Shown in pieces: positions 1 to 64,000 of a stretch of 64,000 bases of DNA. The first letter of the stretch is position 1, and the number at the start of each line of letters is the position of its first letter. The translations under genes and the position numbers were made by a program. This DNA is from Bacteroidia bacterium (GTDB lineage Bacteria; Bacteroidota; Bacteroidia; UKL13-3). Location of the stretch: assembly GCA_025454975.1 (NCBI GenBank), contig JALONK010000020.1, positions 1-64,000 on the forward strand, in the 5' to 3' direction. The notes under the pieces are model-generated. The model had not been told where the DNA came from. It did no database searches and worked only from the letters and a program-made list of their open reading frames with translations.

Positions 1-2
1 TT

Positions 3-251
3 GTAGATAATTTAATTTACAAAAATCAAGTAAGAGGTGTTTATTGGGGATTGAATAAAGATGACATGCCAGATGAAGAGGATATGTTTGCTCTAATTAA
101 AGCTTATATAATAACACCAAATAGAGGATTACTTCGCCAATTTGGTGTTGGTAATCTTCCGGATCATGCCCTCCATAAAATGTCCAAGTGCCTTTACCGA
201 AGGTGCCATGTAAATATCTCGCTTCACCTAAGGGTTTACATTCTCCCATAA
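3..251 (+). other. Open reading frame entering from the left edge, possible 3' end of a gene
   Basis: A frame is open from the first bases of the window to a stop at 249-251 and has no start inside its plausible part. The first 45 residues or so look protein-like and acidic (VYWGLNKDDMPDEEDMF). From about position 100 the frame runs antisense to the end of the AsnB-like gene and its composition becomes shadow-like. It may be the tail of a gene lying mainly outside the window that lost its own stop, or a chance frame. I recognise no family. It matters because the opposite gene appears to be interrupted at the same place. Confidence 0.25.
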
Positions 252-1290
252 CCAACACATCACTTTTAATAAATTGCTTACGATAAGCAGTTGTTTGTCC
301 GTAAAAACCTTTAATCACTTTTGTGTGATTCTGACAAAGCATGGTAGGAACAACATCCCATTTAGCCGAAAATTCAAACAAGGTAAACACATCATTTTGT
401 TCAGTAATGGGGCGTGTTTCAGGAGTTGCGTCAATATATGAATACTCATACTCGTAAGGATTCATTTTTAACTTAAAGTCTTTAAAAGCGAAGGTGTTTC
501 CATAATTCAATTTCGCATCAGCGCTGTAATCAGCAGCATCACCATCAAACATTTTTTCACAGATATCAACTCCATCAGCAGCTAATGCAATATCATAACT
601 ATCGGTAGCGCTGCACATGGCAAATAAAAATCCGCCACCTGAAACATAGTCTCTAATTTTTTTGGCTACTGCTAACTTTAATTCACTTACTTTTTTAAAA
701 CCATGTTTAGCTGCCATAGCCTCAGCTTCCCTAACCTCTGCTTGATACCAAGCCGTATGTTGAAATGAAGACCAAAATTTTCCGTACTGTCCGGTGAAAT
801 CTTCATGATGTAAATGCAGCCAATCAAACGTTGGAAGTTTTCCGCTTAATACTTCATCATCAAAAATGGTTTCATAAGGAATTTCGGCATAACTTAATAC
901 CATGGTTACTGCATCATCCCAAGGTTGTTTTGTTTTAGGTGAATACACGGCAATTTTTGGTGCTTTATGCAGTTTAACTAATTCCATATTCACATCAGGC
1001 TTGGCTATTTCTGCTAAAATTAGTCCAACCTCCGCTTCTGTTATAACATCATAAGTGATACCGCGCACCCTGCATTCTTTTTCAATTTGATCTTGATAGG
1101 GTAATAAAAAACTGCCATCACGATAATTTAATAACCAATCAACATCCAGTTCTTTTTGTAGCACCCAATATGCAATTCCGTATGCTTTTAAATGATTTTT
1201 TTGTTCGGCACCCATAGGTATTAATACACGATTTGCCATAGCACTTGAACCGAAAATCATTGTTAATAACACAAATAAAAATTGTTTCAT
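97..1290 (-). CDS. AsnB-like glutamine amidotransferase family protein, secreted, altered C-terminus
   Basis: The 397-residue protein has an N-terminal signal peptide ending near SSAMA. It belongs to a Bacteroidota family usually labelled 'asparagine synthetase B', although it lacks the AsnB synthetase fold; the real function is unknown. Recognisable family blocks are VLIPMGAEQKNHLKAYG near the mature start, a WLHLHHEDFTGQYGKF stretch in the middle, FLFAMCSATDSYDIAL (a possible class I amidotransferase-like nucleophile region) and FYGGHDPEDYQHQIG near the end. From memory, relatives continue for about 25-30 residues after that block with a sequence leading to NNVLFPAAKK. Here that is replaced by EVILYLVLLYKL and a stop, so the 3' end looks rearranged. 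The gene follows kdsC at 17 bp on the same strand. Confidence 0.8.
   Translation of the reverse strand: MKQFLFVLLTMIFGSSAMANRVLIPMGAEQKNHLKAYGIAYWVLQKELDVDWLLNYRDGSFLLPYQDQIEKECRVRGITYDVITEAEVGLILAEIAKPDVNMELVKLHKAPKIAVYSPKTKQPWDDAVTMVLSYAEIPYETIFDDEVLSGKLPTFDWLHLHHEDFTGQYGKFWSSFQHTAWYQAEVREAEAMAAKHGFKKVSELKLAVAKKIRDYVSGGGFLFAMCSATDSYDIALAADGVDICEKMFDGDAADYSADAKLNYGNTFAFKDFKLKMNPYEYEYSYIDATPETRPITEQNDVFTLFEFSAKWDVVPTMLCQNHTKVIKGFYGQTTAYRKQFIKSDVLVMGECKPLGEARYLHGTFGKGTWTFYGGHDPEDYQHQIGEVILYLVLLYKL
113..149. repeat. 10-bp perfect inverted repeat at the junction with the AsnB-like gene
   Basis: AACACCAAAT (113-122) and ATTTGGTGTT (140-149) are exact reverse complements separated by 17 bases. 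The repeat lies in the last codons of the AsnB-like gene, where that protein departs from its family. It could be a weak stem-loop, a recombination scar or an assembly artefact. Confidence 0.5.
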
Positions 1291-1307
1291 ATTTTTAATA
1301 ACGTACC

Positions 1308-1826
1308 TTAATTATTTATATTTTCTTGGTCGAATTTTCTCCAAGTACCTTGTTGTTTCATTACCAATTCAATTATTTCCCTAACGCAGCCTTTGCCACC
1401 TTGTTTCTGGGCAACCACTTTACTTATATGTTTAATCTCTTCAACCGCATCAGCAGGTGAGCAAGGGAGGCCTACCATTTTCATAACATCATAATCCGGT
1501 AAATCATCACCCATAAACAATACTTGGTTCGTGTTAAGTTGTAGTTCTTTTAATAAATGCTGTAAACTTTCAACCTTATCCTTAACCCCCAAAAAAATGT
1601 GTTTTATTTTTAGAAATTCAAGACGCTTTCTTACGCCTATTTGGTTACCTCCGCTAATAATTGCTACATGATATCCTGCCAACAAAGCACGCTCGATGCC
1701 ATATCCATCTTTAATATTAAATGTACGTGCTTGTTCTCCACTTTCTAAGCAAATGGCAGTGCCGTCGGTAAGCACTCCATCAATGTCAAATACAAAACAA
1801 GTAATTGGTTCTATGCTGTTATTCAT
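1308..1826 (-). CDS. kdsC: 3-deoxy-D-manno-octulosonate 8-phosphate phosphatase (KdsC family HAD)
   Basis: KdsC dephosphorylates KDO-8-phosphate to KDO in the cytoplasm, a step of lipopolysaccharide inner-core synthesis. All HAD signatures are visible in this 172-residue protein: nucleophile motif DIDGVLTDG with Asp14 and Asp16, motif II ISGG at 57-60, the motif III lysine in GVKDK near residue 82, and motif IV GDDLPD at 106-111. The protein has the short cap-less form and usual length of KdsC. It is preceded by a TATATTTG promoter element (minus strand, 1844-1851), 17 bp before the ATG, so it may start its own transcript as well as follow the DUF2520 gene. A YrbI-like phosphatase of another nonulosonic acid pathway is the main alternative. 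Confidence 0.9.
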   Translation of the reverse strand: MNNSIEPITCFVFDIDGVLTDGTAICLESGEQARTFNIKDGYGIERALLAGYHVAIISGGNQIGVRKRLEFLKIKHIFLGVKDKVESLQHLLKELQLNTNQVLFMGDDLPDYDVMKMVGLPCSPADAVEEIKHISKVVAQKQGGKGCVREIIELVMKQQGTWRKFDQENINN

Positions 1827-1880
1827 CAGTAATACTATGCAAACAAATATAGCTAATTATAGCTTTTTCTTGCGTTGATA

Positions 1881-2657
1881 TTATTGATATTTAACTGAGT
1901 GAAAATCACGAATACTTTGACTCATCATTTCATATACCTGGCGATAGGTTGGCTTATTCCTTAATAAGTCGAGGTGCATTTCAATAGTTGCCGAGTCTTT
2001 TCTCATAACCGGTCCTGTTTGTACTTTTAATGGGTCGTTCTCAACAGCATTCAATGCAGTACGAATAATTAGTGGTTTCAATAATTCAAAATCCAACTCA
2101 TTGTCTTGCATCAGTTGTTTGGCCATGGCTAGCATGTGGTTGGTAAAGTTATTCGCAAATACAGCTGCAATATGTAACGATTGGCGCTGACGTGTAGTAA
2201 CTTCATATACTTGTCCCGAAAGTTTTTCTGCCAATTCATGTAAGGCCTTCAATTCAAACTCATGATTTCCTTCAATTAAAATGGGCATGGTTATAAATTC
2301 TGGCTGATGTTCCTTTTTTATGGTTTGTAATGGATAAAACACCCCATGTTTTTTATGCTTGTGCAAAACGTCTATCGGAGTGCTTCCCGATGTATGCACA
2401 ACAATACCTTTCACTTCAAGATGATTAGATACGTATTCTATGGCATCGTCTTTAACAGCAATCAAATATAAATCAGCGTTTGGATTAATTTTGGTTAAGT
2501 CATCTATAGCTTGGGCCGACACCAATTCGGCTAGCTCGACAGCATGAGCTAGGTTTCTGCTGTAAACCTGGTTTATTTCTAAACCTTTACTTTTAAATGC
2601 CTTTGAAATACAGGTGGCGATATTTCCTGAACCAATAATTACTATTTGGTTGATCAT
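1881..2657 (-). CDS. Rossmann-fold/DUF2520 domain oxidoreductase
   Basis: The N-terminus carries a dinucleotide-binding motif (IVIIGSGNIATCISKAF), followed by a C-terminal DUF2520 helical domain with the typical HIAAVFANNFTNHM block and GPVMRKD. Such proteins resemble pyrroline-5-carboxylate reductase and NADP-dependent dehydrogenases; the substrate is unknown. The frame extends upstream to 2732, but the added residues lie before the Rossmann strand and are not protein-like, so the ATG at 2657 (MINQIVIIG) was chosen. In Bacteroidota this gene often sits beside kdsC, as here, which suggests co-expression rather than a proven functional link. Confidence 0.85.
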   Translation of the reverse strand: MINQIVIIGSGNIATCISKAFKSKGLEINQVYSRNLAHAVELAELVSAQAIDDLTKINPNADLYLIAVKDDAIEYVSNHLEVKGIVVHTSGSTPIDVLHKHKKHGVFYPLQTIKKEHQPEFITMPILIEGNHEFELKALHELAEKLSGQVYEVTTRQRQSLHIAAVFANNFTNHMLAMAKQLMQDNELDFELLKPLIIRTALNAVENDPLKVQTGPVMRKDSATIEMHLDLLRNKPTYRQVYEMMSQSIRDFHSVKYQ

Positions 2658-2738
2658 AATTGTGTACTGAATGGGGAAAAACAAAGCTACTTGTTTAACC
2701 TTGGTTAAACAAAATAATTTTGGTCCCCACAAAAAATT

Positions 2739-5138
2739 TTACACAACAGTTTTTCGGAATTCTTTAATCCTTCGGATAATGGCCAGAAAGAATCCAATAA
2801 CCATAATGATAGTACCACCCCAAACCAAGTTTATCCATGGAAATACAATTGCTTTCATAATTATAAAATCGCCACTCGTATCTTGTTCGGCTGTTTCAAT
2901 TTTTATGGTTTTGTTTTTGGTATCAACTCCTAAAAACCTAATTCTCAAGCGTGCCTCATCTACAATGCTTTCAAAATTCACCTCTTTATTATCCTGAATT
3001 CCATACATAGGCATGGCATCAAAAGTACCCTTTAAGGTAACCACTTTTAACTCGGCTCCAATTAATAAGCTCAAGTTTTTAGTGTTGGTAAGGGCGTCGT
3101 TTACATTCGAATTAATATTGGTTAAAATGATATAACCATTGTTTGTAATAATAGTATCACCCGGCTTAATCATGTGAATTTGCTCATGTACAAATTTGGT
3201 TGATTTTTCCTTTGGTATTGAACTTACATACGTGAATACATCATGGCTGATATAATGTTTGGTATCGGGGTTGGCCACTAATCCCATCTTAGGGTTTATT
3301 TGTGCATTAGGATATAAATCAAACTCATATTCAACTGCATTATTTTCTGGATTGATTTTTTTATAATGAACCTGATAATAGTTATTTACCCATTCAGTAC
3401 TATCAGCGCGGTATTCAATTTCATAGTTACTCATCAATAAGGGCTTGCCTTTTTCTAAATATACATGCTCCATATTGGCTTGTGAATCAAATTCAGGATT
3501 CAACATCTTTCCGCTTTGATTAATTGATATTACCTCTTTGTTTGCCGAAGAAACCAATACTCCAATAAGAAGTAATCCAAATCCAATGTGTGCAACACTT
3601 GCCCCTACCATTTTTATTTTACCGGTAAACACAGGTTTCATCATTGATATATTGGCAATGATGCCATATAACGAGGCAAACATTAAACCTACATAAAACC
3701 AATTTTCTATATTAAAGAAAAACATGGCACCAACTGATAAAACAATCGCAATGGCTGAATGAGTTAATAATGGTATATAGCCTTCTTTACCATTCTTTTT
3801 ATATTTTAACACTTGAGCAATGCCTGTTAATATGGCAATTAAAATTGCCATTGGCATCTGCCATTTATTATAATGCGCAATTACATCTCCCGGGGGGGCT
3901 AGGTTTGTACCCAATATTTTGTTTAACACCGGTAGCGAGGTTGTAGCAAATATTTGAAAGGCCGAAATAGAAAGGATTAATGCTCCAATAAACATCCAAA
4001 ATTCTCTGGTGTAAACTTGCTCATCTTTGGCACTTGAAGGAATTTCGCGCCACCTCATTGCCATCAATACAACTGATATTATTACAAATACTCCTATAAA
4101 CAATAGCAGTTGACCACTCATTCCTAAATCGGTAAACGAATGAACAGAGGCATTACCTAAAATTCCGCTTCTGGTTAAAAATGTTGCATATAATACCAAC
4201 AGAAAGCTAAGCACCAATAAAATCATTGCCGGAATAAGTGAGTTGCCGGTAGTTTTATAAATCAACAACACGTGAACTCCGGCAATTAAAATTAGCCAAG
4301 GAATTAAGGATGCATTTTCAACGGGGTCCCATGCCCAATACCCGCCAAAACTTAAACTTTCATAAGCCCAAAAACCACCCATAATAATACCGGTTCCTAA
4401 TACCATTACACTAATTAATGCCCAAGGTAATGTAGGTTTTATCCAATTGGTATAATCTCTTTTCCATAAGGCAGCAATAACATAAGCAAATGGAATAATG
4501 GTTGTTGCAAAACCGAAAAATAAGGTTGGCGGATGAATAACCATCCAGTAATTTTGAAGAAGGGGGTTTAGCCCATTTCCGTCGGTAATTTTGCTAAGGT
4601 AATCGGGTTGTTTAAATATTGGTCCTTCCACAGCATTTCTTAACAATTCAAACGGACTACTTCCAACTTTGTAACCTAAAATTTTTATGCCTATCAACAT
4701 AGAAGTTAGAACTACCTGACAAAGCATAACGGTCGTCATTACTTCATTTTTCCAATTTTTTGAGGTACGTAAAAGTATGTTACCAATTACAACATGCCAA
4801 AAAATCCAAAGCAAGAAACTTCCTTCTTGTCCTTCCCAAAAACACGAAATCATATACTCGGCAGGTAAATCTTTTGACGAATGTTGCCAGGCATAATGAT
4901 ATTCGAACAAATGCAGTTTGATGATTAAAAATAAGGCCAAAATAATTGTTAGCACTGATACCGTATGGGTGTAAAATGCCGCCGTAGCAATTTGTTGCCA
5001 ACTTTTTTCTTCCGGATTATTGGCTGCAAATAAATAAGAGATGGATGCAATAATGGCTGTACCAAATGATACTACAACTGCTAAATGTCCAAGATTGCCA
5101 AAAATCAACCTTTCACCAATATATTGTACTTCGTTCAC
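2739..5138 (-). CDS. ccmF: Cytochrome c biogenesis heme-handling protein CcmF/CcsA
   Basis: This 799-residue polytopic membrane protein is the heme lyase-like subunit of system I cytochrome c maturation, which handles heme on the periplasmic face and delivers it to apocytochromes. The tryptophan-rich WWD-type heme motif is present as GGYWAWDPVENASLIPWL near residues 265-282. The conserved HPPTLF histidine segment is near 202, and EGSFLLWIFWH lies near 105-115. The many hydrophobic segments in the first two thirds and the C-terminal periplasmic domain followed by a last membrane helix fit CcmF. The window holds several c-type cytochromes (11739, 49324, 51283) that need this pathway. The gene is separated from ccmC, D and E by a BamA/TamA-like gene and a terminator. 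Confidence 0.92.
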   Translation of the reverse strand: MNEVQYIGERLIFGNLGHLAVVVSFGTAIIASISYLFAANNPEEKSWQQIATAAFYTHTVSVLTIILALFLIIKLHLFEYHYAWQHSSKDLPAEYMISCFWEGQEGSFLLWIFWHVVIGNILLRTSKNWKNEVMTTVMLCQVVLTSMLIGIKILGYKVGSSPFELLRNAVEGPIFKQPDYLSKITDGNGLNPLLQNYWMVIHPPTLFFGFATTIIPFAYVIAALWKRDYTNWIKPTLPWALISVMVLGTGIIMGGFWAYESLSFGGYWAWDPVENASLIPWLILIAGVHVLLIYKTTGNSLIPAMILLVLSFLLVLYATFLTRSGILGNASVHSFTDLGMSGQLLLFIGVFVIISVVLMAMRWREIPSSAKDEQVYTREFWMFIGALILSISAFQIFATTSLPVLNKILGTNLAPPGDVIAHYNKWQMPMAILIAILTGIAQVLKYKKNGKEGYIPLLTHSAIAIVLSVGAMFFFNIENWFYVGLMFASLYGIIANISMMKPVFTGKIKMVGASVAHIGFGLLLIGVLVSSANKEVISINQSGKMLNPEFDSQANMEHVYLEKGKPLLMSNYEIEYRADSTEWVNNYYQVHYKKINPENNAVEYEFDLYPNAQINPKMGLVANPDTKHYISHDVFTYVSSIPKEKSTKFVHEQIHMIKPGDTIITNNGYIILTNINSNVNDALTNTKNLSLLIGAELKVVTLKGTFDAMPMYGIQDNKEVNFESIVDEARLRIRFLGVDTKNKTIKIETAEQDTSGDFIIMKAIVFPWINLVWGGTIIMVIGFFLAIIRRIKEFRKTVV

Positions 5139-5240
5139 GATGCTGTTTTATTAGTCCTGCAAAAGTAACAATTCAACCTACAAATAAGTTGTATACTTTA
5201 AGTTTTTGATAGGGATATAATCCATAATTATGAAGCCATG

Positions 5241-6395
5241 TTAAAAGGCTTCTCCTATAAACAGGTAAAAGCCATTACCTTCCCGAGTAAAAGCCATGTC
5301 AAATCTGACGAAAATGTCCTTGCTTGAAAATACTAAATACCTTAAACCGGCGCCTCCGGCAGCCTTAACATCTCCAAATTTAAAAGAAGGCAAACTTGGT
5401 TCAATTGAGCCTGCAGCCAGAAATACTGCTCCACCAATGCGTTTGCTGAATGGAAATGGTAAAAAACGATATTCAGCCTGAGCAGTTACCATATGTTTAT
5501 CTCTAAATCTTCCTAAATAATAGCCCCTCATCATACTTTCGCCGCCCATTAAACTAAGCATGTTAAAAGGTACATCACCGAAGTTAAACTGCCCCATACT
5601 TTGTACAGCAAATACCTGTCCTTTGCCAAATCCTTTCCTAAACAAACGCATGTCGTATAACAAACTATGAAATTTAAACGAACTACCAATGATAGGACTA
5701 TAATTGAGGTAAGCCAATTCTGCAAATTTGCCTTTTCGTTCATTTAAAACGTTGTGTCGTTTGTCATAAACAATTCCTGCCCCAATTCCTATGTTGGTTG
5801 AGCCACCTGCTCCCAACGGCTTATCATTCAAAATCCTTGGATTTCCTCCAAAACTCACACCATTGATGCTTTGTAAATCAAATTCTACTCCGCCAAATAA
5901 ATTACCTTTTATTTTTTTTAATACCCGCTCTCGTACCTGAATGCTGTAGCTGTTTATTACTGAATAATCATTTTTAGGTGCTTGATTTCCTATCCCATAA
6001 TATTTTAATGGAAAGTACTGAAACCTCGCTTTCCCTAGAAAAAAATACTTGTCTTTGTTTCCGTAAATGGCATGATCCATCCATAATCCATATTGCTTGT
6101 TTACGGTATAAAAGGTAAAGGTATTAACCTCGCTTAAGCGATTGTTTTTGTCGTTTTTCGCATAAAATAAAAACAAGTTTATTAAACCAATTTCCCAATT
6201 CGTTTCCGGGGTAAATGCAATGGTTGGATAAATTAAGTAGTTGGGCTTAGAGGTAGTATCATCGAAATATTTGTCACTTACCCTTGCCGGAAGCTCCGAG
6301 GCTTTTTTGATTTTATCTTTTAAAATCTGCCCGTTTATTTGGGTGATAAATAAAATTCCAAAAACACATAAAGTCGCTTTTTTTAACAATGTCAA
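5241..6395 (-). CDS. BamA/TamA-like outer-membrane barrel (surface antigen D15 family)
   Basis: The 384-residue protein has a signal peptide (LFITQINGQ) and a C-terminal half typical of the Omp85/D15 barrel: GGESMMRGYY resembles the L6-loop R-G-Y/F motif, followed by AQAEYRFLPFP and AGGAGLRYLV, with a terminal Phe. POTRA domains are too short or absent, so it is probably a short patatin-like or TamA-related barrel rather than essential BamA. No ATG is available near the signal peptide; the frame begins with TTG codons at 6395 or 6389. It sits between the two halves of the cytochrome maturation genes, which has no evident functional reason. Confidence 0.75.
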   Translation of the reverse strand: MTLLKKATLCVFGILFITQINGQILKDKIKKASELPARVSDKYFDDTTSKPNYLIYPTIAFTPETNWEIGLINLFLFYAKNDKNNRLSEVNTFTFYTVNKQYGLWMDHAIYGNKDKYFFLGKARFQYFPLKYYGIGNQAPKNDYSVINSYSIQVRERVLKKIKGNLFGGVEFDLQSINGVSFGGNPRILNDKPLGAGGSTNIGIGAGIVYDKRHNVLNERKGKFAELAYLNYSPIIGSSFKFHSLLYDMRLFRKGFGKGQVFAVQSMGQFNFGDVPFNMLSLMGGESMMRGYYLGRFRDKHMVTAQAEYRFLPFPFSKRIGGAVFLAAGSIEPSLPSFKFGDVKAAGGAGLRYLVFSSKDIFVRFDMAFTREGNGFYLFIGEAF

Positions 6396-6451
6396 TCTTA
6401 TTATAGTAATAAGGCAAGTTTATGGAATTAGTTTGGGATTGTTAAAACAAC

Positions 6452-6480
6452 GTTAAAAAAAATACCGCTAAAAAGCGGCA
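6452..6480 (-). terminator. Rho-independent terminator after ccmE
   Basis: On the minus strand CCGCT-TTTT-AGCGG forms a short GC-rich stem followed by TATTTTTTTT. It lies 23 bp downstream of the ccmE stop and ahead of the BamA/TamA-like gene, so it separates ccmCDE from the downstream genes. Confidence 0.7.
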
Positions 6481-6502
6481 TTTCATCGATTATTCTTCCT
6501 AA

Positions 6503-6889
6503 TTATCCTTTGGGGATTTCGCCTTCATTATATTTACTAGGGCATTTTAATAATATCTTGTCAGCTTCAAACACTTCACCATTTATGTTACCTATGATAA
6601 CAATTTTTTCACTTCTTTCGAAATCAGCCGGCTCAGGGGCGCGGTAAACTACCTTTTTTTCTTCACCCGCTTCATCAATCATATAAAAGGTAAACAAATT
6701 AGCATCAACTTGAGGATTGTATTCTCTCGGTTTGTTTTTGTTCAATACACCAACAATGTGATATTCTTTGTCAGGATTTTCTGCCGCTTTTTTAAAGTTT
6801 TCATAGGTGCTGGCATCTCCATAAGTACTAAAAATTGCACCAATTGCTACTGAAATTAATGCAATTAATATGATATGCGTTTTTTTCAT
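6503..6889 (-). CDS. ccmE: Cytochrome c maturation protein CcmE, Cys-x3-Tyr variant
   Basis: CcmE is the membrane-anchored periplasmic heme chaperone that carries heme from CcmC to CcmF. The 128-residue protein has one N-terminal membrane helix (residues 5-22) and an OB-fold domain with FTFYMIDEAG and ADKILLKCPSKY. In classical CcmE the covalent heme ligand is His in H-x3-Y; here the corresponding site is Cys116-Pro-Ser-Lys-Tyr120, so it belongs to the CxxxY subtype known from archaea, some sulfate reducers and Bacteroidota. It follows ccmD after 5 bp in one operon and ends at a terminator. Confidence 0.9.
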   Translation of the reverse strand: MKKTHIILIALISVAIGAIFSTYGDASTYENFKKAAENPDKEYHIVGVLNKNKPREYNPQVDANLFTFYMIDEAGEEKKVVYRAPEPADFERSEKIVIIGNINGEVFEADKILLKCPSKYNEGEIPKG

Positions 6890-6894
6890 GATAC

Positions 6895-7059
6895 TTATTT
6901 TTTGTCTTCTAAATTTTTTATTTTCTTATCTAATACGATTAGGTATCCTACAATTATTAAAAATATAACTGCCAATACATAAACTACTACCTCAAACTTA
7001 TTGTTTGCCGGTGCAACAGTTTCAGTTTGTAATAAAATATGGTTTATTAAACTATTCAT
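6895..7059 (-). CDS. ccmD: CcmD-like small membrane protein
   Basis: This 54-residue protein starts MNSLINHILLQ. It has one hydrophobic helix (about residues 24-43, VVVYVLAVIFLIIVGYLIVL) followed by a basic tail (DKKIKNLEDKK), the shape of CcmD, which stabilises the CcmC-heme-CcmE complex. Its ATG lies inside the end of ccmC (an 8-base overlap, ATGAATAG), and it stops 5 bp before ccmE. Position and topology support the call more than sequence identity, since CcmD is poorly conserved. Confidence 0.8.
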   Translation of the reverse strand: MNSLINHILLQTETVAPANNKFEVVVYVLAVIFLIIVGYLIVLDKKIKNLEDKK

Positions 7060-7711
7060 TTTCTTTTTTGTACTTTAATAATGATAACCTAGTGGATAAG
7101 TCGGCCATCCAATATCCAATTAATGTCCAGCCTAAAACCGCAGGGTAAAATATCATCCGAAGTTTTGCATCCAAATCATACGAATTGAAACCCGGATTAC
7201 CTCCATTGCCAGGATGTAAACTATCGGTTAATCTAGGCAGAATAAATATTAATACAATAAAAGTTGGAAAACTAACAATATTATAAATTGCAGAAAGACG
7301 AGCTCTCTTCTCTTCATCTTCTATTGACGATCTTAACACTAAATAGGCAAAATACATCAACATCCCTATGGCTGCACTATTTAATTTAGGGTCGTTAGTC
7401 CAAAATGTGCCCCATGTATGTTGTGCCCAAATCATTCCCGTAATAATGCCCATCATGCCAAACAATATTCCTGTTTTGGCAAGTTCAATTGATTTAATAT
7501 CAAACTCAGGTTTTTTTGTATTAAGGTATTTAATGGCATAAACTAATGAACCCCCAAGTAACAAAATCATTCCAAACCACATAGGAACGTGGTAAAATAA
7601 ATTACGAATACTTTCATCTAATATGGCCAATTGAGGAACATCCGCTGTTAATCCCCTTACAATTGCAAATAGCACCAATAAAGCGCCTGTTATTTTCCAC
7701 CATTTTATCAC
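7052..7711 (-). CDS. ccmC: Heme exporter/heme handling protein CcmC
   Basis: CcmC loads heme onto CcmE at the periplasmic face. The 219-residue protein has about six membrane segments and a WWD-like domain, WGTFWTNDPKLNSAAIG near residues 111-127. The family's histidines are present in FYHVPMWFGM and in TDSLHPGN. The WWD motif is degenerate compared with proteobacterial W-G-T-W-W-x-W-D. No ccmA or ccmB is adjacent. It heads the ccmC-ccmD-ccmE operon and is divergent from glutathione peroxidase. The 227-bp gap between the two (7712-7938) must hold both promoters but shows no clear site. Confidence 0.88.
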   Translation of the reverse strand: MIKWWKITGALLVLFAIVRGLTADVPQLAILDESIRNLFYHVPMWFGMILLLGGSLVYAIKYLNTKKPEFDIKSIELAKTGILFGMMGIITGMIWAQHTWGTFWTNDPKLNSAAIGMLMYFAYLVLRSSIEDEEKRARLSAIYNIVSFPTFIVLIFILPRLTDSLHPGNGGNPGFNSYDLDAKLRMIFYPAVLGWTLIGYWMADLSTRLSLLKYKKENE

Positions 7712-7938
7712 GTTGCGAAGTTAAAGTTTATCGTTAAAATTTGTACGTATAATTTTAATGATAATTGCCAGTAATGATTTTGTTCAGTATTTAATGAAAT
7801 CAAAGATGTAATTTGGCTCACCAACTAGATTAAATATCTAATAATATGAGGTTTTGATTTGATGATGAAAAATAAATAACCATTCTTTATTAGTATTAGC
7901 TCTTAAAACTAACCGTACCCTAACTTGTTTTTTAATTT

Positions 7939-8430
7939 ATGTCTGATACGATTTATCAATTTAAAGTCCAAACCCCGGCAGGCAAAGAAATTAGCTTGGA
8001 GCAATATAAAGGTAAAGTCCTTTTAATTGTTAATACTGCTTCCGCATGTGGTTTTACGCCTCAATTAAAAGACCTTGAAACGATTTACACAAAATATAAG
8101 GATAAAGGATTTGAAATATTGGCATTTCCTTGCGACGATTTTGGAAATCAAGAGCCGCTAAATGGTAATGATATTGCTGATTTTTGCTCAATTAAATATC
8201 GCACAACCTTCCCGGTTTTTAATAAAGTGAAAGTTAAGGGAACTCAGGCACACCCACTTTTTCAATATTTAAGAGATAAATCATTGAACGGCAGTATTCA
8301 AAGTAAACCTCGTTGGAATTTTCATAAGGTTTTGGTTGATAGAAACGGTAAACCGATTACCGATTTTCCGTCATTTATTTCACCAACAAGTTGGTGGCTA
8401 AGTTATTATTTAAAACGAGCACTCCGTTAG
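7939..8430 (+). CDS. Glutathione peroxidase family thiol peroxidase
   Basis: The enzyme reduces hydroperoxides. In bacteria without glutathione, members of this family usually take electrons from thioredoxin, and here bacillithiol is also possible because bshB1 lies nearby. The catalytic residues are visible in this 163-residue protein: Cys37 in ASACGFT, Gln71 in FGNQEP, and Trp126-Asn127 in RWNFHK. Cys65 in FPCDDFG and Cys83 are further cysteines that could act in resolution. The usual FPCNQFG is FPCDDFG here. Its stop overlaps that of the convergent downstream gene (TTAG, 8427-8430). Confidence 0.9.
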   Translation: MSDTIYQFKVQTPAGKEISLEQYKGKVLLIVNTASACGFTPQLKDLETIYTKYKDKGFEILAFPCDDFGNQEPLNGNDIADFCSIKYRTTFPVFNKVKVKGTQAHPLFQYLRDKSLNGSIQSKPRWNFHKVLVDRNGKPITDFPSFISPTSWWLSYYLKRALR

Positions 8431-8993
8431 TTATTACGTTTGGGCATTACTTTTATGCCTAACCCTAAGTAAAATAGATCACCCAATCCCATGTTTCCGG
8501 TATTGTCATAATAGGTAGTAATATACCTGTCGTTTGTGTTAGCCTCTAAATAAAATATCGTTTTGGTCTTTTTGAATAACGAAGTAGTTGAAAAGGCCAT
8601 GTTTATTCCACCATGAAACCGCAATCCCGGCGACCACCAGTAGTAGTCGTGGTCGTATTTTTTGTATGATTGCTGTAAACCAAATCTATCCCCAAAATTT
8701 AGGGCTGCAAATAAGGTAGGATTAATTGGATAAAAATCAGAATGCTTACTAAGTTTTATACTGAATGGATACCATGAATATTTATAGGTTAGCTTATCTA
8801 AAGGTCCACCAAACTCTTTAGGTGTGTGGCCAAATAATAATTCGTGATGCGCCTTTTGTTTTTTAGATGTTACCCCAACTCCTATACTAAAGTATCCGAT
8901 ACTGCCGGCATATTGTCCAACTCCATAAAATGTACGCTGAGCACCTGCACTTAGCGAAATAAAAATCAATAAGTTAAAAAGAAATTTTTTCAT
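8427..8993 (-). CDS. Secreted protein, predicted outer-membrane beta-barrel, unknown function
   Basis: The 188-residue protein has a signal peptide (ISLSAGAQ) and alternating aromatic and polar strands (YKYSWYPFSIKL, YYWWSPGLRFHGGINMAF) ending in YLGLGIKVMP, which suggests a small barrel. I recognise no family. It overlaps the end of the metallophosphoesterase gene by 20 bases and is probably translated from the same transcript. Confidence 0.6.
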   Translation of the reverse strand: MKKFLFNLLIFISLSAGAQRTFYGVGQYAGSIGYFSIGVGVTSKKQKAHHELLFGHTPKEFGGPLDKLTYKYSWYPFSIKLSKHSDFYPINPTLFAALNFGDRFGLQQSYKKYDHDYYWWSPGLRFHGGINMAFSTTSLFKKTKTIFYLEANTNDRYITTYYDNTGNMGLGDLFYLGLGIKVMPKRNN

Positions 8994-9783
8994 AACTCAA
9001 CACCCCGTTTTCAATGGTAACTTTTAAATAACTTCTTTCATTTACACTCCCGGGAAGCAAATGTTTTATTTGTGTATCAGCAGGGGTAGTAATTCCTCCT
9101 GCATGTAAATGCCCGTTAAATGCTGCAATAACAGGTGTATGGTCGTGCGAACTGTTCAATAACTTTACATAATCTTTGGTTAATAAATGGTTAAAGTCTT
9201 TGTCCCAATAAGGTACATGACTAAATAATAAAATCCCTTTAACTCCCGGTTCCGATTCTAATTTATCATGCAAAGTTGAGATGTTAGGAATATGTTTGTT
9301 ATTGCCGTATTCTCTACCATTTGAGTTGAAAAAAACAAACTTAATACTGTCGGTTACAAAACTGAAATCGGTGGGGCCAAACATATTTCGGTATGCTTCT
9401 TCTCCTTTTGCTACAACATCATGATTGCCTATGGTAACAAAATATGGTACGCGTAACTTTTTTAATTCATTGTTACCCCATTCGAATTCTTTTAATAATC
9501 CATGGTCGGTTATATCTCCCATGTGTACTAAAAGTTTTATCTCCTTATCTTTATTAACTGATTCAACCAATAAGGCCAGATTATCGTAATCTAAATGTGA
9601 GTCGCCGGTTACCGCAAACACTGTTTTGTTTTGATAAGGTAACCTGCTCAAGCGCTGTTGTTGCCGAAAGTGAATCATATCATCACTTTTATAACTAACA
9701 GATTGATTAGGGTCAAATTCAAACTGTTCACAACCACCTAATATAAATATCAGGATAATAATGGGTAAGTAAGGTAATTTCAT
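8974..9783 (-). CDS. Metallophosphoesterase, lipoprotein
   Basis: A calcineurin-like phosphoesterase with all metal-binding motifs: GDSHLD, GDITDHG, GNHD, FSHVPYWD and NGHLHAG. The N-terminus from the ATG at 9783 is a lipoprotein signal with lipobox ILGGC (Cys about 18), so it is probably tethered in the envelope. The frame extends seven residues further upstream, but the signal peptide begins best at MKLPYLP. The substrate is not evident; relatives hydrolyse phosphodiesters or nucleotides. It is cotranscribed with the barrel protein that overlaps its 3' end. Confidence 0.85.
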   Translation of the reverse strand: MKLPYLPIIILIFILGGCEQFEFDPNQSVSYKSDDMIHFRQQQRLSRLPYQNKTVFAVTGDSHLDYDNLALLVESVNKDKEIKLLVHMGDITDHGLLKEFEWGNNELKKLRVPYFVTIGNHDVVAKGEEAYRNMFGPTDFSFVTDSIKFVFFNSNGREYGNNKHIPNISTLHDKLESEPGVKGILLFSHVPYWDKDFNHLLTKDYVKLLNSSHDHTPVIAAFNGHLHAGGITTPADTQIKHLLPGSVNERSYLKVTIENGVLSYEKISF

Positions 9784-9867
9784 AACAAGAATTTTCGGGT
9801 TCAAAATTAGTACTTAGTAATAGCTGTGTATGTAAAGTTAGGCTGATAAACGACTATTGTAGGGCAA

Positions 9868-9899
9868 TTGAAAATTTTGTCGGTAATCAATTATGTTTG
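9868..9899 (+). promoter_or_regulatory. Bacteroidota-type promoter (TTG-N21-TATGTTTG)
   Basis: TTG at 9868-9870 is followed after 21 bases by TATGTTTG at 9892-9899, matching the -33/-7 pattern of the Bacteroidota primary sigma factor. It places transcription start near 9906, which supports the ATG at 9937 as the start of the oxidoreductase and excludes the longer frame. Confidence 0.55.
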
Positions 9900-9936
9900 C
9901 ACACTCACCTCTTTGTTAAGTGAATTTACCTATTCA

Positions 9937-10983
9937 ATGATTAAATATTCTTTTGTAATTAATAGCATTACCGATATCACCGGCGATACAAGATGTATTT
10001 CTTTTCTAAAGCCGGAAGGTTTTTCGTATGCCAGCGGACAATATCTTACCTTGTTGTTGATGATAAACGGTAAGGAGGTAAGACGTCCTTATTCTATTTC
10101 TACAGTTGATACTTTAGATAGTGAGGTGATGATAACCGTTAAAAGGATTGAGAATGGTGAAGCCACAAGGTATCTTCATGAACAAATTAAAGTAGGGGAC
10201 AGGCTGGAAGGATTAGCCGCCAATGGAAGGTTTATTTTATCAAACCCAATTCCAACCCAATTGCTTTTTATTGCAGCGGGTAGTGGTATCAGTCCTATTT
10301 ACGCATTAATTAGAGATGTTTTATATTTCTCTCGTTCATCAGTAGTCTTAATTTATAGCAACCGTTCAATAGATGACACTATTTTTTATGCATCATTAAC
10401 GCAATTGCAATCAACCTTTTCACAGCGCTTCACGATTCATTGGTTCTTTAGCAACAATAAAAATTTACTTCAAGCCCGTTTAAGTCGCCTTCGATTAGAA
10501 GAAATAGTGGAGCCTTATATACATCAAAGCGAATTCGCATGTTACACTTGTGGTCCTTATTTATACATGGAAATGGTTACTATTACCATGGTCACCTTAG
10601 GATTTAGTCCTAATTCTATTTTTAAAGAAACCTTCACCTTGCCCGAAGATGAAGATGATGAGGATGGTTCTTTGATAAATGATGAAAATATTCCTGAATT
10701 TAAAGATGCAACAGTGGTTTTATCTATCAATAAAAACGAATATCAATTTCAAGTGGCTGCTCATCAAACGGTTTTACAAGCTGCCTTGTTACAAAAAATC
10801 CCATTAAACTATAGTTGTAAAAATGGTATGTGCAGTTCATGTGTGGTAAATCTTTCTCAAGGTGAAGTGTATATGCATTATAATGAAGTGCTTACAGATA
10901 AAGAAGTGGCCTCAGGACGCATATTAACTTGTACTGCTCATCCTTTAAATCCCGTGCTTCATATTAACGTGGATGAAGGGTAA
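9937..10983 (+). CDS. PaaE-like ferredoxin-NADP reductase with C-terminal 2Fe-2S domain
   Basis: This is a three-domain electron-transfer protein. An FAD-binding barrel (RRPYSIS motif) is followed by an NAD(P)-binding domain with AAGSGISPIYALI and CGPYLYMEMV, and then by a plant-type 2Fe-2S ferredoxin domain with the C-x4-C-x2-C...C ligands in CKNGMCSSC and LTCTAHP. This architecture occurs in phenylacetyl-CoA epoxidase reductase PaaE and in reductases that serve oxygenases. No paaABCD genes are in the window, so the partner is unknown. An acidic linker (EDEDDEDG) precedes the ferredoxin domain. The start at 9937 is supported by the promoter and by MIKYSFVIN being the first fold strand. Confidence 0.85.
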   Translation: MIKYSFVINSITDITGDTRCISFLKPEGFSYASGQYLTLLLMINGKEVRRPYSISTVDTLDSEVMITVKRIENGEATRYLHEQIKVGDRLEGLAANGRFILSNPIPTQLLFIAAGSGISPIYALIRDVLYFSRSSVVLIYSNRSIDDTIFYASLTQLQSTFSQRFTIHWFFSNNKNLLQARLSRLRLEEIVEPYIHQSEFACYTCGPYLYMEMVTITMVTLGFSPNSIFKETFTLPEDEDDEDGSLINDENIPEFKDATVVLSINKNEYQFQVAAHQTVLQAALLQKIPLNYSCKNGMCSSCVVNLSQGEVYMHYNEVLTDKEVASGRILTCTAHPLNPVLHINVDEG

Positions 10984-11019
10984 AGTTTTATTCTTAAACG
11001 AATTGGTTAATATTGTATC

Positions 11020-11736
11020 ATGAAATTAGATGTACTTGCATTTGGTGCTCATCCTGATGATGTTGAATTAGCGGCTAGCGGAACGTTGTTGGCGCATATT
11101 CATGCAGGTAAAAAAGTTGGGGTAATTGATTTAACCCGGGGCGAACTTGGAACACGCGGAAGTGCTGAGCTACGCGATCAGGAAGCTGCATTATCATCAA
11201 AGATTTTGGGAATACACGCCAGGGAAAACTTAAGGATGAAAGATGGTTTTTTTACGAAAGACGAAACCAACTTAATGAAAGTTATTGAAATGGTACGTAA
11301 ATACCAACCTGAAATTGTATTATGTAATAGCGAATTCGATCGCCATGTTGACCATGGAAGGGCAAGTGATTTAGTTTTTGAAGCCTGCTTTTTAAGTGGT
11401 TTGCGAAAAATAGAAACCAGGTATAGAGGTGGTGAACAACAACCGTGGCGGCCCGTTGCCGTATATCATTATATTCAGGATTATTATGAACATCCGGATA
11501 TTATTGTTGATATCACCCCGTATTTCGAAACCAAATTGCAAAGTATTAAGGCTTTCTCTTCTCAGTTTTATGACGAGCAATCAACTGAACCTGAAACTCC
11601 AATTGCTAATAAGGACTTTTTACCTTTTATTGAAGCAAGAGCTCGCCAATTTGGTAGGTTAATTAATACAACTTATGCGGAAGGCTTTACAGTGAAACGT
11701 CCCATAGGTACCAAATTATTAACTGATTTGTTGTAA
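11020..11736 (+). CDS. bshB1: Bacillithiol biosynthesis deacetylase BshB1
   Basis: BshB1 removes the acetyl group from GlcNAc-malate in bacillithiol synthesis; it is a zinc enzyme of the PIG-L/LmbE family. The 238-residue protein shows the metal motif HPDD at 11-14, the TRGELGTRG block and the second metal site DRHVDHG, with the length and sequence typical of Bacteroidota BshB1. It implies that bacillithiol is the main low-molecular-weight thiol of this organism, fitting the nearby thiol peroxidase. No bshA or bshC is in the window. Confidence 0.92.
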   Translation: MKLDVLAFGAHPDDVELAASGTLLAHIHAGKKVGVIDLTRGELGTRGSAELRDQEAALSSKILGIHARENLRMKDGFFTKDETNLMKVIEMVRKYQPEIVLCNSEFDRHVDHGRASDLVFEACFLSGLRKIETRYRGGEQQPWRPVAVYHYIQDYYEHPDIIVDITPYFETKLQSIKAFSSQFYDEQSTEPETPIANKDFLPFIEARARQFGRLINTTYAEGFTVKRPIGTKLLTDLL

Positions 11737-11738
11737 AA

Positions 11739-12149
11739 TTATTTACACTGCTTTAATTGATTGGATACGTCATTAACGCTGATTGAATAATTAACTTTAC
11801 CGTATCTGAATAAGACAAAGTTACATACGGCAGCAATTTCTGACTCGCTTAGTTTGTTGTTTCCGGGCATCTTTAACTCATAAGAGTAATTGTTGACGGT
11901 TATTTTACCCGACATTCCATTTTTAATTATACAAGGCAGCTCTAACTGATGAGCAATTAAATAATCGGCATCCAATAAAGGAGGAATTAATTTTGCTAAA
12001 CCTTTACCATCCTCTCCATGACAATTTGCGCATGACCTGCTATATATTTCCTGCCCGTGTGCCACCTGCTGCATATTTACACGGCTTCCTTCCTGCATAC
12101 AGGATATACAAACGAATAGGTAACTTGTTATAATAATCAGGCGAAACAT
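11739..12149 (-). CDS. c-type cytochrome lipoprotein
   Basis: The 136-residue protein has a lipobox (VCISC), one CxxCH heme site (CANCH in a GEDGKG context) and a likely axial Met in KMPGNN, the signature of a class I cytochrome c. It lies two bases after the start of the SCO gene on the same strand, so the two form an operon. With SCO upstream, a role near cytochrome oxidase or another periplasmic respiratory chain is likely. Confidence 0.85.
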   Translation of the reverse strand: MFRLIIITSYLFVCISCMQEGSRVNMQQVAHGQEIYSRSCANCHGEDGKGLAKLIPPLLDADYLIAHQLELPCIIKNGMSGKITVNNYSYELKMPGNNKLSESEIAAVCNFVLFRYGKVNYSISVNDVSNQLKQCK

Positions 12150-12151
12150 CT

Positions 12152-12784
12152 TTATTTTTCTGCTACTAATGATTGTAAATCATTGATAAGTTGTTTTACC
12201 TCTTGCTCATTGGTGCCATCATAAATCCACCTTACCCGTTGTTGTTTATCAACTAAAATAAATCCACCACTGTGCACATATCCGCCGGGCTCCGACGAAT
12301 CTTGTGCTACTGATGCATAATAACCCTTTTCAGCAAGCGAATAAATTTCCTCTTTCTTTCCTGTTAAGAATAGCCATTGTTTATCATCCACTCCTAATCG
12401 GGTTGCATAATCTTTCAGTACTTCAACTGTATCAAACTCCGGATCAATTGTATGTGATAAAATTAAAAAATCAGATTTCCCTTTTATTGCTTCATATACT
12501 TGCAACATCTGCTTTTTCATTATCGGACAAATGGTGGGGCAACTTGTAAAAAAGAAGTCTGCAATAATTATTTTATTCGATAAAATTGACTCATCAACAA
12601 TCTCACCATATTGATTTACAAACGAAAATTTAGGTAAGGTTTGATAAATAGTGTCAATTATTGTTTCTCCATTTACAGTTTTGGTAACCGGAGTTCTATT
12701 ACCAAGTATAGGAAGTTTTTTAGCGTCACCACAGCCTATCCCAAGAATAACTAAACCTATCCATAATATCCTGCTTGTTTTCAT
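12152..12784 (-). CDS. SCO1/SenC/PrrC family copper chaperone
   Basis: This thioredoxin-fold protein delivers copper to the CuA site of cytochrome oxidase or acts as a thiol-disulfide factor. The copper ligands are visible: C-x3-C in TSCPTICP and the distal His in GGYVHSGG. A lipoprotein signal (LGIGCGD) anchors it in the envelope; the length of 210 residues is normal. It is followed at once by the cytochrome c lipoprotein. Confidence 0.9.
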   Translation of the reverse strand: MKTSRILWIGLVILGIGCGDAKKLPILGNRTPVTKTVNGETIIDTIYQTLPKFSFVNQYGEIVDESILSNKIIIADFFFTSCPTICPIMKKQMLQVYEAIKGKSDFLILSHTIDPEFDTVEVLKDYATRLGVDDKQWLFLTGKKEEIYSLAEKGYYASVAQDSSEPGGYVHSGGFILVDKQQRVRWIYDGTNEQEVKQLINDLQSLVAEK

Positions 12785-12838
12785 GGCTCGAAATTATAAC
12801 ATTTATAACAACTCACCATCCATAATTTGTTTTATAAA

Positions 12839-12864
12839 AAAAGCCACCTAAAAAAGTGGCTTTT
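12839..12864. terminator. Bidirectional Rho-independent terminator
   Basis: AAAAGCCAC (12839-12847) pairs perfectly with GTGGCTTTT (12856-12864) across an 8-base loop, and both flanks are A/T tracts. It ends the minus-strand barrel gene (12909-13517) before the SCO gene. Confidence 0.75.
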
Positions 12865-12908
12865 AAACAAAACTAAAATGTAAGATTCTTACAAAAGAGA
12901 TATCCTCT

Positions 12909-13517
12909 TTAATTGTCACGGTTAAACCTGTACCCGATAGAGAATCTAAGAAGGTCGAAACGTGTGGTTACGTTAGCAATATTAGAATGATTATTTAACT
13001 GATAATTATATCCAATTGAAGTAAACAACCCATTGTTTAATTCATATCCACCTACAACTTGAGCACCAATAACTAACGGATTGGTTTCACCGTCCTTTGT
13101 ACCAAACTTAATATCCTCTTCTTTCTCCTGGCCATTCTCATGGCTATGAAATTTACCCGATAGGGCATAACCAAAACTTGGACCTAAACCTATGAAGAAG
13201 TTGTTTTTCCTAAACATCAAGTTTATAGGTAACTCTAATGCGTAAACAGTAAAGTCATCATGGTGATCATCATGATGAATGCTAGTTCCTCTTCCACCAA
13301 AATTAAGTCCTGTTTGTAATGATAATGACGAAACAAGTTTAAATTCTGCAAATGCGCCAACGTGAAATGTATGTAAACCTTCAGCATCTTTTTCATTAGG
13401 TATATCGGGCATACTTAATGTGTAACCGGCATGTCCACCAAAACTGAATGGTAACTGCGCAGAAGCGTAGAACGTAAACAAACCTGCGACAAATAATAGT
13501 AAGATGTGTTTTTTCAT
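12909..13517 (-). CDS. Outer-membrane beta-barrel protein with His/Asp-rich loops
   Basis: The protein has a signal peptide (LFTFYASAQ) and a porin-like OmpA/OMP_b-brl barrel pattern: PFSFGGHAGYTL, SLQTGLNFGG, FIGLGPSFGYAL and a final RFSIGYRF. Two predicted loops are unusually rich in potential metal ligands, HHDDHHDD and HSHENGQEKEED. A perfect 17-bp palindrome lies 24 bp before the ATG at 13517, nearly identical to one in front of the TonB receptor, so it is probably a member of the adjacent Fur/Zur regulon. I infer a role in metal (zinc) binding or uptake at the surface. The frame extends upstream to 13538 but MKKHILLLF is the natural start. Confidence 0.7.
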   Translation of the reverse strand: MKKHILLLFVAGLFTFYASAQLPFSFGGHAGYTLSMPDIPNEKDAEGLHTFHVGAFAEFKLVSSLSLQTGLNFGGRGTSIHHDDHHDDFTVYALELPINLMFRKNNFFIGLGPSFGYALSGKFHSHENGQEKEEDIKFGTKDGETNPLVIGAQVVGGYELNNGLFTSIGYNYQLNNHSNIANVTTRFDLLRFSIGYRFNRDN

Positions 13518-13540
13518 ATGATTTATTTTTTTATGCAAAG

Positions 13541-13557
13541 ATGCAACAAAGTTGCAT
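13541..13557. promoter_or_regulatory. 17-bp palindromic operator 1 (probable Fur/Zur box)
   Basis: ATGCAACAAAGTTGCAT is a perfect 7-3-7 inverted repeat just upstream of the His-rich barrel gene. The site at 16509-16525 matches it at 16 of 17 positions on the opposite strand. A Fur-family gene is in the same cluster. Binding is inferred. Confidence 0.7.
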
Positions 13558-13575
13558 TAAAGCAAGTAAAAAAAA

Positions 13576-14121
13576 TTATTTTACAAATACAGGAAAAGTA
13601 ATGTCAATATCACTGTGGCCAACATTAGGCGAATCGTTTGAACCTTTAATTAAAGGTTTATGCATAAGCTTTACTCTTACTGCACCCGTAGCCTCCTGTA
13701 CTCCGGTTGTCCATGTACTAATAAAACCAAGTGGAAAGCCATTATTATCTTTATCCTTTTTTACAATAGCCAAATCAATATTTTGAGTGAGGTAAAAAAA
13801 TTCATGAGAGGTGCCTTGATTTTTTATGGTAGGGGCAACATCACTTGGCGGTGTTTTAGTTTTGTTAACTAATAATAAATCAACGTTATACACAGTAGAT
13901 TTTTTTAGTTTAATTGTGTCAATGGCTAGAGGAACATTACCTCCGTCACCATCAGGGTCATCAAATAAAAAGGTGTCTTTTACTCCCATTGGATCAGTAA
14001 ATATTAAACTTACTGTTGTTATGGCTTCGTGCTCATTTTCCGACCTTGGATTGTCGGTATCTTTACATGCTGCGAAACTTATTGCAGCTAAAATAAATAT
14101 CGTTAATTTTTTCATATCCAT
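13576..14121 (-). CDS. Lipoprotein of the 'type 1 periplasmic binding fold' Bacteroidota family
   Basis: The 181-residue protein has a lipobox (ISFAAC) and the family features ITTVSLIFTD, an acidic DDPDGDGG stretch and a C-terminal SDIDITFPV. Such lipoproteins occur next to TonB-dependent receptors and Fur-family regulators in Flavobacteriia and relatives; their function is not established. Here it follows the receptor by 27 bp and is probably cotranscribed from the operator-controlled promoter at 16509. The first codon could be 14121 or the ATG two codons later (14115). Confidence 0.7.
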   Translation of the reverse strand: MDMKKLTIFILAAISFAACKDTDNPRSENEHEAITTVSLIFTDPMGVKDTFLFDDPDGDGGNVPLAIDTIKLKKSTVYNVDLLLVNKTKTPPSDVAPTIKNQGTSHEFFYLTQNIDLAIVKKDKDNNGFPLGFISTWTTGVQEATGAVRVKLMHKPLIKGSNDSPNVGHSDIDITFPVFVK

Positions 14122-14148
14122 AATACATTATTATTTGATTTTTGTTTA

Positions 14149-16479
14149 TTAAAAGTGATACAATAATCTAATGGTTATATTTCTTCCGGCTTCATCATTA
14201 AAATAACGGAAGCGGTTCAGGTATTCTCTGTATCTGTCATTTAATGCATTGGTTATGCCTAAATGAATATCAATGTTTTTAATTTTAAATTGTAATCCGG
14301 CTTGTAGTAAATGATAAGTTGGCGGTGGATTTAAATAATCAATAAATACGTTTGACAATCGTTGTTGATTTATTACTGATAACAAGCTGATATTTAATAT
14401 AGGTTCAAATTTTTTAAGTCGCTTATTTGGTTGATAGCTGATGGTGGAACGAATGCGGTTACCCGGCATCTGTGATAACCAAGTTTGATTAGTAATATCA
14501 TAAGCATACACGATGGAATAGGCAGTGTGAAATTTAATAGCCCTGCTAAATTTAACAGTTGCCTTAACATCAAATCCACTTAAATTGGCGGTTGTTTGTA
14601 CATACCTAAAAGTAGGAAAAGCACCTCTTATCGTTAGGGTTGCAGGTGTATCAGGCACTAGATTAATAAAACCTGAGATATAATTATTATATACATAAAC
14701 CTCAAAGTCAAAAATGCTATCAATATTTACCAGATTAAACTGCACACCTAATTTATAAGCAACTTCATTTTTTAATTGAGCATCACCAATTTCAAAACTA
14801 CTGGTGCCATGGTGCAAGCCATTTACATACAATTCATTTATGCTTGGTGCTCGCCAAGCTAATCCGGAATTTATTAAGTATGAAACATGTTTGTTTATGG
14901 TTCTACTAAAGTTTGCGGTACCACTAAAGTTATTCCAATTCCTTTTACTACTGCTTGTATTACCATTCGAATTTCTAAATGATTCTAAGGTTCTATAATC
15001 ATATCGTATACCTAACTCAAGTTCACTTTTTTGTTTGAATTGGTAACGGCTAATAAAATACCCCGCCGCATTAAATAAGTTAAAATTAGGGATGAAAAAT
15101 CGGCTGCCATCCCATATATTCTGTTGATACATCGCTGAAATACCATACGTGTACATCCATCGCTCATGCTTATGTTCATACCAATTATCAGATTGTAAAG
15201 TGGTTAAGGTTAAATCTAATTCGGGAGCTTCGGTAATCCTTGCCAAATCATACTCTTTACGTCTGTTTATCTGCAAAGTGGTTAAACTGTAAAACAAATG
15301 CGCGGGGTCTTTATAATAGGTGTATTTTAATTGATGTGTTTGATGTCTGATTTCTTGCCTTGGCCTATCTATCTGATAGCTGAATTCGTTCTTATTAAAT
15401 AAAGGGGTTCTTCTTTGAATGGCTGCATTTAAATCGGTAAGATTACCAATTTGACTGCCTAAAAATATTCCCAGTTGGGTATTAAATACCTTACTGTTCC
15501 ATTCAACAGAATAATTAGGTTTTCGGTAACCTAATTGAATGTTACCGTTCCATTCATTGGTACCGCTGTTCCATAAATAATAATCCGGAGTGCGTTGATT
15601 TCCTCCCTTTCTCCAACTACCAGAAGCTCTCCAGCTAAATGCCGGTAATACTTTACTATTTTGTTCTAACATTAAACAATTACTAAACATGCCACCGTTA
15701 GAAAAATAACTGCTGAACAATTCTCCGGCAATTTTACCATCCACAGGAAGTGGTTTATGTTCAATAATAATTGCCCCACCAATGGCATCACTGCTATATC
15801 TTAATGCACCGGCACCTTTTATTACTGTTGTTTTATACGCTGTGAGCGGATCAATTTCCGGTGCATGATCGCTTCCCCATTGCTGCGACTCAAGTTTAGC
15901 TCCATTAGTAATAATGGGCACACGGTTACTATGCAAACCTTGTATCACCGGCTTTTGAATATTATTACCTGTTTGAATGGCACTAACTCCCGGTAAATCA
16001 TTTAATATTTCAGCTAATGTTAACCCCCTTCTCGCAAACAATAACTTGTTGTTTAGCTCTTCTTTTATTGAAACTGTATTTGCAATAAATTTATCTTTTA
16101 TAACAATTTCCCTTAGTTCATTGGTTTTATGTGGTAATACAAAGTTGCGTAATAGGTTACCATTTACCTTCACCTTTACAACCAATGGTTCACAGGTAAA
16201 ATGTGTGATGGTAAGCAAATATTCGCCTTCACATAAGTCTCTAATTACATAATAACCATTTGTATCGGTATGAACATGTGTTTTTAACCCTTTTATTTCG
16301 ATGGTAGCCATTAATATCGGCTCTCGTGTGTCGGCATCACTAATATTACCGCTTAAAGTATAATTACATGTTTGTTGTCCATTAACACGCATGTGCGTTG
16401 CACAGCAGAATAAAAATATTAAAAGGCAAACTAACTTACACTTCACAGCGCAAATTAAATAAGGTTTAGCCAAATACAC
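14149..16479 (-). CDS. TonB-dependent receptor, probable zinc/metal transporter
   Basis: This outer-membrane receptor has an N-terminal carboxypeptidase-regulatory-like domain (about 40-125), a plug domain (ILNDLPGVSAIQ, WGSDHAPEIDP, IKGAGALRYSSDAIGG) and a 22-strand barrel ending ITIRLLYHF. The DHAPEID block and the lack of a SusD partner resemble ZnuD-type metal receptors rather than glycan receptors. A 17-bp palindrome lies 30 bp upstream. No ATG precedes the signal peptide: GTG at 16479 or GTG at 16446 (VKCKLVCLLIFLFCC) must be the start. Next to it are a Fur-family regulator and two lipoproteins. Copper or iron cannot be excluded as substrate. Confidence 0.85.
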   Translation of the reverse strand: MYLAKPYLICAVKCKLVCLLIFLFCCATHMRVNGQQTCNYTLSGNISDADTREPILMATIEIKGLKTHVHTDTNGYYVIRDLCEGEYLLTITHFTCEPLVVKVKVNGNLLRNFVLPHKTNELREIVIKDKFIANTVSIKEELNNKLLFARRGLTLAEILNDLPGVSAIQTGNNIQKPVIQGLHSNRVPIITNGAKLESQQWGSDHAPEIDPLTAYKTTVIKGAGALRYSSDAIGGAIIIEHKPLPVDGKIAGELFSSYFSNGGMFSNCLMLEQNSKVLPAFSWRASGSWRKGGNQRTPDYYLWNSGTNEWNGNIQLGYRKPNYSVEWNSKVFNTQLGIFLGSQIGNLTDLNAAIQRRTPLFNKNEFSYQIDRPRQEIRHQTHQLKYTYYKDPAHLFYSLTTLQINRRKEYDLARITEAPELDLTLTTLQSDNWYEHKHERWMYTYGISAMYQQNIWDGSRFFIPNFNLFNAAGYFISRYQFKQKSELELGIRYDYRTLESFRNSNGNTSSSKRNWNNFSGTANFSRTINKHVSYLINSGLAWRAPSINELYVNGLHHGTSSFEIGDAQLKNEVAYKLGVQFNLVNIDSIFDFEVYVYNNYISGFINLVPDTPATLTIRGAFPTFRYVQTTANLSGFDVKATVKFSRAIKFHTAYSIVYAYDITNQTWLSQMPGNRIRSTISYQPNKRLKKFEPILNISLLSVINQQRLSNVFIDYLNPPPTYHLLQAGLQFKIKNIDIHLGITNALNDRYREYLNRFRYFNDEAGRNITIRLLYHF

Positions 16480-16496
16480 CTAATCTTAGGCTATAA

Positions 16497-16910
16497 TTAT
16501 TTTTTTAAATGCAACTTTGATGCATCTAATATTTGGTGCAATTGGTCGCTGATTTCATTTAATTGCCCTTGTTCTTTCATTACCAAGTAAAGGTCGGTGC
16601 TGTCATAAGGATACTCCGGCTCTAGATGATTTATTTTCCATTCCTCAAGTTTGTTTAATACTATTTTTAAATTTTGTAGGTGAATGGAAATTCTTTCAGG
16701 AATTTGCTGATTAGCTTTTGTTAAACTATCTATAGATGAAATTAATTTTATTGCCTCAGTTGACGACGGTACTAATTCTTCATATATTGCTTGGGTAATT
16801 GCTAGTTGTTCAACAACTGCTTGTTCTGTTTCGGTTTTGTTTGTATGGCAAGCGCCTAAACCGATTAATATCATACTCATTATGCTTACTGCTACTGTTG
16901 AATGATGCAT
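16497..16910 (-). CDS. Small lipoprotein, unknown function
   Basis: The 137-residue protein has a clean lipobox (LGLGAC) and a helical, coiled-coil-like body (AIYEELVPSSTEAIKLISSIDSL). It weakly recalls short Bacteroidota lipoproteins labelled 'viral A-type inclusion', with a helix pair and a tryptophan (LEEWKINH). It lies between the Fur-family regulator and the TonB receptor, and the last codons of the gene contain the receptor's operator (16509-16525). Confidence 0.6.
   Translation of the reverse strand: MHHSTVAVSIMSMILIGLGACHTNKTETEQAVVEQLAITQAIYEELVPSSTEAIKLISSIDSLTKANQQIPERISIHLQNLKIVLNKLEEWKINHLEPEYPYDSTDLYLVMKEQGQLNEISDQLHQILDASKLHLKK
16509..16525. promoter_or_regulatory. 17-bp palindromic operator 2 (probable Fur/Zur box)
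   Basis: ATGCAACTTTGATGCAT lies 30 bp before the GTG start of the TonB receptor and inside the 3' end of the preceding lipoprotein gene. It differs at one base from the reverse complement of operator 1. Two such sites in one cluster with a Fur-family gene suggest a shared regulator. Confidence 0.65.
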
Positions 16911-16952
16911 GATATTTTGAATAATTAATGATTTATGACTAATGGTTAAGTA

Positions 16953-17384
16953 TTAATTTTTACTGCAAGTTTTACACATGCCGTTTACTGTAAATTGAAA
17001 TGAATTTGCTTTAAATCCACGCGGTAATTTTATGCTTGGAATTTCAATACTGTCCATACAAATGGTTTGGTTGCACGTAATACAGTTGAAATGCACGTGA
17101 TTGTCATCGTGCTTATGCGTATCGCAATCATGTTGGCATATCGCATATTTCGCTACTCCTTCATGATCAAAGGTTTTATGTATAAGCCCTTTTTCTTCGA
17201 AACTCTTTAACAAGCGATACAAGGTAACACGGTCAGAAATCTTTTTTGTTTTTTGTTCTATCTCATTATACGTTAATGCATGGTCTTTTTGCATTAATAT
17301 GGCAATTACTTTTAATCGCGCCTCTGTCACTTTTAAATCATGTTCCCTAAGCAAAATTTTTAAGGCTTCTAACTGTTTACTCAT
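16953..17384 (-). CDS. Fur-family metal-dependent repressor, probably Zur-like
   Basis: The protein has an N-terminal winged helix with the family segment RVTLYRLLKSFEEKGLIHK, then a His-rich dimerisation domain (CQHDCDTHKHDDNHVHFNC) and two structural zinc CxxC pairs (CITC and CKTC). At 143 residues it is of normal length. The neighbouring TonB receptor, His-rich barrel and paired palindromes make zinc the likeliest signal. Iron or peroxide sensing (Fur/PerR) are alternatives that the sequence alone does not exclude. It begins a minus-strand cluster with the lipoprotein 42 bp downstream. Confidence 0.85.
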   Translation of the reverse strand: MSKQLEALKILLREHDLKVTEARLKVIAILMQKDHALTYNEIEQKTKKISDRVTLYRLLKSFEEKGLIHKTFDHEGVAKYAICQHDCDTHKHDDNHVHFNCITCNQTICMDSIEIPSIKLPRGFKANSFQFTVNGMCKTCSKN

Positions 17385-17417
17385 ATCAACAAGAATAATG
17401 AATTTTAATGAATTGAT

Positions 17418-18869
17418 TTATGTGCCACAAAAAGTTTTATAAGTGTTATCGTTTTGCGGAACCCGACGATATGTTTCGTTATTATAATTATAGTCGTATG
17501 TTTTTTTCATTGTTTGGATAATGCTTTGAACATGTGTTGTGTCGTTATTTAATGCAGCTAATTCTAATGCTTCTTCCACTATGTGGTTCCTGGGGATAAA
17601 TGCCGGATTTGTTTGTTGCATGAGTTTCAATCGTACCTCTGCATTATCATTTTTTACTGCAAGTTGATATTCATCATACCAGGTTTCAAGGGCATCATGT
17701 TGGGTGAAATACTCTCGATTACCAACTGTTAATGCGTAAAACGTGTTGGTATAATCTAATTTTAGATGGGTCATTAATTCAAGTAAACTTTCAATTAATT
17801 TATCATCTCCTAAATTGCCTTTTAACCCAAGTTTATTCAACATCATTTGTTGATGTCCTTTCTCAAACAATGAAGGGAAAGTATTGATTATTTCTTGTGC
17901 AGCAGCTAATGCTTCTTCTTTGTTGGTTGATATTAATGGTAATAATGCACCGGCTAAAACTGCTAGGTTCCATTGTGCGATGCCCGGTTGATTGATAAAT
18001 GCATATCTTCCATCTTTGTCAATTGAACTAAACACAGTCTCCGGATTATAGGTATTCATAAATGCACACGGACCATAATCTATGGTTTCTCCGCTTATAC
18101 TCATATTATCGGTATTCATTACTCCATGTATAAAACCAACTCGCATCCAATCAATAACTAATCTGATTTGGTTATGCATTACCTCTTCTAATAAGGATAA
18201 TGCAGGATTTTTTGTAGTTGTTAAGTGAGGGTAATGACGCTGAATAGTGTAAGCTAAAAAGATTTTATAAGCTTCTACATTGCCCGCCTTATTCATAAAT
18301 TCGAAATGCCCAACCCGAAGGTGACTGCCAGCAACCCTGGTTAATACGGCACCACGATGGTATAGTTCCCTTATTACAATTTCTCCTGTATTTACAACAG
18401 CTAAACTCCTTGATGTTGGAATCCCTAAAGCATGCATACTTTCACTCATCACATACTCACGTAACATAGCACTTACGGTTGCCCTCCCATCACCTCGTCG
18501 TGAATAAGCGGTAGGTCCTGAACCTTTTAATTGAAGGTCGAAACGACTTTTTAACGGAGTAATGTGTTCACCTAATAAATGTGCCCGTCCGTCGCCCAAC
18601 ATAGTAAAGTAACCGAATTGATGGCCTGCATAGGCTTGGGCAATTGGCTCACTTCCCTCTACAATAACATTCCCCGTTAACACTTGCGCCAGTAAGTTAT
18701 TCTCTCCTTTTATGCCCAATTGAGTTGCAAGTTCTTCATTAAATAAAAGCATTTCAGGCTTTATTACAGGTGTAGGTAATTGTTTACTGTAACACATTTC
18801 AGGAAGCCGTAGATAAGAATTATCGAAATTAAATCCGAAAGTATTTGGTATGGTAGGAGGTTTCAACAT
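17418..18869 (-). CDS. selO: Protein adenylyltransferase SelO (YdiU/UPF0061)
   Basis: SelO is a pseudokinase-fold enzyme that transfers AMP to Ser, Thr or Tyr of target proteins and has been linked to redox stress. Family blocks are clear: AQAYAGHQFG, GDGRAHLLGE, GSGPTAYSRRGDGRA, GIPTSRSLAVVNTGE and GVMNTDNMSISGETIDYGP. The protein ends YKTFCGT, so the redox-active C-terminal position, which is selenocysteine in animals, is Cys481 here. The length of 483 residues is at the short end of the family. It does not appear to belong to the flanking Fur or cobalamin units. Confidence 0.93.
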   Translation of the reverse strand: MLKPPTIPNTFGFNFDNSYLRLPEMCYSKQLPTPVIKPEMLLFNEELATQLGIKGENNLLAQVLTGNVIVEGSEPIAQAYAGHQFGYFTMLGDGRAHLLGEHITPLKSRFDLQLKGSGPTAYSRRGDGRATVSAMLREYVMSESMHALGIPTSRSLAVVNTGEIVIRELYHRGAVLTRVAGSHLRVGHFEFMNKAGNVEAYKIFLAYTIQRHYPHLTTTKNPALSLLEEVMHNQIRLVIDWMRVGFIHGVMNTDNMSISGETIDYGPCAFMNTYNPETVFSSIDKDGRYAFINQPGIAQWNLAVLAGALLPLISTNKEEALAAAQEIINTFPSLFEKGHQQMMLNKLGLKGNLGDDKLIESLLELMTHLKLDYTNTFYALTVGNREYFTQHDALETWYDEYQLAVKNDNAEVRLKLMQQTNPAFIPRNHIVEEALELAALNNDTTHVQSIIQTMKKTYDYNYNNETYRRVPQNDNTYKTFCGT

Positions 18870-18947
18870 GTGGCAGCAAAATTACAATATTTGAATTAAG
18901 GAGTTCAATTGATAATTATAAGTTATCAGTACTACTTGTTTTGTTAA

Positions 18948-19544
18948 CTATGGATATGCACCTTGTTCAATCCATTTGTAAATCATTTCTACCCTTCCAT
19001 TATTCATAGGTCCTGCGGGCGGCATGCGCCTAAGTGGATCCGATTTAATTAATGATAAATAAAGCAAACTGTTCATCGGTTGGTATCTGTTTACAAATTT
19101 AAATGTACTATCAAAATTTTCTAAACTTACCCTACCTGCTCTCGATCCATTACCATGGCAACCGCTAAAATTACAATTGCCTACCAAAATTGGTAGAATA
19201 TGTTTATTAAATACTAGTGCCGAGTCTTTTTTGTTTCCTCTTTTAATTAAAACCGATGTTTGAATAGGTTGATTATTTAAAGTAAATTCAAGCTTTAACA
19301 TGGTGTTATTTTCATGTATACTTGATGGCGCCACATAATAGTTGTTTCTATAAATTCCAATATTGGGTGTTAACTTAGGTTGTATGTTCTTTAATTCAGG
19401 ATGTGTAATGATTACACTATCGCTTATTTCTACTTCAACAATCATTGGGATTAACGATTCGGTTTGATTAGGCAATTCATGCTTACATGATGAAATTAAT
19501 AATGAACAAATGTTAATGGTAATCAATAGTATTGTGTTTCTCAT
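18948..19544 (-). CDS. Secreted cytochrome-like lipoprotein with C-x4-C-H motif
   Basis: The 198-residue protein has a lipobox (LLISSC). Its C-terminal domain has the layout of small Bacteroidota cytochrome-like domains: HILPILVGNCNFSGCHG, then SLLYLSLIKSDPLRRMPP, then MIYKWIEQGAYP. The heme motif is C-x4-C-H rather than CxxCH, with the MPP methionine as a possible sixth ligand. It lies 49 bp after the riboswitch-controlled T9SS surface protein and is probably in the same cobalamin-regulated operon. Whether the domain holds heme has not been shown by the sequence. Confidence 0.7.
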   Translation of the reverse strand: MRNTILLITINICSLLISSCKHELPNQTESLIPMIVEVEISDSVIITHPELKNIQPKLTPNIGIYRNNYYVAPSSIHENNTMLKLEFTLNNQPIQTSVLIKRGNKKDSALVFNKHILPILVGNCNFSGCHGNGSRAGRVSLENFDSTFKFVNRYQPMNSLLYLSLIKSDPLRRMPPAGPMNNGRVEMIYKWIEQGAYP

Positions 19545-19593
19545 ACTTACTTAACTCAAGTTGTTATATCCATTATTATAAAAACATAATTAA

Positions 19594-20571
19594 CTATTGT
19601 ATTAATAATTTTATGGTTGTTAGTTTAGCCTTACCCATTAAAGTTAAGGTGTAATAACCCGGCAATAAATTATTGGGAATACCTTCATCAAGATCACCTG
19701 TTAATATATTTTTACCGGTAATATCATATATGCTTAAACTTTGGTAACCATCCATTAAGCCCGACAGATTTATATGTTCTCCATGCTTAGCAGGATTAGG
19801 AAAAACGCTAATGGGTGTATTTACAAAAGGTTCGTTTATTGCTGTTTTAAGTTGTTCGTGAATAACACCAATACCGTCTAAGTCGAAACCGCTCGATGAA
19901 AATGGAGTAGGCCAAGGCTCATTAATTATTCTATTAGCCGTATCATAAGAAGCATACATAGGAATTAAACTTCCTGCCACATCTATAATTCGAATATGAG
20001 TAATTTGATTAATATCCAAATCATCTATCATTTTTAAATCATCTAAATCAAACGGTGTTCCATAAGGGGCAATATATTTACCTGCTAAGTTGTGAATGCG
20101 TTTCGCGTCAAGTCCGGTGAAATTGTCAACTTGCATAGTGGTTTGAGTTAAGCTTGTAGCCGGAAATCTGAAGAAATCCTTACCATTACTACTTACTTCT
20201 ACAAATGCCAATTCAAGGTATTCGGTACTATCAGTAAATTTAAATCCATTTTCAAACACTACAAAATCGAAGCCTTCACCATTTTTTATGGGGTTATGAA
20301 ACAGAACTGTTGCTTCTCCTTTATCACCCAAGCTTACTATTCCATTACCTGCTTTTCCCGGGATGTAAGTTTCATCGCCAACGGCGGCCAATCCTAAAGC
20401 GGTATCACTTATGTTTTGCCAGCCTCTTTTTATTGAGGCTGCTTTAGCCCAATTTTTAATAATACTGCTATCACGATGAATAGCAGTAGTACCGGGCAAA
20501 CCTGCCTGCGGCGCAAATTGCGCAAATACACTTGTTGAGCACAATAGTACAATCCAAAATAGTTTTTTCAT
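19594..20571 (-). CDS. T9SS-sorted cell-surface protein, cobalamin-riboswitch controlled
   Basis: The 325-residue protein has a signal peptide (STSVFAQ), a beta-rich domain with GEGFDFVVFENGF and FVEVSSNGKDFFRFP, and a C-terminal type IX sorting domain (SVFPNPAKHGEHINLSG...SIYDITGK). Homologous surface proteins are common in B12-regulated loci of Bacteroidota. The leader carries a cobalamin riboswitch about 95 bases before the ATG. I infer surface capture of corrinoids or of a B12-related ligand; the exact role is unknown. Confidence 0.8.
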   Translation of the reverse strand: MKKLFWIVLLCSTSVFAQFAPQAGLPGTTAIHRDSSIIKNWAKAASIKRGWQNISDTALGLAAVGDETYIPGKAGNGIVSLGDKGEATVLFHNPIKNGEGFDFVVFENGFKFTDSTEYLELAFVEVSSNGKDFFRFPATSLTQTTMQVDNFTGLDAKRIHNLAGKYIAPYGTPFDLDDLKMIDDLDINQITHIRIIDVAGSLIPMYASYDTANRIINEPWPTPFSSSGFDLDGIGVIHEQLKTAINEPFVNTPISVFPNPAKHGEHINLSGLMDGYQSLSIYDITGKNILTGDLDEGIPNNLLPGYYTLTLMGKAKLTTIKLLIQ

Positions 20572-20664
20572 CTTCTTAAAATATACAGGAAATAGTAAAC
20601 ACTAGGCAGTTTTATTACCGCAAGGTTATTCACTTTTATTCCCGAAAGTATTACCTGTAAACTT

Positions 20665-20835
20665 GTTCAAGCAGGTTTTCTGACTTACGGCATTTGTAAC
20701 TGTCTTCCCATAATTTATGAATTACAGTGACTTGATTATTACAAATTGTTTTTCAACTACCGTTTACAGCAGCGGGTACTGTACAGGTTTTTCACCTGTT
20801 TCCCTTACATATCAAACTATTGTTTAATATTACTT
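20665..20835 (-). ncRNA. Cobalamin riboswitch
   Basis: Read on the minus strand the region holds the conserved core in order: GGGAAACAGGTGAAAAACC, then ACAGTACCCGCTGCTGTAA, a variable hairpin region, and the B12 box AAGTCAGAAAACCTGC (minus strand of about 20672-20687). These match the adenosylcobalamin aptamer. It precedes the T9SS surface-protein gene and should repress it when B12 is plentiful. Aptamer edges are approximate. Confidence 0.92.
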
Positions 20836-20881
20836 CAACACAACAAATGTAACCTATGAAATAAGATTATTAAAATTAATT

Positions 20882-21334
20882 TTAAGGGAGCTTGATGTTT
20901 AAGTGGTTATAAATAAATCCCAATAACCAAGCGGGACCAATTAATAAAAATTGCAGGTCTTTTAAAAAACTCGGTTTTTTACCCTCAATATGATGTCCCC
21001 AAAATTGTCCGATCCACGCTAAACTAAATAAAATAAAGGCGCTTAACCATACAGGCAGAAAAAATTGTTCGAGTACTAAAGTCCCACAATAACATAGTAT
21101 AAAAAACAAAATGATTCCAATGGTTAACTTTATACTTAATCGTATATAAAACATGGTAGCTAATGACATGGCCAACACAGCACCATTTAGTTTGCCATAA
21201 ATAGGAATAAGACTTAACAAGCTTACAATACTAAAGAAGATAACCGGAACACAAATCCAATGTACCAATTTATTGATTGGGTTACGATGGCTTTCGCTGT
21301 ATTCAGTAAACCATTGTTCTAAAGTTTTTGCCAT
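20882..21334 (-). CDS. Mpo1-like/DUF962 membrane protein
   Basis: The 150-residue protein has the family hallmarks NPINKLVHWICVP and IGQFWGHHIEGKKPSFLKDLQFLLIGPAWL, with conserved histidines and about four membrane helices. The yeast member Mpo1 is an iron-dependent dioxygenase that shortens 2-hydroxy fatty acids by alpha-oxidation, so lipid metabolism is plausible and fits the fatty-acid genes that follow. It is 38 bp downstream of the nitronate-monooxygenase-like gene on the same strand. Confidence 0.85.
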   Translation of the reverse strand: MAKTLEQWFTEYSESHRNPINKLVHWICVPVIFFSIVSLLSLIPIYGKLNGAVLAMSLATMFYIRLSIKLTIGIILFFILCYCGTLVLEQFFLPVWLSAFILFSLAWIGQFWGHHIEGKKPSFLKDLQFLLIGPAWLLGFIYNHLNIKLP

Positions 21335-21372
21335 ATATTTATTTATTTATCGAAAGTAGCTAAGATAGCTCA

Positions 21373-22377
21373 TTATTCCAACCATGAATCTAAAGTTGAA
21401 TAAGCAGTTTTATATTCTTTTATCAGTTGTTCAACTATATCATCACATGAAGCAACTTCATCAATTAAGTGTACTGATTTTCCTGCGCTCCACATTTGGT
21501 TATAATAATTGGGTAATACTGATTTTTCAAGTTTTTTCATACCATTTATTTGAACGAAAAGCTTATACCATTTTTTCGTTCTTTTATATTTACTTAACCA
21601 ACGTTGAAGCCAATGTTGTTTATAGCCAAGTCGTTTAACATCTTCTGTATTTATAACATTGCAGGGGGTTCCTGATAATTTTTCTGTGAGTACAATATCA
21701 TCCATACCGGCATTGGTAATAGCTTGTTTGTATTGTTCATTTACACTGCATTCAGTGCTTGCAATAAACCTTGTGCCAATTGAAACCCCATCAGCTCCCA
21801 TTACTTGTGTTGCTAAAATTCCACTTCCCGTAGCTATGCCACCTGCAGCAATTACTGGAATTTGCGGAAAGGCTTTTTTTAAAGCCGGTATAAGTACATG
21901 AAGCGGATGTTCGCCTGCGTGACCTCCGGCACCATGACCAACGGCTATAAAACCATCACAGCCGGCTTTGGCGCATATTTCTGCATGCTTTAATGTAGTT
22001 ACATCACAAAATACTTTTCCGCCATAAGCATGCGCCTGGTTTATGGTTTCGGTAGGGTCACCCAATGAAGTAACAAAGAACGGAACTTGATATTTAATGC
22101 AAATTTCTAAGTGCTTTTTATAAAGAGCGTTGCTTTTTTGAACTATCAGGTTTACCCCATAGTTTCCTTTATCTATACTTAGTAAAGTATCATTAAGCTC
22201 TTGCAAAATACGCTCCAGTTCACCTTGTTTTCTGAAGTTTAACGAAGGGAAAACGCCTGCAATGCCATTGTGCATGGCCGCTTTTATCATGCTTACATTT
22301 GATACAAGGAACATTGGAGCCATGATAACAGGTATTGATAAATTCAATACATTGTTTATTTGGTTTTTCAATTTCAT
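21373..22377 (-). CDS. Nitronate monooxygenase family flavoprotein
   Basis: An FMN-dependent TIM-barrel protein of the 2-nitropropane dioxygenase family. Visible blocks are APMFLVSN near the N-terminus, GHGAGGHAGEHP (the conserved catalytic-His region) and the phosphate-binding segments VIAAGGIATGSG and GADGVSIGTRF. Members oxidise alkyl nitronates; some act in fatty acid metabolism (enoyl reductase FabK is a relative). It is divergent from the acyl-CoA ligase gene, and the shared 52-bp gap contains palindrome 1 of the fatty-acid regulon, so it may belong to that regulon. Confidence 0.85.
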   Translation of the reverse strand: MKLKNQINNVLNLSIPVIMAPMFLVSNVSMIKAAMHNGIAGVFPSLNFRKQGELERILQELNDTLLSIDKGNYGVNLIVQKSNALYKKHLEICIKYQVPFFVTSLGDPTETINQAHAYGGKVFCDVTTLKHAEICAKAGCDGFIAVGHGAGGHAGEHPLHVLIPALKKAFPQIPVIAAGGIATGSGILATQVMGADGVSIGTRFIASTECSVNEQYKQAITNAGMDDIVLTEKLSGTPCNVINTEDVKRLGYKQHWLQRWLSKYKRTKKWYKLFVQINGMKKLEKSVLPNYYNQMWSAGKSVHLIDEVASCDDIVEQLIKEYKTAYSTLDSWLE

Positions 22378-22397
22378 TCTGCTAATTTAGCATAAAA

Positions 22398-22415
22398 TAT
22401 TATGCATGCATAATA
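22398..22415. promoter_or_regulatory. 18-bp palindrome 1, probable MarR-family operator
   Basis: TATTATGCATGCATAATA is a perfect palindrome in the intergenic region between the divergent nitronate monooxygenase and acyl-CoA ligase genes. The same core is found at 24215-24242 in front of the MarR gene. It overlaps two upstream ATGs of the ligase frame, so it argues for the later start at 22430. Confidence 0.75.
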
Positions 22416-22429
22416 AAAATTTTAAGATT

Positions 22430-24193
22430 ATGGAACCAACTCGTTTATTTGATTTACTGCCCCGTTATCAGCAATTGTATAACAAGCCTGATATGCTTGC
22501 GTATAAAGTGAATGGGGAATGGCGCAAGTTTAGTGCTCAAGAGGTTGTTGACGACGCAAACTTAATAAGTTATGCTTTGTTCGATTTAGGCTTGCGGAAG
22601 GGTGATCGGTTAAGTATCATTTCTCCTAACCGTCCTGAATGGGTCATAACAAATATGGGTATAATGGAAGCCGGTTGTATTCATGTGCCTATATATCCAA
22701 CCATAAGTGCCAATGATTTAATTTATATTCTTAATGATGCATCTGTTAAATATGTATTTGTAGCTGATGAAATTTTATATCAAAAGGTTAGTGCCGTTAA
22801 ATCGCAGGTACCATCGTTAATTGATATTATAAGTTTTGATACTTTGGTAGGTATTACTTCCTGGGAATCATTAATAGAATTAGGTAAACAAACCAAACAG
22901 GCTGATTTATTAAAGGAAATAAAAGCAGGAATAGGTACACACGATTTAGCTACCATTTTGTATACCAGTGGCACTACAGGTTTTCCAAAGGGAGTTATGT
23001 TGTCTCACCATAATTTACTAAGCAATGCCTTTGCTAATGTAGGAGCAGCACCCTTTAATGCTGAATGGCGTGTGTTAAGTTTTTTGCCATTAAATCATGT
23101 GTTCGAACGCATGTTAACCGTGCTTTATCTGTATATGGGATTATCTATCTATTACGCTGAAAGTTTAGAAAAAATCGGAGATAATCTTAAAGAAGTAAAG
23201 CCTCATTGTTTTTCAACGGTACCGCGACTGCTTGAAAAAGTTTACGAAAAAATTGTAGCCAAGGGATATGAATTAAAAGGCATTAAAAAGGTATTGTTTT
23301 TTTGGGCTTTAAATTTGGGTTTACGTTATGAAACCGAGCATAAAAATGGAACATGGTATCACCTTCAGTTATGGCTTGCCAATAAATTAATATTTAAAAA
23401 ATGGAGAGAGGCTTTAGGCGGAAATATTATTGCTATTGTAAGTGGTGGTGCTGCATTACAACCACGATTGGCAAGGGTGTTTAATGCGGCAAACATTCCC
23501 GTTTTGGAAGGGTATGGATTAACAGAAACATCACCGGTTATTGCCGTTAATACCTTAAATAAAAATGGTATTTGTTTTGGAACTGTTGGCGAAGTAATCA
23601 AAGGAGTGGAAGTGAAAATTGCAGATGACGGTGAAGTATTGGTTAAAGGACCAAACGTGATGATGGGATATTATAATAAACCTGATGAAACCAATAAAAC
23701 TATCGTTGATGGTTGGCTGCATACAGGTGATATCGGAGAATTGGTTGAAGGAAAATATCTGAAAATTACGGATAGGAAAAAAGAAATGTTTAAAACTTCC
23801 GGAGGTAAATATATTGCTCCTCAAATTATTGAAAATAAACTCAAAGAATCACCGATGATTGAACAAGCCATGGTTATAGGCGAAGGGCAAAAATTTGCTG
23901 CGGCATTAATTGTTCCGTCATTTGATTACCTAAAAAAATGGTGCTTGCGTTATGATATTCCTTTCTCTACGCCCGAAGAAATGATTAAACATGAACGGAT
24001 ACTGAGTAAATTGAATAGAGAGGTTGAAAAGGTGAATGAGCATTTGGCAAGATTTGAGCAAATCAAAGATTTTCGTATTCTTCCCAAGGAATGGACCGTG
24101 GATAAAGGTGAACTAACCCCTAAGTTAAGTTTAAAACGGAAACAGATTTTATCGAACTGTGAATCCATTGTTAGGGATATTTATAAAGCATAA
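22430..24193 (+). CDS. Long-chain acyl-CoA synthetase (AMP-forming)
   Basis: This enzyme activates fatty acids to acyl-CoA with ATP, the entry step of beta-oxidation. Its ANL-superfamily motifs are YTSGTTGFPKGVMLSHHN (P-loop-like), EGYGLTETSPV, WLHTGDIG and the hinge ITDRKKEMFKTSGGKYIAP. The length, about 587 residues from the ATG at 22430, fits the FadD/FAA1-like type without a carrier domain. The upstream ATG at 22406 lies inside the palindromic operator and is less likely. It is separated from the MarR gene by 75 bp with its own operator. Confidence 0.92.
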   Translation: MEPTRLFDLLPRYQQLYNKPDMLAYKVNGEWRKFSAQEVVDDANLISYALFDLGLRKGDRLSIISPNRPEWVITNMGIMEAGCIHVPIYPTISANDLIYILNDASVKYVFVADEILYQKVSAVKSQVPSLIDIISFDTLVGITSWESLIELGKQTKQADLLKEIKAGIGTHDLATILYTSGTTGFPKGVMLSHHNLLSNAFANVGAAPFNAEWRVLSFLPLNHVFERMLTVLYLYMGLSIYYAESLEKIGDNLKEVKPHCFSTVPRLLEKVYEKIVAKGYELKGIKKVLFFWALNLGLRYETEHKNGTWYHLQLWLANKLIFKKWREALGGNIIAIVSGGAALQPRLARVFNAANIPVLEGYGLTETSPVIAVNTLNKNGICFGTVGEVIKGVEVKIADDGEVLVKGPNVMMGYYNKPDETNKTIVDGWLHTGDIGELVEGKYLKITDRKKEMFKTSGGKYIAPQIIENKLKESPMIEQAMVIGEGQKFAAALIVPSFDYLKKWCLRYDIPFSTPEEMIKHERILSKLNREVEKVNEHLARFEQIKDFRILPKEWTVDKGELTPKLSLKRKQILSNCESIVRDIYKA

Positions 24194-24214
24194 TTGTTTC
24201 GTAAAAAAATTTGT

Positions 24215-24242
24215 TAAAATATTATGCATGCATAATATTTTA
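24215..24242. promoter_or_regulatory. 28-bp perfect palindrome 2, probable MarR-family operator
   Basis: The region is self-complementary over 28 bp around the core ATGCATGCAT and contains the whole 18-bp palindrome 1. It lies 26 bp before the MarR-family ATG at 24269, so the regulator probably controls its own operon, including fadN, fadA and fadE. Confidence 0.8.
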
Positions 24243-24268
24243 TTTATATTTGAATATATATTAATTAT

Positions 24269-24709
24269 ATGCCAAAAAAGGAAACCACCTGTTCGCGAAT
24301 TAAACAAAGCTGGTTAGCCATCAGCCGAATGTACAATAATGAAGCAGTTAAGCATGATCTTACCACTACAACCGGATTTATATTACTGAATATTGATAGC
24401 AAAGAGGGTACACCTTCAACCCAAATCGGTCCATTATTAGGGATGGAAGCTACCAGCTTAGTGCGCACTATGAATCAGATGGAAGAGAAAAAAATAATTA
24501 AACGTAAGAAAGATAAATTGGATGCTCGGGTAGTACGAATAATGCTTACCCCAAAAGGATTGATAAAAAAGGAAGTTTCTAAAAAAACAGTTAAAACATT
24601 CAATCAAATTATTGCTTCTAAATATTCATTAAATGAATTAGAAAAGTTTCATGCTATGCTTGAAGATATTACGCAAATAGCCATTGATACCAAATTTAAT
24701 AATAGTTAA
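24269..24709 (+). CDS. MarR-family transcriptional regulator of fatty-acid degradation
   Basis: The 146-residue winged-helix protein has the MarR pattern: a helical N-terminus, TQIGPLLGMEATSLVRTMNQMEEKKIIKR as the recognition helix-turn region, DARVVRIMLTPKG as the wing and a C-terminal dimerisation helix. It is the first gene of the fad operon and has a 28-bp palindrome in its promoter. The ligand is probably a fatty acid or acyl-CoA. Its stop is one base before the fadN start. Confidence 0.85.
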   Translation: MPKKETTCSRIKQSWLAISRMYNNEAVKHDLTTTTGFILLNIDSKEGTPSTQIGPLLGMEATSLVRTMNQMEEKKIIKRKKDKLDARVVRIMLTPKGLIKKEVSKKTVKTFNQIIASKYSLNELEKFHAMLEDITQIAIDTKFNNS

Positions 24710-24710
24710 C

Positions 24711-27113
24711 ATGATGAACTTAAAACGAAATATTAAAAAAGTAGCCATATTAGGTTCGGGTGTAATGGGCTCTCGAATTGCTTGCCATTTTGCTAATATT
24801 GGAGTGCAGGTTGTGTTACTCGACCGAGCTACTTCAGTTGAAGGCATAGATGTAAACAATCCTCAACTTATTAATAAAACAAGGAACGCCATTGTAAATA
24901 AATCTTTAGAATCGGCCATCACTTCAAAACCTGCACCTTTATATCTTAATTCATTTTCTTCGCATATCAGTACAGGTAATTTTGATGATGACTTGAATTT
25001 GGTTGCCGGGTGTGATTGGATAATCGAAGTGGTTACAGAGGATCTTTCAATAAAAAGGGAGTTATTACTTAAAGTAGCATCATTTCGTAAAGAAGGTTCT
25101 TTAGTAACAACCAATACTTCCGGCATTTCTATACAAAAAATTGCAGAAGGTTTCAGTGATGAATTTAAGGCTCATTTTTGTGGTACACATTTTTTCAACC
25201 CTCCAAGATATTTACCATTGTTAGAAATTATTCCATCGCCTTATACAAGTGAACAAGTAATAGATTTTCTCTTAAGTTATGGTGAAAGATATTTAGGAAA
25301 GCGTACTGTTTTATGCAAGGATACTCCGGGATTTGTAGCAAATCGCATTGGTGTTTACAGCATAATGGAAACATTTCATGCTGCCATGCAATTTGGTTTT
25401 TCTGTTGAAGAAGTTGATAAACTTACCGGACCAATAATTGGGCGACCAAAATCAGCAACTTTCCGCACCGCTGATGTTGTTGGAGTTGATACGTTAATAA
25501 AAGTTGCCAATAATCTGTATGCCGATGCCGTAAATGATGAATCAAAAGAACGCTTTCAACTACCCACTTTCTTACATGAAATGTCGGCAAATGGATGGTA
25601 TGGTGATAAAACAAAACAAGGGTTTTATAAGAAAGAAAAGGGTAACTCAGGTGAAACAGTTATTCAGTCTTTAGATTTGAATAAACTTATATATGTACCT
25701 CAACAAAAGGTTAAATTCAAGGCTCTTGAACAAGTAAGGCCAATTGAAAACTTAAGTGAGCGATTGCCTATTTTGTTATCAGGAACCGATAAAGTAAATG
25801 AGTTTTATCGCCATATTTTTTATACATCATTTGTTTATATTACTCATCGCATTCCTGAAATAGCTGATCATGTGTATCAAATTGACGATGCGATTTGCAC
25901 CGGATTTGGGTGGGAAAAGGGTCCATTTGAAATGTGGGATATGTTAGGAGTTGAAAAAACATGGCAGCAGTTTAACTCACTTAACTTAACATGCGCTAAA
26001 TGGGTGGAAGATATGTTGGCAAGTGGACATAACAGTTTTTATAAGATAGAAAATGGAAAGCGTTTTTATTATGACATCAACCGAAAACAATATGTAGCAC
26101 TACCATCCGGTGAACGATTTATTGTTCTTGATTATTTGCGTAAGTCAAATGTAGTTTGGAAAAATTCCGGTGCTACTTTGTTTGATGTAGGTGATGGTGT
26201 GTTGAACTTAGAGTTTCATTCAAAAATGAATACTATTGGCGGCGAAGTATTATCTGCAATTAATTATTCGATTAACAAAGCCGAACAAGAGTATAATGGT
26301 TTGGTAATAGGTAATCAAGGTACACATTTTTCTGCCGGAGCAAATTTAGCTTTATTGCTCATGTTCGCTATCGAACAGGAGTATGATGAAATTGATATGA
26401 TGGTAAGGCAATTTCAACAAACCATGATGCGTGTTAGATATTCATCCATACCGGTTGTTACTGCTCCATTCGGGTTAAGCTTAGGTGGTGGTTGTGAAAT
26501 TAATTTACATGCAGATGCCATTCAAGCAGCAGCAGAAACTTACATTGGTTTGGTGGAAGTAGGTGTAGGATTAATTCCTGCCGGTGGTGGGACAAAAGAG
26601 CTTACATTACGCACTGCGGATGCTTTTGTTCAAGGCGATATTGAACTGAATCGTTTGCGTGAATCATATATGAATATTGCCATGGGAAAGGTGGCAACTT
26701 CTGCTGCCGAAGCATTTGAGATGGGGTTATTTAAATCTAGTGATGAAATAACCATCAACAAAGATTTATTACTCACCGATGCCAAACGTAAGGTGTTATC
26801 TTTAGTTGCAGCAGGATATACTCAACCTGTTAAACGCAAGGATATCAAAGTTCTTGGACGTTCGGCTTTATCCATGTTTTATATGGGTGCAAATGCTATG
26901 TTGGCAGGTAACTATATAAGTGAACATGATTTGAAAATTGCAAATAAATTAGCTTGGATCATGTGTGGCGGTGATTTAACTGCACCCCAATTGGTGAGTG
27001 AAGATTATTTATTAGACCTGGAACGTGAAGCATTTTTAAGTTTATGCGGTGAAAGAAAAACATTAGAACGCATCAAACACATGTTAAATACAGGTAAACC
27101 TTTAAGAAATTAA
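24711..27113 (+). CDS. fadN: 3-hydroxyacyl-CoA dehydrogenase/enoyl-CoA hydratase, FadN-type
   Basis: A bifunctional beta-oxidation enzyme of about 800 residues. The N-terminus has the NAD-binding motif VAILGSGVMGSRIA and the 3-hydroxyacyl-CoA dehydrogenase domains (CGTHFFNPPRYLPLLEII, TPGFVANRIG), and the C-terminal part has a crotonase domain (SAGANLALLL, FGLSLGGGCEINLHADAI). This dehydrogenase-first order is that of Bacillus FadN and the reverse of E. coli FadB. Two ATGs are possible, 24711 and 24714, directly after the MarR stop; the frame upstream of them overlaps the MarR gene and was rejected. It is followed by fadA and fadE in the fadNAE order of Bacillus subtilis. Confidence 0.92.
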   Translation: MMNLKRNIKKVAILGSGVMGSRIACHFANIGVQVVLLDRATSVEGIDVNNPQLINKTRNAIVNKSLESAITSKPAPLYLNSFSSHISTGNFDDDLNLVAGCDWIIEVVTEDLSIKRELLLKVASFRKEGSLVTTNTSGISIQKIAEGFSDEFKAHFCGTHFFNPPRYLPLLEIIPSPYTSEQVIDFLLSYGERYLGKRTVLCKDTPGFVANRIGVYSIMETFHAAMQFGFSVEEVDKLTGPIIGRPKSATFRTADVVGVDTLIKVANNLYADAVNDESKERFQLPTFLHEMSANGWYGDKTKQGFYKKEKGNSGETVIQSLDLNKLIYVPQQKVKFKALEQVRPIENLSERLPILLSGTDKVNEFYRHIFYTSFVYITHRIPEIADHVYQIDDAICTGFGWEKGPFEMWDMLGVEKTWQQFNSLNLTCAKWVEDMLASGHNSFYKIENGKRFYYDINRKQYVALPSGERFIVLDYLRKSNVVWKNSGATLFDVGDGVLNLEFHSKMNTIGGEVLSAINYSINKAEQEYNGLVIGNQGTHFSAGANLALLLMFAIEQEYDEIDMMVRQFQQTMMRVRYSSIPVVTAPFGLSLGGGCEINLHADAIQAAAETYIGLVEVGVGLIPAGGGTKELTLRTADAFVQGDIELNRLRESYMNIAMGKVATSAAEAFEMGLFKSSDEITINKDLLLTDAKRKVLSLVAAGYTQPVKRKDIKVLGRSALSMFYMGANAMLAGNYISEHDLKIANKLAWIMCGGDLTAPQLVSEDYLLDLEREAFLSLCGERKTLERIKHMLNTGKPLRN

Positions 27114-27117
27114 TTTT

Positions 27118-28293
27118 ATGGCAGAAGCATATATTATAACAGGTTATAGAACCGCTGTAGCAAAGGCAAACAAAGGTGGATTTAAGTCAACCCGCCCTGA
27201 TGATTTGGCTGTAAATGTAATCAGCTATCTGATGTCGCAAGTTCCGCAATTAGATCCATTGCAGGTAGATGATGTAATTGTTGGAAATGCTGTTCCCGAG
27301 GCTGAGCAAGGTATGCAAATGGGGCGATTAATTTCTTTATTGTCCTTGCCTCAATCAGTACCCGGTATGGTAATTAATCGTTACTGTGGGAGTGGATTGG
27401 AAGCCATAGCTATTGCAGTTGCTAAAATTAAATCAGGTATGGCTGATTGTATTATAGCCGGAGGAACTGAAAGTATGAGTTTAGTTCCAACAATTGGTTG
27501 GCGAACCGTTTTAAATTACACTATTGCTTCACAACATCCTACATGGTATAGCAGCATGGGAGCAACTGCAGAGGCTGTCGCTGATCAGTTTAATATCAGT
27601 AGAGAGGACCAAGATACTTTTGCTTTACATTCACATCAAAAAGCTATTCAAGCCATCAACGCAGGTAAATTTAATTCGCAAATTGTACCGGTTGAAGTTA
27701 CAGAAGTATCGGTTAATGAAATTGGCAAACGTATAAGTAAGTCTTTTGTAGTTAAACAGGATGAAGGACCACGGATGGATACCTCATTGGAATCGCTAGC
27801 TAAATTAAAACCTGTATTTAAGCAACAAGGAACTGTAACCGCAGGAAATGCCTCTCAAACTAGCGATGGTGCATCTTTTGTTTTGGTGATGAGTGAACAC
27901 ATGATGAAATCTTTAGGATTAAATCCGGTGGCCCGACTAATTACTTATGCAGTAAGTGGAGTTGACCCTCGTATTATGGGTATCGGTCCGGTTGAAGCTA
28001 TTCCTGCCGCATTAAAAAAAGCAGGTATGAAGCTAAACCAAATTCAACAAATTGAACTTAACGAAGCTTTTGCTTCACAATCATTGGCAGTGATGCGACA
28101 GCTTGATTTAAATCCTGAAATTGTTAATGTAAACGGTGGGGCAATTGCGTTGGGACATCCATTAGGTTGTAGTGGAGCTAAATTAAGTGTTCAATTGTGG
28201 AATGAAATGAAAAGCCGGAATCAACAATATGGCATGGTATCGGCCTGTGTTGGAGGTGGACAAGGAGTAGCAGGCATTTATGAAGTATTTTAA
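27118..28293 (+). CDS. fadA: 3-ketoacyl-CoA thiolase (acetyl-CoA acyltransferase)
   Basis: This enzyme cleaves 3-ketoacyl-CoA to acetyl-CoA and a shortened acyl-CoA, the last step of the beta-oxidation cycle. The 391-residue protein has the active-site Cys90 in [10 protein letters not shown], the GGTESMS block, the His motif [15 protein letters not shown] and the C-terminal base [10 protein letters not shown]. It starts 4 bp after fadN and is translationally close, as expected for partners of one enzyme complex. Confidence 0.94.
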
Positions 28294-28317
28294 TAAACAA
28301 TTAAAAAATAAAACAGT

Positions 28318-30108
28318 ATGGAAACGATAATAAAAAGTGCGATAAAAGGTGGCGAATTTTTAATTAAAGAAACAACATTCGACTCAATATTCATTCCTGA
28401 AGAATGGAATGAAGAACAAAAAATGATTGCCCAAACTTGTTACGACTTTTTAGCCAAAGAGGTATGGCCAATACTTGATAAAATAGATGCGCAAGAAGAA
28501 GGTTTGATGGAGAGTTTAATGAATAAAGCGGCTGATCTTGGTTTGCTTGGATTAAACATACCGGAAGAATTTGGAGGTTTTGAAAAGGATTTTGTTACAG
28601 GAATGTTGGCTACTGAAACCTTAGGTGCCGGACATTCATTTGCGGTTGCTTTTGCTGCACACACCGGAATTGGTACCCAACCCATTTTATATTATGGAAA
28701 TGATATGCAGAAGGCGAAGTATATACCTAAATTAGCTTCGGGCGAATGGAAAGGTGCTTATTGTTTAACCGAACCAGGTTCGGGCAGTGATGCAAATTCA
28801 GGAAAAACAAAAGCAACCTTATCGGCCGATGGTAAACATTATATTCTAAATGGTCAGAAAATGTGGATTACCAATGCAGGTTTTGCCGACGTATTTACTG
28901 TTTTTGCTAAAATTGATGATGACGAAAACTTAAGTGCCTTTATTGTTGAGAAGGATTTTGGAGGAATCAGTTTAAATCCTGAAGAGCACAAACTGGGTAT
29001 CAAAGGTTCATCAACCCGACAAGTATTTTTTAATGATTGTAAAGTACCGGTAGAAAACTTGTTGAGTGAAAGAGGTAATGGGTTTAAAATTGCCGTGAAT
29101 ATTTTAAATATGGGTAGAATAAAGTTAGCTGCTGCTGCATTGGGCGCAGCCAAGGTAACAGCTACTAAAACTATTCAATACGCAAATGAACGCCAACAAT
29201 TTGGTCGTTCGATTGCAAAATACGGAGCAATAAAATATAAAATCGCACAACAAGCCATTAACATTTATGCTTGTGAAAGTGCATTATACCGAGCTACTCA
29301 AAATATTGAAGATGCTATCAAAAGTTATGAGGCTGACGGCTTATCTCATGGTAAGGCAATTTTAAAGGGTTTAGAACAATTTGCTCCCGAAGCAGCCATT
29401 TTAAAAGTAACAGGTAGTGAGGTGCTCGATTATGTAGTTGATGAAGGAGTTCAGGTTTATGGTGGCATGGGCTATAGTGCTGATGCGCCAATGGAAAGGG
29501 CTTACAGAGACTCAAGAATTAACAGAATATTTGAAGGTACAAATGAAATTAATAGACTCCTTACGGTTGATATGCTGTTGAAACGCGCCATGAAAGGGGA
29601 ATTAAATTTAATGGAACCTGCCATGAAGGTGATACAAGAATTAATGTCGATTCCCGACTTTAATGAAGAAGAACAAACCTTGTTCAGCGAATCAAAAAAG
29701 TATATTGCTCAAGCGAAAAAAGCCGTATTGCTGGTGGCAGGTGCAGCCGCTCAAAAGTTGATGATGGACTTAGCAAAGGAGCAAGAGATTTTAATGAATA
29801 TTGCAGATATGGTTAATGATGTTTATCTCGCCGAATCATTATTGTTGAGGGTAGAAAAATTAGTTGCTATTCAAGGTGAAGAAAGTGCAAAAGTACAATT
29901 AGAGATGTTGAAAGTTTACCTGTTTGATGCCATGGACAATATTGCTAAAAATGGAAAAGATGCCGTGTGTGGATTTGCTGACGGTGATGATTTACGTATG
30001 CTGTTATTGGGTATTAAAAGATTTACTAAAACCAGTGCGGTTAACACCAAAAATGCACGACGTATAATCGCCGAAGTTTTAATCAATGAAAATAAATATT
30101 GTTTTTAA
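28318..30108 (+). CDS. fadE: Acyl-CoA dehydrogenase, FadE-type with C-terminal extension
   Basis: An FAD enzyme that makes trans-2-enoyl-CoA. The 596-residue protein has the usual core (CLTEPGSGSDANSG, WITNAGFADVF, RQQFGRSI) and the catalytic Glu region RIFEGTNEINR near residue 407, followed by a helical extension of about 170 residues. This length is that of Bacillus FadE and mitochondrial VLCAD-like enzymes. It completes the order fadN-fadA-fadE and is followed by an acyl-CoA-binding protein gene. Confidence 0.93.
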   Translation: METIIKSAIKGGEFLIKETTFDSIFIPEEWNEEQKMIAQTCYDFLAKEVWPILDKIDAQEEGLMESLMNKAADLGLLGLNIPEEFGGFEKDFVTGMLATETLGAGHSFAVAFAAHTGIGTQPILYYGNDMQKAKYIPKLASGEWKGAYCLTEPGSGSDANSGKTKATLSADGKHYILNGQKMWITNAGFADVFTVFAKIDDDENLSAFIVEKDFGGISLNPEEHKLGIKGSSTRQVFFNDCKVPVENLLSERGNGFKIAVNILNMGRIKLAAAALGAAKVTATKTIQYANERQQFGRSIAKYGAIKYKIAQQAINIYACESALYRATQNIEDAIKSYEADGLSHGKAILKGLEQFAPEAAILKVTGSEVLDYVVDEGVQVYGGMGYSADAPMERAYRDSRINRIFEGTNEINRLLTVDMLLKRAMKGELNLMEPAMKVIQELMSIPDFNEEEQTLFSESKKYIAQAKKAVLLVAGAAAQKLMMDLAKEQEILMNIADMVNDVYLAESLLLRVEKLVAIQGEESAKVQLEMLKVYLFDAMDNIAKNGKDAVCGFADGDDLRMLLLGIKRFTKTSAVNTKNARRIIAEVLINENKYCF

Positions 30109-30133
30109 GCATTTATAAATTATTTTTATTGAT

Positions 30134-30397
30134 ATGGAATTAGCAACTGCATTTGAAGAGGCGTCAAAGTTGGTACATACTTTAAAGGAACGTCCTTCCA
30201 ACGATATATTATTAACCTTATATGCCTTGCATAAACAAGCTTCATCAGGAGACGCACATGATAATAAACCACCAATATTCGACTTTATTGCCACGGCTAA
30301 ATACAATGCTTGGTTATCGAAAAAAGGTTTGAGTACAGAGGAAGCACAAAAAGAATATATTGATTTGGTTAAAAAGCTTTTGGACGAGCAATCATAA
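30134..30397 (+). CDS. Acyl-CoA-binding protein (ACBP)
   Basis: The 87-residue four-helix protein has the ACBP signatures LLTLYALHKQASSGDAHD, KPPIFDFIATAKYNAW and GLSTEEAQKEYIDLV. ACBP buffers and transports acyl-CoA in the cytosol. Its position 25 bp after fadE links it to the fatty-acid operon. ACBP is common in eukaryotes and scattered among bacteria. Confidence 0.92.
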   Translation: MELATAFEEASKLVHTLKERPSNDILLTLYALHKQASSGDAHDNKPPIFDFIATAKYNAWLSKKGLSTEEAQKEYIDLVKKLLDEQS

Positions 30398-30441
30398 TTG
30401 TAAGTTTTCACTTTCAAAAAAAATGATTATGATTGTTGTTG

Positions 30442-31020
30442 ATGGCTTTATTTAAAAGAATAACTTATATTTTATGTGCGACTGCTCTATTTATTTCAGC
30501 ATGCAAATCAAGTGTAAACAAAACACAACCACCGGTTGTAAGAACAGATACAACCCGAGCTATACAACCTGATTATGAATTGTCGGAATTAACCTTACAA
30601 CAATATTATGAACAGGGTTATGAAATTTTAGTTGTAGGTAGTGAACCGCCATTTAATTTGCGCATGGATATTGGTGGTGTATTTGCTTTTAAACGAGCTG
30701 CTGAAGATGAGTTTAGATTTGCCGTGCGAGGAGAGCCTGTAATTGATAGTAATGGAGCTTCAGTTTATCAAGTGGGTAGTGCCGGCCATCAAGGTACCAT
30801 TCAAATTATTTCAGGGAAGTGTAACGATAGGATAAGCAAATCGATTTATCCGATGCAAGGGGTAGTTAGACTTGATGGAGTTACCTATACAGGTTGTGCC
30901 ATGCATTTGTACGACAGGCATATCAATGGAAGGTGGCGCTTAGTTAAGATTAATGGAAGTGATTTCAAAGGTATAGAAGACGCTAAAATACCGGTATTAA
31001 ATTTTAAAGGCGACGAATAG
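30442..31020 (+). CDS. Lipoprotein with COG3650-like domain, broken by in-frame TAG before its META domain
   Basis: The product starts with a lipobox (LFISAC) and continues with a COG3650-like domain (VVGSEPPFNLRMDIGG). It then enters a META (HslJ-like) domain, NGRWRLVKINGSDF, and stops at TAG (31018-31020) after NFKGDE. The same frame continues without gap into the rest of the META domain (to 31254). The truncated protein would lack the core of that domain. The ATG at 30442 is better than the TTGs three codons earlier. Family role unknown; META proteins are envelope-stress related. Confidence 0.7.
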   Translation: MALFKRITYILCATALFISACKSSVNKTQPPVVRTDTTRAIQPDYELSELTLQQYYEQGYEILVVGSEPPFNLRMDIGGVFAFKRAAEDEFRFAVRGEPVIDSNGASVYQVGSAGHQGTIQIISGKCNDRISKSIYPMQGVVRLDGVTYTGCAMHLYDRHINGRWRLVKINGSDFKGIEDAKIPVLNFKGDE

Positions 31021-31254
31021 CGGGTATATGGTTTGTTAGGATGTAATAAGTTTGATGGTCAACTGATGTTGCAAGGCAATAATATAAAGTTTTTAGGAAT
31101 AGGTACCACGAAAGTAGCCTGCAACAATCCACTACAAAACAGTTTATTGGTTATATTAGAAAAGGCTGTCAAATATCAAATCAAACCGGGCTCATTGCTT
31201 ATTCAAACTGATAAAGGCGAATCGGCTGAATTTGCCTTTCAGGGAAATGACTAA
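31021..31254 (+). pseudogene. Downstream remainder of the META/HslJ domain, in frame after TAG
   Basis: Reading straight through the TAG gives RVYGLLGCNKFDGQLML followed by IKFLGIGTTKVACNN and YQIKPGSLLIQTDKGESAEFAF, which is the conserved centre and end of a META domain (GCNxFxG, then TxxAC). It has no start of its own with an upstream signal peptide; the frame starts at 31033 with a non-canonical TTG. A single substitution in the 31018-31020 codon explains the break; suppression of the stop is possible but unproven. Confidence 0.7.
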
Positions 31255-31401
31255 TACCGATCCTTTTTCGTTGTAAAATTATACAAGCTTAGGCTATACA
31301 CTTGCTTATCAGTTTATTTAAGGGCTTTTATGGTTGCTTATTTATACCATCATAAAACAAAATAATTCCCTAATTTCGCAAGCTTAAACAGATTATTTTT
31401 C

Positions 31402-32865
31402 ATGTCAACACCATACGATAAATACGAAGCGGTAATAGGTTTAGAAGTGCATGCACAAATGCTTACTAAAAGTAAGGCTTTTTGTTCGGACGCAGTGGCT
31501 TATGGAGAGGCGCCAAATTCACTGGTAAGTCCTATTAGCCTTGGCCACCCCGGTACCTTGCCCGTTCATAATAAAGAGGCAGTTAGGTTTGCAATAAAGT
31601 TGGGATTAGCTTGTGGTTGTGATATTTCGTCATATAATTATTATGCACGTAAAAATTATTTTTATGCCGATTTACCTAAAGGTTACCAAATTTCGCAACA
31701 TACAACCCCAATTTGTAGCAACGGTTTTATTGAGATAAAACTTAAAGACGGAACCGAGAAGCGCATTGGTTTGATTAGGATACACATGGAGGAGGATACA
31801 GGTAAAAGTATGCATGATCAAGATGTTTATGATACTTTAATTGATTACAATCGTGCGGGTACTGCTTTAGTTGAAATGGTTTCTGAGCCTGATATTCGCA
31901 GTGGTGAAGAAGCTTATCAGTACCTGACAGAAGTGCGTAAACTGGTTCGTTATTTAGATATTTGTGACGGAAATATGGAAGAGGGGAGTATGCGTTGTGA
32001 TGCGAATGTTTCGGTGAGATTAAAGGGAGCAACCGAATTTGGTACCAAGGTGGAAGTGAAAAATATGAACTCCATCAGAAATGTTCAACGTGCGATTGAT
32101 TATGAAATAAAACGGCAAATAGAAGCCATTGAATCAGGCGAAAAAATTGTACAAGAAACCCGCACTTTCGAAGCTACCCGAGGTGTAACTATTGTGATGA
32201 GAACCAAGGAAGGTGCTAGTGATTACAGGTATTTCCCTGAACCGGATCTGCCGCCTTTATCTATAACTCCTGAATTTATTGAAGAAGTAAGAAGTTTAAT
32301 GCCTGAATTACCCAAAGAGTTGTTTGCTAAATTTACTTCTACTTTCGGACTAAGCGAATATGATGCTCAGGTATTAACCGAGAACAAAGAAATTGCAGAG
32401 TATTTTCAACAAGTATTAAAGCATACCGACAATATAAAAGCGGCTGCAAACTGGGTAATGGTTCATATCAAAGGGTTTTTAAATGAGCAGGCGATACATA
32501 TTCAGGATTTTACATTACAACCCGCTAAAATAGCTGAGATCATTGGTTTAATTGATGGCGGTAAAATAAGTTCAAGTGTTGCCTCTCAAAAAGTATTTCC
32601 TGCCATGATTGCTTCACCGGGAAAAACTGCATTGGCAGTAGCTGAGGAGTTAAATTTGTTACAAGAAAGTAATTCAAACGAATTACAACAATGGATTAAT
32701 GAAGCAATAAATAAATATCCTGATAAAGTAAAAGAATACAAGGCCGGTAAGGTAAGTTTAATCGGTTTGTTTATGGGCGAGTTAATGAAGCTAAGCAAAG
32801 GGAAAGCCGACCCTAAAATAGCAAATGCGTTAATTAAAGAAACCTTAGATAATATCAATTTATAA
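31402..32865 (+). CDS. gatB: Aspartyl/glutamyl-tRNA amidotransferase subunit B
   Basis: GatB belongs to the GatCAB complex that converts Glu-tRNA(Gln) and Asp-tRNA(Asn) to the amidated forms. The 487-residue protein has the normal features GLEVHAQMLTKSKAFC, YYARKNYFYADLPKGYQISQ, EEDTGKSMHD, GSMRCDANVS and SDYRYFPEPDLPP, and a C-terminal tail domain (GKISSSVASQKVF). Its presence implies the indirect route to Gln-tRNA or Asn-tRNA. The gene starts its own unit; a TAATTTCG element lies upstream near 31370. Confidence 0.96.
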   Translation: MSTPYDKYEAVIGLEVHAQMLTKSKAFCSDAVAYGEAPNSLVSPISLGHPGTLPVHNKEAVRFAIKLGLACGCDISSYNYYARKNYFYADLPKGYQISQHTTPICSNGFIEIKLKDGTEKRIGLIRIHMEEDTGKSMHDQDVYDTLIDYNRAGTALVEMVSEPDIRSGEEAYQYLTEVRKLVRYLDICDGNMEEGSMRCDANVSVRLKGATEFGTKVEVKNMNSIRNVQRAIDYEIKRQIEAIESGEKIVQETRTFEATRGVTIVMRTKEGASDYRYFPEPDLPPLSITPEFIEEVRSLMPELPKELFAKFTSTFGLSEYDAQVLTENKEIAEYFQQVLKHTDNIKAAANWVMVHIKGFLNEQAIHIQDFTLQPAKIAEIIGLIDGGKISSSVASQKVFPAMIASPGKTALAVAEELNLLQESNSNELQQWINEAINKYPDKVKEYKAGKVSLIGLFMGELMKLSKGKADPKIANALIKETLDNINL

Positions 32866-32869
32866 CAAT

Positions 32870-33985
32870 ATGAAGCACGGATTTTTATATTTTCTTAGTC
32901 TTGTCGTTCTATCTTTAGCTGTGGGTTGTAATAGCCAAAAACAATTAAAAGGATTTACAGTTAAAGGCAAAATAACTAATAATAAAGCTTCACATTTGGT
33001 TTTACAAGAGTTTACACCAAGTGGATTATTATATATTGATTCAGCTTCTGTTCAACCTGATGGGACTTTTGAATTTACCGGATCAGTGGCTGAGCCAACT
33101 TTTTGTGTAATAACGCTTGAGCGAAATGCTGTGGTGTTATTGGTTGATACACTCTCACAAATATTGTTAAGTGTTGATGCTAACAATCCACAAGATTATA
33201 CTGCCGAAGGAATGAATGAAACGGAAGCACTTAAAAGTGTGTTGAAGTTAAATAACGATTTTATGATGGCTGCACAGGCTATAGAACAACAATATCTAAT
33301 GAGCTATGGCGATAATGTACCTCCAATTAAAGCACAAGAGCAATTACGTATTACATTTGATAGTTTAACAAAAAATAGAGATAGTGTTTTAATGGTAAAA
33401 GCACTCTCACTTAACAACAGTTTAATTCCATATTTCATTACCAACTTTTTATTGCCTAAAGCTAGTTTCGAATTTTTACAAACTATCGACAGCAAGGGAG
33501 GCAGCCGATTTGCATCAAGTAAATATGCAATGGCATTACATAGCAGGGTAATGAATTTATCAAAGACGGCCATTGGAAAACCCGCACCTGATATTGTGTT
33601 GCAAGATATTTATGGCAAACCAATATCATTATCATCGTTTAGAGGTAAAACTGTTTTGGTTGACTTTTGGGCAAGTTGGTGTAAGCCATGTCGGGAAGAA
33701 AGTCCGCGGTTAGTATCTATTTACAATAAATACAAAACCCGCAATTTTGATATATTAAGTGTATCGCTGGATGATAATCGTGAAGCTTGGCAAAAAGCCA
33801 TTAATGATGATAAATTATTATGGACACATGTAAGTGATTTGATGAAATGGAATTCGTCGGTGGTATCCTTGTATAATATTGAAGGTATTCCATTTACGGT
33901 ATTGGTTGACCCGGAAGGGAAAATTATAGCCACACACTTAAGAGGTAAAGCCCTTGAAGATAAACTTGCAGAATTATTTAAATAG
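32870..33985 (+). CDS. TlpA-family thioredoxin-like lipoprotein with DUF4369 domain
   Basis: The 371-residue protein has a lipobox (LAVGC), an N-terminal DUF4369 beta domain (FTVKGKITNNKASHLVLQEF), a helical middle and a C-terminal thioredoxin fold with active site WASWCKPCREES and the cis-Pro segment GIPFTVLVDPEG. Such proteins reduce disulfides in the periplasm, often for cytochrome c maturation or oxidative-damage repair. It starts 4 bp after gatB and is probably cotranscribed with it. Confidence 0.88.
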   Translation: MKHGFLYFLSLVVLSLAVGCNSQKQLKGFTVKGKITNNKASHLVLQEFTPSGLLYIDSASVQPDGTFEFTGSVAEPTFCVITLERNAVVLLVDTLSQILLSVDANNPQDYTAEGMNETEALKSVLKLNNDFMMAAQAIEQQYLMSYGDNVPPIKAQEQLRITFDSLTKNRDSVLMVKALSLNNSLIPYFITNFLLPKASFEFLQTIDSKGGSRFASSKYAMALHSRVMNLSKTAIGKPAPDIVLQDIYGKPISLSSFRGKTVLVDFWASWCKPCREESPRLVSIYNKYKTRNFDILSVSLDDNREAWQKAINDDKLLWTHVSDLMKWNSSVVSLYNIEGIPFTVLVDPEGKIIATHLRGKALEDKLAELFK

Positions 33986-34084
33986 GTTTTGTAAATGAGC
34001 GAACAAATGCTTGTTAACATTAACTTAAACTTTCGTTAATATTGAAATTAAAGCACCAACCGAATGTTACAGAAAAATACCGAC

Positions 34085-34762
34085 ATGGAAAATCCTTACA
34101 AAATTTTGGTGGTTGATGATGAAAATGACATCCTTGAGTTTATCCAATATAACCTTAAGAAAGAAGGTTATGAAGTTCATTTAGCGCATAATGGACAAGA
34201 AGCGATTCAGGTTGCAAAAAAAGTGAAGCCTGATTTAATTTTATTGGATGTTATGATGCCTGTAATGGATGGGATTGAAGCTTGCAAACAAATTAAATCT
34301 GAACCCGATTTCGAAAAAACATTTGTTGTATTTTTAACGGCACGTGCCGAAGAGTATAGCGAAATTGCAGGATTTAATGCAGGTGCTGATGATTATATTT
34401 CAAAGCCAATTAAACCTCGTGTTTTATTGAGCAGGATTAATGCCATACTAAGAAGAAAGAATAAAGAAGTTATTGAACAAAAGCTATCTGCCGGAAATAT
34501 TATTATTGATCGCGAAACATTTTTGGTGTATAAAGGTGATGAGAAAATACAATTGGCACGCAAAGAATTTGAGTTATTGTATTTGTTGGCAGGCAAACCG
34601 GGTAAGGTATTTACCCGTGAATATATTCTTGAGAAGGTTTGGGGTGATGAAGTATTGGTAGTTGACCGAACAATAGATGTACATATAAGAAAATTACGCG
34701 AAAAATTGGGCGACGAATGCATAGGAACCGTAAAAGGGGTTGGCTATAAGTTTGAAATATGA
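34085..34762 (+). CDS. OmpR/PhoB-family response regulator
   Basis: The receiver domain has the acidic pocket VVDDEND, the phosphoacceptor Asp in LILLDVMMP and the conserved Thr/Lys in FLTARAE and YISKPI. A C-terminal winged-helix domain (VFTREYILEKVWGDE, RTIDVHIRKLREKLG) binds DNA. The ATG at 34085 (MENPYKILVVDD) is better than the upstream start at 34064. It overlaps the sensor kinase gene by ATGA, so the two form a pair. Similarity to PhoB suggests phosphate limitation, but no pst genes are here. Confidence 0.9.
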   Translation: MENPYKILVVDDENDILEFIQYNLKKEGYEVHLAHNGQEAIQVAKKVKPDLILLDVMMPVMDGIEACKQIKSEPDFEKTFVVFLTARAEEYSEIAGFNAGADDYISKPIKPRVLLSRINAILRRKNKEVIEQKLSAGNIIIDRETFLVYKGDEKIQLARKEFELLYLLAGKPGKVFTREYILEKVWGDEVLVVDRTIDVHIRKLREKLGDECIGTVKGVGYKFEI

Positions 34763-35805
34763 TTCGAAATCCCAAACCGGTTTACATCACACTGTTTATA
34801 TCGTTGGTACTATCAGCAGTACTTGCTATAACTACATTTTTTATTGACGAGATGCGGTTAATATCTGCATTAACCGCATTTTCCATCACTTTCGCCATTA
34901 GCTTCGTTTTATTTTTTTACAGCATTGAATTTTTTATTTATCGAAAAATTAAACTGATTTATAAAACAATTCATAGTTTAAAAACCCAAAAATATGATGC
35001 AGTTCTAAGCAATTTCGATTTGCTGAACGATCCTATTTCCAACATGAATAAAGAGGTGATCAGTTGGGCTCGCTCACAAAAAGAGCAAATGGAAGAGTTA
35101 AAAAGATTAGCAGAGTTTAGAAAAGAATTTCTAGGTAATGTGAGTCACGAGCTAAAAACTCCGATTTTTAATATACAAGGTTATATTCATACGCTTATTG
35201 ACGGAGCAATGGAAGATCCGGAAGTAAATGTGAGGTTCTTAAAAAAAGCTGCCAAAAGTGCCGACAGGTTAAGCGATTTAGTTGCAGACTTACTGGCAAT
35301 ATCTCAATTGGAAAGTGGTGAGTTGGTTATGGAGTATGAACGATTCGACATCAATTTGTTGTTGAAGGATGTTTATGAACAGTTGGAAGTTAGAGCTAAA
35401 GAAAGAGGAATCGCACTAATCATTAAAGAAGGTTGTAATAAGCCATTTTTTGTGTATGCCGACAGGTATAGGGTACGACAAGTAATTGTAAACCTGGTAT
35501 CAAATTCTATTAAATATGGTAAAGAATATGGCACAACTACAGCGGCCTATTACGATATGGATGAAAATATTTTAATTGAAATTGGAGATAATGGTGAAGG
35601 CATTGATCAGGAACATTTACCACGCATTTTTGAACGTTTTTATCGTGTTGATAAAAGCCGTTCGCGCGAAGGCGGGGCAGGAGGAACCGGTTTAGGATTA
35701 GCCATTGTTAAGCATATCATTGAAGCGCATCAACAAACTATAAACGTACGAAGTACAATAGGACAAGGAACCACTTTTGGTTTTACTTTAAAACGTCCTC
35801 AATAA
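34759..35805 (+). CDS. Sensor histidine kinase, PhoR-like
   Basis: The protein has two N-terminal membrane helices with almost no periplasmic loop (about 10-28 and 33-58). These are followed by a HAMP-like linker, a HisKA domain with the phospho-His in GNVSHELKTP, and a HATPase domain (NLVSNSIKYG, DNGEGID, GGTGLGLAIV). The missing sensor loop suggests signalling from the membrane or through an accessory protein, as in PhoR. It is the partner of the response regulator whose stop it overlaps. Confidence 0.92.
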   Translation: MIRNPKPVYITLFISLVLSAVLAITTFFIDEMRLISALTAFSITFAISFVLFFYSIEFFIYRKIKLIYKTIHSLKTQKYDAVLSNFDLLNDPISNMNKEVISWARSQKEQMEELKRLAEFRKEFLGNVSHELKTPIFNIQGYIHTLIDGAMEDPEVNVRFLKKAAKSADRLSDLVADLLAISQLESGELVMEYERFDINLLLKDVYEQLEVRAKERGIALIIKEGCNKPFFVYADRYRVRQVIVNLVSNSIKYGKEYGTTTAAYYDMDENILIEIGDNGEGIDQEHLPRIFERFYRVDKSRSREGGAGGTGLGLAIVKHIIEAHQQTINVRSTIGQGTTFGFTLKRPQ

Positions 35806-35827
35806 ATTAATAGGTGAATTTAGAAAG

Positions 35828-35909
35828 TGCTGCGGAAGAGACTCGAACTCTTACACCTTGCGGCACCACCCCCTCAAGATGGCGTGTCTACCAATTCCAC
35901 CACCGCAGC
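35828..35909 (-). tRNA. tRNA-Leu (anticodon GAG)
   Basis: On the minus strand GCTGCGG begins the acceptor stem and pairs with CCGCAGC before the discriminator A at 35828. The anticodon stem CCATC/GGTGG encloses the loop TTGAGGG, giving GAG. A long variable arm (GGTGCCGCAAGGTGT) and the T-loop GTTCGAGTC are present, so it is a type II leucine tRNA. The CCA end is not encoded. The gap from 35910 to 36189 holds no gene, only the promoter of the next one. Confidence 0.95.
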
Positions 35910-36174
35910 AAATTGTTGGGCAAATATAAAATCATAACATAAGTAAACAATATATTATATTCAATTATTTCTTAAATCTTGTTCCGCCTCTGTTAACGAA
36001 TACATTCACTTTCAAATTTTCCAATAATTCGCATCTTTTTTATTGTAGGATTTTTTAGTTGTAAGCTTTGTATTTTAAATAGTCTAGATTATATAATTTA
36101 TTATACCAAATAATCATAATTTAAAATAATTACCTTCAACACGCTACAAATCATTTCAAAAAGTAAATTTCTGT

Positions 36175-36182
36175 TATATTTG
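36175..36182 (+). promoter_or_regulatory. TATATTTG -7 element next to the start codon
   Basis: TATATTTG ends 7 bases before the ATG at 36190. With the usual spacing the transcript would begin at or very near the start codon, that is, be leaderless or nearly so. Similar arrangements occur before cbs, uvrB and the Kir channel gene. Confidence 0.45.
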
Positions 36183-36189
36183 CTTCTTA

Positions 36190-37467
36190 ATGAAACTATT
36201 CATTACTAATGCTACCGTATGCGATCCCCAATCTGCTTGGAACGGTAAGGTTTGTGACCTTGTTCTCCAAAACGGGGTAATAGAAAAAATTATTTCATCT
36301 GCCAAAAAAAGTCAAGCTCCTGCCGGATTCAAAACTTTGGATGTTAAGGGACAATGGGTTTTACCCGGTTTGTTTGATTTAAGGTGTTATTCAACCGAAC
36401 CGGGATTTGAATATAAGGATGATATTTCTTCGCTTGCTGCAACTGCTTTAGCCGGTGGTTATACTGCTTTAGCTTTATTGCCCGACACCCAACCGGCGGT
36501 GCAAACAAAGGCAGCCATACATTTTCTGCTAAGTAAAGCTGAACAATTACCGGTTCAATTATTTCCTTATAGTGCGTTAACTCATCAACTTGAAGGAAAA
36601 GAGATGAACGAATTGTTTGATTTGTTTCAGGCCGGCGCAATAGGATTTACTGATGCCGATAAAAGTGTGATGAATGCCGGTGTATTATTAAGAGCCATGC
36701 AATATGCTTCAATTTTTGGAGGTAAAATTTTCATACATGCAGAAGATATTCATCTTAGCAGCGGTGGTCGTATGCATGAAGGATATACCAGTGTGAATTT
36801 AGGATTAAAGGGTATTCCGAACATGAGTGAAGAAATTATGGTGATGCGAAATATTGAGTTGGCTAAATATGCAGGAACACCATTGCACTTTTCTCACATC
36901 AGCAGCAAAGGAAGTGTAGAGTTGATAAGAAAGGCAAAAAAGCAAGGTTTATCCATAACTTGTGACGTAGCTGTAGCGCATTTAATTTATACCGACGAGC
37001 AGCTTCAATCTTTTGATACCAATTATAAACTTAACCCGCCGCTACGAACCAAGGCCGATCAAAAAGCTTTATGGGAAGGCATTATTGATGGTACCATTAA
37101 TTGCATTGTTAGCGACCATAAACCTGAGGATTCGGAACATAAAGTTTTGGAGTTTGAATATGCAGCAACAGGAATGATAATGTTGCAAACTGCTTTTGCT
37201 TTGTTACTTATGCACAAACCTTCATCAGTTTTAGTTAATCATTTAATAACCTGTTTATGTCACCAACCCCGTGAAATTTTAAACATGGAATCCATATCTT
37301 TGACAGAGGGAAAGAAAGCAGAACTTACTGTTTTTAATCCTAAAGAAAAATGGATGTTAAATGAACAAACCAATCTTTCTAAAAGTAAAAACTCAACCTG
37401 TTGGAACCAAACCATACAAGGCAGGTTTTCATATACCATCAATAAAAATAAACTTTATAAATTGTAA
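36190..37467 (+). CDS. Dihydroorotase homologue lacking metal ligands (PyrC'-like)
   Basis: This 425-residue amidohydrolase-fold protein has the architecture of dihydroorotase (KVCDLVLQNGVIEKI, GQWVLPGLFDL, FIHAEDIHL, THFSHIS-like block, SDHKPED) and an ordinary length. The metal motif D-x-H-x-H is D-L-R-C-Y, the carboxy-lysine region differs, and the final Asp-His-Ala-Pro-His is changed to DHKPED. It therefore should not catalyse the dihydroorotase reaction. Non-catalytic homologues (PyrC') support aspartate transcarbamoylase assembly in Pseudomonas; a similar role is an inference here. Confidence 0.8.
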   Translation: MKLFITNATVCDPQSAWNGKVCDLVLQNGVIEKIISSAKKSQAPAGFKTLDVKGQWVLPGLFDLRCYSTEPGFEYKDDISSLAATALAGGYTALALLPDTQPAVQTKAAIHFLLSKAEQLPVQLFPYSALTHQLEGKEMNELFDLFQAGAIGFTDADKSVMNAGVLLRAMQYASIFGGKIFIHAEDIHLSSGGRMHEGYTSVNLGLKGIPNMSEEIMVMRNIELAKYAGTPLHFSHISSKGSVELIRKAKKQGLSITCDVAVAHLIYTDEQLQSFDTNYKLNPPLRTKADQKALWEGIIDGTINCIVSDHKPEDSEHKVLEFEYAATGMIMLQTAFALLLMHKPSSVLVNHLITCLCHQPREILNMESISLTEGKKAELTVFNPKEKWMLNEQTNLSKSKNSTCWNQTIQGRFSYTINKNKLYKL

Positions 37468-37469
37468 TT

Positions 37470-38108
37470 ATGAGTAATGCTGTTAAGGCTGTACAAGCAT
37501 TGATCAATGCCGTAGGTCAAAATAATGACCTGGTGAATTCATTAACATCACTTTTTGAATCAAGTGATGAATTTTTAGTTAAGGTAAAACAGTTCGACGA
37601 ATTGTTTGAACAACATCAGGATTATCATAATGTAAAAGAATATGCTTTTGATTTATTAATGGTGTATCATCTTGAATTTAATAATCAGAATGAGGATTAT
37701 TTTGATAGCAGAGAATGGCAGGATATAGAAGATAAAACCTTAGACAGAGGGACTGAATTTTTAAATATTTTATTATACATAAGTGAGGCAAAGGATACTG
37801 ATGCAGAGGTAAGCATTGAAGACTTTTTATATGAATTTTTATTGGTTGATGAAGATGAGTTTCAAGATGAGCATCGTATTTATGAGGAGTTGATTGCTAA
37901 TGTTGAATTACCTGAAGAGTCGGTTACAAGTATTGTTGAAGTAGCCAAACGACTTCCGGATGAATTAGAAATTAGAGAGCTTTTTGTTCCATTAATGTTG
38001 TTCTTTAAAGACCCGGAGGCAAAGTTTCCTGCGAAAGAGTTTATAAGCAAAACTACCAAGCCTGAAATAGCTTTGTTGGCTGCAGCGCTTGCTTATGCAA
38101 ATGGTTAA
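37470..38108 (+). CDS. Acidic helical protein of unknown function
   Basis: The 212-residue protein is strongly acidic (VDEDEFQDEHRIYEELIANVELPEE region) and predicted to be largely helical; it has no signal peptide, membrane segment or recognised motif. It starts 2 bp after the dihydroorotase-like gene and ends before a bidirectional terminator, so the two genes form one transcript and may work together. I do not recognise a family. Confidence 0.7.
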   Translation: MSNAVKAVQALINAVGQNNDLVNSLTSLFESSDEFLVKVKQFDELFEQHQDYHNVKEYAFDLLMVYHLEFNNQNEDYFDSREWQDIEDKTLDRGTEFLNILLYISEAKDTDAEVSIEDFLYEFLLVDEDEFQDEHRIYEELIANVELPEESVTSIVEVAKRLPDELEIRELFVPLMLFFKDPEAKFPAKEFISKTTKPEIALLAAALAYANG

Positions 38109-38132
38109 TTGCTAAATCATTTTTAAAAAAAT

Positions 38133-38170
38133 AAACCGTTATGCAGCTTAAATTGCATAACGGTTTTTTT
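38133..38170. terminator. Bidirectional Rho-independent terminator
   Basis: AAACCGTTATGCA (38133-38145) pairs perfectly with TGCATAACGGTTT (38154-38166) across an 8-base loop, followed by a T run. The upstream A-rich stretch serves the minus strand. It separates the convergent acidic-protein and cystathionine beta-synthase genes. Confidence 0.9.
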
Positions 38171-38194
38171 ATTGATGATTGTTAACAAATAACC

Positions 38195-39556
38195 TTAAGC
38201 CAATGCATCAATCACATCTTGTTTGGTAATAATATGAACGTCACCAATTAAGGTTTTCATCAAAACTGCGTGATTTTCTTTGGTAATTAATTTTGATACT
38301 TCTTCAATACTTGCATCTTGATGTACAAAAGGAAAAGGAGCCTGCATTAGTTCTTTAACTTGTTTAGCTTTTAAGTCGGGATGTTCTATTAAGGTGCTAT
38401 ACAAGTGTGTGTCATTTACCGAACCCACAAAATTACCATTAGTATCAATTACAGGAATTTGTGATACATCGAATTTGCGCATCATAGTTATAACTTGAGA
38501 TACTTCATCATCAGCTTTTGCTGTAACCAATTTCAGATGCTTATGTCCTTCTATTAAGTCAATTGCCTTTGGCGAATCATTTATTAAAAATCCACGGTCA
38601 CGCATCCAATCGTCGTTAAACATTTTACCTAAATATCGTGTACCGTGATCATGAAAGATTACAACAACAACATCATCTTTTTTAAACATTGATTTCATTT
38701 GCATGATGCCTGCCAATGCCGAACCTGCGGAGTTTCCAACAAAAATTCCTTCTTCACGCGGAATTCTTCTTGTCATAACGGCGGCATCTTTATCCGTTAC
38801 TTTTTCGAAATGGTCAATCACTTCAAAATCTACATTTTTAGGTAAAAAGTCTTCGCCAATGCCTTCTGTTATGTAAGGATAAATTTCGTCTTTATCAAAA
38901 ATGCCGGTTTCTTTATACTTCTTAAACACAGAACCATAAGTATCAATACCTAATATTTTAATATTTGGGTTTTGCTCTTTTAAAAATTTACCTGTTCCAC
39001 AAATGGTTCCACCCGTTCCAACGCCAACCACAAGATGAGTAATTTTACCTTCTGTTTGTTTCCAAATTTCAGGACCTGTTTGTTCGTAATGAGCTTTTGA
39101 GTTGCTTAAATTATCATATTGGTTAGGTTTCCAAGAGTTAGGGATTTCTCTTTCTAAACGCGATGAAACAGAATAATACGAGCGAGGGTCTTCGGGGTCA
39201 ACATCAGTTGGACAAACAATTACTTCTGCACCAAATGCTTTTAAGGCATCTACTTTCTCTTTACTTTGTTTATCGGTTGTAGTAAAAATACAACGATATC
39301 CTTTAATGACGGCTGCTATGGCTAAGCCCATTCCGGTATTGCCGCTAGTGCCTTCAATAATGGTGTAGCCGGGTTTTATTAAGCCTGCTTTTTCTGCATC
39401 CTCAATCATTTTCAGCGCCATACGGTCTTTTATTGAGTTGCCCGGGTTAGATGTTTCAATCTTAGCCAGAACCGTACAAGGCAAATCTTTCGTTATTTTA
39501 TTTAGTTTTACCAATGGTGTGTTGCCAATGGTTTCAAGTACATTATTATACCACAT
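38195..39556 (-). CDS. Cystathionine beta-synthase (PLP enzyme with CBS domains)
   Basis: A fold-type II PLP enzyme that condenses serine and homocysteine. PLP Lys43 lies in GNSIKDRMA, the substrate loop is GTSGNTGMG, and the phosphate loop GVGTGGTICGTG is near residue 178. Two CBS domains follow from about residue 335 (VSQVITMMRKFDVSQIPVID, and VKELMQAPF). The catalytic part is closer to eukaryotic CBS than to CysK, without the heme domain. The minus-strand element TATCTTTG ends 5 bases before the ATG, suggesting a very short leader. A cysteine synthase is the alternative. Confidence 0.88.
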   Translation of the reverse strand: MWYNNVLETIGNTPLVKLNKITKDLPCTVLAKIETSNPGNSIKDRMALKMIEDAEKAGLIKPGYTIIEGTSGNTGMGLAIAAVIKGYRCIFTTTDKQSKEKVDALKAFGAEVIVCPTDVDPEDPRSYYSVSSRLEREIPNSWKPNQYDNLSNSKAHYEQTGPEIWKQTEGKITHLVVGVGTGGTICGTGKFLKEQNPNIKILGIDTYGSVFKKYKETGIFDKDEIYPYITEGIGEDFLPKNVDFEVIDHFEKVTDKDAAVMTRRIPREEGIFVGNSAGSALAGIMQMKSMFKKDDVVVVIFHDHGTRYLGKMFNDDWMRDRGFLINDSPKAIDLIEGHKHLKLVTAKADDEVSQVITMMRKFDVSQIPVIDTNGNFVGSVNDTHLYSTLIEHPDLKAKQVKELMQAPFPFVHQDASIEEVSKLITKENHAVLMKTLIGDVHIITKQDVIDALA

Positions 39557-39611
39557 GTGTGCAAAGATATAGCTTAGGTTAGGAGTATGAAATAAAAATA
39601 GAAAATATACA

Positions 39612-40304
39612 TTAGTCCTTGAAAAATCTGGTGCTGTAAGCGATAATTTCGTCAGGATTTATTTTATCAAGTGGATGCCCAGTATCAGGTATTACCCATA
39701 AAGAACAATTAGGAATCAGTTTATAAACTCTGATGTTATCGTCTAAACCCGCAGTTAAATCTTTATCGCCAACACCTAATGTTACCTTACAACTGATGGA
39801 TTTATAATCATCGTCACCTAAAGTAATACCTTTGGATAAACTATTCATCATATCTTCGGTATTGCTTAATACTTGTTTCCAAAAATTAAGTCCATGCTGC
39901 ATCATCAGTTGATTGGCAAATCCGGGTACCTTCTCTATCATTTTTTCTGCGTTAAGCATGGCAGTTTCTTTTGCAGTACTCAGCGGGTCCCAATTAAACT
40001 TGGTATTGAGCGTTAAAATTTTATCTACCTTTTCGGGATATTTTGTTGCAAAATGTAAAGCTGCATATCCTCCCATACTGTAACCAAGTATGTTAGTTTT
40101 CGAGATGTTATTTTTTGTTAAATAATTAAGAATATCTTTAGTAAAAGTATCGAAACTATAACCTGTTAACGGCATGGGTTCACCTCCATGACCACTGAAA
40201 TTAAAACGGTGAATGTTAAAGTTGGGTTCCAAGGCAGTGGCTAGTGCATCAAATTGAGCTTTACTTCCTAAAGCACCATGTAATAATAGAAGAGGTGTTT
40301 TCAT
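39612..40304 (-). CDS. Alpha/beta hydrolase
   Basis: The 230-residue protein has the oxyanion region LLLLHGALGSK, the nucleophile elbow GYSMGG, an acid in GVGDKDLT and a catalytic His in DTGHPLD. It resembles MenH/BioH-like esterases, but the substrate cannot be told from the sequence. It starts 5 bp after the stop of the thioesterase gene upstream on the same strand, suggesting joint expression. Confidence 0.85.
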   Translation of the reverse strand: MKTPLLLLHGALGSKAQFDALATALEPNFNIHRFNFSGHGGEPMPLTGYSFDTFTKDILNYLTKNNISKTNILGYSMGGYAALHFATKYPEKVDKILTLNTKFNWDPLSTAKETAMLNAEKMIEKVPGFANQLMMQHGLNFWKQVLSNTEDMMNSLSKGITLGDDDYKSISCKVTLGVGDKDLTAGLDDNIRVYKLIPNCSLWVIPDTGHPLDKINPDEIIAYSTRFFKD

Positions 40305-40309
40305 GACTT

Positions 40310-40729
40310 TTATTTTAAAGTGTAAGCATCCATAACCCAGTCCGGAATTATCTCGGCTTTCTGAGTGGCTAAATTAATAAGTGTGTAATTAAAATAACCA
40401 TCACAACAAATTTTTCCTGTGAGTTTATTTTTAATGGCAAACTCAACTGTGACGTCGGCCTTTCTAATTTCAGTAAGGCGTGTTGATACCAACATGCTAT
40501 CACCTAATTTTAAGGCACGTTTAAACTGCATGTGACAAGTGTTTATAACCCATCCTAATCCTTTTTCAAAATAAATACTCATGGGGTTGTGGTAGCATCT
40601 TTCCATTTGGTCAAATCTTGCAGCTAATACATAATCCATATAACGCGAACTATGCACATGCATAAACATATCAATATCATCAGGTCTAACCTGTAATTCG
40701 GTTTCGTAGGTGTTATTATTTATTTGCAT
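40310..40729 (-). CDS. Acyl-CoA thioesterase, hotdog fold (YbgC/FadM-like)
   Basis: The 139-residue protein has the 4HBT pattern RPDDIDMFMHVHSSRYMDYVLAARF, with the catalytic Asp followed by the HVHSSRYM block, and the FEKGLGWVINTCHMQFKRAL strands. It hydrolyses acyl-CoA thioesters; the substrate chain length is unknown. A TATGTTTG element lies 27 bp upstream on the minus strand, so it is probably the first gene of the unit with the alpha/beta hydrolase. Confidence 0.86.
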   Translation of the reverse strand: MQINNNTYETELQVRPDDIDMFMHVHSSRYMDYVLAARFDQMERCYHNPMSIYFEKGLGWVINTCHMQFKRALKLGDSMLVSTRLTEIRKADVTVEFAIKNKLTGKICCDGYFNYTLINLATQKAEIIPDWVMDAYTLK

Positions 40730-40919
40730 TTTACTGTTGTGGAGGTATTACTACAAACATAAGACAAATGTGTAAAGAGCTGCCATAAGTTATTAAGGCA
40801 GAAAAAAAATGAGATAGTTTTATATAAAAATTTTCTTCCTTACAGTAGTGCGCCTTAGGAGTTATTTTGTTTAAGCTTACTTGCACAAATCAAAATTATT
40901 CTAAACATTTGTTGCGTCT

Positions 40920-41105
40920 TATGGTGTTTTGAGGTAATACTAATTACCCAAAAACTTAATAGGGAATCAGGTGAAAATCCTGAACAGTACCCGCTGCTGT
41001 AAGTATTTATGGGAATTATTTCCATTCTTTTTACACTCCTATGCCACTGTTAGTTAACTAACGGGAAGGCCTGTAAAAACGAATACAAGTCAGAAGACCT
41101 GCCTA
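40920..41105 (+). ncRNA. Cobalamin riboswitch
   Basis: The conserved parts are in order: AATAGGGAATCAGGTGAAAA, ACAGTACCCGCTGCTGTAAG, a variable hairpin region and the B12 box ACAAGTCAGAAGACCTGCC (41086-41104). It precedes the TonB receptor of the B12 operon by about 105 bases. The 482-bp space between the thioesterase and the receptor holds nothing else that I can identify; the expression platform was not resolved. Aptamer edges are approximate. Confidence 0.95.
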
Positions 41106-41211
41106 AGCAAAATAAAACACGAAGCTTTCGGGAAAAAAAGCAACGAGTTGGTAATGTATTTATTTATAAAGCCTCTTCGTATTTCCTCATGGCTTCATTA
41201 TAGCAGATATA

Positions 41212-42984
41212 ATGAACAAGGTATTTATTTTATGTGGTATTCTCCTTATTGCTTTTGCAGCATCAGCGCAGCAGCAACAGCAGGATAGTGTTGTACACAT
41301 GAAATCATTCACTTTCATTCAAAACAGATTTAATTTACTCAATCCAACATTACGGGTTCAAAAAACTGATTCATTTACGGCGCAACTGTTTCAAGCTAAT
41401 CAATTATCGCAATTGTTGGCGATGAATGCACAAATATTCGTTCGTTCGTATGGATTTATGCAATTAACCGGAAGCAGCATGCGTGGGGCAGGGTCAGAGC
41501 ATACCGCTGTTTTATGGAATGGTATCAGCATACAAAATAATATGCTTGGGCAACTTGATTTAAGTTTAATTCAAACCGGAATTATGGATGAGATTGAAAT
41601 AAACTATGGAGGAAATACAGCATTATTTGGTTCAGGTTCAGTGGGTGGAACCATCATGCTTAATAATCAACCTAAGCCTAAAAAAAATGGTATAAGTGTG
41701 AGCAGTGGTTTTGGAAGTTTTGGTTTGTTTCAATACATGATTCAATCTCATTATGCAAAAGGTAAATCGTATGTAAGTATAAAGCATTGGCATAGTGAAG
41801 CCAGGAACGACTTTAAGTTTGAAGATTTTACAAAAACAAATAAACCGTGGGCGCGATTAACACACGCCAATTTTACTCACTATGGATTATTGACGGAAGT
41901 AGGTACTAAAATCGGAAAACATAGTAGTATTGATGTGAGGTATTGGTATCAAACCATGGATAGAAATCTCCCGCCTACCATAGGCACACCGGTACGTAAT
42001 GAATTTCAGTTTGATGATAACCATCGAATTAATGCAGAATGGAATACTATGCTCAAAAAACTAAAGGTTACAGCACGAACCGCATGGTTATACGATATAA
42101 TAGATTATCGTAATCCGGATTTACTCATTAATGGATTAGGCAAATCATCCAATATTGTTGCTGAGGTTGATGGTATTTATCAATATAACAAATACCTTTT
42201 ATTAAATGCCGGTATTAATACCACTCACGCATCAGCCAAACATGAAAGCTTTTTAAGAACAGTTGAACGAAACACCCAAGCAGTTTTTGGTGGATTTAGT
42301 TATACCAGGAATTTATGGAACGTTCGTACCAGTTTCAGACAAGAATTAATGAATGGCGACATTCTTCCTTTTACCGGAACTATCACGGCTCATGTGCGTT
42401 TGATGCCAACTATCATGATGGGAGCAAATGCAGGTCGTTCTTATCGAATATTAACTTTTAATGAGTTGTTTTGGCCCCCGGGGAATCCAAATTTAAAGCC
42501 GGAGCAAGGTTGGCAACAAGAGCTTTCATTACACTACAACAAAAAGATTTCGAAGCTATTGTTCAAAAGTGATTTGCATGTTTTTAACCGACAAATAAAC
42601 AACCTGATATTATGGCGAACATTTGGTGGCTTTATCACCCCGGTTAATTTAAATAGAGTACATAGCCAAGGATTAGAGTGGAGTACACAACTTTTATTGG
42701 CAATTAAAAAAGTAATCATAACCTGTCGATATGACCTCAGTTATACCCAATCAATTAATACAAAAGTTGGGTCATTAAATGATGCTTCCTTAAACAAACA
42801 ATTGGTTTATGTACCCATAAATCAACACTTGTTTTGGTTATCAGTAAAGTATAAGTCGTTTTATGTTTCATATCAACATGGCGTTACAGGACATCGTTTT
42901 ACAAGCAGTGATAATCGTAGTTTTTTAGAGGCTTATCAAACCGGTAATTTCTTTATGGGTGCAATTTCAGTTGCAAGTATTTAA
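41212..42984 (+). CDS. TonB-dependent receptor for corrinoids (BtuB-like), truncated by frameshift
   Basis: The protein has a signal peptide (FAASAQ), a plug domain (MRGAGSEHTAVLWNGISIQNNM, GGNTALFGSGSVGG) and barrel strands; the in-frame product of 590 residues ends GAISVASI. The cobalamin riboswitch directly upstream and the following T9SS/beta-propeller genes mark it as a B12 receptor. The missing last strand is found one frame over (42971-43081) and ends 2 bp before the next gene. A single extra T in the ATTTCAG run near 42965-42967 would account for the shift. Translation in vivo of the truncated form would lose the C-terminal strand required for barrel closure. Confidence 0.88.
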   Translation: MNKVFILCGILLIAFAASAQQQQQDSVVHMKSFTFIQNRFNLLNPTLRVQKTDSFTAQLFQANQLSQLLAMNAQIFVRSYGFMQLTGSSMRGAGSEHTAVLWNGISIQNNMLGQLDLSLIQTGIMDEIEINYGGNTALFGSGSVGGTIMLNNQPKPKKNGISVSSGFGSFGLFQYMIQSHYAKGKSYVSIKHWHSEARNDFKFEDFTKTNKPWARLTHANFTHYGLLTEVGTKIGKHSSIDVRYWYQTMDRNLPPTIGTPVRNEFQFDDNHRINAEWNTMLKKLKVTARTAWLYDIIDYRNPDLLINGLGKSSNIVAEVDGIYQYNKYLLLNAGINTTHASAKHESFLRTVERNTQAVFGGFSYTRNLWNVRTSFRQELMNGDILPFTGTITAHVRLMPTIMMGANAGRSYRILTFNELFWPPGNPNLKPEQGWQQELSLHYNKKISKLLFKSDLHVFNRQINNLILWRTFGGFITPVNLNRVHSQGLEWSTQLLLAIKKVIITCRYDLSYTQSINTKVGSLNDASLNKQLVYVPINQHLFWLSVKYKSFYVSYQHGVTGHRFTSSDNRSFLEAYQTGNFFMGAISVASI

Positions 42985-43081
42985 TATTTGGGGTGAAAAC
43001 TACCAGGTGATGCCGGCTCGACCAATGCCTCTTCAACATTATATGCTAACAATAACAATCAAAATTTTAACTAAATCATAA
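42971..43081 (+). pseudogene. Displaced C-terminal segment of the TonB receptor (+1 frame)
   Basis: Read in the +1 frame this stretch gives LQVFNIWGENYQVMPARPMP and then a final strand HYMLTITIKI. That is the classic end of Bacteroidota TonB receptors (NIF..YQVMPARPMPG). It stops at 43079-43081, 2 bp before the DUF4465 gene. The fit supports a frameshift or sequencing error rather than coincidence. Confidence 0.85.
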
Positions 43082-43083
43082 AC

Positions 43084-44685
43084 ATGAAAAAACAAATTTT
43101 TACATCTTTAATTGTGGTATTAACTATTGTGAATTTAAAAGCACAAACTGTTGCCGATTTCGAATCGTTAGGCTTATCTACTAATCAGGTATTAAATGGT
43201 GCAGGAGATCCTGTTAATAGCAACTTTAGCAGTGGTAATATTTTATTTAATAATACTTATCAAACAGTATTTGGAGGCTATTGGAGTGCAGGTTGGGCTT
43301 ATTCAACACTTAAGAATGATAGCACTCCGGGCTTAACAAATTTATATGCTTCTTATGCTGCAAAGGGAAATGCTAATTCAATGAAATATGGAGTTGGACA
43401 ACAAGGCAGCACTATCAGAACAAGTGGAGCAGATGCCGGTGATACCATTTATGGCTTTTACGTAACTAATAGTACTTATGCCGGTTTGAGCATGAAGACT
43501 GGAGATATGTTTGCTAAAAAGTTTGGAGGCAATAACGGTGATGATCCGGATTTTTTTGTTATGACTATCAAAGGATGGAAAAATGGCAATTTATTAAATG
43601 ATACCGTTGCCTTTTATTTAGCAGATTTCCGATCGCCACAATCAACAAATGATTATATTATAAAGGATTGGACATACGTAGATTTGAAAAGTTTAGGAAA
43701 GGTTGATTCAATACGAATCACTTTACAATCAAGTGATGTAGGACAATTTGGAATGAATACTCCGGCCTTCTATTGTATTGATGATATCATTACTAAAAAT
43801 GATACGGCTGATTTTGAAAATTTAAACCTTAGTGCCGGACGTTTTTGGAACAAAGCAAATACAACTGTCAGACAAGTTTATGGAGCCGGACATGCGCTGT
43901 TTCCATCTCGTTTAACGGTGGCAAGTTGGGGTGATTTTTGGAGTGGTGGCTGGGCAATTAGCAATAAAACTGATTCAACAACCGCACAGGTTAATGGATT
44001 AGATAAAATTTATAATGCTGTAACCGGAACGGGTGCTGATAGCACAAAAACTTACGCACTCGGACAACAAGGTGCCGTAGTTAGGTTGAATGGTTTAGCT
44101 AAAGGTGTATCAGGTTTTTATTTAACTAATTCTAATTATGCATTTATTAGCATGAAATATGGTGATGCATTCGCAAAGAAATTTACAGACAGCGATTTTT
44201 TTAAGGTTACGGTTAAGGGATATAAAAATGGTAATGTATTATCCACACAAATTTCAGCCAATTTAGCAACCGGAGTAAATTTGTTAAAAACATGGCAATG
44301 GGTTGATGTATCAAGTATAGGCGAAGTTGATAGTATTAGTTTTCACTTGTCATCAAGTGATACAGGTGCATTCGGAATGAATACTCCTGCTTTCTTTTGT
44401 ATTGATCAACTTACAACTATAGATAAATCATCAGGTAAATTAGATAATAAATTTCAAGTACAGGCAACTGTTTATCCAAATCCGGTGACTGAATACATGG
44501 AAATTAAATTAAACAACGGTAAAGAAGTTCTTGAAGTTAAGGTATACGGCATAGATGGTAAATTGGTTCAAACGCATAAGGCTACAACTCGAATAGATGT
44601 TAAGGATTTACCGGAAGGAATGTACCATGCAGTTATATTTGATGGATTGAACTACGGTTCCGTTAAAATAATGGTTCAAAAATAA
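43084..44685 (+). CDS. Tandem DUF4465 surface protein with T9SS sorting domain
   Basis: The 533-residue protein has a signal peptide, then two copies of the same domain: ADFESLGLSTNQ...GYWSAGWAYS...YGVGQQGSTIR...GFYVTNSTYA, and ADFENLNLSAG...DFWSGGWAIS...YALGQQGAVVR...GFYLTNSNYA. A C-terminal type IX sorting domain (VYPNPVTEYMEIKL) follows. DUF4465 proteins are frequent in B12-uptake loci. Its gene sits between the receptor and the beta-propeller lipoprotein, so a role in surface capture of corrinoid is likely. Confidence 0.85.
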   Translation: MKKQIFTSLIVVLTIVNLKAQTVADFESLGLSTNQVLNGAGDPVNSNFSSGNILFNNTYQTVFGGYWSAGWAYSTLKNDSTPGLTNLYASYAAKGNANSMKYGVGQQGSTIRTSGADAGDTIYGFYVTNSTYAGLSMKTGDMFAKKFGGNNGDDPDFFVMTIKGWKNGNLLNDTVAFYLADFRSPQSTNDYIIKDWTYVDLKSLGKVDSIRITLQSSDVGQFGMNTPAFYCIDDIITKNDTADFENLNLSAGRFWNKANTTVRQVYGAGHALFPSRLTVASWGDFWSGGWAISNKTDSTTAQVNGLDKIYNAVTGTGADSTKTYALGQQGAVVRLNGLAKGVSGFYLTNSNYAFISMKYGDAFAKKFTDSDFFKVTVKGYKNGNVLSTQISANLATGVNLLKTWQWVDVSSIGEVDSISFHLSSSDTGAFGMNTPAFFCIDQLTTIDKSSGKLDNKFQVQATVYPNPVTEYMEIKLNNGKEVLEVKVYGIDGKLVQTHKATTRIDVKDLPEGMYHAVIFDGLNYGSVKIMVQK

Positions 44686-44686
44686 T

Positions 44687-45751
44687 ATGAAATTGTCTCA
44701 ACAATTAAAGTTTTGGTTGATTATAGGTGTTTTCGGTGCGTGTGTAACATCATGCACCGATAAGCCAACAATAGATCCTTTATTAACTCCGATTATTAAT
44801 CCTGATGGTGGATTATATATATTAAATGAAGGTAATTTTCAATCAGCAAATGCTTCAATTGATTACATTGATTTTAAATCACAACAATACTTTTCGAATG
44901 CATTTGAAGCTAAAAACAGCAGGCCATTGGGCGATGTGCTCCAATCAATGAGTCACATGGGAAATAATGGATATTTGGTGATAAACAACTCGAAAAAAAT
45001 TGAAGTAGTAAACATGAGTGATTTAAGTTCAATAGCCACTATAGAAGGGTTTAAATCACCAAGATATTTTTACGCATTAAATCCGCAAAAGGCATACGTT
45101 ACTGAATATTATAATGGTGGGATAAAGTTGGTAAACCTAACGTCTAATACAATTGCAGGAACCATTCCTGTTGAAGGTAACCTAGAAGAAATGTTAAACG
45201 TTGATGGAAAGTTATATGTAACCAATGCAAATAAAAGATTTCTTTATATCATCAATACCATAAGTGATGTGGTAATGGATTCCATTGCTTTACCTTTTGG
45301 TTCGAATAGCATTGTAAGGGATTTTAATAAAAAGTTGTGGGTATTATGTAGCGGAAAAGATGGTGCAGTTCCTGAATTTGGAGCGTTAGTAAAAATTAAT
45401 GCTGAGGCAGATACCATTGAACAGATTTTTACTTTGCCAAGAGAATCAGGGCACGGTCCGATTAAGTTACGGATTGATGCAGCGGGAAGAACATTATACT
45501 GGATTAACAGGCATATTTATCGTCACCAAGTAATATCAGCTCAACTTAATTTGGCACCGTGGATTGATGCCTACACAAACACCAATTATTGGGCATTGAG
45601 ATGTGATTCATTAACGAATGAAGTTTATGTTGCAGATGCCATTGATTATATGCAACGAAGTTTAATTCAGCGCTACAATAGCAATGGAGAATTAAAAGGT
45701 TTCTTTAAAGCAGGAACAATAACCGGCGATTTTTATTTTTACTACCGTTAA
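44687..45751 (+). CDS. YncE-like beta-propeller surface lipoprotein
   Basis: The 354-residue protein has a lipobox (VTSC) and repeated propeller strands (GGLYILNEGNFQSANASIDYID, SDLSSIATIEGFKSPRYFY). This is the DUF5074-like type found beside B12 receptors in Bacteroidota. It follows the DUF4465 gene by one base. It is probably exported to the cell surface and may help capture corrinoid; binding has not been shown. Confidence 0.82.
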   Translation: MKLSQQLKFWLIIGVFGACVTSCTDKPTIDPLLTPIINPDGGLYILNEGNFQSANASIDYIDFKSQQYFSNAFEAKNSRPLGDVLQSMSHMGNNGYLVINNSKKIEVVNMSDLSSIATIEGFKSPRYFYALNPQKAYVTEYYNGGIKLVNLTSNTIAGTIPVEGNLEEMLNVDGKLYVTNANKRFLYIINTISDVVMDSIALPFGSNSIVRDFNKKLWVLCSGKDGAVPEFGALVKINAEADTIEQIFTLPRESGHGPIKLRIDAAGRTLYWINRHIYRHQVISAQLNLAPWIDAYTNTNYWALRCDSLTNEVYVADAIDYMQRSLIQRYNSNGELKGFFKAGTITGDFYFYYR

Positions 45752-45752
45752 T

Positions 45753-45929
45753 ATGCAGCAAGAGCGAAAAGAAGTACCGTTAAAAAGAAGCGAGTTGAAA
45801 GAAGGAACGCATTATTATTTTAATGCGCAGGGATATATGGTATTTACATCATTGTATCATCAATTGCGCGGATATTGCTGTGAAAATGGTTGTTTGCATT
45901 GTCCTTATGGATTTAAAAAACAACCTTAA
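45753..45929 (+). CDS. DUF5522 small cysteine-rich protein
   Basis: The 58-residue protein starts MQQERKEVPLKRSELKEG and ends with the family motif RGYCCENGCLHCPYGF. Four cysteines in C-C-x3-C-x2-C spacing suggest metal or cluster binding. Its start is one base after the beta-propeller stop, so it is translationally coupled in the B12 operon. It has no signal peptide and should be cytoplasmic. Function unknown. Confidence 0.85.
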   Translation: MQQERKEVPLKRSELKEGTHYYFNAQGYMVFTSLYHQLRGYCCENGCLHCPYGFKKQP

Positions 45930-45966
45930 CAATAAACACTCAATCGTAAAACAAGGAGCAAAGTTT

Positions 45967-46416
45967 TTATAATGATGCTGTTGCCGTTGGGGTAATTGAT
46001 TTATTAATAATTACCCATGTGTCTTGTTGTTTTTCAAATAATAAAACAGATTGAACCGCAGTTGTTTTTTCACCGCTTTTGTAAATTAAATCAAATTCAA
46101 GATAACAATTAGCAACGCCAATTTTCATTTCAGTTATGCGTAACACCATTACATTACCGCTTTGGTTAGGCAGCTCATTAGTGTAAGGAAGCACTTTTTT
46201 GCCAAGTAGTTTAAAAGGTTGTTCCGGGGCTTCATCTATCTTTAAATAGGTTAGTTTAATTTTTTCTTTCCAATTTTCAGGTAGGTAATTATTTAAATCA
46301 GCAAGCTTCAATCCGGTTTCAATAATTACTTGTTGTTCGTTACTGTTTTGCGCAGTAACCGTATTTGGTACTTGAAGAGTAAATACACAAATAAATATCA
46401 GCATTAGGTTTTTCAT
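45967..46416 (-). CDS. Secreted protein of unknown function
   Basis: The 149-residue protein has an N-terminal signal peptide (TLQVPNTVTAQ) and a beta-rich body (NVMVLRITEMKIGVANCYLEFDLIYKSGE, QDTWVIINKS). I recognise no family. It is convergent with the B12 operon and separated from it by 37 bp. Confidence 0.55.
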   Translation of the reverse strand: MKNLMLIFICVFTLQVPNTVTAQNSNEQQVIIETGLKLADLNNYLPENWKEKIKLTYLKIDEAPEQPFKLLGKKVLPYTNELPNQSGNVMVLRITEMKIGVANCYLEFDLIYKSGEKTTAVQSVLLFEKQQDTWVIINKSITPTATASL

Positions 46417-46787
46417 ACACTTTTAAAAGTTAATTTATTTAGCAAAAAGCCTATACAAATAAAAATAAAGCATTTAGTATAAAAAATGAGGAATGCACTT
46501 ATGCTTAATTATCAGCCTGAAACAACTAAAGAATATTGCAAAAAAGACCTAAGGGCAATTATTTAATATTCAGAATATCAGTTGATTAATAAATGTTTTA
46601 ATATTTTCAAGAAAAAGAGTGTCATTAAAAAATTAATGGAAAATTAACATAATAAAAGGCTATTTATGTGTATAAATGGCTGTCGTTGGTGTGAAAAATA
46701 ATCTGTAATGGCAGTTAAAACCCAAAAAAATAGGGGCAATTAACTAGAATAAAGTATGCATCAATTAGTACAAAATTGCCGGCATCA
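46417..46787. other. 371-bp intergenic region without identifiable feature
   Basis: AT-rich; no RNA gene, terminator or long palindrome was found. One 26-codon ATG frame is present but has nothing to support it. It separates two minus-strand genes (45967-46416 and 46788-47369). Confidence 0.5.
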
Positions 46788-47369
46788 TCATTCTACTAAT
46801 CTTGTAACCTTACCGTCTTTCAGTAAATAGATTTGGCCACTTTCTTCGCACGTTGCTGTTCCTGTTGATGAAAAATTTAAACGATGTCCGTATTCACTCA
46901 TCCATCCTAATTGTTTGGCCGGATTTCCAACCAATAAAGCATAATCCGGAACTTCTTTAGTAACTACAGCACCTGCACCAATAAATGCATATTTTCCAAT
47001 ATTGTTGCCGCAAACAATGGTAGCATTTGCTCCAATACTTGCACCTTTTCCAACATGTGTTTTGCTATATTGTCCTCTTCTATTCACTCCGCTTCTCGGA
47101 TTAATAACGTTGGTAAATACACAAGAAGGTCCAAGAAATACATCATCATCGCAGGTTACCCCGGTATATACCGAAACATTATTTTGAATTTTTACATTAT
47201 TACCTAATTGTACTTCAGGACTTATCACAACATTTTGACCGATGTTACAGTTCTCTCCAATGCTACAGTTATTCATTATATGACTAAAATGCCATATTTT
47301 AGTGCCCTTACCAATTATACAACCTTCATCAATGTAGGCTGATTCATGTGCGAAAAAATCTTTTTCCAT
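46788..47369 (-). CDS. Left-handed beta-helix acyltransferase (WbpD/WlbB-like)
   Basis: The 193-residue protein shows hexapeptide repeats (CIIGKGTKIWHFSHI, CSIGENCNIGQNVVI, VQLGNNVKIQNNVSV) and the conserved FLGPSCVFTNVINPRS and AKQLGWMSEYGHRL segments. The family transfers acetyl to UDP-linked amino sugars for surface polysaccharides. No polysaccharide cluster is adjacent, so the acceptor is unknown. Confidence 0.88.
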   Translation of the reverse strand: MEKDFFAHESAYIDEGCIIGKGTKIWHFSHIMNNCSIGENCNIGQNVVISPEVQLGNNVKIQNNVSVYTGVTCDDDVFLGPSCVFTNVINPRSGVNRRGQYSKTHVGKGASIGANATIVCGNNIGKYAFIGAGAVVTKEVPDYALLVGNPAKQLGWMSEYGHRLNFSSTGTATCEESGQIYLLKDGKVTRLVE

Positions 47370-47425
47370 GATTCAATCTTACTTATAGTTTTTAACTTCT
47401 ACAAATGAAATAGATTTGAATTGTT

Positions 47426-48376
47426 ATGGCAAAGTTTAAAAGATTTACTTCAAGATATAAACAAGAAAATGATACCGGGTTTGGTAACCAAACCAATAAC
47501 CAAGGCTCCAGGCTTTTAAATACCGATGGTACATTTAATATTAAGCATCATGGTATGCCTTTTTTTCAACGATTTAATATTTTTCACGAGCTGATAACTT
47601 TGCCTTGGTGGAAGTTTAACTTAATTGTATTTATTGCTTATTTGGCCATGAATCTATTTTTCGCAGCATTATACTTGTTAGTAGGTATGGATGAAATAGA
47701 TGGCGACCGCGGAGTTACTTCTGTTGAGCAGTTTTGGGATGCTTTTTTCTTTAGTGCTCAAACCTTAACCACCGTTGGTTACGGTCGCGAAAACCCCATA
47801 GGCTTACACGCCAATTTTGTAAGTGCTTTTGAATGTTTAATTGGATTGATGAGTTTTGCCTTAATGACAGGATTGCTTTATAGCAGATTCAGCAGGCCTG
47901 TTGTTAGGTTAGTTAAAAGCGATAACATCATAATTGCGCCTTACCAATCAGGTAAAGGTTTAATGTTTAGGATTGCAAATAAAGGTAAAAACCAACTCAT
48001 CGAATGTGAGGTGCAGTTATTAATGGCTATGAATATATTAGAAGGTGAATCGGTATATAGAAGATTTTTTCCTTTAACACTTGAACGCGACAAAATAACA
48101 ACATTGGCTTTAAGTTGGACCATTGTTCATCCCATAACAGATACTAGTCCTTTGCACGAAATTTCGATACAAGATTTAATAGACGGTGAAGCTGAATTTT
48201 TATTTATGTTCAAATCTTTCGACGATACTTATGCTCAGCAAGTGCATACACGTTTTTCTTATCAGGCAACGCATTTAATAGAAGGTGTAAAATTTGAACC
48301 GATGTACGAACGCGCTCAGCAAGGCAATCATACAATCTTAAGATTAGATAGAATTAATGAATTTAAACAATTGTAA
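47426..48376 (+). CDS. Inward-rectifier-type potassium channel (Kir/KirBac)
   Basis: The protein has two membrane helices flanking a pore with selectivity filter TTVGYGRENP (residues 115-124), followed by a C-terminal cytoplasmic immunoglobulin-like domain (FRIANKGKNQLIECEVQLLM) typical of KirBac. Length 316 residues. A TAGATTTG element ends 7 bases before the ATG. It should carry potassium across the inner membrane and could set membrane potential. The next gene is on the same strand after 68 bp. Confidence 0.92.
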   Translation: MAKFKRFTSRYKQENDTGFGNQTNNQGSRLLNTDGTFNIKHHGMPFFQRFNIFHELITLPWWKFNLIVFIAYLAMNLFFAALYLLVGMDEIDGDRGVTSVEQFWDAFFFSAQTLTTVGYGRENPIGLHANFVSAFECLIGLMSFALMTGLLYSRFSRPVVRLVKSDNIIIAPYQSGKGLMFRIANKGKNQLIECEVQLLMAMNILEGESVYRRFFPLTLERDKITTLALSWTIVHPITDTSPLHEISIQDLIDGEAEFLFMFKSFDDTYAQQVHTRFSYQATHLIEGVKFEPMYERAQQGNHTILRLDRINEFKQL

Positions 48377-48444
48377 AAGTTGTTCTTGATAAATTTGGCA
48401 TCATTTTTAATTTAAGGATGTTGTAAATAATAACCAGATAATGC

Positions 48445-49320
48445 ATGAAAAAAGTAATTAGCTTATTCATTTTATTTTGTCCGATTTGGGTGATGGCGCA
48501 AATAGAAGAGGAGTTAGAAGAAGTTGATAAAGCATATTTGGATAGTATTTATATTGGTGAAACCGAAAATATAAAAGGTATTGATAAGGTGTTTCATGCT
48601 GAGCCTTTATTTATTGATTTAATTCGCGATTTAGGAGCGCGTAAGGGTGAACGTGAGTGGAATATTGGAATGGGAATGGTTGATAAAAATCGCTTTGATG
48701 AATACAATGCTTTAATTGAATATGAGTGGGCACCAATAAATAGGTTAGGACTTGAAGTTGAGTTACCATTTTCATTTTATTATCCTTTAGATAAAACATT
48801 TGCGAAAGACAGTATTCCGTTAAGTCGTTTAAACAGTTTAAAATTGGCTGCTCAATATTCTTTTTTTGTTTCTGAAAAGTACCGCACTTCCATGGCTTTA
48901 GGTTATATACATGAATTTGAATTGGTAGCATTTAATCGTTATGGTAAAACCTCACCCTTTAACGGACAATTATTCAATCCTTTTATTGTGGTTGCCAAGC
49001 GCTGGGGCGATAATTATCATAGTTTAATTTATACGGGTCCGAGGGTGCATAAACACCACGAGCATGCACACAAAACGCAGTTTCAAATGAATACTAATTT
49101 TCATTACATGATTACGGGAACAAGAAATTTTATCGGGGTTGAAGTAAATAAACAATTTACACATCAATCAGTTGATATGGTTATTCGTCCTCAAATGCGA
49201 GTTGGTGTTGCAGATAATATAATGGTTGGAATCGTAAGCGGGATACCAGTTAAACGAAATTCAGAACGTATCAGTTCATTTATTCGTTTGATTTATGAAC
49301 CCAAACACCACAAAAAATAA
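48445..49320 (+). CDS. Conserved HAEPL-motif secreted protein, predicted barrel
   Basis: The 291-residue protein has a signal peptide (PIWVMAQ) and a conserved block HAEPLFIDLIRDLGARKGER, then strand-like segments (LGLEVELPFSFYYP, YNALIEYEWAPINR) consistent with an outer-membrane barrel. I have seen closely similar proteins in Bacteroidota but know no function. It ends 3 bp before the convergent redox-operon gene. Confidence 0.6.
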   Translation: MKKVISLFILFCPIWVMAQIEEELEEVDKAYLDSIYIGETENIKGIDKVFHAEPLFIDLIRDLGARKGEREWNIGMGMVDKNRFDEYNALIEYEWAPINRLGLEVELPFSFYYPLDKTFAKDSIPLSRLNSLKLAAQYSFFVSEKYRTSMALGYIHEFELVAFNRYGKTSPFNGQLFNPFIVVAKRWGDNYHSLIYTGPRVHKHHEHAHKTQFQMNTNFHYMITGTRNFIGVEVNKQFTHQSVDMVIRPQMRVGVADNIMVGIVSGIPVKRNSERISSFIRLIYEPKHHKK

Positions 49321-49323
49321 ATC

Positions 49324-50670
49324 TTATTCTAATGAAATATACTCATCGTTAATTTCATAAGGTAAATACAGGAGTACCAATCTCATCATTTCACTATCAT
49401 CATTCATACCCCATTCAAACCGAACATCCTTAGGCGGGTGATTTGGATTCTCGGCATTTTGTTCCGAATTGTCATAAATCGCTTCGGCATGTAATACGCT
49501 TCCGGCCGGAATTTTAACCATATGTGTAAAGCGATAAAATTCTTGCCAATTGTGATCCCAACGATTGATCTTAACTAATTTTATCGTGTCTTTTTCAGGC
49601 GTTATTGCATAACATAAAAATGTTTTACCTAGCCGATGCATGTGTGGATTGATATTTAATACTGATACATCTTGGTGAAATTTAACATGAATCACAGCTT
49701 TAAAATTACTGTCATTAGCTTTGATGATCCAACGGCCATCCGGTTGCTTATTTGCCGGTTTAAAAGCTGCAAATCCGATAAATCGTTCGGGAGGAAATTG
49801 CATAAATTTGAATTCAAAACTTGATTGATCTGTTTGTTCAATAGCCGTTGGTGCGTAATGTAAATTTCTAATTAGAATAACTCCTTTTTTAGGCATAAAA
49901 AATCCTATTCCTTCGGGATATTTCTGCTCAGTTGTTCCTGGAAGCCACCCGTTATGGTAATATTCTATTGGCATCACACCTGACTTACCTATTAAGTTTA
50001 AGTAACGATAATCAGCCGAATCATTTACCCTGTTCAACGTGTCTTCATCATATTTAAAATAGTAAGGTCCGTCAAAGGGATTTACATCATCACTTACACC
50101 TAAAACTTGATAACTGGCATGATGAACCAATGTTTTATTTCCGGCAACAAAAGTTACGGATGATACAAATGTATCTTGACTGATTTCATAAGGGATTTTA
50201 TAACAAAAATAACTGTTTTGCAGGGTTGCGGGAATAGTCAACGGCCGAGGCATTTTAATAACAAGGTCGGCTTTCTTTTCCTTGTTTTTTATTATCAATT
50301 TTTTAGGGTTTGGTTCACCAACTTTCATGCCTTCATCAATCCATTGAATTAATACTTTTTTTTCTTCATCACTAAGTATTCTTGCGTTGGCATATTGCCT
50401 ATAATGCTGATCGGCTTTCCATGGTGGCATAATATGTTGATTGATTACATATTTGATAAATGTTCCCCTGTTTTTCACTTCAGTATAGTTTTGTAAACTA
50501 AAAGGTGCATTGCCGCCCGGTTGGTGGCATGAAACACAATGCTTGTCAATAATCGACTTTGTGTTTTGATGATAAGTTAATGCTTGAGCCTTCAACTTGA
50601 ATGCATTTGTGAAATGCAATAAGAAAATAACAATAAAGATTTGTTTAAATATGAACCGTAATAAATTCAT
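49324..50670 (-). CDS. Exported heme c-copper type II monooxygenase-like fusion protein
   Basis: The 448-residue protein has a signal peptide, a class I heme c domain (CVSCH at 45-49, axial Met81 in HIMPPW) and a C-terminal part with the copper ligands of peptidylglycine alpha-hydroxylating monooxygenases: HH at 183-184 (LVHHAS), His271 in LHYAPT, H343 and H345 in NPHMHRLG, and Met428 in DSEMM. The sites for both coppers are therefore visible. It is the last gene of an operon in which the Rieske gene overlaps its start by 26 bases. The substrate is unknown. Planctomycete and Bacteroidota homologues of this fusion exist from memory. Confidence 0.8.
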   Translation of the reverse strand: MNLLRFIFKQIFIVIFLLHFTNAFKLKAQALTYHQNTKSIIDKHCVSCHQPGGNAPFSLQNYTEVKNRGTFIKYVINQHIMPPWKADQHYRQYANARILSDEEKKVLIQWIDEGMKVGEPNPKKLIIKNKEKKADLVIKMPRPLTIPATLQNSYFCYKIPYEISQDTFVSSVTFVAGNKTLVHHASYQVLGVSDDVNPFDGPYYFKYDEDTLNRVNDSADYRYLNLIGKSGVMPIEYYHNGWLPGTTEQKYPEGIGFFMPKKGVILIRNLHYAPTAIEQTDQSSFEFKFMQFPPERFIGFAAFKPANKQPDGRWIIKANDSNFKAVIHVKFHQDVSVLNINPHMHRLGKTFLCYAITPEKDTIKLVKINRWDHNWQEFYRFTHMVKIPAGSVLHAEAIYDNSEQNAENPNHPPKDVRFEWGMNDDSEMMRLVLLYLPYEINDEYISLE

Positions 50671-51283
50671 GTTGTTGATTAAATGTAGTTAAATACTCCG
50701 GCAATGGTCTTTCAGCAGGGCCATTTATCACAGTTCCATCCAACGAAAATGAAGACCCATGGCACGGACAAATAAAAGTTTGATTGGGATTAAATGTAAT
50801 TGCACAACCATTATGAGTGCAGCTTGAATGTAAGGTTAGGTAACGATGTTGTTCAAGTTGTATGATAAAATAACTATCATTATTCGCCTCAATCAAAACA
50901 GGGGTAGCATGTTGTTTTAGTTGAGGGTAATCAATCAGAGAAATAAGTTTACCCGACGATTGCTTTACTTTAAACGTACCTGCTTCATGTTGATTAACTT
51001 TAACTTTAACTTTTTCCGGCGTTGCTAATGGAATAAAGATAAATCCTATACCCTTGATGGATTGCTTTGCTATACTAACTTGGTTGGTAGGATTTATTAA
51101 TTCGACCGTAACCATAGCCGTTGCTTCACTTAATTCAAATTTGTTCCATACTCCGGCAAACAAACTCGTATTAGGTGCAGGAAAAATGAGTTGATTTTTT
51201 TCGGAGATTTCATCTTCAACATCAGTTTTGCAGGCCACTACTGACAAACCTAAACATACTTGAATAAATGTGGCTCTATTCAT
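50645..51283 (-). CDS. Rieske 2Fe-2S lipoprotein
   Basis: The protein has a lipobox (LSVVAC) and a C-terminal Rieske domain with the cluster ligands C-T-H in CTHNGC and C-P-C-H in FICPCHGSSF. The extra cysteine of each segment gives the typical disulfide. Between them a beta-rich N-terminal domain lies at residues 40-110. It has no membrane anchor helix, unlike the bc1 Rieske subunit. The ATG at 51283 shares one base with the TGA of the peroxidase gene, so translation is coupled; the upstream TTG at 51286 is unlikely to be the start. Confidence 0.85.
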   Translation of the reverse strand: MNRATFIQVCLGLSVVACKTDVEDEISEKNQLIFPAPNTSLFAGVWNKFELSEATAMVTVELINPTNQVSIAKQSIKGIGFIFIPLATPEKVKVKVNQHEAGTFKVKQSSGKLISLIDYPQLKQHATPVLIEANNDSYFIIQLEQHRYLTLHSSCTHNGCAITFNPNQTFICPCHGSSFSLDGTVINGPAERPLPEYLTTFNQQHEFITVHI

Positions 51284-53193
51284 CAATAATTACCTCCAAC
51301 AGGGCGATTGTTCCAATCTTTATTTTCAAAAAGAGGTAAGCTTACAGGTCGGCCTGTTAATCCCGATGAATCAGTTAACTGTTCCATAAAAGCAATAATC
51401 TTATTCATTTCGAGTTCGGTAAGATTTAATGCATCACTACTAAGTGTTTGATTCGGAACTAATAAACCAAGTCCTGCTCCGCCGCCACGATTATAAAAGG
51501 TAAGTACATGCTGAAGGGTAGCAAAGGCACCATTATGCATGTATGGTGCAGTAAGGGTAATGTTTCTAACTGTTGGTGTTTTAAAAGAATGGCGATAAAT
51601 TTCTGCACCTTCTTTTAATCGCCCCGACATTCTTCCGGGGTCGTTATCCAATACCGGATTATTCCAGTCGGTATTACTTGTTACGCCCAATACTTCACTT
51701 TCCGACTCTACAAAATGAGGCGGTACAGTACCATTAAAAATTGGTGCGAAATGACAGGTGCCACAACTCGCTTTTCCCATAAATAAATTAAAGCCATCAA
51801 TTGCATCATTACTCATTGATGAAGTTTCACATCTCATGTATTTATCAAACGAACTATTGATTCCTGTTAAACTATAAACATAAGAAGCAATAGCTAAAGT
51901 AATTTGTTGTTTATTGATTAAAGCATTTTTACCATAGGCGGCTTTAAATAAATTAACATAATCAGCACTAGAGTGTAATCTTTTCATCAACTCAAGTATA
52001 TCAATATTAAACTCTTGATTACTTGCAAACACATGTTCCAGTTGGTCATCTAATCCTTCTGCTCTTAAGTCGTGGAAAAACCTTTCAGCATAAACTGCAT
52101 TTAAAAGGGTAGGCGAGTTTCTTGAAACCGTTCCACTATCACTTGCTAAACTTTTAGGTAATCCATCGGTAAAGCCTTTTTCAGGTTGATGGCATCCGGC
52201 ACAACTTCTGTTTAAATTAATGGATAAAATAGGGTCGTAAAATAAAGTCATGCCTAAATTAATCAACGCCGTTTTGTTTACATCAGTGGGAATATTAAAA
52301 TAATAATCAGCAGATAAAAGCTGAGCACTGAATATTGAAGTTGCTTCATAATTAAAAGCAAATCGAATATGTGTTGGGGTTGATTCATAAATGGTTTCTA
52401 TACCAAGTTTATTTTTCAATACAAGCAATTGGGCAAATAATGGATTGATATAGTTTCTAATCCAAATGGCACGATTAAATGTTTCGAAATCAACATCAGG
52501 TTTAATAAACTGTAAACTTTTGTTCAATAATGAAACAGTATTTTTATAATCGTTTTTTGCAGCTTTACTTGCATTATTTTCATAAAATTTAAGGTATAAA
52601 GCCATGCTACTTAATGTTGTTTTACATTCAGGCAGTGCTGTGTTTCCGGCAGGTAAATCAAAGCCTGTTATACCCATTGATACCAAACGAACACAGGCAA
52701 CTCGCATAGCATCAAAAATAATTCGGTCGTAAAGCTTTTCAGTTCTTTTATATTGGTGAAATACAGTTTTAAGCAATACTACTTGTTGTTTAATTTCGTC
52801 AATGGCTAATTGCTCTTCACCCATTAACTCATCAATTACTTGTAGTCCTTTGGGATTTATGATGCTTAATGATGGAGCTGATTTGTCAATTTTAGGCAAA
52901 GGAGCACCATTCACATATTCCTTCACAAAAATCGGATCAATATAATCCAGCAGCCATTCAATTTTTTTATAGGCATTCCTAAGGATTACATATTGTTGAT
53001 GCATGCTTGAAATTACGGTATCATTTAAAACATACTCAAAGGTTTGAAGTTGATTAATAAATGAATTATAATCTAACGTGTATTGTTGTTCAGCTAATGT
53101 TATTGGCAATTGTTCAGTTGATTTATCATTAGTAAATGCCATGTGAATGGCAATACAACACACACATAAAATTACACCGATATAATATTTCAT
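51283..53193 (-). CDS. Di-heme cytochrome c peroxidase/MauG-family protein with long N-terminal domain
   Basis: The 636-residue exported protein has two heme sites, CAGCH at 331-335 and CGTCH at 477-481, and the family C-terminus (TPTVRNITLTAPYMHNGAFATL). An N-terminal region of nearly 300 residues precedes the peroxidase part; it is helical with no known motif. MauG-type enzymes oxidise partner proteins using peroxide. It is the first of three coupled genes and its 3' end overlaps the Rieske start. A terminator upstream separates it from the PhoX-like gene. Confidence 0.85.
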   Translation of the reverse strand: MKYYIGVILCVCCIAIHMAFTNDKSTEQLPITLAEQQYTLDYNSFINQLQTFEYVLNDTVISSMHQQYVILRNAYKKIEWLLDYIDPIFVKEYVNGAPLPKIDKSAPSLSIINPKGLQVIDELMGEEQLAIDEIKQQVVLLKTVFHQYKRTEKLYDRIIFDAMRVACVRLVSMGITGFDLPAGNTALPECKTTLSSMALYLKFYENNASKAAKNDYKNTVSLLNKSLQFIKPDVDFETFNRAIWIRNYINPLFAQLLVLKNKLGIETIYESTPTHIRFAFNYEATSIFSAQLLSADYYFNIPTDVNKTALINLGMTLFYDPILSINLNRSCAGCHQPEKGFTDGLPKSLASDSGTVSRNSPTLLNAVYAERFFHDLRAEGLDDQLEHVFASNQEFNIDILELMKRLHSSADYVNLFKAAYGKNALINKQQITLAIASYVYSLTGINSSFDKYMRCETSSMSNDAIDGFNLFMGKASCGTCHFAPIFNGTVPPHFVESESEVLGVTSNTDWNNPVLDNDPGRMSGRLKEGAEIYRHSFKTPTVRNITLTAPYMHNGAFATLQHVLTFYNRGGGAGLGLLVPNQTLSSDALNLTELEMNKIIAFMEQLTDSSGLTGRPVSLPLFENKDWNNRPVGGNY

Positions 53194-53209
53194 ATAGTTT
53201 TATTTAAAC

Positions 53210-53241
53210 AGAAAAACCTGAAAGCCATAAGGCTTTCAGGT
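53210..53241 (-). terminator. Rho-independent terminator of the PhoX-like gene
   Basis: ACCTGAAAGCC and GGCTTTCAGGT (53216-53226 and 53231-53241) form an 11-bp perfect stem with loop ATAA; on the minus strand it is followed by TTTTTC. It ends the T9SS gene just before the peroxidase gene, which therefore has its own promoter. Confidence 0.85.
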
Positions 53242-53260
53242 GCAACAGGATTAGAAGAAA

Positions 53261-55153
53261 TTATTCAACGATAATTTTTATTTTTTGGCCTTCAGTATTC
53301 ATTAGGAAGTACATGCCCGGAGTTAAGTCAGAACAATTTACTTTTTCAACGTCACGTAATACTTTAACACGATTTCCTTTCATATCGTATACAGCCACAT
53401 CAGTAACTTTATTTAAAGTTAATTCATTAGATACAGGATTTGGATACGCACTAAACGCATTGGTGTTTTTATTTAAAGCATATTCGTCTAAAGCAGTTTT
53501 TATTCCATCCCAACCTGATATTGCATAGGTTAATGAATTATTGTAAGGGAAGGTATTTGCTCCATCCGGGTGTTGTGAATTAGCCAACATGGTTTTGCTG
53601 TCGAGGAAAATACCACCCGTAATTTCAGCTCCGGGAGCGCATGCGGTAATTCTGATTAAATCATTAAAAGTTGGATTAGCGATACTCATGTCTAATAAGA
53701 AACCTTCACAAATGGTTTGAGTTCCATTTTGGTATTCTGCCGGCATTCTGTTCCATGTTCTTCCGTTCAAATCTTCTTGCACAAACATGTATGTTTTGTT
53801 GCCAATATAGGCAAAGTTTAAACCATCAGGATTAGAAAAGTGAATGTTAGGATAGCTGGCTACACCTGTAGAAGTAGAACTGAAACTAAATGGTCCGCCT
53901 TCTAAAAATGTTCTAACGATACCTGTGGTAGGATCTATTTCTAAAACCCTTCCGTAGAAATCGCGGAATGCACCATTTCTAACTGAGTCGGCCGCAACTG
54001 CATCAGAAAAAGGGAATGTTGTATTGTTAATTTCTTGGTAACGTTTTTTATACGCTTCTACTAAATGTGGAGGAATAGTACCGGCAGCTGCAGCACCATT
54101 TCTGAAAGCAGTACCGGGGTTATCGTTACCTGTTTCAGTAACATAAATCTTACCTGTATTGTTATTAATAGCACCCCATTCTAACCTGGTATACATTGTT
54201 GCGCCTCTGCGCAAGGCAACGGTGCGTAAGGCAATTAAAGTATCTAAATTATTTTCTATCGTAATCCAGTTATTAGGAGCACCGGCTTTGTGAACATATA
54301 GTTGTCCGGCAGTAAAATCTCCGGCAGTAGTAGCCACAAATTTTCCAAGTAAACCGGGAGTGTTGTCGTCAAACAAATAAACTGTTTTATTATCACTCAT
54401 GATCACTCCGCCTTCCCAGCCGGCTCTACCCCAGTTGTATTGTTTTCTTATGGCTTTACCTTGTTTAGGATCTACCTCAACAAACCAATTTAAATTTTGG
54501 AATCTTTTAATAGTTCTTCCATTAAAACCCGGAAATCCTGCAGGAGCAGTTGTACCTATGATAAAGTCGGCAGTATCTCTAAAATTGTTTCCATTATTTG
54601 ATAGCGCTGAATTGCTGTTTTGCATCCATTCTTCTGCTGTCCAAATTCTACCATCAACGCCAACAATTCCACCGCAATTCATACCGGTTTCACCAACAGT
54701 ATTTACGAAATCTATATTAATAAACTTCCCGTTTCTACCATCATTTGTTGTCATCGGAACAATTTCTAATTCGTTGCCTGTTTTACGTTTTAATTTAAAA
54801 ACAGTCATTCCACCACCATCACCAATTCTATCATTTTTAATTGTCATCTCATGGTTTACAGTTACCCATCCAAGTTCACCGGCAGCTATTTTAACAGGGT
54901 CGGTTTCAGGGGTAAATCCTATAAAGTCATGCCATTGTTTGGCTAATGTGTTACCGGCATTGTTGCCATAAGTTGCAGTAGTTTGAACGGTGTCTGTTCC
55001 TCCAACAAATAGTGTTTGATAAGTTAATGGAGATTTTGGCATCCACACTGTTTTAACCGACCATGAAGTGTCTATTTTAACAGGGAATGGAATTTGAGCA
55101 AATCCGGCAGTTGTTAGTGCCATAAGTGCCATTGATAGTAAGTGTTTTTTCAT
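53261..55153 (-). CDS. PhoX-like DUF839 protein with T9SS sorting domain
   Basis: The protein from ATG 55153 has a signal peptide (TTAGFAQ), a beta-propeller-like DUF839 domain with RLEWGAINNNTGKIYVTETGN, GIFLDSKTMLANSQHPDG and RVLEIDPTTG, and a C-terminal type IX sorting domain (AYPNPVSNELTLNKV). PhoX-family members are calcium-iron phosphatases, but DUF839 proteins with sorting domains have varied roles. It lies just upstream of the redox operon yet is separated by a terminator. The frame extends nine codons upstream of 55153, but MKKHLLSMAL is the natural start. Confidence 0.8.
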   Translation of the reverse strand: MKKHLLSMALMALTTAGFAQIPFPVKIDTSWSVKTVWMPKSPLTYQTLFVGGTDTVQTTATYGNNAGNTLAKQWHDFIGFTPETDPVKIAAGELGWVTVNHEMTIKNDRIGDGGGMTVFKLKRKTGNELEIVPMTTNDGRNGKFINIDFVNTVGETGMNCGGIVGVDGRIWTAEEWMQNSNSALSNNGNNFRDTADFIIGTTAPAGFPGFNGRTIKRFQNLNWFVEVDPKQGKAIRKQYNWGRAGWEGGVIMSDNKTVYLFDDNTPGLLGKFVATTAGDFTAGQLYVHKAGAPNNWITIENNLDTLIALRTVALRRGATMYTRLEWGAINNNTGKIYVTETGNDNPGTAFRNGAAAAGTIPPHLVEAYKKRYQEINNTTFPFSDAVAADSVRNGAFRDFYGRVLEIDPTTGIVRTFLEGGPFSFSSTSTGVASYPNIHFSNPDGLNFAYIGNKTYMFVQEDLNGRTWNRMPAEYQNGTQTICEGFLLDMSIANPTFNDLIRITACAPGAEITGGIFLDSKTMLANSQHPDGANTFPYNNSLTYAISGWDGIKTALDEYALNKNTNAFSAYPNPVSNELTLNKVTDVAVYDMKGNRVKVLRDVEKVNCSDLTPGMYFLMNTEGQKIKIIVE

Positions 55154-55257
55154 AACATGTAGTACAAAATTGTATGGCAAAACAACCTTTCACTTGTTAT
55201 GAAAACTTACATAAGAACTTAAATTAAGGTTATTTAAAAGCTAATAAATCATAAGTA

Positions 55258-55286
55258 TTGTTTTTATGAAATGTTAACTACCTTTG
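55258..55286 (+). promoter_or_regulatory. Bacteroidota-type promoter (TTG-N18-TACCTTTG)
   Basis: TTG at 55258-55260 and TACCTTTG at 55279-55286 are separated by 18 bases, the normal spacing. The ATG at 55308 follows after 21 bases. Confidence 0.55.
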
Positions 55287-55307
55287 AGTTGACCTTAATT
55301 TAGAATT

Positions 55308-56108
55308 ATGAAATCATATCATTTAGGATTATTTGCAGTTATCCTAATGTTTGTCCCAACTTTTTTCCTTTCTGTTTCATGCAGTAAAAAATCAACAACT
55401 TATCTTGACACACTTGATTATGATATAGAAGAGAAATTCGCATCTTATAAGGGGTGTAAAATTGCAGATTCTAATTGCACTTACATTTATTATTCATATC
55501 CGGTATTTAAAAACAGTGAAGACACAGCGTTTTATAACCAATTGGTTCATGCTACTTTTGGTGCCATTAAAGGTAGAACTTACGAAAGTACACAGCAACA
55601 ATTTTTAAAAGACTATGAGCAATACATCCGCTCCTTACAAAAGGATGAAATGCAACAAACCTGGTTTAGCAGTACAAGGGTAGAAGTGTATTCCCAAACC
55701 AATAAAATAATTACTTTACGTTTGCTTTTAAATGATTACACAGGCGGCGCACATGGTATGCAATCAGATTTGTTTTCAACATTTAATAGAAGCACAAAAA
55801 AGGAGATTACCTTAAAATCATTGTTCAATGATAGTGCAATTAAAAAACTATCACAGGTAGCCGAATTACAGTTTAAAAAGCATTATAAATTGACTGACAG
55901 TTTAACTTTAGAACAAGCAGGGTTTTGGTTTAAAGATGATGTTTTTCAATTAAATGAAAACTTTGCCATCCATAATGAAGGAATAACTTGGTTATATAAT
56001 CCTTATGAAATTGCACCTTATGCTTTTGGAAGTCCGACAATAACAATTGACAAAGAAACCATTTTGCCGTTATTGCAAAAAGACTTTGCCACAATTTGGG
56101 AACCTTAA
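55308..56108 (+). CDS. RsiV-like DUF3298 lipoprotein
   Basis: The 266-residue protein has a signal with lipobox (LSVSC) and a C-terminal DUF3298/RsiV-like domain: LLNDYTGGAHGMQSD and ITLKSLFNDSAIKKLS, ending FGSPTITIDKETILPLL. In Gram-positive RsiV such a domain senses lysozyme. Here there is no sigma-factor gene nearby and no transmembrane helix, so the role is unclear. Its stop overlaps the uvrB stop (TTAA, 56105-56108). Confidence 0.75.
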   Translation: MKSYHLGLFAVILMFVPTFFLSVSCSKKSTTYLDTLDYDIEEKFASYKGCKIADSNCTYIYYSYPVFKNSEDTAFYNQLVHATFGAIKGRTYESTQQQFLKDYEQYIRSLQKDEMQQTWFSSTRVEVYSQTNKIITLRLLLNDYTGGAHGMQSDLFSTFNRSTKKEITLKSLFNDSAIKKLSQVAELQFKKHYKLTDSLTLEQAGFWFKDDVFQLNENFAIHNEGITWLYNPYEIAPYAFGSPTITIDKETILPLLQKDFATIWEP

Positions 56109-58129
56109 ACAGCTTTCAATTTTTCTTCCAATGCAAACAATTCATCACGTAAACGAGCTGCTTCCATAAAATCCATATCTCTTGCAGCTTTCATCATACG
56201 GTTCCTGGTTTCATCAATAGCTTTTTGGAGTTGGTCTTTACTCATATATGCAATAACAGGATCTGCTGCTATATTTATTTGTTCTTGTTCTAAGTAAAAT
56301 TGTTGTTCACTGCTTACACCTTTTACATCTGCAACACTTGTTTGTTTTAATATTTCATCCTTGCTTTTCTTCACAGTTTTAGGTGTTATGCCGTGTTCAG
56401 TGTTATAGGCGATTTGAATTTCTCGTCTTCTATTGTTTTCACTTATGGTTCTATTCATGCTATCGGTAATTGTATCAGCATACATAATTACCTTTCCTCG
56501 CTCATTACGCGCTGCTCTTCCGATAGTTTGTGTTAGTGATTTATCGTTCCGTAAAAATCCTTCTTTATCCGCATCCATAATGGCTACTAAACTAACCTCA
56601 GGTAAATCAAGTCCTTCTCTTAGTAAATTCACTCCAATTAACACATCAAAAACACCTAACCTTAAATCTCTCAATATTTCAACACGGTCAAGTGTTTTCA
56701 CTTCACTATGAATGTATCTACATTTGATGTTTAATTTTGCCATATACTTGGCCAGTTCTTCTGCCATTCGTTTAGTTAGTGTTGTCACTAAGATTCGATC
56801 ACCCATTTTAATTCGATCATCAACTTCATCTAATAAATCATCAACTTGGTTTGTACATGGTCTGATTTCAATCACCGGGTCTAATAATCCTGTAGGTCTA
56901 ATGATTTGTTCAACTACAACTCCTTCACTCATTCTTACTTCATATTCAGCAGGTGTGGCACTAACATAAACCACTTGATTTACCATTGACTCAAATTCAT
57001 TAAAAGTGAGAGGGCGATTATCTAATGCACTTGGTAACCTAAAACCATATTCAACTAAATTTTCTTTCCTGGCCCTATCGCCTCCATACATTGCGCGCAC
57101 TTGTGGCATGGTAACATGGCTTTCATCAATTATCATTAAAAAATCTTCAGGGAAATAATCGAGCAAACAAAACGGACGTTCTCCCGGTTTTCTTCTATCC
57201 ATATAACGACTATAATTTTCAATGCCGTTACAGTAGCCCAATTCACGCATCATTTCCATATCAAAGTTGGTACGTTCCTCTAATCTTTTTGCTTCCAGAA
57301 ATTTACCTTGCTCTTTAAAATAGTCAATTTGTAAAACCAAATCATCTTGTATTTCTCTAATGGCTCTATTCAATTGATCTTTAGGTGTAACATAGATGTT
57401 TGCCGGAAACACGGCTACATCTTGCACGCGCTCTTGTTTTTTTCCACTAATTGGATCAATAATACTAAGTTCTTCAACTTCATTCCCGAAAAATTCAACC
57501 CTAAATGCAAAATCTGCGTAGGCCGGATAAATATCTAACACGTCGCCTTTCACTCTAAACATTCCGCGTTGAAAATCGGCAGTTGTTCTTGAGTACAATG
57601 AATCAACCAAGGCATACAGAACATTGGTCATGGCAATTTTTTGCCCTTTAGCAATTCGAATAATACTATTCTCGTAATCCTTTGGATTGCCTGCACCATA
57701 AATACAGCTTACTGAAGCAAGAACAATCACATCTCTTCTGCCTGATAATAAAGAAGAGGTTGTTTTTAATCGAAACTTTTCAATTTCTTCATTGATATTT
57801 AAATCTTTTTCTATGTAAGTATTGCTTTGTGGGATAAATGCTTCAGGTTGATAATAGTCGTAGTAAGAAACAAAATATTCAATGGCATTTTCAGGGAAAA
57901 ATTGTTTGAATTCACCAAAAAGTTGTGCAACCAAGGTTTTATTATGGCTTATAATTAAGGTTGGTTTCTGCACCTTTTCTATCACATTTGCCATGGTAAA
58001 AGTTTTTCCTGATCCAGTAACACCAAGTAAAGTCTGATGCTTAACCCCGCTTTCTAAACCTTCAATTAGGTTTTTTATTGCATTGGGTTGATCTCCGGAA
58101 GGCACATAAGAAGAATGAATTTTAAACAT
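56105..58129 (-). CDS. uvrB: Excinuclease ABC subunit UvrB
   Basis: UvrB is the damage-recognising helicase-like subunit of nucleotide excision repair. The 674-residue protein has Walker A GVTGSGKTFTMA, the beta-hairpin region YYDYYQPEAFIPQSNTYIEKD, helicase motif IDESHV, VSATPAEYE, QTIGRAARN and a C-terminal UVR motif. A TAAGTTTG element on the minus strand (58134-58141) ends four bases before the ATG, with TTG about 23 bases further up, suggesting a leaderless or nearly leaderless mRNA. Its 3' end overlaps the DUF3298 stop. Confidence 0.97.
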   Translation of the reverse strand: MFKIHSSYVPSGDQPNAIKNLIEGLESGVKHQTLLGVTGSGKTFTMANVIEKVQKPTLIISHNKTLVAQLFGEFKQFFPENAIEYFVSYYDYYQPEAFIPQSNTYIEKDLNINEEIEKFRLKTTSSLLSGRRDVIVLASVSCIYGAGNPKDYENSIIRIAKGQKIAMTNVLYALVDSLYSRTTADFQRGMFRVKGDVLDIYPAYADFAFRVEFFGNEVEELSIIDPISGKKQERVQDVAVFPANIYVTPKDQLNRAIREIQDDLVLQIDYFKEQGKFLEAKRLEERTNFDMEMMRELGYCNGIENYSRYMDRRKPGERPFCLLDYFPEDFLMIIDESHVTMPQVRAMYGGDRARKENLVEYGFRLPSALDNRPLTFNEFESMVNQVVYVSATPAEYEVRMSEGVVVEQIIRPTGLLDPVIEIRPCTNQVDDLLDEVDDRIKMGDRILVTTLTKRMAEELAKYMAKLNIKCRYIHSEVKTLDRVEILRDLRLGVFDVLIGVNLLREGLDLPEVSLVAIMDADKEGFLRNDKSLTQTIGRAARNERGKVIMYADTITDSMNRTISENNRRREIQIAYNTEHGITPKTVKKSKDEILKQTSVADVKGVSSEQQFYLEQEQINIAADPVIAYMSKDQLQKAIDETRNRMMKAARDMDFMEAARLRDELFALEEKLKAV

Positions 58130-58165
58130 GATGCAAACTTAGTTAAATTGAAAGAGGCTTAAAAC

Positions 58166-58198
58166 AAAAAGTCCCGGCAATTATTGCCGGGAACTTTT
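58166..58198. terminator. Probable terminator hairpin between lipA and uvrB
   Basis: TCCCGGCAA-TTA-TTGCCGGGA (58172-58192) is a 9-bp stem extended by AAAAG and CTTTT. It lies upstream of uvrB and about 200 bp downstream of the lipA stop, inside a 275-bp gap (58130-58404) with a second, weaker AAAGTTGT/ACAACTTT hairpin near 58243. Confidence 0.6.
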
Positions 58199-58404
58199 AG
58201 CCTTATGAACCCTAACCTGTATGAAAAGGCATTAAAATAAAAAGTTGTTCTTTACAACTTTAAAATATTATATAGGTTTAACGATGTTATGGTATTTTTA
58301 GTTTACATCACTAATAAATTTTTATTTAAATTATTTTATCGGTAATTATTAATTCCTCAAAAACAATTGGTTAAACTATATGTAAAATTAAATTTTACAA
58401 TTTA

Positions 58405-59274
58405 TCACCCAACATGCTTTTCTGCATGGTATGATGATCGAACCAAAGGGCCTGACTCCACATATTTGAATCCCATTTTCATACCTTCATCTTTATAGAA
58501 ATCAAATTCTTCGGGTGTTATGAAGCGTTCAACATTCAAGTGCATTTTAGTAGGTTGAAGGTATTGACCAAGTGTAAGCACATCACAACCATGGTTAACT
58601 AAATCTTGCATAACTTCCAGTACTTCTTCAGTTGATTCACCAAGTCCTAGCATTACTCCGGATTTAGTTCTTCTTCCTCTTTCTTTAGTAAGTAAAATTT
58701 GTTCTAGGCTACGTTCATATTTAGCTTGTGGTCTAACTTTTCTATACAAGCGTTTTACTGTTTCCATATTATGAGAAACCACTTCAGGTTTTTCATCAAT
58801 CACTTGGTACAACAGATGCCATTTGCTTAAGAAATCAGGAATTAATGTTTCAATGGTAGTATTAGGATTTAATTCTTTGACAAGTCGAATAGTATCAGCC
58901 CAAACCTTAGCACCTTTATCAGGCAGTTCGTCGCGGTTTACAGAAGTAATCACAGCATGTTTAACTTGCATCAGTTTTATAGCTTCAGCCACACGCATAG
59001 GCTCTTCCAAATCATATCCTTTTGCTCTTCCTGTGGCCACTGCGCAAAAACTACAACTTCTTGTACATACATTTCCTAAAATCATGAATGTAGCTGTGCC
59101 TGCTCCCCAACATTCGCCCATATTAGGGCAGTTTCCACTCTCACAAATGGTATGAAGTTTATATTCATCCACAATTTTACGCACTTGGCGATAATTCTCG
59201 CCGGTTGGTAATTTCACTTTCAACCAACTTGGTTTTTTTACGCGTTCATCAGCAATGGTTGGTAATTCAATCAT
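58405..59274 (-). CDS. lipA: Lipoyl synthase
   Basis: LipA inserts sulfur into octanoyl-protein to form lipoate for pyruvate and 2-oxoglutarate dehydrogenases. The 289-residue radical-SAM protein has the auxiliary cluster Cys triad in [12 protein letters not shown] (C-x4-C-x5-C), the radical-SAM cysteines in CTRSCSFC (C-x3-C-x2-C), and the C-terminal RSSYHA serine that contacts the auxiliary cluster. Length is normal. It is followed 2 bp later in the same direction after an upstream barrel protein gene, so both may be cotranscribed. Confidence 0.97.
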
Positions 59275-59276
59275 GT

Positions 59277-60035
59277 TTATCTGTTCTGCCCAAAGTAATA
59301 AGTTAAAAATAAAGTAAAGAAGAATTGGTTGTTATTTGCCAATTCAGGTGCCATTAGTGGCAGTTCTGTTGCAAATGCATCAACTACAAATCCGGCCTCT
59401 AAACTTCTGAATTCATCGGGATATTGTCCCCATTCGATGCTCAAGCTATTTCTAAAATAACCCCCTAATCGTGGTGATATTAAATTAAGACCTCTATTAA
59501 ATGATGCGTTTCCATAAATGGCTAATGGAAAGGTGTGTTCATTAACAGGGTCGTATCGTTCGGTAGCAATTATAGCCTGAGTTGGGTTGTTTGGCGACTC
59601 TTTTAAAACTTCAATAAAAATTGGTTTTAATAAAGCTAAAGTGGGGCCAAATGCATAGTTATAATGCAATGACACCGAATTTTTGTACATCCTATCGGTG
59701 ATAAATAAATTCTGTCCATACCCTGCTCTTAGAAAGAAAGCCATGTTTATTCGGCCGGGTGTATATTTCTTAGGGTTATCTGATTGACCGAATACACGTT
59801 CTTCTTTAGGGTGACGAAGGCGAGCAAATTCAATTTCAAATAAATTTTTTATAAGTGCTGTTTTTTGTTTCCCGAATTTAAAATTTATGCCACCTAAACC
59901 TGCAGAATTTACATTTGCTCCATACATAATTCTTTTCCTGTAAAGAAGTTGTGGTTCTTCTAAATCATTTTGTGCTTTTGCTGCAAAAGGAAGCGATGCA
60001 CATAGGTAAAGAATTATGGATAAAAAATTTTTCAC
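59277..60035 (-). CDS. Secreted protein, predicted outer-membrane barrel
   Basis: The 252-residue protein has a signal peptide (FAAKAQ) and strand patterns such as [26 protein letters not shown] and a final [14 protein letters not shown] role in the envelope is likely; no family was recognised. It lies 2 bp before lipA and shares its strand, so it is the upstream gene of that transcript. Confidence 0.6.
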
Positions 60036-60071
60036 TGAATCTTATCTTTGAATTTCAAAAGTAAAAAAAAT

Positions 60072-60476
60072 ATGCATACTTCGGTAGTTGAATATATGGG
60101 TAAATTAAGAACTCAGGCAACACATGTAAATAGCAATACGATAATTGGTTCAGATGCTCCTTTGGACAACAAGGGGAATGGGGAATTGTTTTCTCCAACC
60201 GACTTGCTTGCAACTTCACTGTGCCAATGTATGTTAACCATAATGGGTATTAAGGCTGACGAGTTAAATGTAAATATTACAGGTACAAAGGCGAGTGTAA
60301 GAAAAGTGATGAAATCTGTACCTCGTCGTGTTCAAAAAATTGAAATAAAAATTGAGTTTCCGGGAGAAGCGAAATCGCATCATCAGATTTGGGAACAGGC
60401 TGCACGGGATTGCCCTGTAGCATTATCACTGCACCCGGATATTCAACAAATTGTTTTAATTGATTATGTTAATTAA
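60072..60476 (+). CDS. OsmC-family peroxiredoxin-like protein
   Basis: OsmC/Ohr proteins reduce organic hydroperoxides through two cysteines. The 134-residue protein (from ATG 60072) has the two cysteine regions TSLCQCMLTIMG and ARDCPVALSLHPDI and the family layout. A TATCTTTG promoter element lies at 60043-60050, 21 bp before the ATG, which supports this start over the earlier frame opening at 60048. The stop overlaps that of the 35-residue lipoprotein on the other strand. Confidence 0.86.
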   Translation: MHTSVVEYMGKLRTQATHVNSNTIIGSDAPLDNKGNGELFSPTDLLATSLCQCMLTIMGIKADELNVNITGTKASVRKVMKSVPRRVQKIEIKIEFPGEAKSHHQIWEQAARDCPVALSLHPDIQQIVLIDYVN

Positions 60477-60580
60477 AACAACTGCTCAAGGTTAATGCTA
60501 AACTTAGGACAAGAACCTTTACAAGAGGTAAAACCTATTACCATCATGGCGAGCATAGCCACTAAAATGATTTTTTTCAT
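60473..60580 (-). CDS. 35-residue lipoprotein with SCKGSCPKF motif
   Basis: A complete small gene with ATG at 60580 and stop TAA at 60473. The protein begins MKKIILVAMLAMMVIG, has a lipobox (GFTSC), and its mature part is only about 16 residues with a second Cys in CKGSCPKF. I infer a surface or periplasmic microlipoprotein. The gene is convergent with osmC (4-base overlap of the stops). Similar short 'CKGSCPK' lipoproteins occur in Bacteroidota from memory. Confidence 0.65.
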   Translation of the reverse strand: MKKIILVAMLAMMVIGFTSCKGSCPKFSINLEQLF

Positions 60581-60599
60581 GTTACAAAATTAGTTTCAG

Positions 60600-61805
60600 A
60601 TGTTAAAATCTTCCAACAACATACTTTCAAGTTTGCATGATTACAGTGTTGAAAACCTACTATTCTGTACAAAAGACAGCAATGAAGTTGCAAAAGTTGC
60701 TTGGATAAGAAAAAATTACCCTCATCATTTTCATCTATTATCAGAGCAGTTAAAGCTTTATAACAAAGCCCTTGCCAAATTACCTGAATGGGTTAAAAAA
60801 AATTGTCTGTTCACAGCTCAATCACTCGAACAATGCAGCAGTCCTGCAACCGCGCATTATAAGGCATCATTATTTAAGGGTGAATTAATGGTTGATTTAA
60901 CTGCCGGGATAGGAGTGGATGCTGTTGCTTTTGCCGAAAAGTTTAAACAAGTTATTGCCATAGAAAAAGATGAAAATGTACATGCTCTTGCTGAGTTTAA
61001 TTTAAGCCAATTAGCCATTACGAATGTTCAACGCGTAAATACTGATGCTGATTCATGGTTACATAAACAACACCATGCCGATTTATATTATATTGACGCC
61101 GACAGACGTCCGATAACCGGAAAAAAAGTAATTACATTAGAAGATTCAACCCCTAATGTACTTGCATTATTACCAATAATAAAAGGACTAACCGAGGATG
61201 TACTATTGAAATGTTCACCACTGATTGATATAACTTATTTGTTTAGCAGAATAGATCTCATTCAACAAATCACAGTTTTATCGGTAGAGCAAGAGGTAAA
61301 GGAAATCTTGGTACATCTTGTTTCAAAACCTGACAATCCATTTATTAAAGCAGTCAATTTATCAGCCGGTGGTGAAATTACCCATGAATTTGAAGCTCAA
61401 GTATCAAATCTATCAGCTGAAAGGAAGCTAGAAGAAGACGCTATATATTTTTATGAGACCGGCAATGCACTTATTAAATCAGGACTTTCAGACTTATATG
61501 CAAATCAGATTGGCTTAAGTCAATTAGGCAGTAAAACGCCTTATTATACAGGGAACAAATGTGTAACTTCATTTTTTGGAAGGGCATTCAAAATAATCAC
61601 CTGCATGCCAATGTCGAAAAGTAATGTTTTAGCATATTTAAAAAACAATACAATAACAAAGGCAAATATTGCTGCAAAAGGGTTCGGAGTATCTGTTGAT
61701 GATTTAAGAAGCACTTTCAAATTGAAGGATGGGGGAGAAGAATACCTTTTCTTTGTTAAACATAACCACAATGAAAAGGTATTCTATCATGTCAGAAAAT
61801 TTTAG
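60600..61805 (+). CDS. SAM-dependent methyltransferase with THUMP-like C-terminus
   Basis: The 401-residue protein has an N-terminal region with WIRKNYPHHFHLL, a Rossmann methyltransferase domain (MVDLTAGIGVDAVAFA motif I, YYIDADRRP motif II) and a C-terminal THUMP-like domain (LKNNTITKANIAAKGFG). Homologues are predicted RNA methyltransferases. It is a single gene, convergent with the zinc-ribbon gene; their stops overlap (TTAG, 61802-61805). Confidence 0.82.
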   Translation: MLKSSNNILSSLHDYSVENLLFCTKDSNEVAKVAWIRKNYPHHFHLLSEQLKLYNKALAKLPEWVKKNCLFTAQSLEQCSSPATAHYKASLFKGELMVDLTAGIGVDAVAFAEKFKQVIAIEKDENVHALAEFNLSQLAITNVQRVNTDADSWLHKQHHADLYYIDADRRPITGKKVITLEDSTPNVLALLPIIKGLTEDVLLKCSPLIDITYLFSRIDLIQQITVLSVEQEVKEILVHLVSKPDNPFIKAVNLSAGGEITHEFEAQVSNLSAERKLEEDAIYFYETGNALIKSGLSDLYANQIGLSQLGSKTPYYTGNKCVTSFFGRAFKIITCMPMSKSNVLAYLKNNTITKANIAAKGFGVSVDDLRSTFKLKDGGEEYLFFVKHNHNEKVFYHVRKF

Positions 61806-62164
61806 TCGTCTACGGTCTGACGTTTAATCAGTAAATAAAAATCATCTGCAAGCTTCTGATAACCGTATTCATAAACAAAATAAAATGATGACCCTGAATT
61901 AGGGTTGTAGGCGTGTGTAAAATAAGAAAAGTTAAAGCCTTTGTCGAATAGCCTTTTGGTGTTAATTTTAATTTTCCCTTCTTCGGGAATTAGTTCTTCC
62001 AGAATTCTTCTGTTTTTCCTTAAAATACTGTTGATTTCTTTAACAGTTTCTGAGGCGACCTTAAATTTGTTGTTGAACATTGTGCGACAGTTATCGTCGC
62101 AGAACTTTTTGTCGGATCTGCCATGAATTACATCATTGCATTGCATGCAAAAGCGTGGTTCCAT
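61802..62164 (-). CDS. Zinc-ribbon protein of unknown function
   Basis: The protein starts MEPRFCMQCNDVIHGRSDKK; its N-terminus has a Cys-rich ribbon (FCMQC and KFCDDNC) and the rest is a helix followed by a beta region (FNFSYFTHAY, SSFYFVYEYG). The ribbon should bind zinc and may contact nucleic acid. The ATG at 62164 is chosen over the upstream one at 62176. Family known to me only as conserved in Bacteroidota. Confidence 0.7.
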   Translation of the reverse strand: MEPRFCMQCNDVIHGRSDKKFCDDNCRTMFNNKFKVASETVKEINSILRKNRRILEELIPEEGKIKINTKRLFDKGFNFSYFTHAYNPNSGSSFYFVYEYGYQKLADDFYLLIKRQTVDD

Positions 62165-62227
62165 TGTGGTATACAATTAATAAAGTTTAATGGGGCAGGA
62201 GGAACGCACAATCTTACTAAACTTTAC

Positions 62228-62252
62228 TTAATAAAAAAAGCCCTTTCGGGCA
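62228..62252 (-). terminator. Rho-independent terminator of sppA
   Basis: On the minus strand GCCCGAAAGGGC folds to a short GC-rich stem with a GAAA tetraloop and is followed by TTTTTTT. It lies immediately downstream of the sppA stop (62256). Confidence 0.75.
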
Positions 62253-62255
62253 ATT

Positions 62256-64000
62256 TTATTCGATATTAATCGGTAAGGTATATCTCAATTGAACACCTTG
62301 GTACTTTAATAGTTTATTAATCTGCGCATACCAATCATATTGCGCACCGAGCTGTTGTTTCATCATCCATACCGAGGCTTCGCCACTTAAGCTTTTTACG
62401 ATTTGTTCAATCGGGTCTTTTTGTTCGGGGTAAGTTACCATTCTGTATTCGGTGGTTTTAGCCTTTTTCGCTGCAATTTCAATTGCTTTTTCCAATCCAC
62501 CAAACTCATCAATTAATCCTAATCTTTTAGCATCGGTACCGCTCCAAACCCTACCTTGAGCCAATGAATCAACAGTTTCTTTGCTTAATTTTCTACCATC
62601 GGCAACCTTAGTAATAAAGTCATCATAAATCCTATCAATGTATTTTTGAATCACTACTTTTTCCGCTTGGGTTAAACCTCTTTCCGGAGAACCCATATCA
62701 GCGAATTCGCCAAATTTTACGGTTTCAATGTTAATACCAAGTTTATTTTCAATTAGTTCATTGGCATTCATTAACAATGCAAAAACGCCAATACTTCCAG
62801 TCACCGAATTTTTTTCTGCTACAATAACATCTGCCGGTGCAGCAATATAATATCCTCCGCTTGCCGCCACTGTTCCCATTGACACAATTACCGGTTTAAC
62901 CGCTTTGGTCAGCATCACTTCACGCCAAATCACATCACTCGCTAATGCGCTACCTCCGGGTGAATTTATCCTTAATACAACAGCTTTAATGGCACTATCG
63001 TTTTTAGCTTTTCTTAAACTTGAGGCAATGGTTTCAGAACCCATGGTTTCTTCATCACCTTCTCCACTAACGATATCACCAACACAATAAATTACAGCTA
63101 TTTTATCTTTAGTGCTAAACGGAGCGCCTGAATAATGTTTGGCAAGCTGAGCCGTAGAAATCATTTGGATATCTTCCATTTTAGTTACTCCGACTTTTTT
63201 CATTAACACTTCATGCACCTGATCTTCAAAAAATATATCATTAATTAATTTGTAATTTTTAGCATCTTCAGGCGATTGCACTTTAAGTTGATTAGCAATT
63301 TCTCTAAGTGTATTAACATCAATCTTTCTACTTCCTGCCACGTCAGTTAACCAATTGTTATACATACTTCCAAGATAAGCTTCAATTTGTTGCCTGTTTT
63401 CAGCACTCATTGATTTAGCAATCAGTGGTTCACCTGCTGCTTTATATTTACCATGTCTGATTAATTGAGGTTCTAAACCTACTTTGTCGAACATGCCTTT
63501 TAAATATGGAGTTGAACTGCTGAATCCATCTATTAATAATTCACCAGCCGGGTTTAAATAAATGGCATCAGCAACCGAAGCAACATAATAACTATGTTCT
63601 TCTAAAATTTCGCCGTATGCTATGATAAATTTCTTTTTCTTTTTAAATGCGATCAATTCATTTCTGATGGCTTCAAGTGTGGCATAATCAGCAGGTACAA
63701 TTCCTACATGTAAATATATTCCTTTCACTTGTTCTTTATCGCCGGCAACTTTAATGGCTTTAATTATTTCATCTAAACCACTGCTGCTACCGTTATTAAG
63801 TCCGCCTTTGCTTAACGCTTCAAAAGGATTTTTACTCGTACGCTCTTGTATTAAATAATCAAGTTTAAGTTCAAGTACCGAGTTGGTTTTTAATTCTCCA
63901 GCTTCTTCCTTTGAAGAAGAGGCAATTAATCCACCGATAATACTGAATAATAAAAATATCAATATCAATCCGCCAATTACAAAACCTAAAACTGATGCGA
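62256..64000 (-). CDS. sppA: Signal peptide peptidase SppA (67K type), 5' end outside the window
   Basis: SppA degrades cleaved signal peptides in the membrane. The frame is open to the window edge (about 580 codons visible) and an N-terminal membrane helix (VIGGLILIFLLFSIIGG) is present, so only a few codons are missing. The duplicated fold has the lysine base in GKYKAAGEPL of the first half and the Ser nucleophile in TVAASGGYYIAA of the second half. The protein is the long 67K form found in Bacteroidota and E. coli. Confidence 0.93.
   Translation of the reverse strand, partial: ASVLGFVIGGLILIFLLFSIIGGLIASSSKEEAGELKTNSVLELKLDYLIQERTSKNPFEALSKGGLNNGSSSGLDEIIKAIKVAGDKEQVKGIYLHVGIVPADYATLEAIRNELIAFKKKKKFIIAYGEILEEHSYYVASVADAIYLNPAGELLIDGFSSSTPYLKGMFDKVGLEPQLIRHGKYKAAGEPLIAKSMSAENRQQIEAYLGSMYNNWLTDVAGSRKIDVNTLREIANQLKVQSPEDAKNYKLINDIFFEDQVHEVLMKKVGVTKMEDIQMISTAQLAKHYSGAPFSTKDKIAVIYCVGDIVSGEGDEETMGSETIASSLRKAKNDSAIKAVVLRINSPGGSALASDVIWREVMLTKAVKPVIVSMGTVAASGGYYIAAPADVIVAEKNSVTGSIGVFALLMNANELIENKLGINIETVKFGEFADMGSPERGLTQAEKVVIQKYIDRIYDDFITKVADGRKLSKETVDSLAQGRVWSGTDAKRLGLIDEFGGLEKAIEIAAKKAKTTEYRMVTYPEQKDPIEQIVKSLSGEASVWMMKQQLGAQYDWYAQINKLLKYQGVQLRYTLPINIE

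Follow-up and report, generated by a model that had tools for sequence, protein, structure and literature searches.

A 17-bp palindrome known from Desulfovibrio as a candidate Zur operator at a probable zinc-uptake locus in Bacteroidota

A 17-bp consensus, ATGCAACNNNGTTGCAT, was put forward in 2004 as the predicted Zur box in the genomes of two Desulfovibrio species, in which ZUR_D is the product of a Fur/Zur/PerR-family gene adjoining zinc uptake genes, in znuABC-zur_D operons (Rodionov et al., 2004; PMC545781, available sections). COG0523 genes are described as common Zur targets (PMC6103462, available sections). In the literature searched, these consensus letters were found only in PMC545781, as far as the available text of the papers goes, and no report of the operator consensus in Bacteroidota was found. 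A text search of the available parts of two general Zur reviews (PMC6103462 and PMC8000910) returned no mention of Bacteroidota. The operator letters were thus already known, from Desulfovibrio in 2004, and the apparent use in Bacteroidota, together with several unexpected candidate targets, would be new.

The window, i.e., the whole stretch of 64,000 nucleotides analyzed here, contained the two near-identical 17-bp palindromes reported by the sequence-only reading, both of which are candidate Zur operators without an assigned strand. The first (13541–13557) is the perfect palindrome ATGCAACAAAGTTGCAT with 0 mismatches, and the second (16509–16525) is ATGCAACTTTGATGCAT with a single mismatch. 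The spacings of about 24 and 30 bp given earlier were measured as 23 bp from the first site to the likely ATG (13517) of an outer-membrane barrel gene, and 29 bp from the second site to the first GTG (16479) of a TonB-receptor frame. The GTG at 16446, where a signal-peptide-like stretch starts, is the likely real start of the receptor and lies about 62 bp from the site. The second site was also correctly placed in the coding end of a lipoprotein gene, since it overlaps the last codons of the ORF at 16497–16910 (minus strand; no Pfam or NCBIfam family), which lies between zur and this site. Its description as being in reverse orientation has little meaning, because the site is a palindrome and the difference is confined to the central triplet (AAA vs. 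TTT). At up to 1 mismatch the palindrome occurred 2 times in the window, whereas 100 shuffles averaged 0.05 matches and none of them reached 2. The scan at up to 3 mismatches is uninformative, with 8 matches, an unexceptional number, compared with a shuffle mean of 4.95 and 10 of 100 shuffles reaching 8. Both candidate operators are within 3 kb of zur. On the minus strand, the first fills the spacer of TTG-N19-CATCTTTG, an arrangement that resembles the TTTG/TAnnTTTG promoters of Bacteroidota. The extended operator matrix was AAATGCAACAnTGTTGCATTT.

The Fur-family gene said to be in the same cluster was found at 16953–17384 (minus strand; 143 aa), with a PF01475 score of 42.5 bits against a cut-off of 23.1, which places it in the Fur-family fold. 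The top fold matches of its AF2 model (pLDDT 86.8) were of the Fur family, with Fur and PerR chains ranking above Zur in Foldseek, and the best solved match of its profile was E. coli Zur (4mtd, 5e-14). The structural cysteines C101, C104, C137, and C140, the CxxC pair of a Zn(Cys)4 site, were invariant in 14 of 14 alignment rows. C83 and H69 were invariant as well and are matched in the alignment to ligands of E. coli Zur (C88 and H77, respectively), and the sensor Cys is absent from the Fur and PerR proteins of that output. H96/H98 of the regulator are two residues off E. coli Zur H96, and the fourth sensor ligand of E. coli Zur, E111, falls in an alignment gap.

The other genes of the cluster are all on the minus strand. 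The TonB-dependent receptor (14149–16479), with Plug and CarbopepD_reg_2 domains, is ZnuD/heme-receptor-like and is directly followed by a partner lipoprotein gene (13576–14121; no Pfam family). This gene order is the same in one relative locus (L058), and a TonB receptor-lipoprotein pair is also present in another (L155). The small outer-membrane beta-barrel (12909–13538; PF13568, 48.6 bits) comprises 202 aa from the ATG at 13517 and has 11 His, with HHDDHHDD and HSHENG segments. Behind it lies a SCO1/SenC gene (12152–12784; PF02630, 95.7 bits), which possibly shares the transcript of the barrel and whose product shares 36% identity over 161 aa with the SCO1 encoded in L132, where the cluster runs operator-SCO1-zur. 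It is uncertain whether the c-type cytochrome gene after SCO1 (11739–12149; PF00034, 41.8 bits) belongs to this operon.

Searching the whole assembly for the operator, as had been proposed, gave one further perfect copy, 35 bp before a ZigA/COG0523-type GTPase gene, whose product matched the NCBIfam model ZigA NF038288 over the full length with 535.1 bits, below the cut-off of 600. Genome-wide there were 10 matches at up to 1 mismatch compared with 0 for the reversed pattern; scaling the window shuffles to 3.44 Mb gives an expectation of about 2.7. Six of these matches are located well within ORFs and are probably due to chance. A 1-mismatch site 190 bp before cinA (C82:7015) was left unassigned. 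The expectation of znu genes behind such sites failed, as an ABC-3 (znuB-type) permease is absent from the genome, and no site was found upstream of its ZIP gene. Nor did any ribosomal-protein paralogue turn up among the genes read behind sites. The MerC gene of this genome (C51), which adjoins a metal P-type ATPase gene, is not supported as a Zur target, and the 2-mismatch site nearby is in coding sequence.

To compare related loci, the best 80 relatives of the regulator from a contig scan were taken as zur loci, belonging to named Bacteroidota lineages or uncultured bacteria. Sites with up to 2 mismatches were present at 33 of these 80 loci, compared with 0, 3, 0, 1, 2, 7, and 0 for seven control palindromes, although the counts are not independent because the loci from Pedobacter and from Chitinophagales are closely related. 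By our reading, 32 of the 33 sites precede zur, MerC, SCO1, CobW, TonB-receptor, ZIP, or DUF4625 genes. There was no site with up to 2 mismatches at the other 47 loci, among them all 21 Algoriphagus-type loci examined; a variant operator sought at these 21 was not found, nor was an operator found there in front of the gene that precedes zur. In 11 of the 16 orthologue loci read, zur itself is immediately preceded by the operator, with L070 showing a symmetrical two-sided change. At 32 of the best 80 loci a MerC-like ORF occurs within 5 kb of zur, in many cases separated from it by the operator; in a cultured Pedobacter laboratory strain, two operators separate cobW from merC. SCO1 lies directly before zur at 13 (our reading), 11 of these being behind a close operator. 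In addition, of 58 relatives, 13 of them zur-positive, four have an orthologue of the ZigA-like GTPase, and these four are all among the 13 (P = 0.0017); its gene adjoins zur in three of the four; in this genome it is unlinked and bears the operator.

Sites were also sought without reference to zur in 395 genomes, of which 43 had a perfect site. This Zur was present in 35 of the 43, compared with 11 of 37 genomes without a site (P = 3e-6). Outside this genome, 30 perfect sites were annotated: 17 precede zur-associated families, 7 more precede M23, DUF1826, or Pyr_redox_2 genes, families accepted as targets only after being seen, and 6 have no assigned target. A thioredoxin-reductase-like flavoprotein gene lay next to 5 of 29 perfect sites. 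The earlier proposal of a Zur operator serving a small Bacteroidota zinc regulon thus gains support from the ZigA-like site, the recurrence at zur orthologues, and the co-occurrence of site and Zur throughout the class.

It is improbable that the palindromes are Fur-family operators at which iron (heme), copper, or another metal is sensed, making the cluster an iron or copper uptake regulon. The receptor had its best NCBIfam score with a heme/hemoglobin receptor subfamily (TIGR01785, 137.6 bits, below the cut-off), OprC copper receptors come next after ZnuD (4rdr, 2e-10) among its PDB sequence matches, SCO1 is usually linked to copper, and the structure comparison puts Fur/PerR chains first. 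However, the same operator precedes COG0523/ZigA-like, ZIP, and HisI-type genes, the regulator carries the Zur-type sensor Cys, the genome has a separate, higher-scoring Fur beside purA, and the same consensus precedes znuABC-zur in Desulfovibrio (PMC545781, available sections).

This separate Fur-family gene (C80), as an iron-type binder of the sites, was not favoured; it adjoins purA, and the sole 2-mismatch site in its vicinity falls within the 5' end of a different ORF. Recognition of the palindromes by this Fur or by an unrelated regulator, with zur as a mere neighbour, is very improbable given the co-occurrence of the site with zur, the operator before zur in orthologue loci, and the presence of the ZigA-like GTPase in relatives only together with zur, even though this Zur is absent from 8 of the 43 genomes with a perfect site and the zur of the window has no operator upstream. 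Some sites of relatives and the ZigA-like site of this genome are parts of longer perfect inverted repeats; in 5 of 32 sites each arm continues for at least 8 more bp. It is nevertheless hardly credible that the palindromes are hairpins, terminators, or chance inverted repeats without a regulator, since the letters of the half-sites are conserved and not pairing alone, and the seven control palindromes are seldom found at these loci. Neither position in the window shows a terminator-like site, and a terminator was rejected.

We therefore favour, with a probability of roughly 0.88, the reading in which both palindromes serve as operators for the product of the gene at 16953–17384, a Zur-type repressor of the Fur family. 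The sites, their gene neighbourhood, recurrence and co-occurrence, and the Zur-type features were computed. For DNA binding by the regulator, zinc as effector, and repression, we infer the following scheme. A zinc-bound Zur dimer would occupy the dyad, at the first site within the Bacteroidota-type promoter, and block transcription of the TonB receptor with its lipoprotein, and of the His-rich barrel, possibly along with SCO1 and cytochrome c. Under zinc scarcity, the Cys/His sensor site would lose its zinc and the repressor would be released, so that outer-membrane zinc acquisition would be turned on together with the unlinked ZigA-type COG0523 GTPase. The site is very probably such a switch for zinc uptake, because it recurs before zinc-related genes across related bacteria, beside zur. 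Furthermore, we give slightly better than even odds to the joint claim that one Zur operator, common with Desulfovibrio, governs a phylum-wide zinc-scarcity programme of Bacteroidota, including MerC-family membrane proteins as zinc importers, pre-zur SCO1, the thioredoxin-reductase-like flavoprotein, DUF4625 lipoproteins, and small His-rich barrels as unusual members. Bacteroidota are dominant in many communities of the gut and of soils. With a specific operator, zinc genes would become predictable across this phylum, and MerC genes annotated as mercury resistance, as well as SCO1 genes, would gain a testable zinc role.

Compared with the Desulfovibrio ZUR_D box, the consensus of the window operators is identical in its letters, and it suggests one recognition sequence common to Zur proteins of distant phyla. 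The genes differ: Desulfovibrio has znuABC-zur_D, whereas a TonB receptor, a barrel, and a COG0523 gene are the candidate targets here, in a genome without an ABC-3 permease (PMC545781, available sections). The Cys4 structural site and the sensor Cys/His of E. coli Zur (4mtd; PMC4219657, available sections) align with those of the regulator, but the identity is about 20%, E111 is unmatched, and the operator is different. Among Zur-linked systems, the ZnuD zinc-piracy TonB receptors supply the top PDB sequence match (4rdr) for the receptor of the window, which scored 79.2 bits against the ZnuD model NF038289 (cut-off 950), and the ZigA/COG0523 zinc metallochaperone GTPases provide the full-length NCBIfam match of the unlinked target.

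Scanning the window recovered the two near-identical palindromes, here called operators, on which the sequence-only reading had based a probable Zur regulon. Site 1 (13541-13557) is perfect and site 2 (16509-16525) has one mismatch, while shuffled windows averaged 0.05 matches with at most one mismatch and 0 of 100 held two. The ATG of the His-rich outer-membrane barrel lies 23 bp downstream of site 1 (24 bp had been claimed), and the start of the TonB receptor lies 29 bp from site 2, close to the 30 bp claimed, or about 62 bp, depending on the GTG chosen. Site 2 does fall within the last codons of a lipoprotein ORF (16497-16910), as had been noticed. The minus-strand order is SelO, zur (16953-17384), lipoprotein, site 2, TonB receptor, lipoprotein, site 1, barrel, SCO1 and cytochrome c, and the SCO1 gene (12152-12784) comes after the putatively operator-controlled barrel. 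The relative G034 (L058) shares the arrangement of zur, TonB receptor and a frame of 183 aa, and an operator-like palindrome with 2 mismatches lies upstream of its zur; the fourth gene there encodes a PKD protein instead of the barrel.

The regulator (143 aa) matches PF01475. With a profile of 14 orthologues, the top solved-structure match was E. coli Zur (5e-14), and Fur, FurB and PerR ranked lower. C83 and H69 were unchanged in 14/14 orthologues and align, by positions counted in the profile alignment, with C88 and H77, which PMC4219657 gives as ligands of E. coli Zur; the Fur and PerR sequences of the same output have no Cys at the C83 position. The AlphaFold model was Fur-like (pLDDT 86.8), and a Foldseek search with it did not tell Zur apart from Fur or PerR. 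Two FUR-family genes were found in this genome, the second of which adjoins purA.

The genome-wide palindrome search proposed earlier gave 10 places within one mismatch, compared to 0 for the reversed control pattern; the other genomes among 58 relatives had 0 to 4 each. Besides site 1, one further copy was perfect, at C69:61004, 35 bp upstream of a CobW/COG0523 GTPase gene whose full-length match to NCBIfam ZigA scores 535 bits, short of the 600-bit cut-off. The other eight comprised the promoter-linked site 2, the intergenic C82:7015 and six places within ORFs. Orthologues of this GTPase (E <= 1e-60) occurred in 4 of the 58 relatives, all among the 13 carrying the regulator (chance 0.0017). 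In G001, G018 and G028 they lie at most a few kb from zur with operators close by, and the GTPase of the present genome is relocated away from zur yet has the operator. G028 has three zur copies (L065, L067, L068) in three zur-CobW neighbourhoods, two of them near-identical.

The palindrome stood directly upstream of zur in 11/16 orthologue loci (L056-L059, L062, L064, L065, L067, L068, L070, L071; L067 and L068 are identical copies), and L070 carries a symmetrical change in both half-sites (GCGAT / GTCGC). Among the best 80 named Bacteroidota zur loci, 33 had sites at <=2 mismatches, compared to 0, 3, 0, 1, 2, 7 and 0 for seven other palindromes, the one scoring 7 having core letters in common with the operator. 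By manual reading, 32 of the 33 had the site before zur, MerC, SCO1, CobW, TonB-receptor, ZIP or DUF4625 genes, L133 being the exception. Within 5 kb of zur, MerC was found in 32 of these 80 loci, TonB receptor in 14, SCO1 in 14 and CobW in 11 (phmmer E <= 1e-4, Pfam check on a few members).

A MerC-family ("mercury resistance") ORF was divergent from zur, SCO1 or cobW across the operator at zur-linked loci (L088-L098, L101, L106, L109, L126, L132-L148, L155), and this arrangement suggests a zinc-import role. In Chitinophagales and neighbours, a SCO1/SenC gene directly precedes zur, mostly behind an operator (L118, L125, L131, L132, L134, L136, L141, L142, L147, L148, L152, L153, L164). Elsewhere in the present genome (G000:C51:12914-15584; L029:2914-5585), a His-rich metal P-type ATPase comes after a MerC-like protein with a Cys-rich tail, and the two probably make up a metal-resistance pair of their own.

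Across the class, 43/395 genomes had a perfect match, at 53 places by manual count compared to 5 for the reversed pattern. The regulator profile matched 35 of these 43 genomes compared to 11 of 37 without a perfect site, taken in G-number order at completeness >=90% (Fisher P = 3.1e-6; 6.2e-6 leaving out G000 and G046). Among the 30 perfect sites annotated outside the present genome (L072, L207-L235), 17 stood before zur, TonB receptor/lipoprotein, DUF4625, CobW or MerC genes (L072, L209, L210, L211, L213, L215, L220, L221, L224, L226-L233), those of L220 and L221 also facing a PRA-CH (HisI) gene. Seven others preceded M23 peptidases (2; L216, L223), DUF1826 (1) or thioredoxin-reductase-like Pyr_redox_2 genes (4, with an extra one at L224), and 6 had no assigned target. 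The flavoproteins are about 300 aa long (L212, L219, L224, L225, L235), and the four of them compared with TIGR01292 scored far below its cut-off; the L223 peptidase matched ShyC/MepM-type endopeptidase models under cut-off.

The extended consensus of 29 perfect sites (L207-L235) was about AAATGCAACAnTGTTGCATTT. In 5 of 32 sites (C69:61004 in L018, L212, L219, L223, L235) the dyad was at least 8 bp longer on each side (null 0.6%), forming long perfect inverted repeats with symmetrical flanks whose letters vary between genomes. The site 1 dyad occupies the spacer of TTG-N19-CATCTTTG, which resembles the Bacteroidota promoter form, and this position fits repression there by blocking RNA polymerase. 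Neither site 2 nor the GTPase showed a TTG-N19 type promoter in the same scan. No operator was found upstream of zur in the window scan, and therefore this gene is probably not autoregulated here.

In the library of papers searched, we found no Zur motif for Bacteroidota, and PMC545781 was the sole paper there containing the consensus letters. It describes ATGCAACNNNGTTGCAT as the predicted Zur box of znuABC-zur operons in Desulfovibrio vulgaris and D. desulfuricans. Among tabulated Zur targets of Pseudomonas protegens is hisI2 (PMC6103462), and the abstract of PMC6381278 reports a cell-wall hydrolase under Zur control. The regulon first read from the sequence is upheld, and the system is of an ordinary kind, very probably a Zur regulon that uses a specific operator and is widespread in the class. 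What may be surprising is the set of candidate targets (MerC, SCO1, the thioredoxin-reductase-like flavoprotein and small barrels), as well as one operator common to distant phyla.
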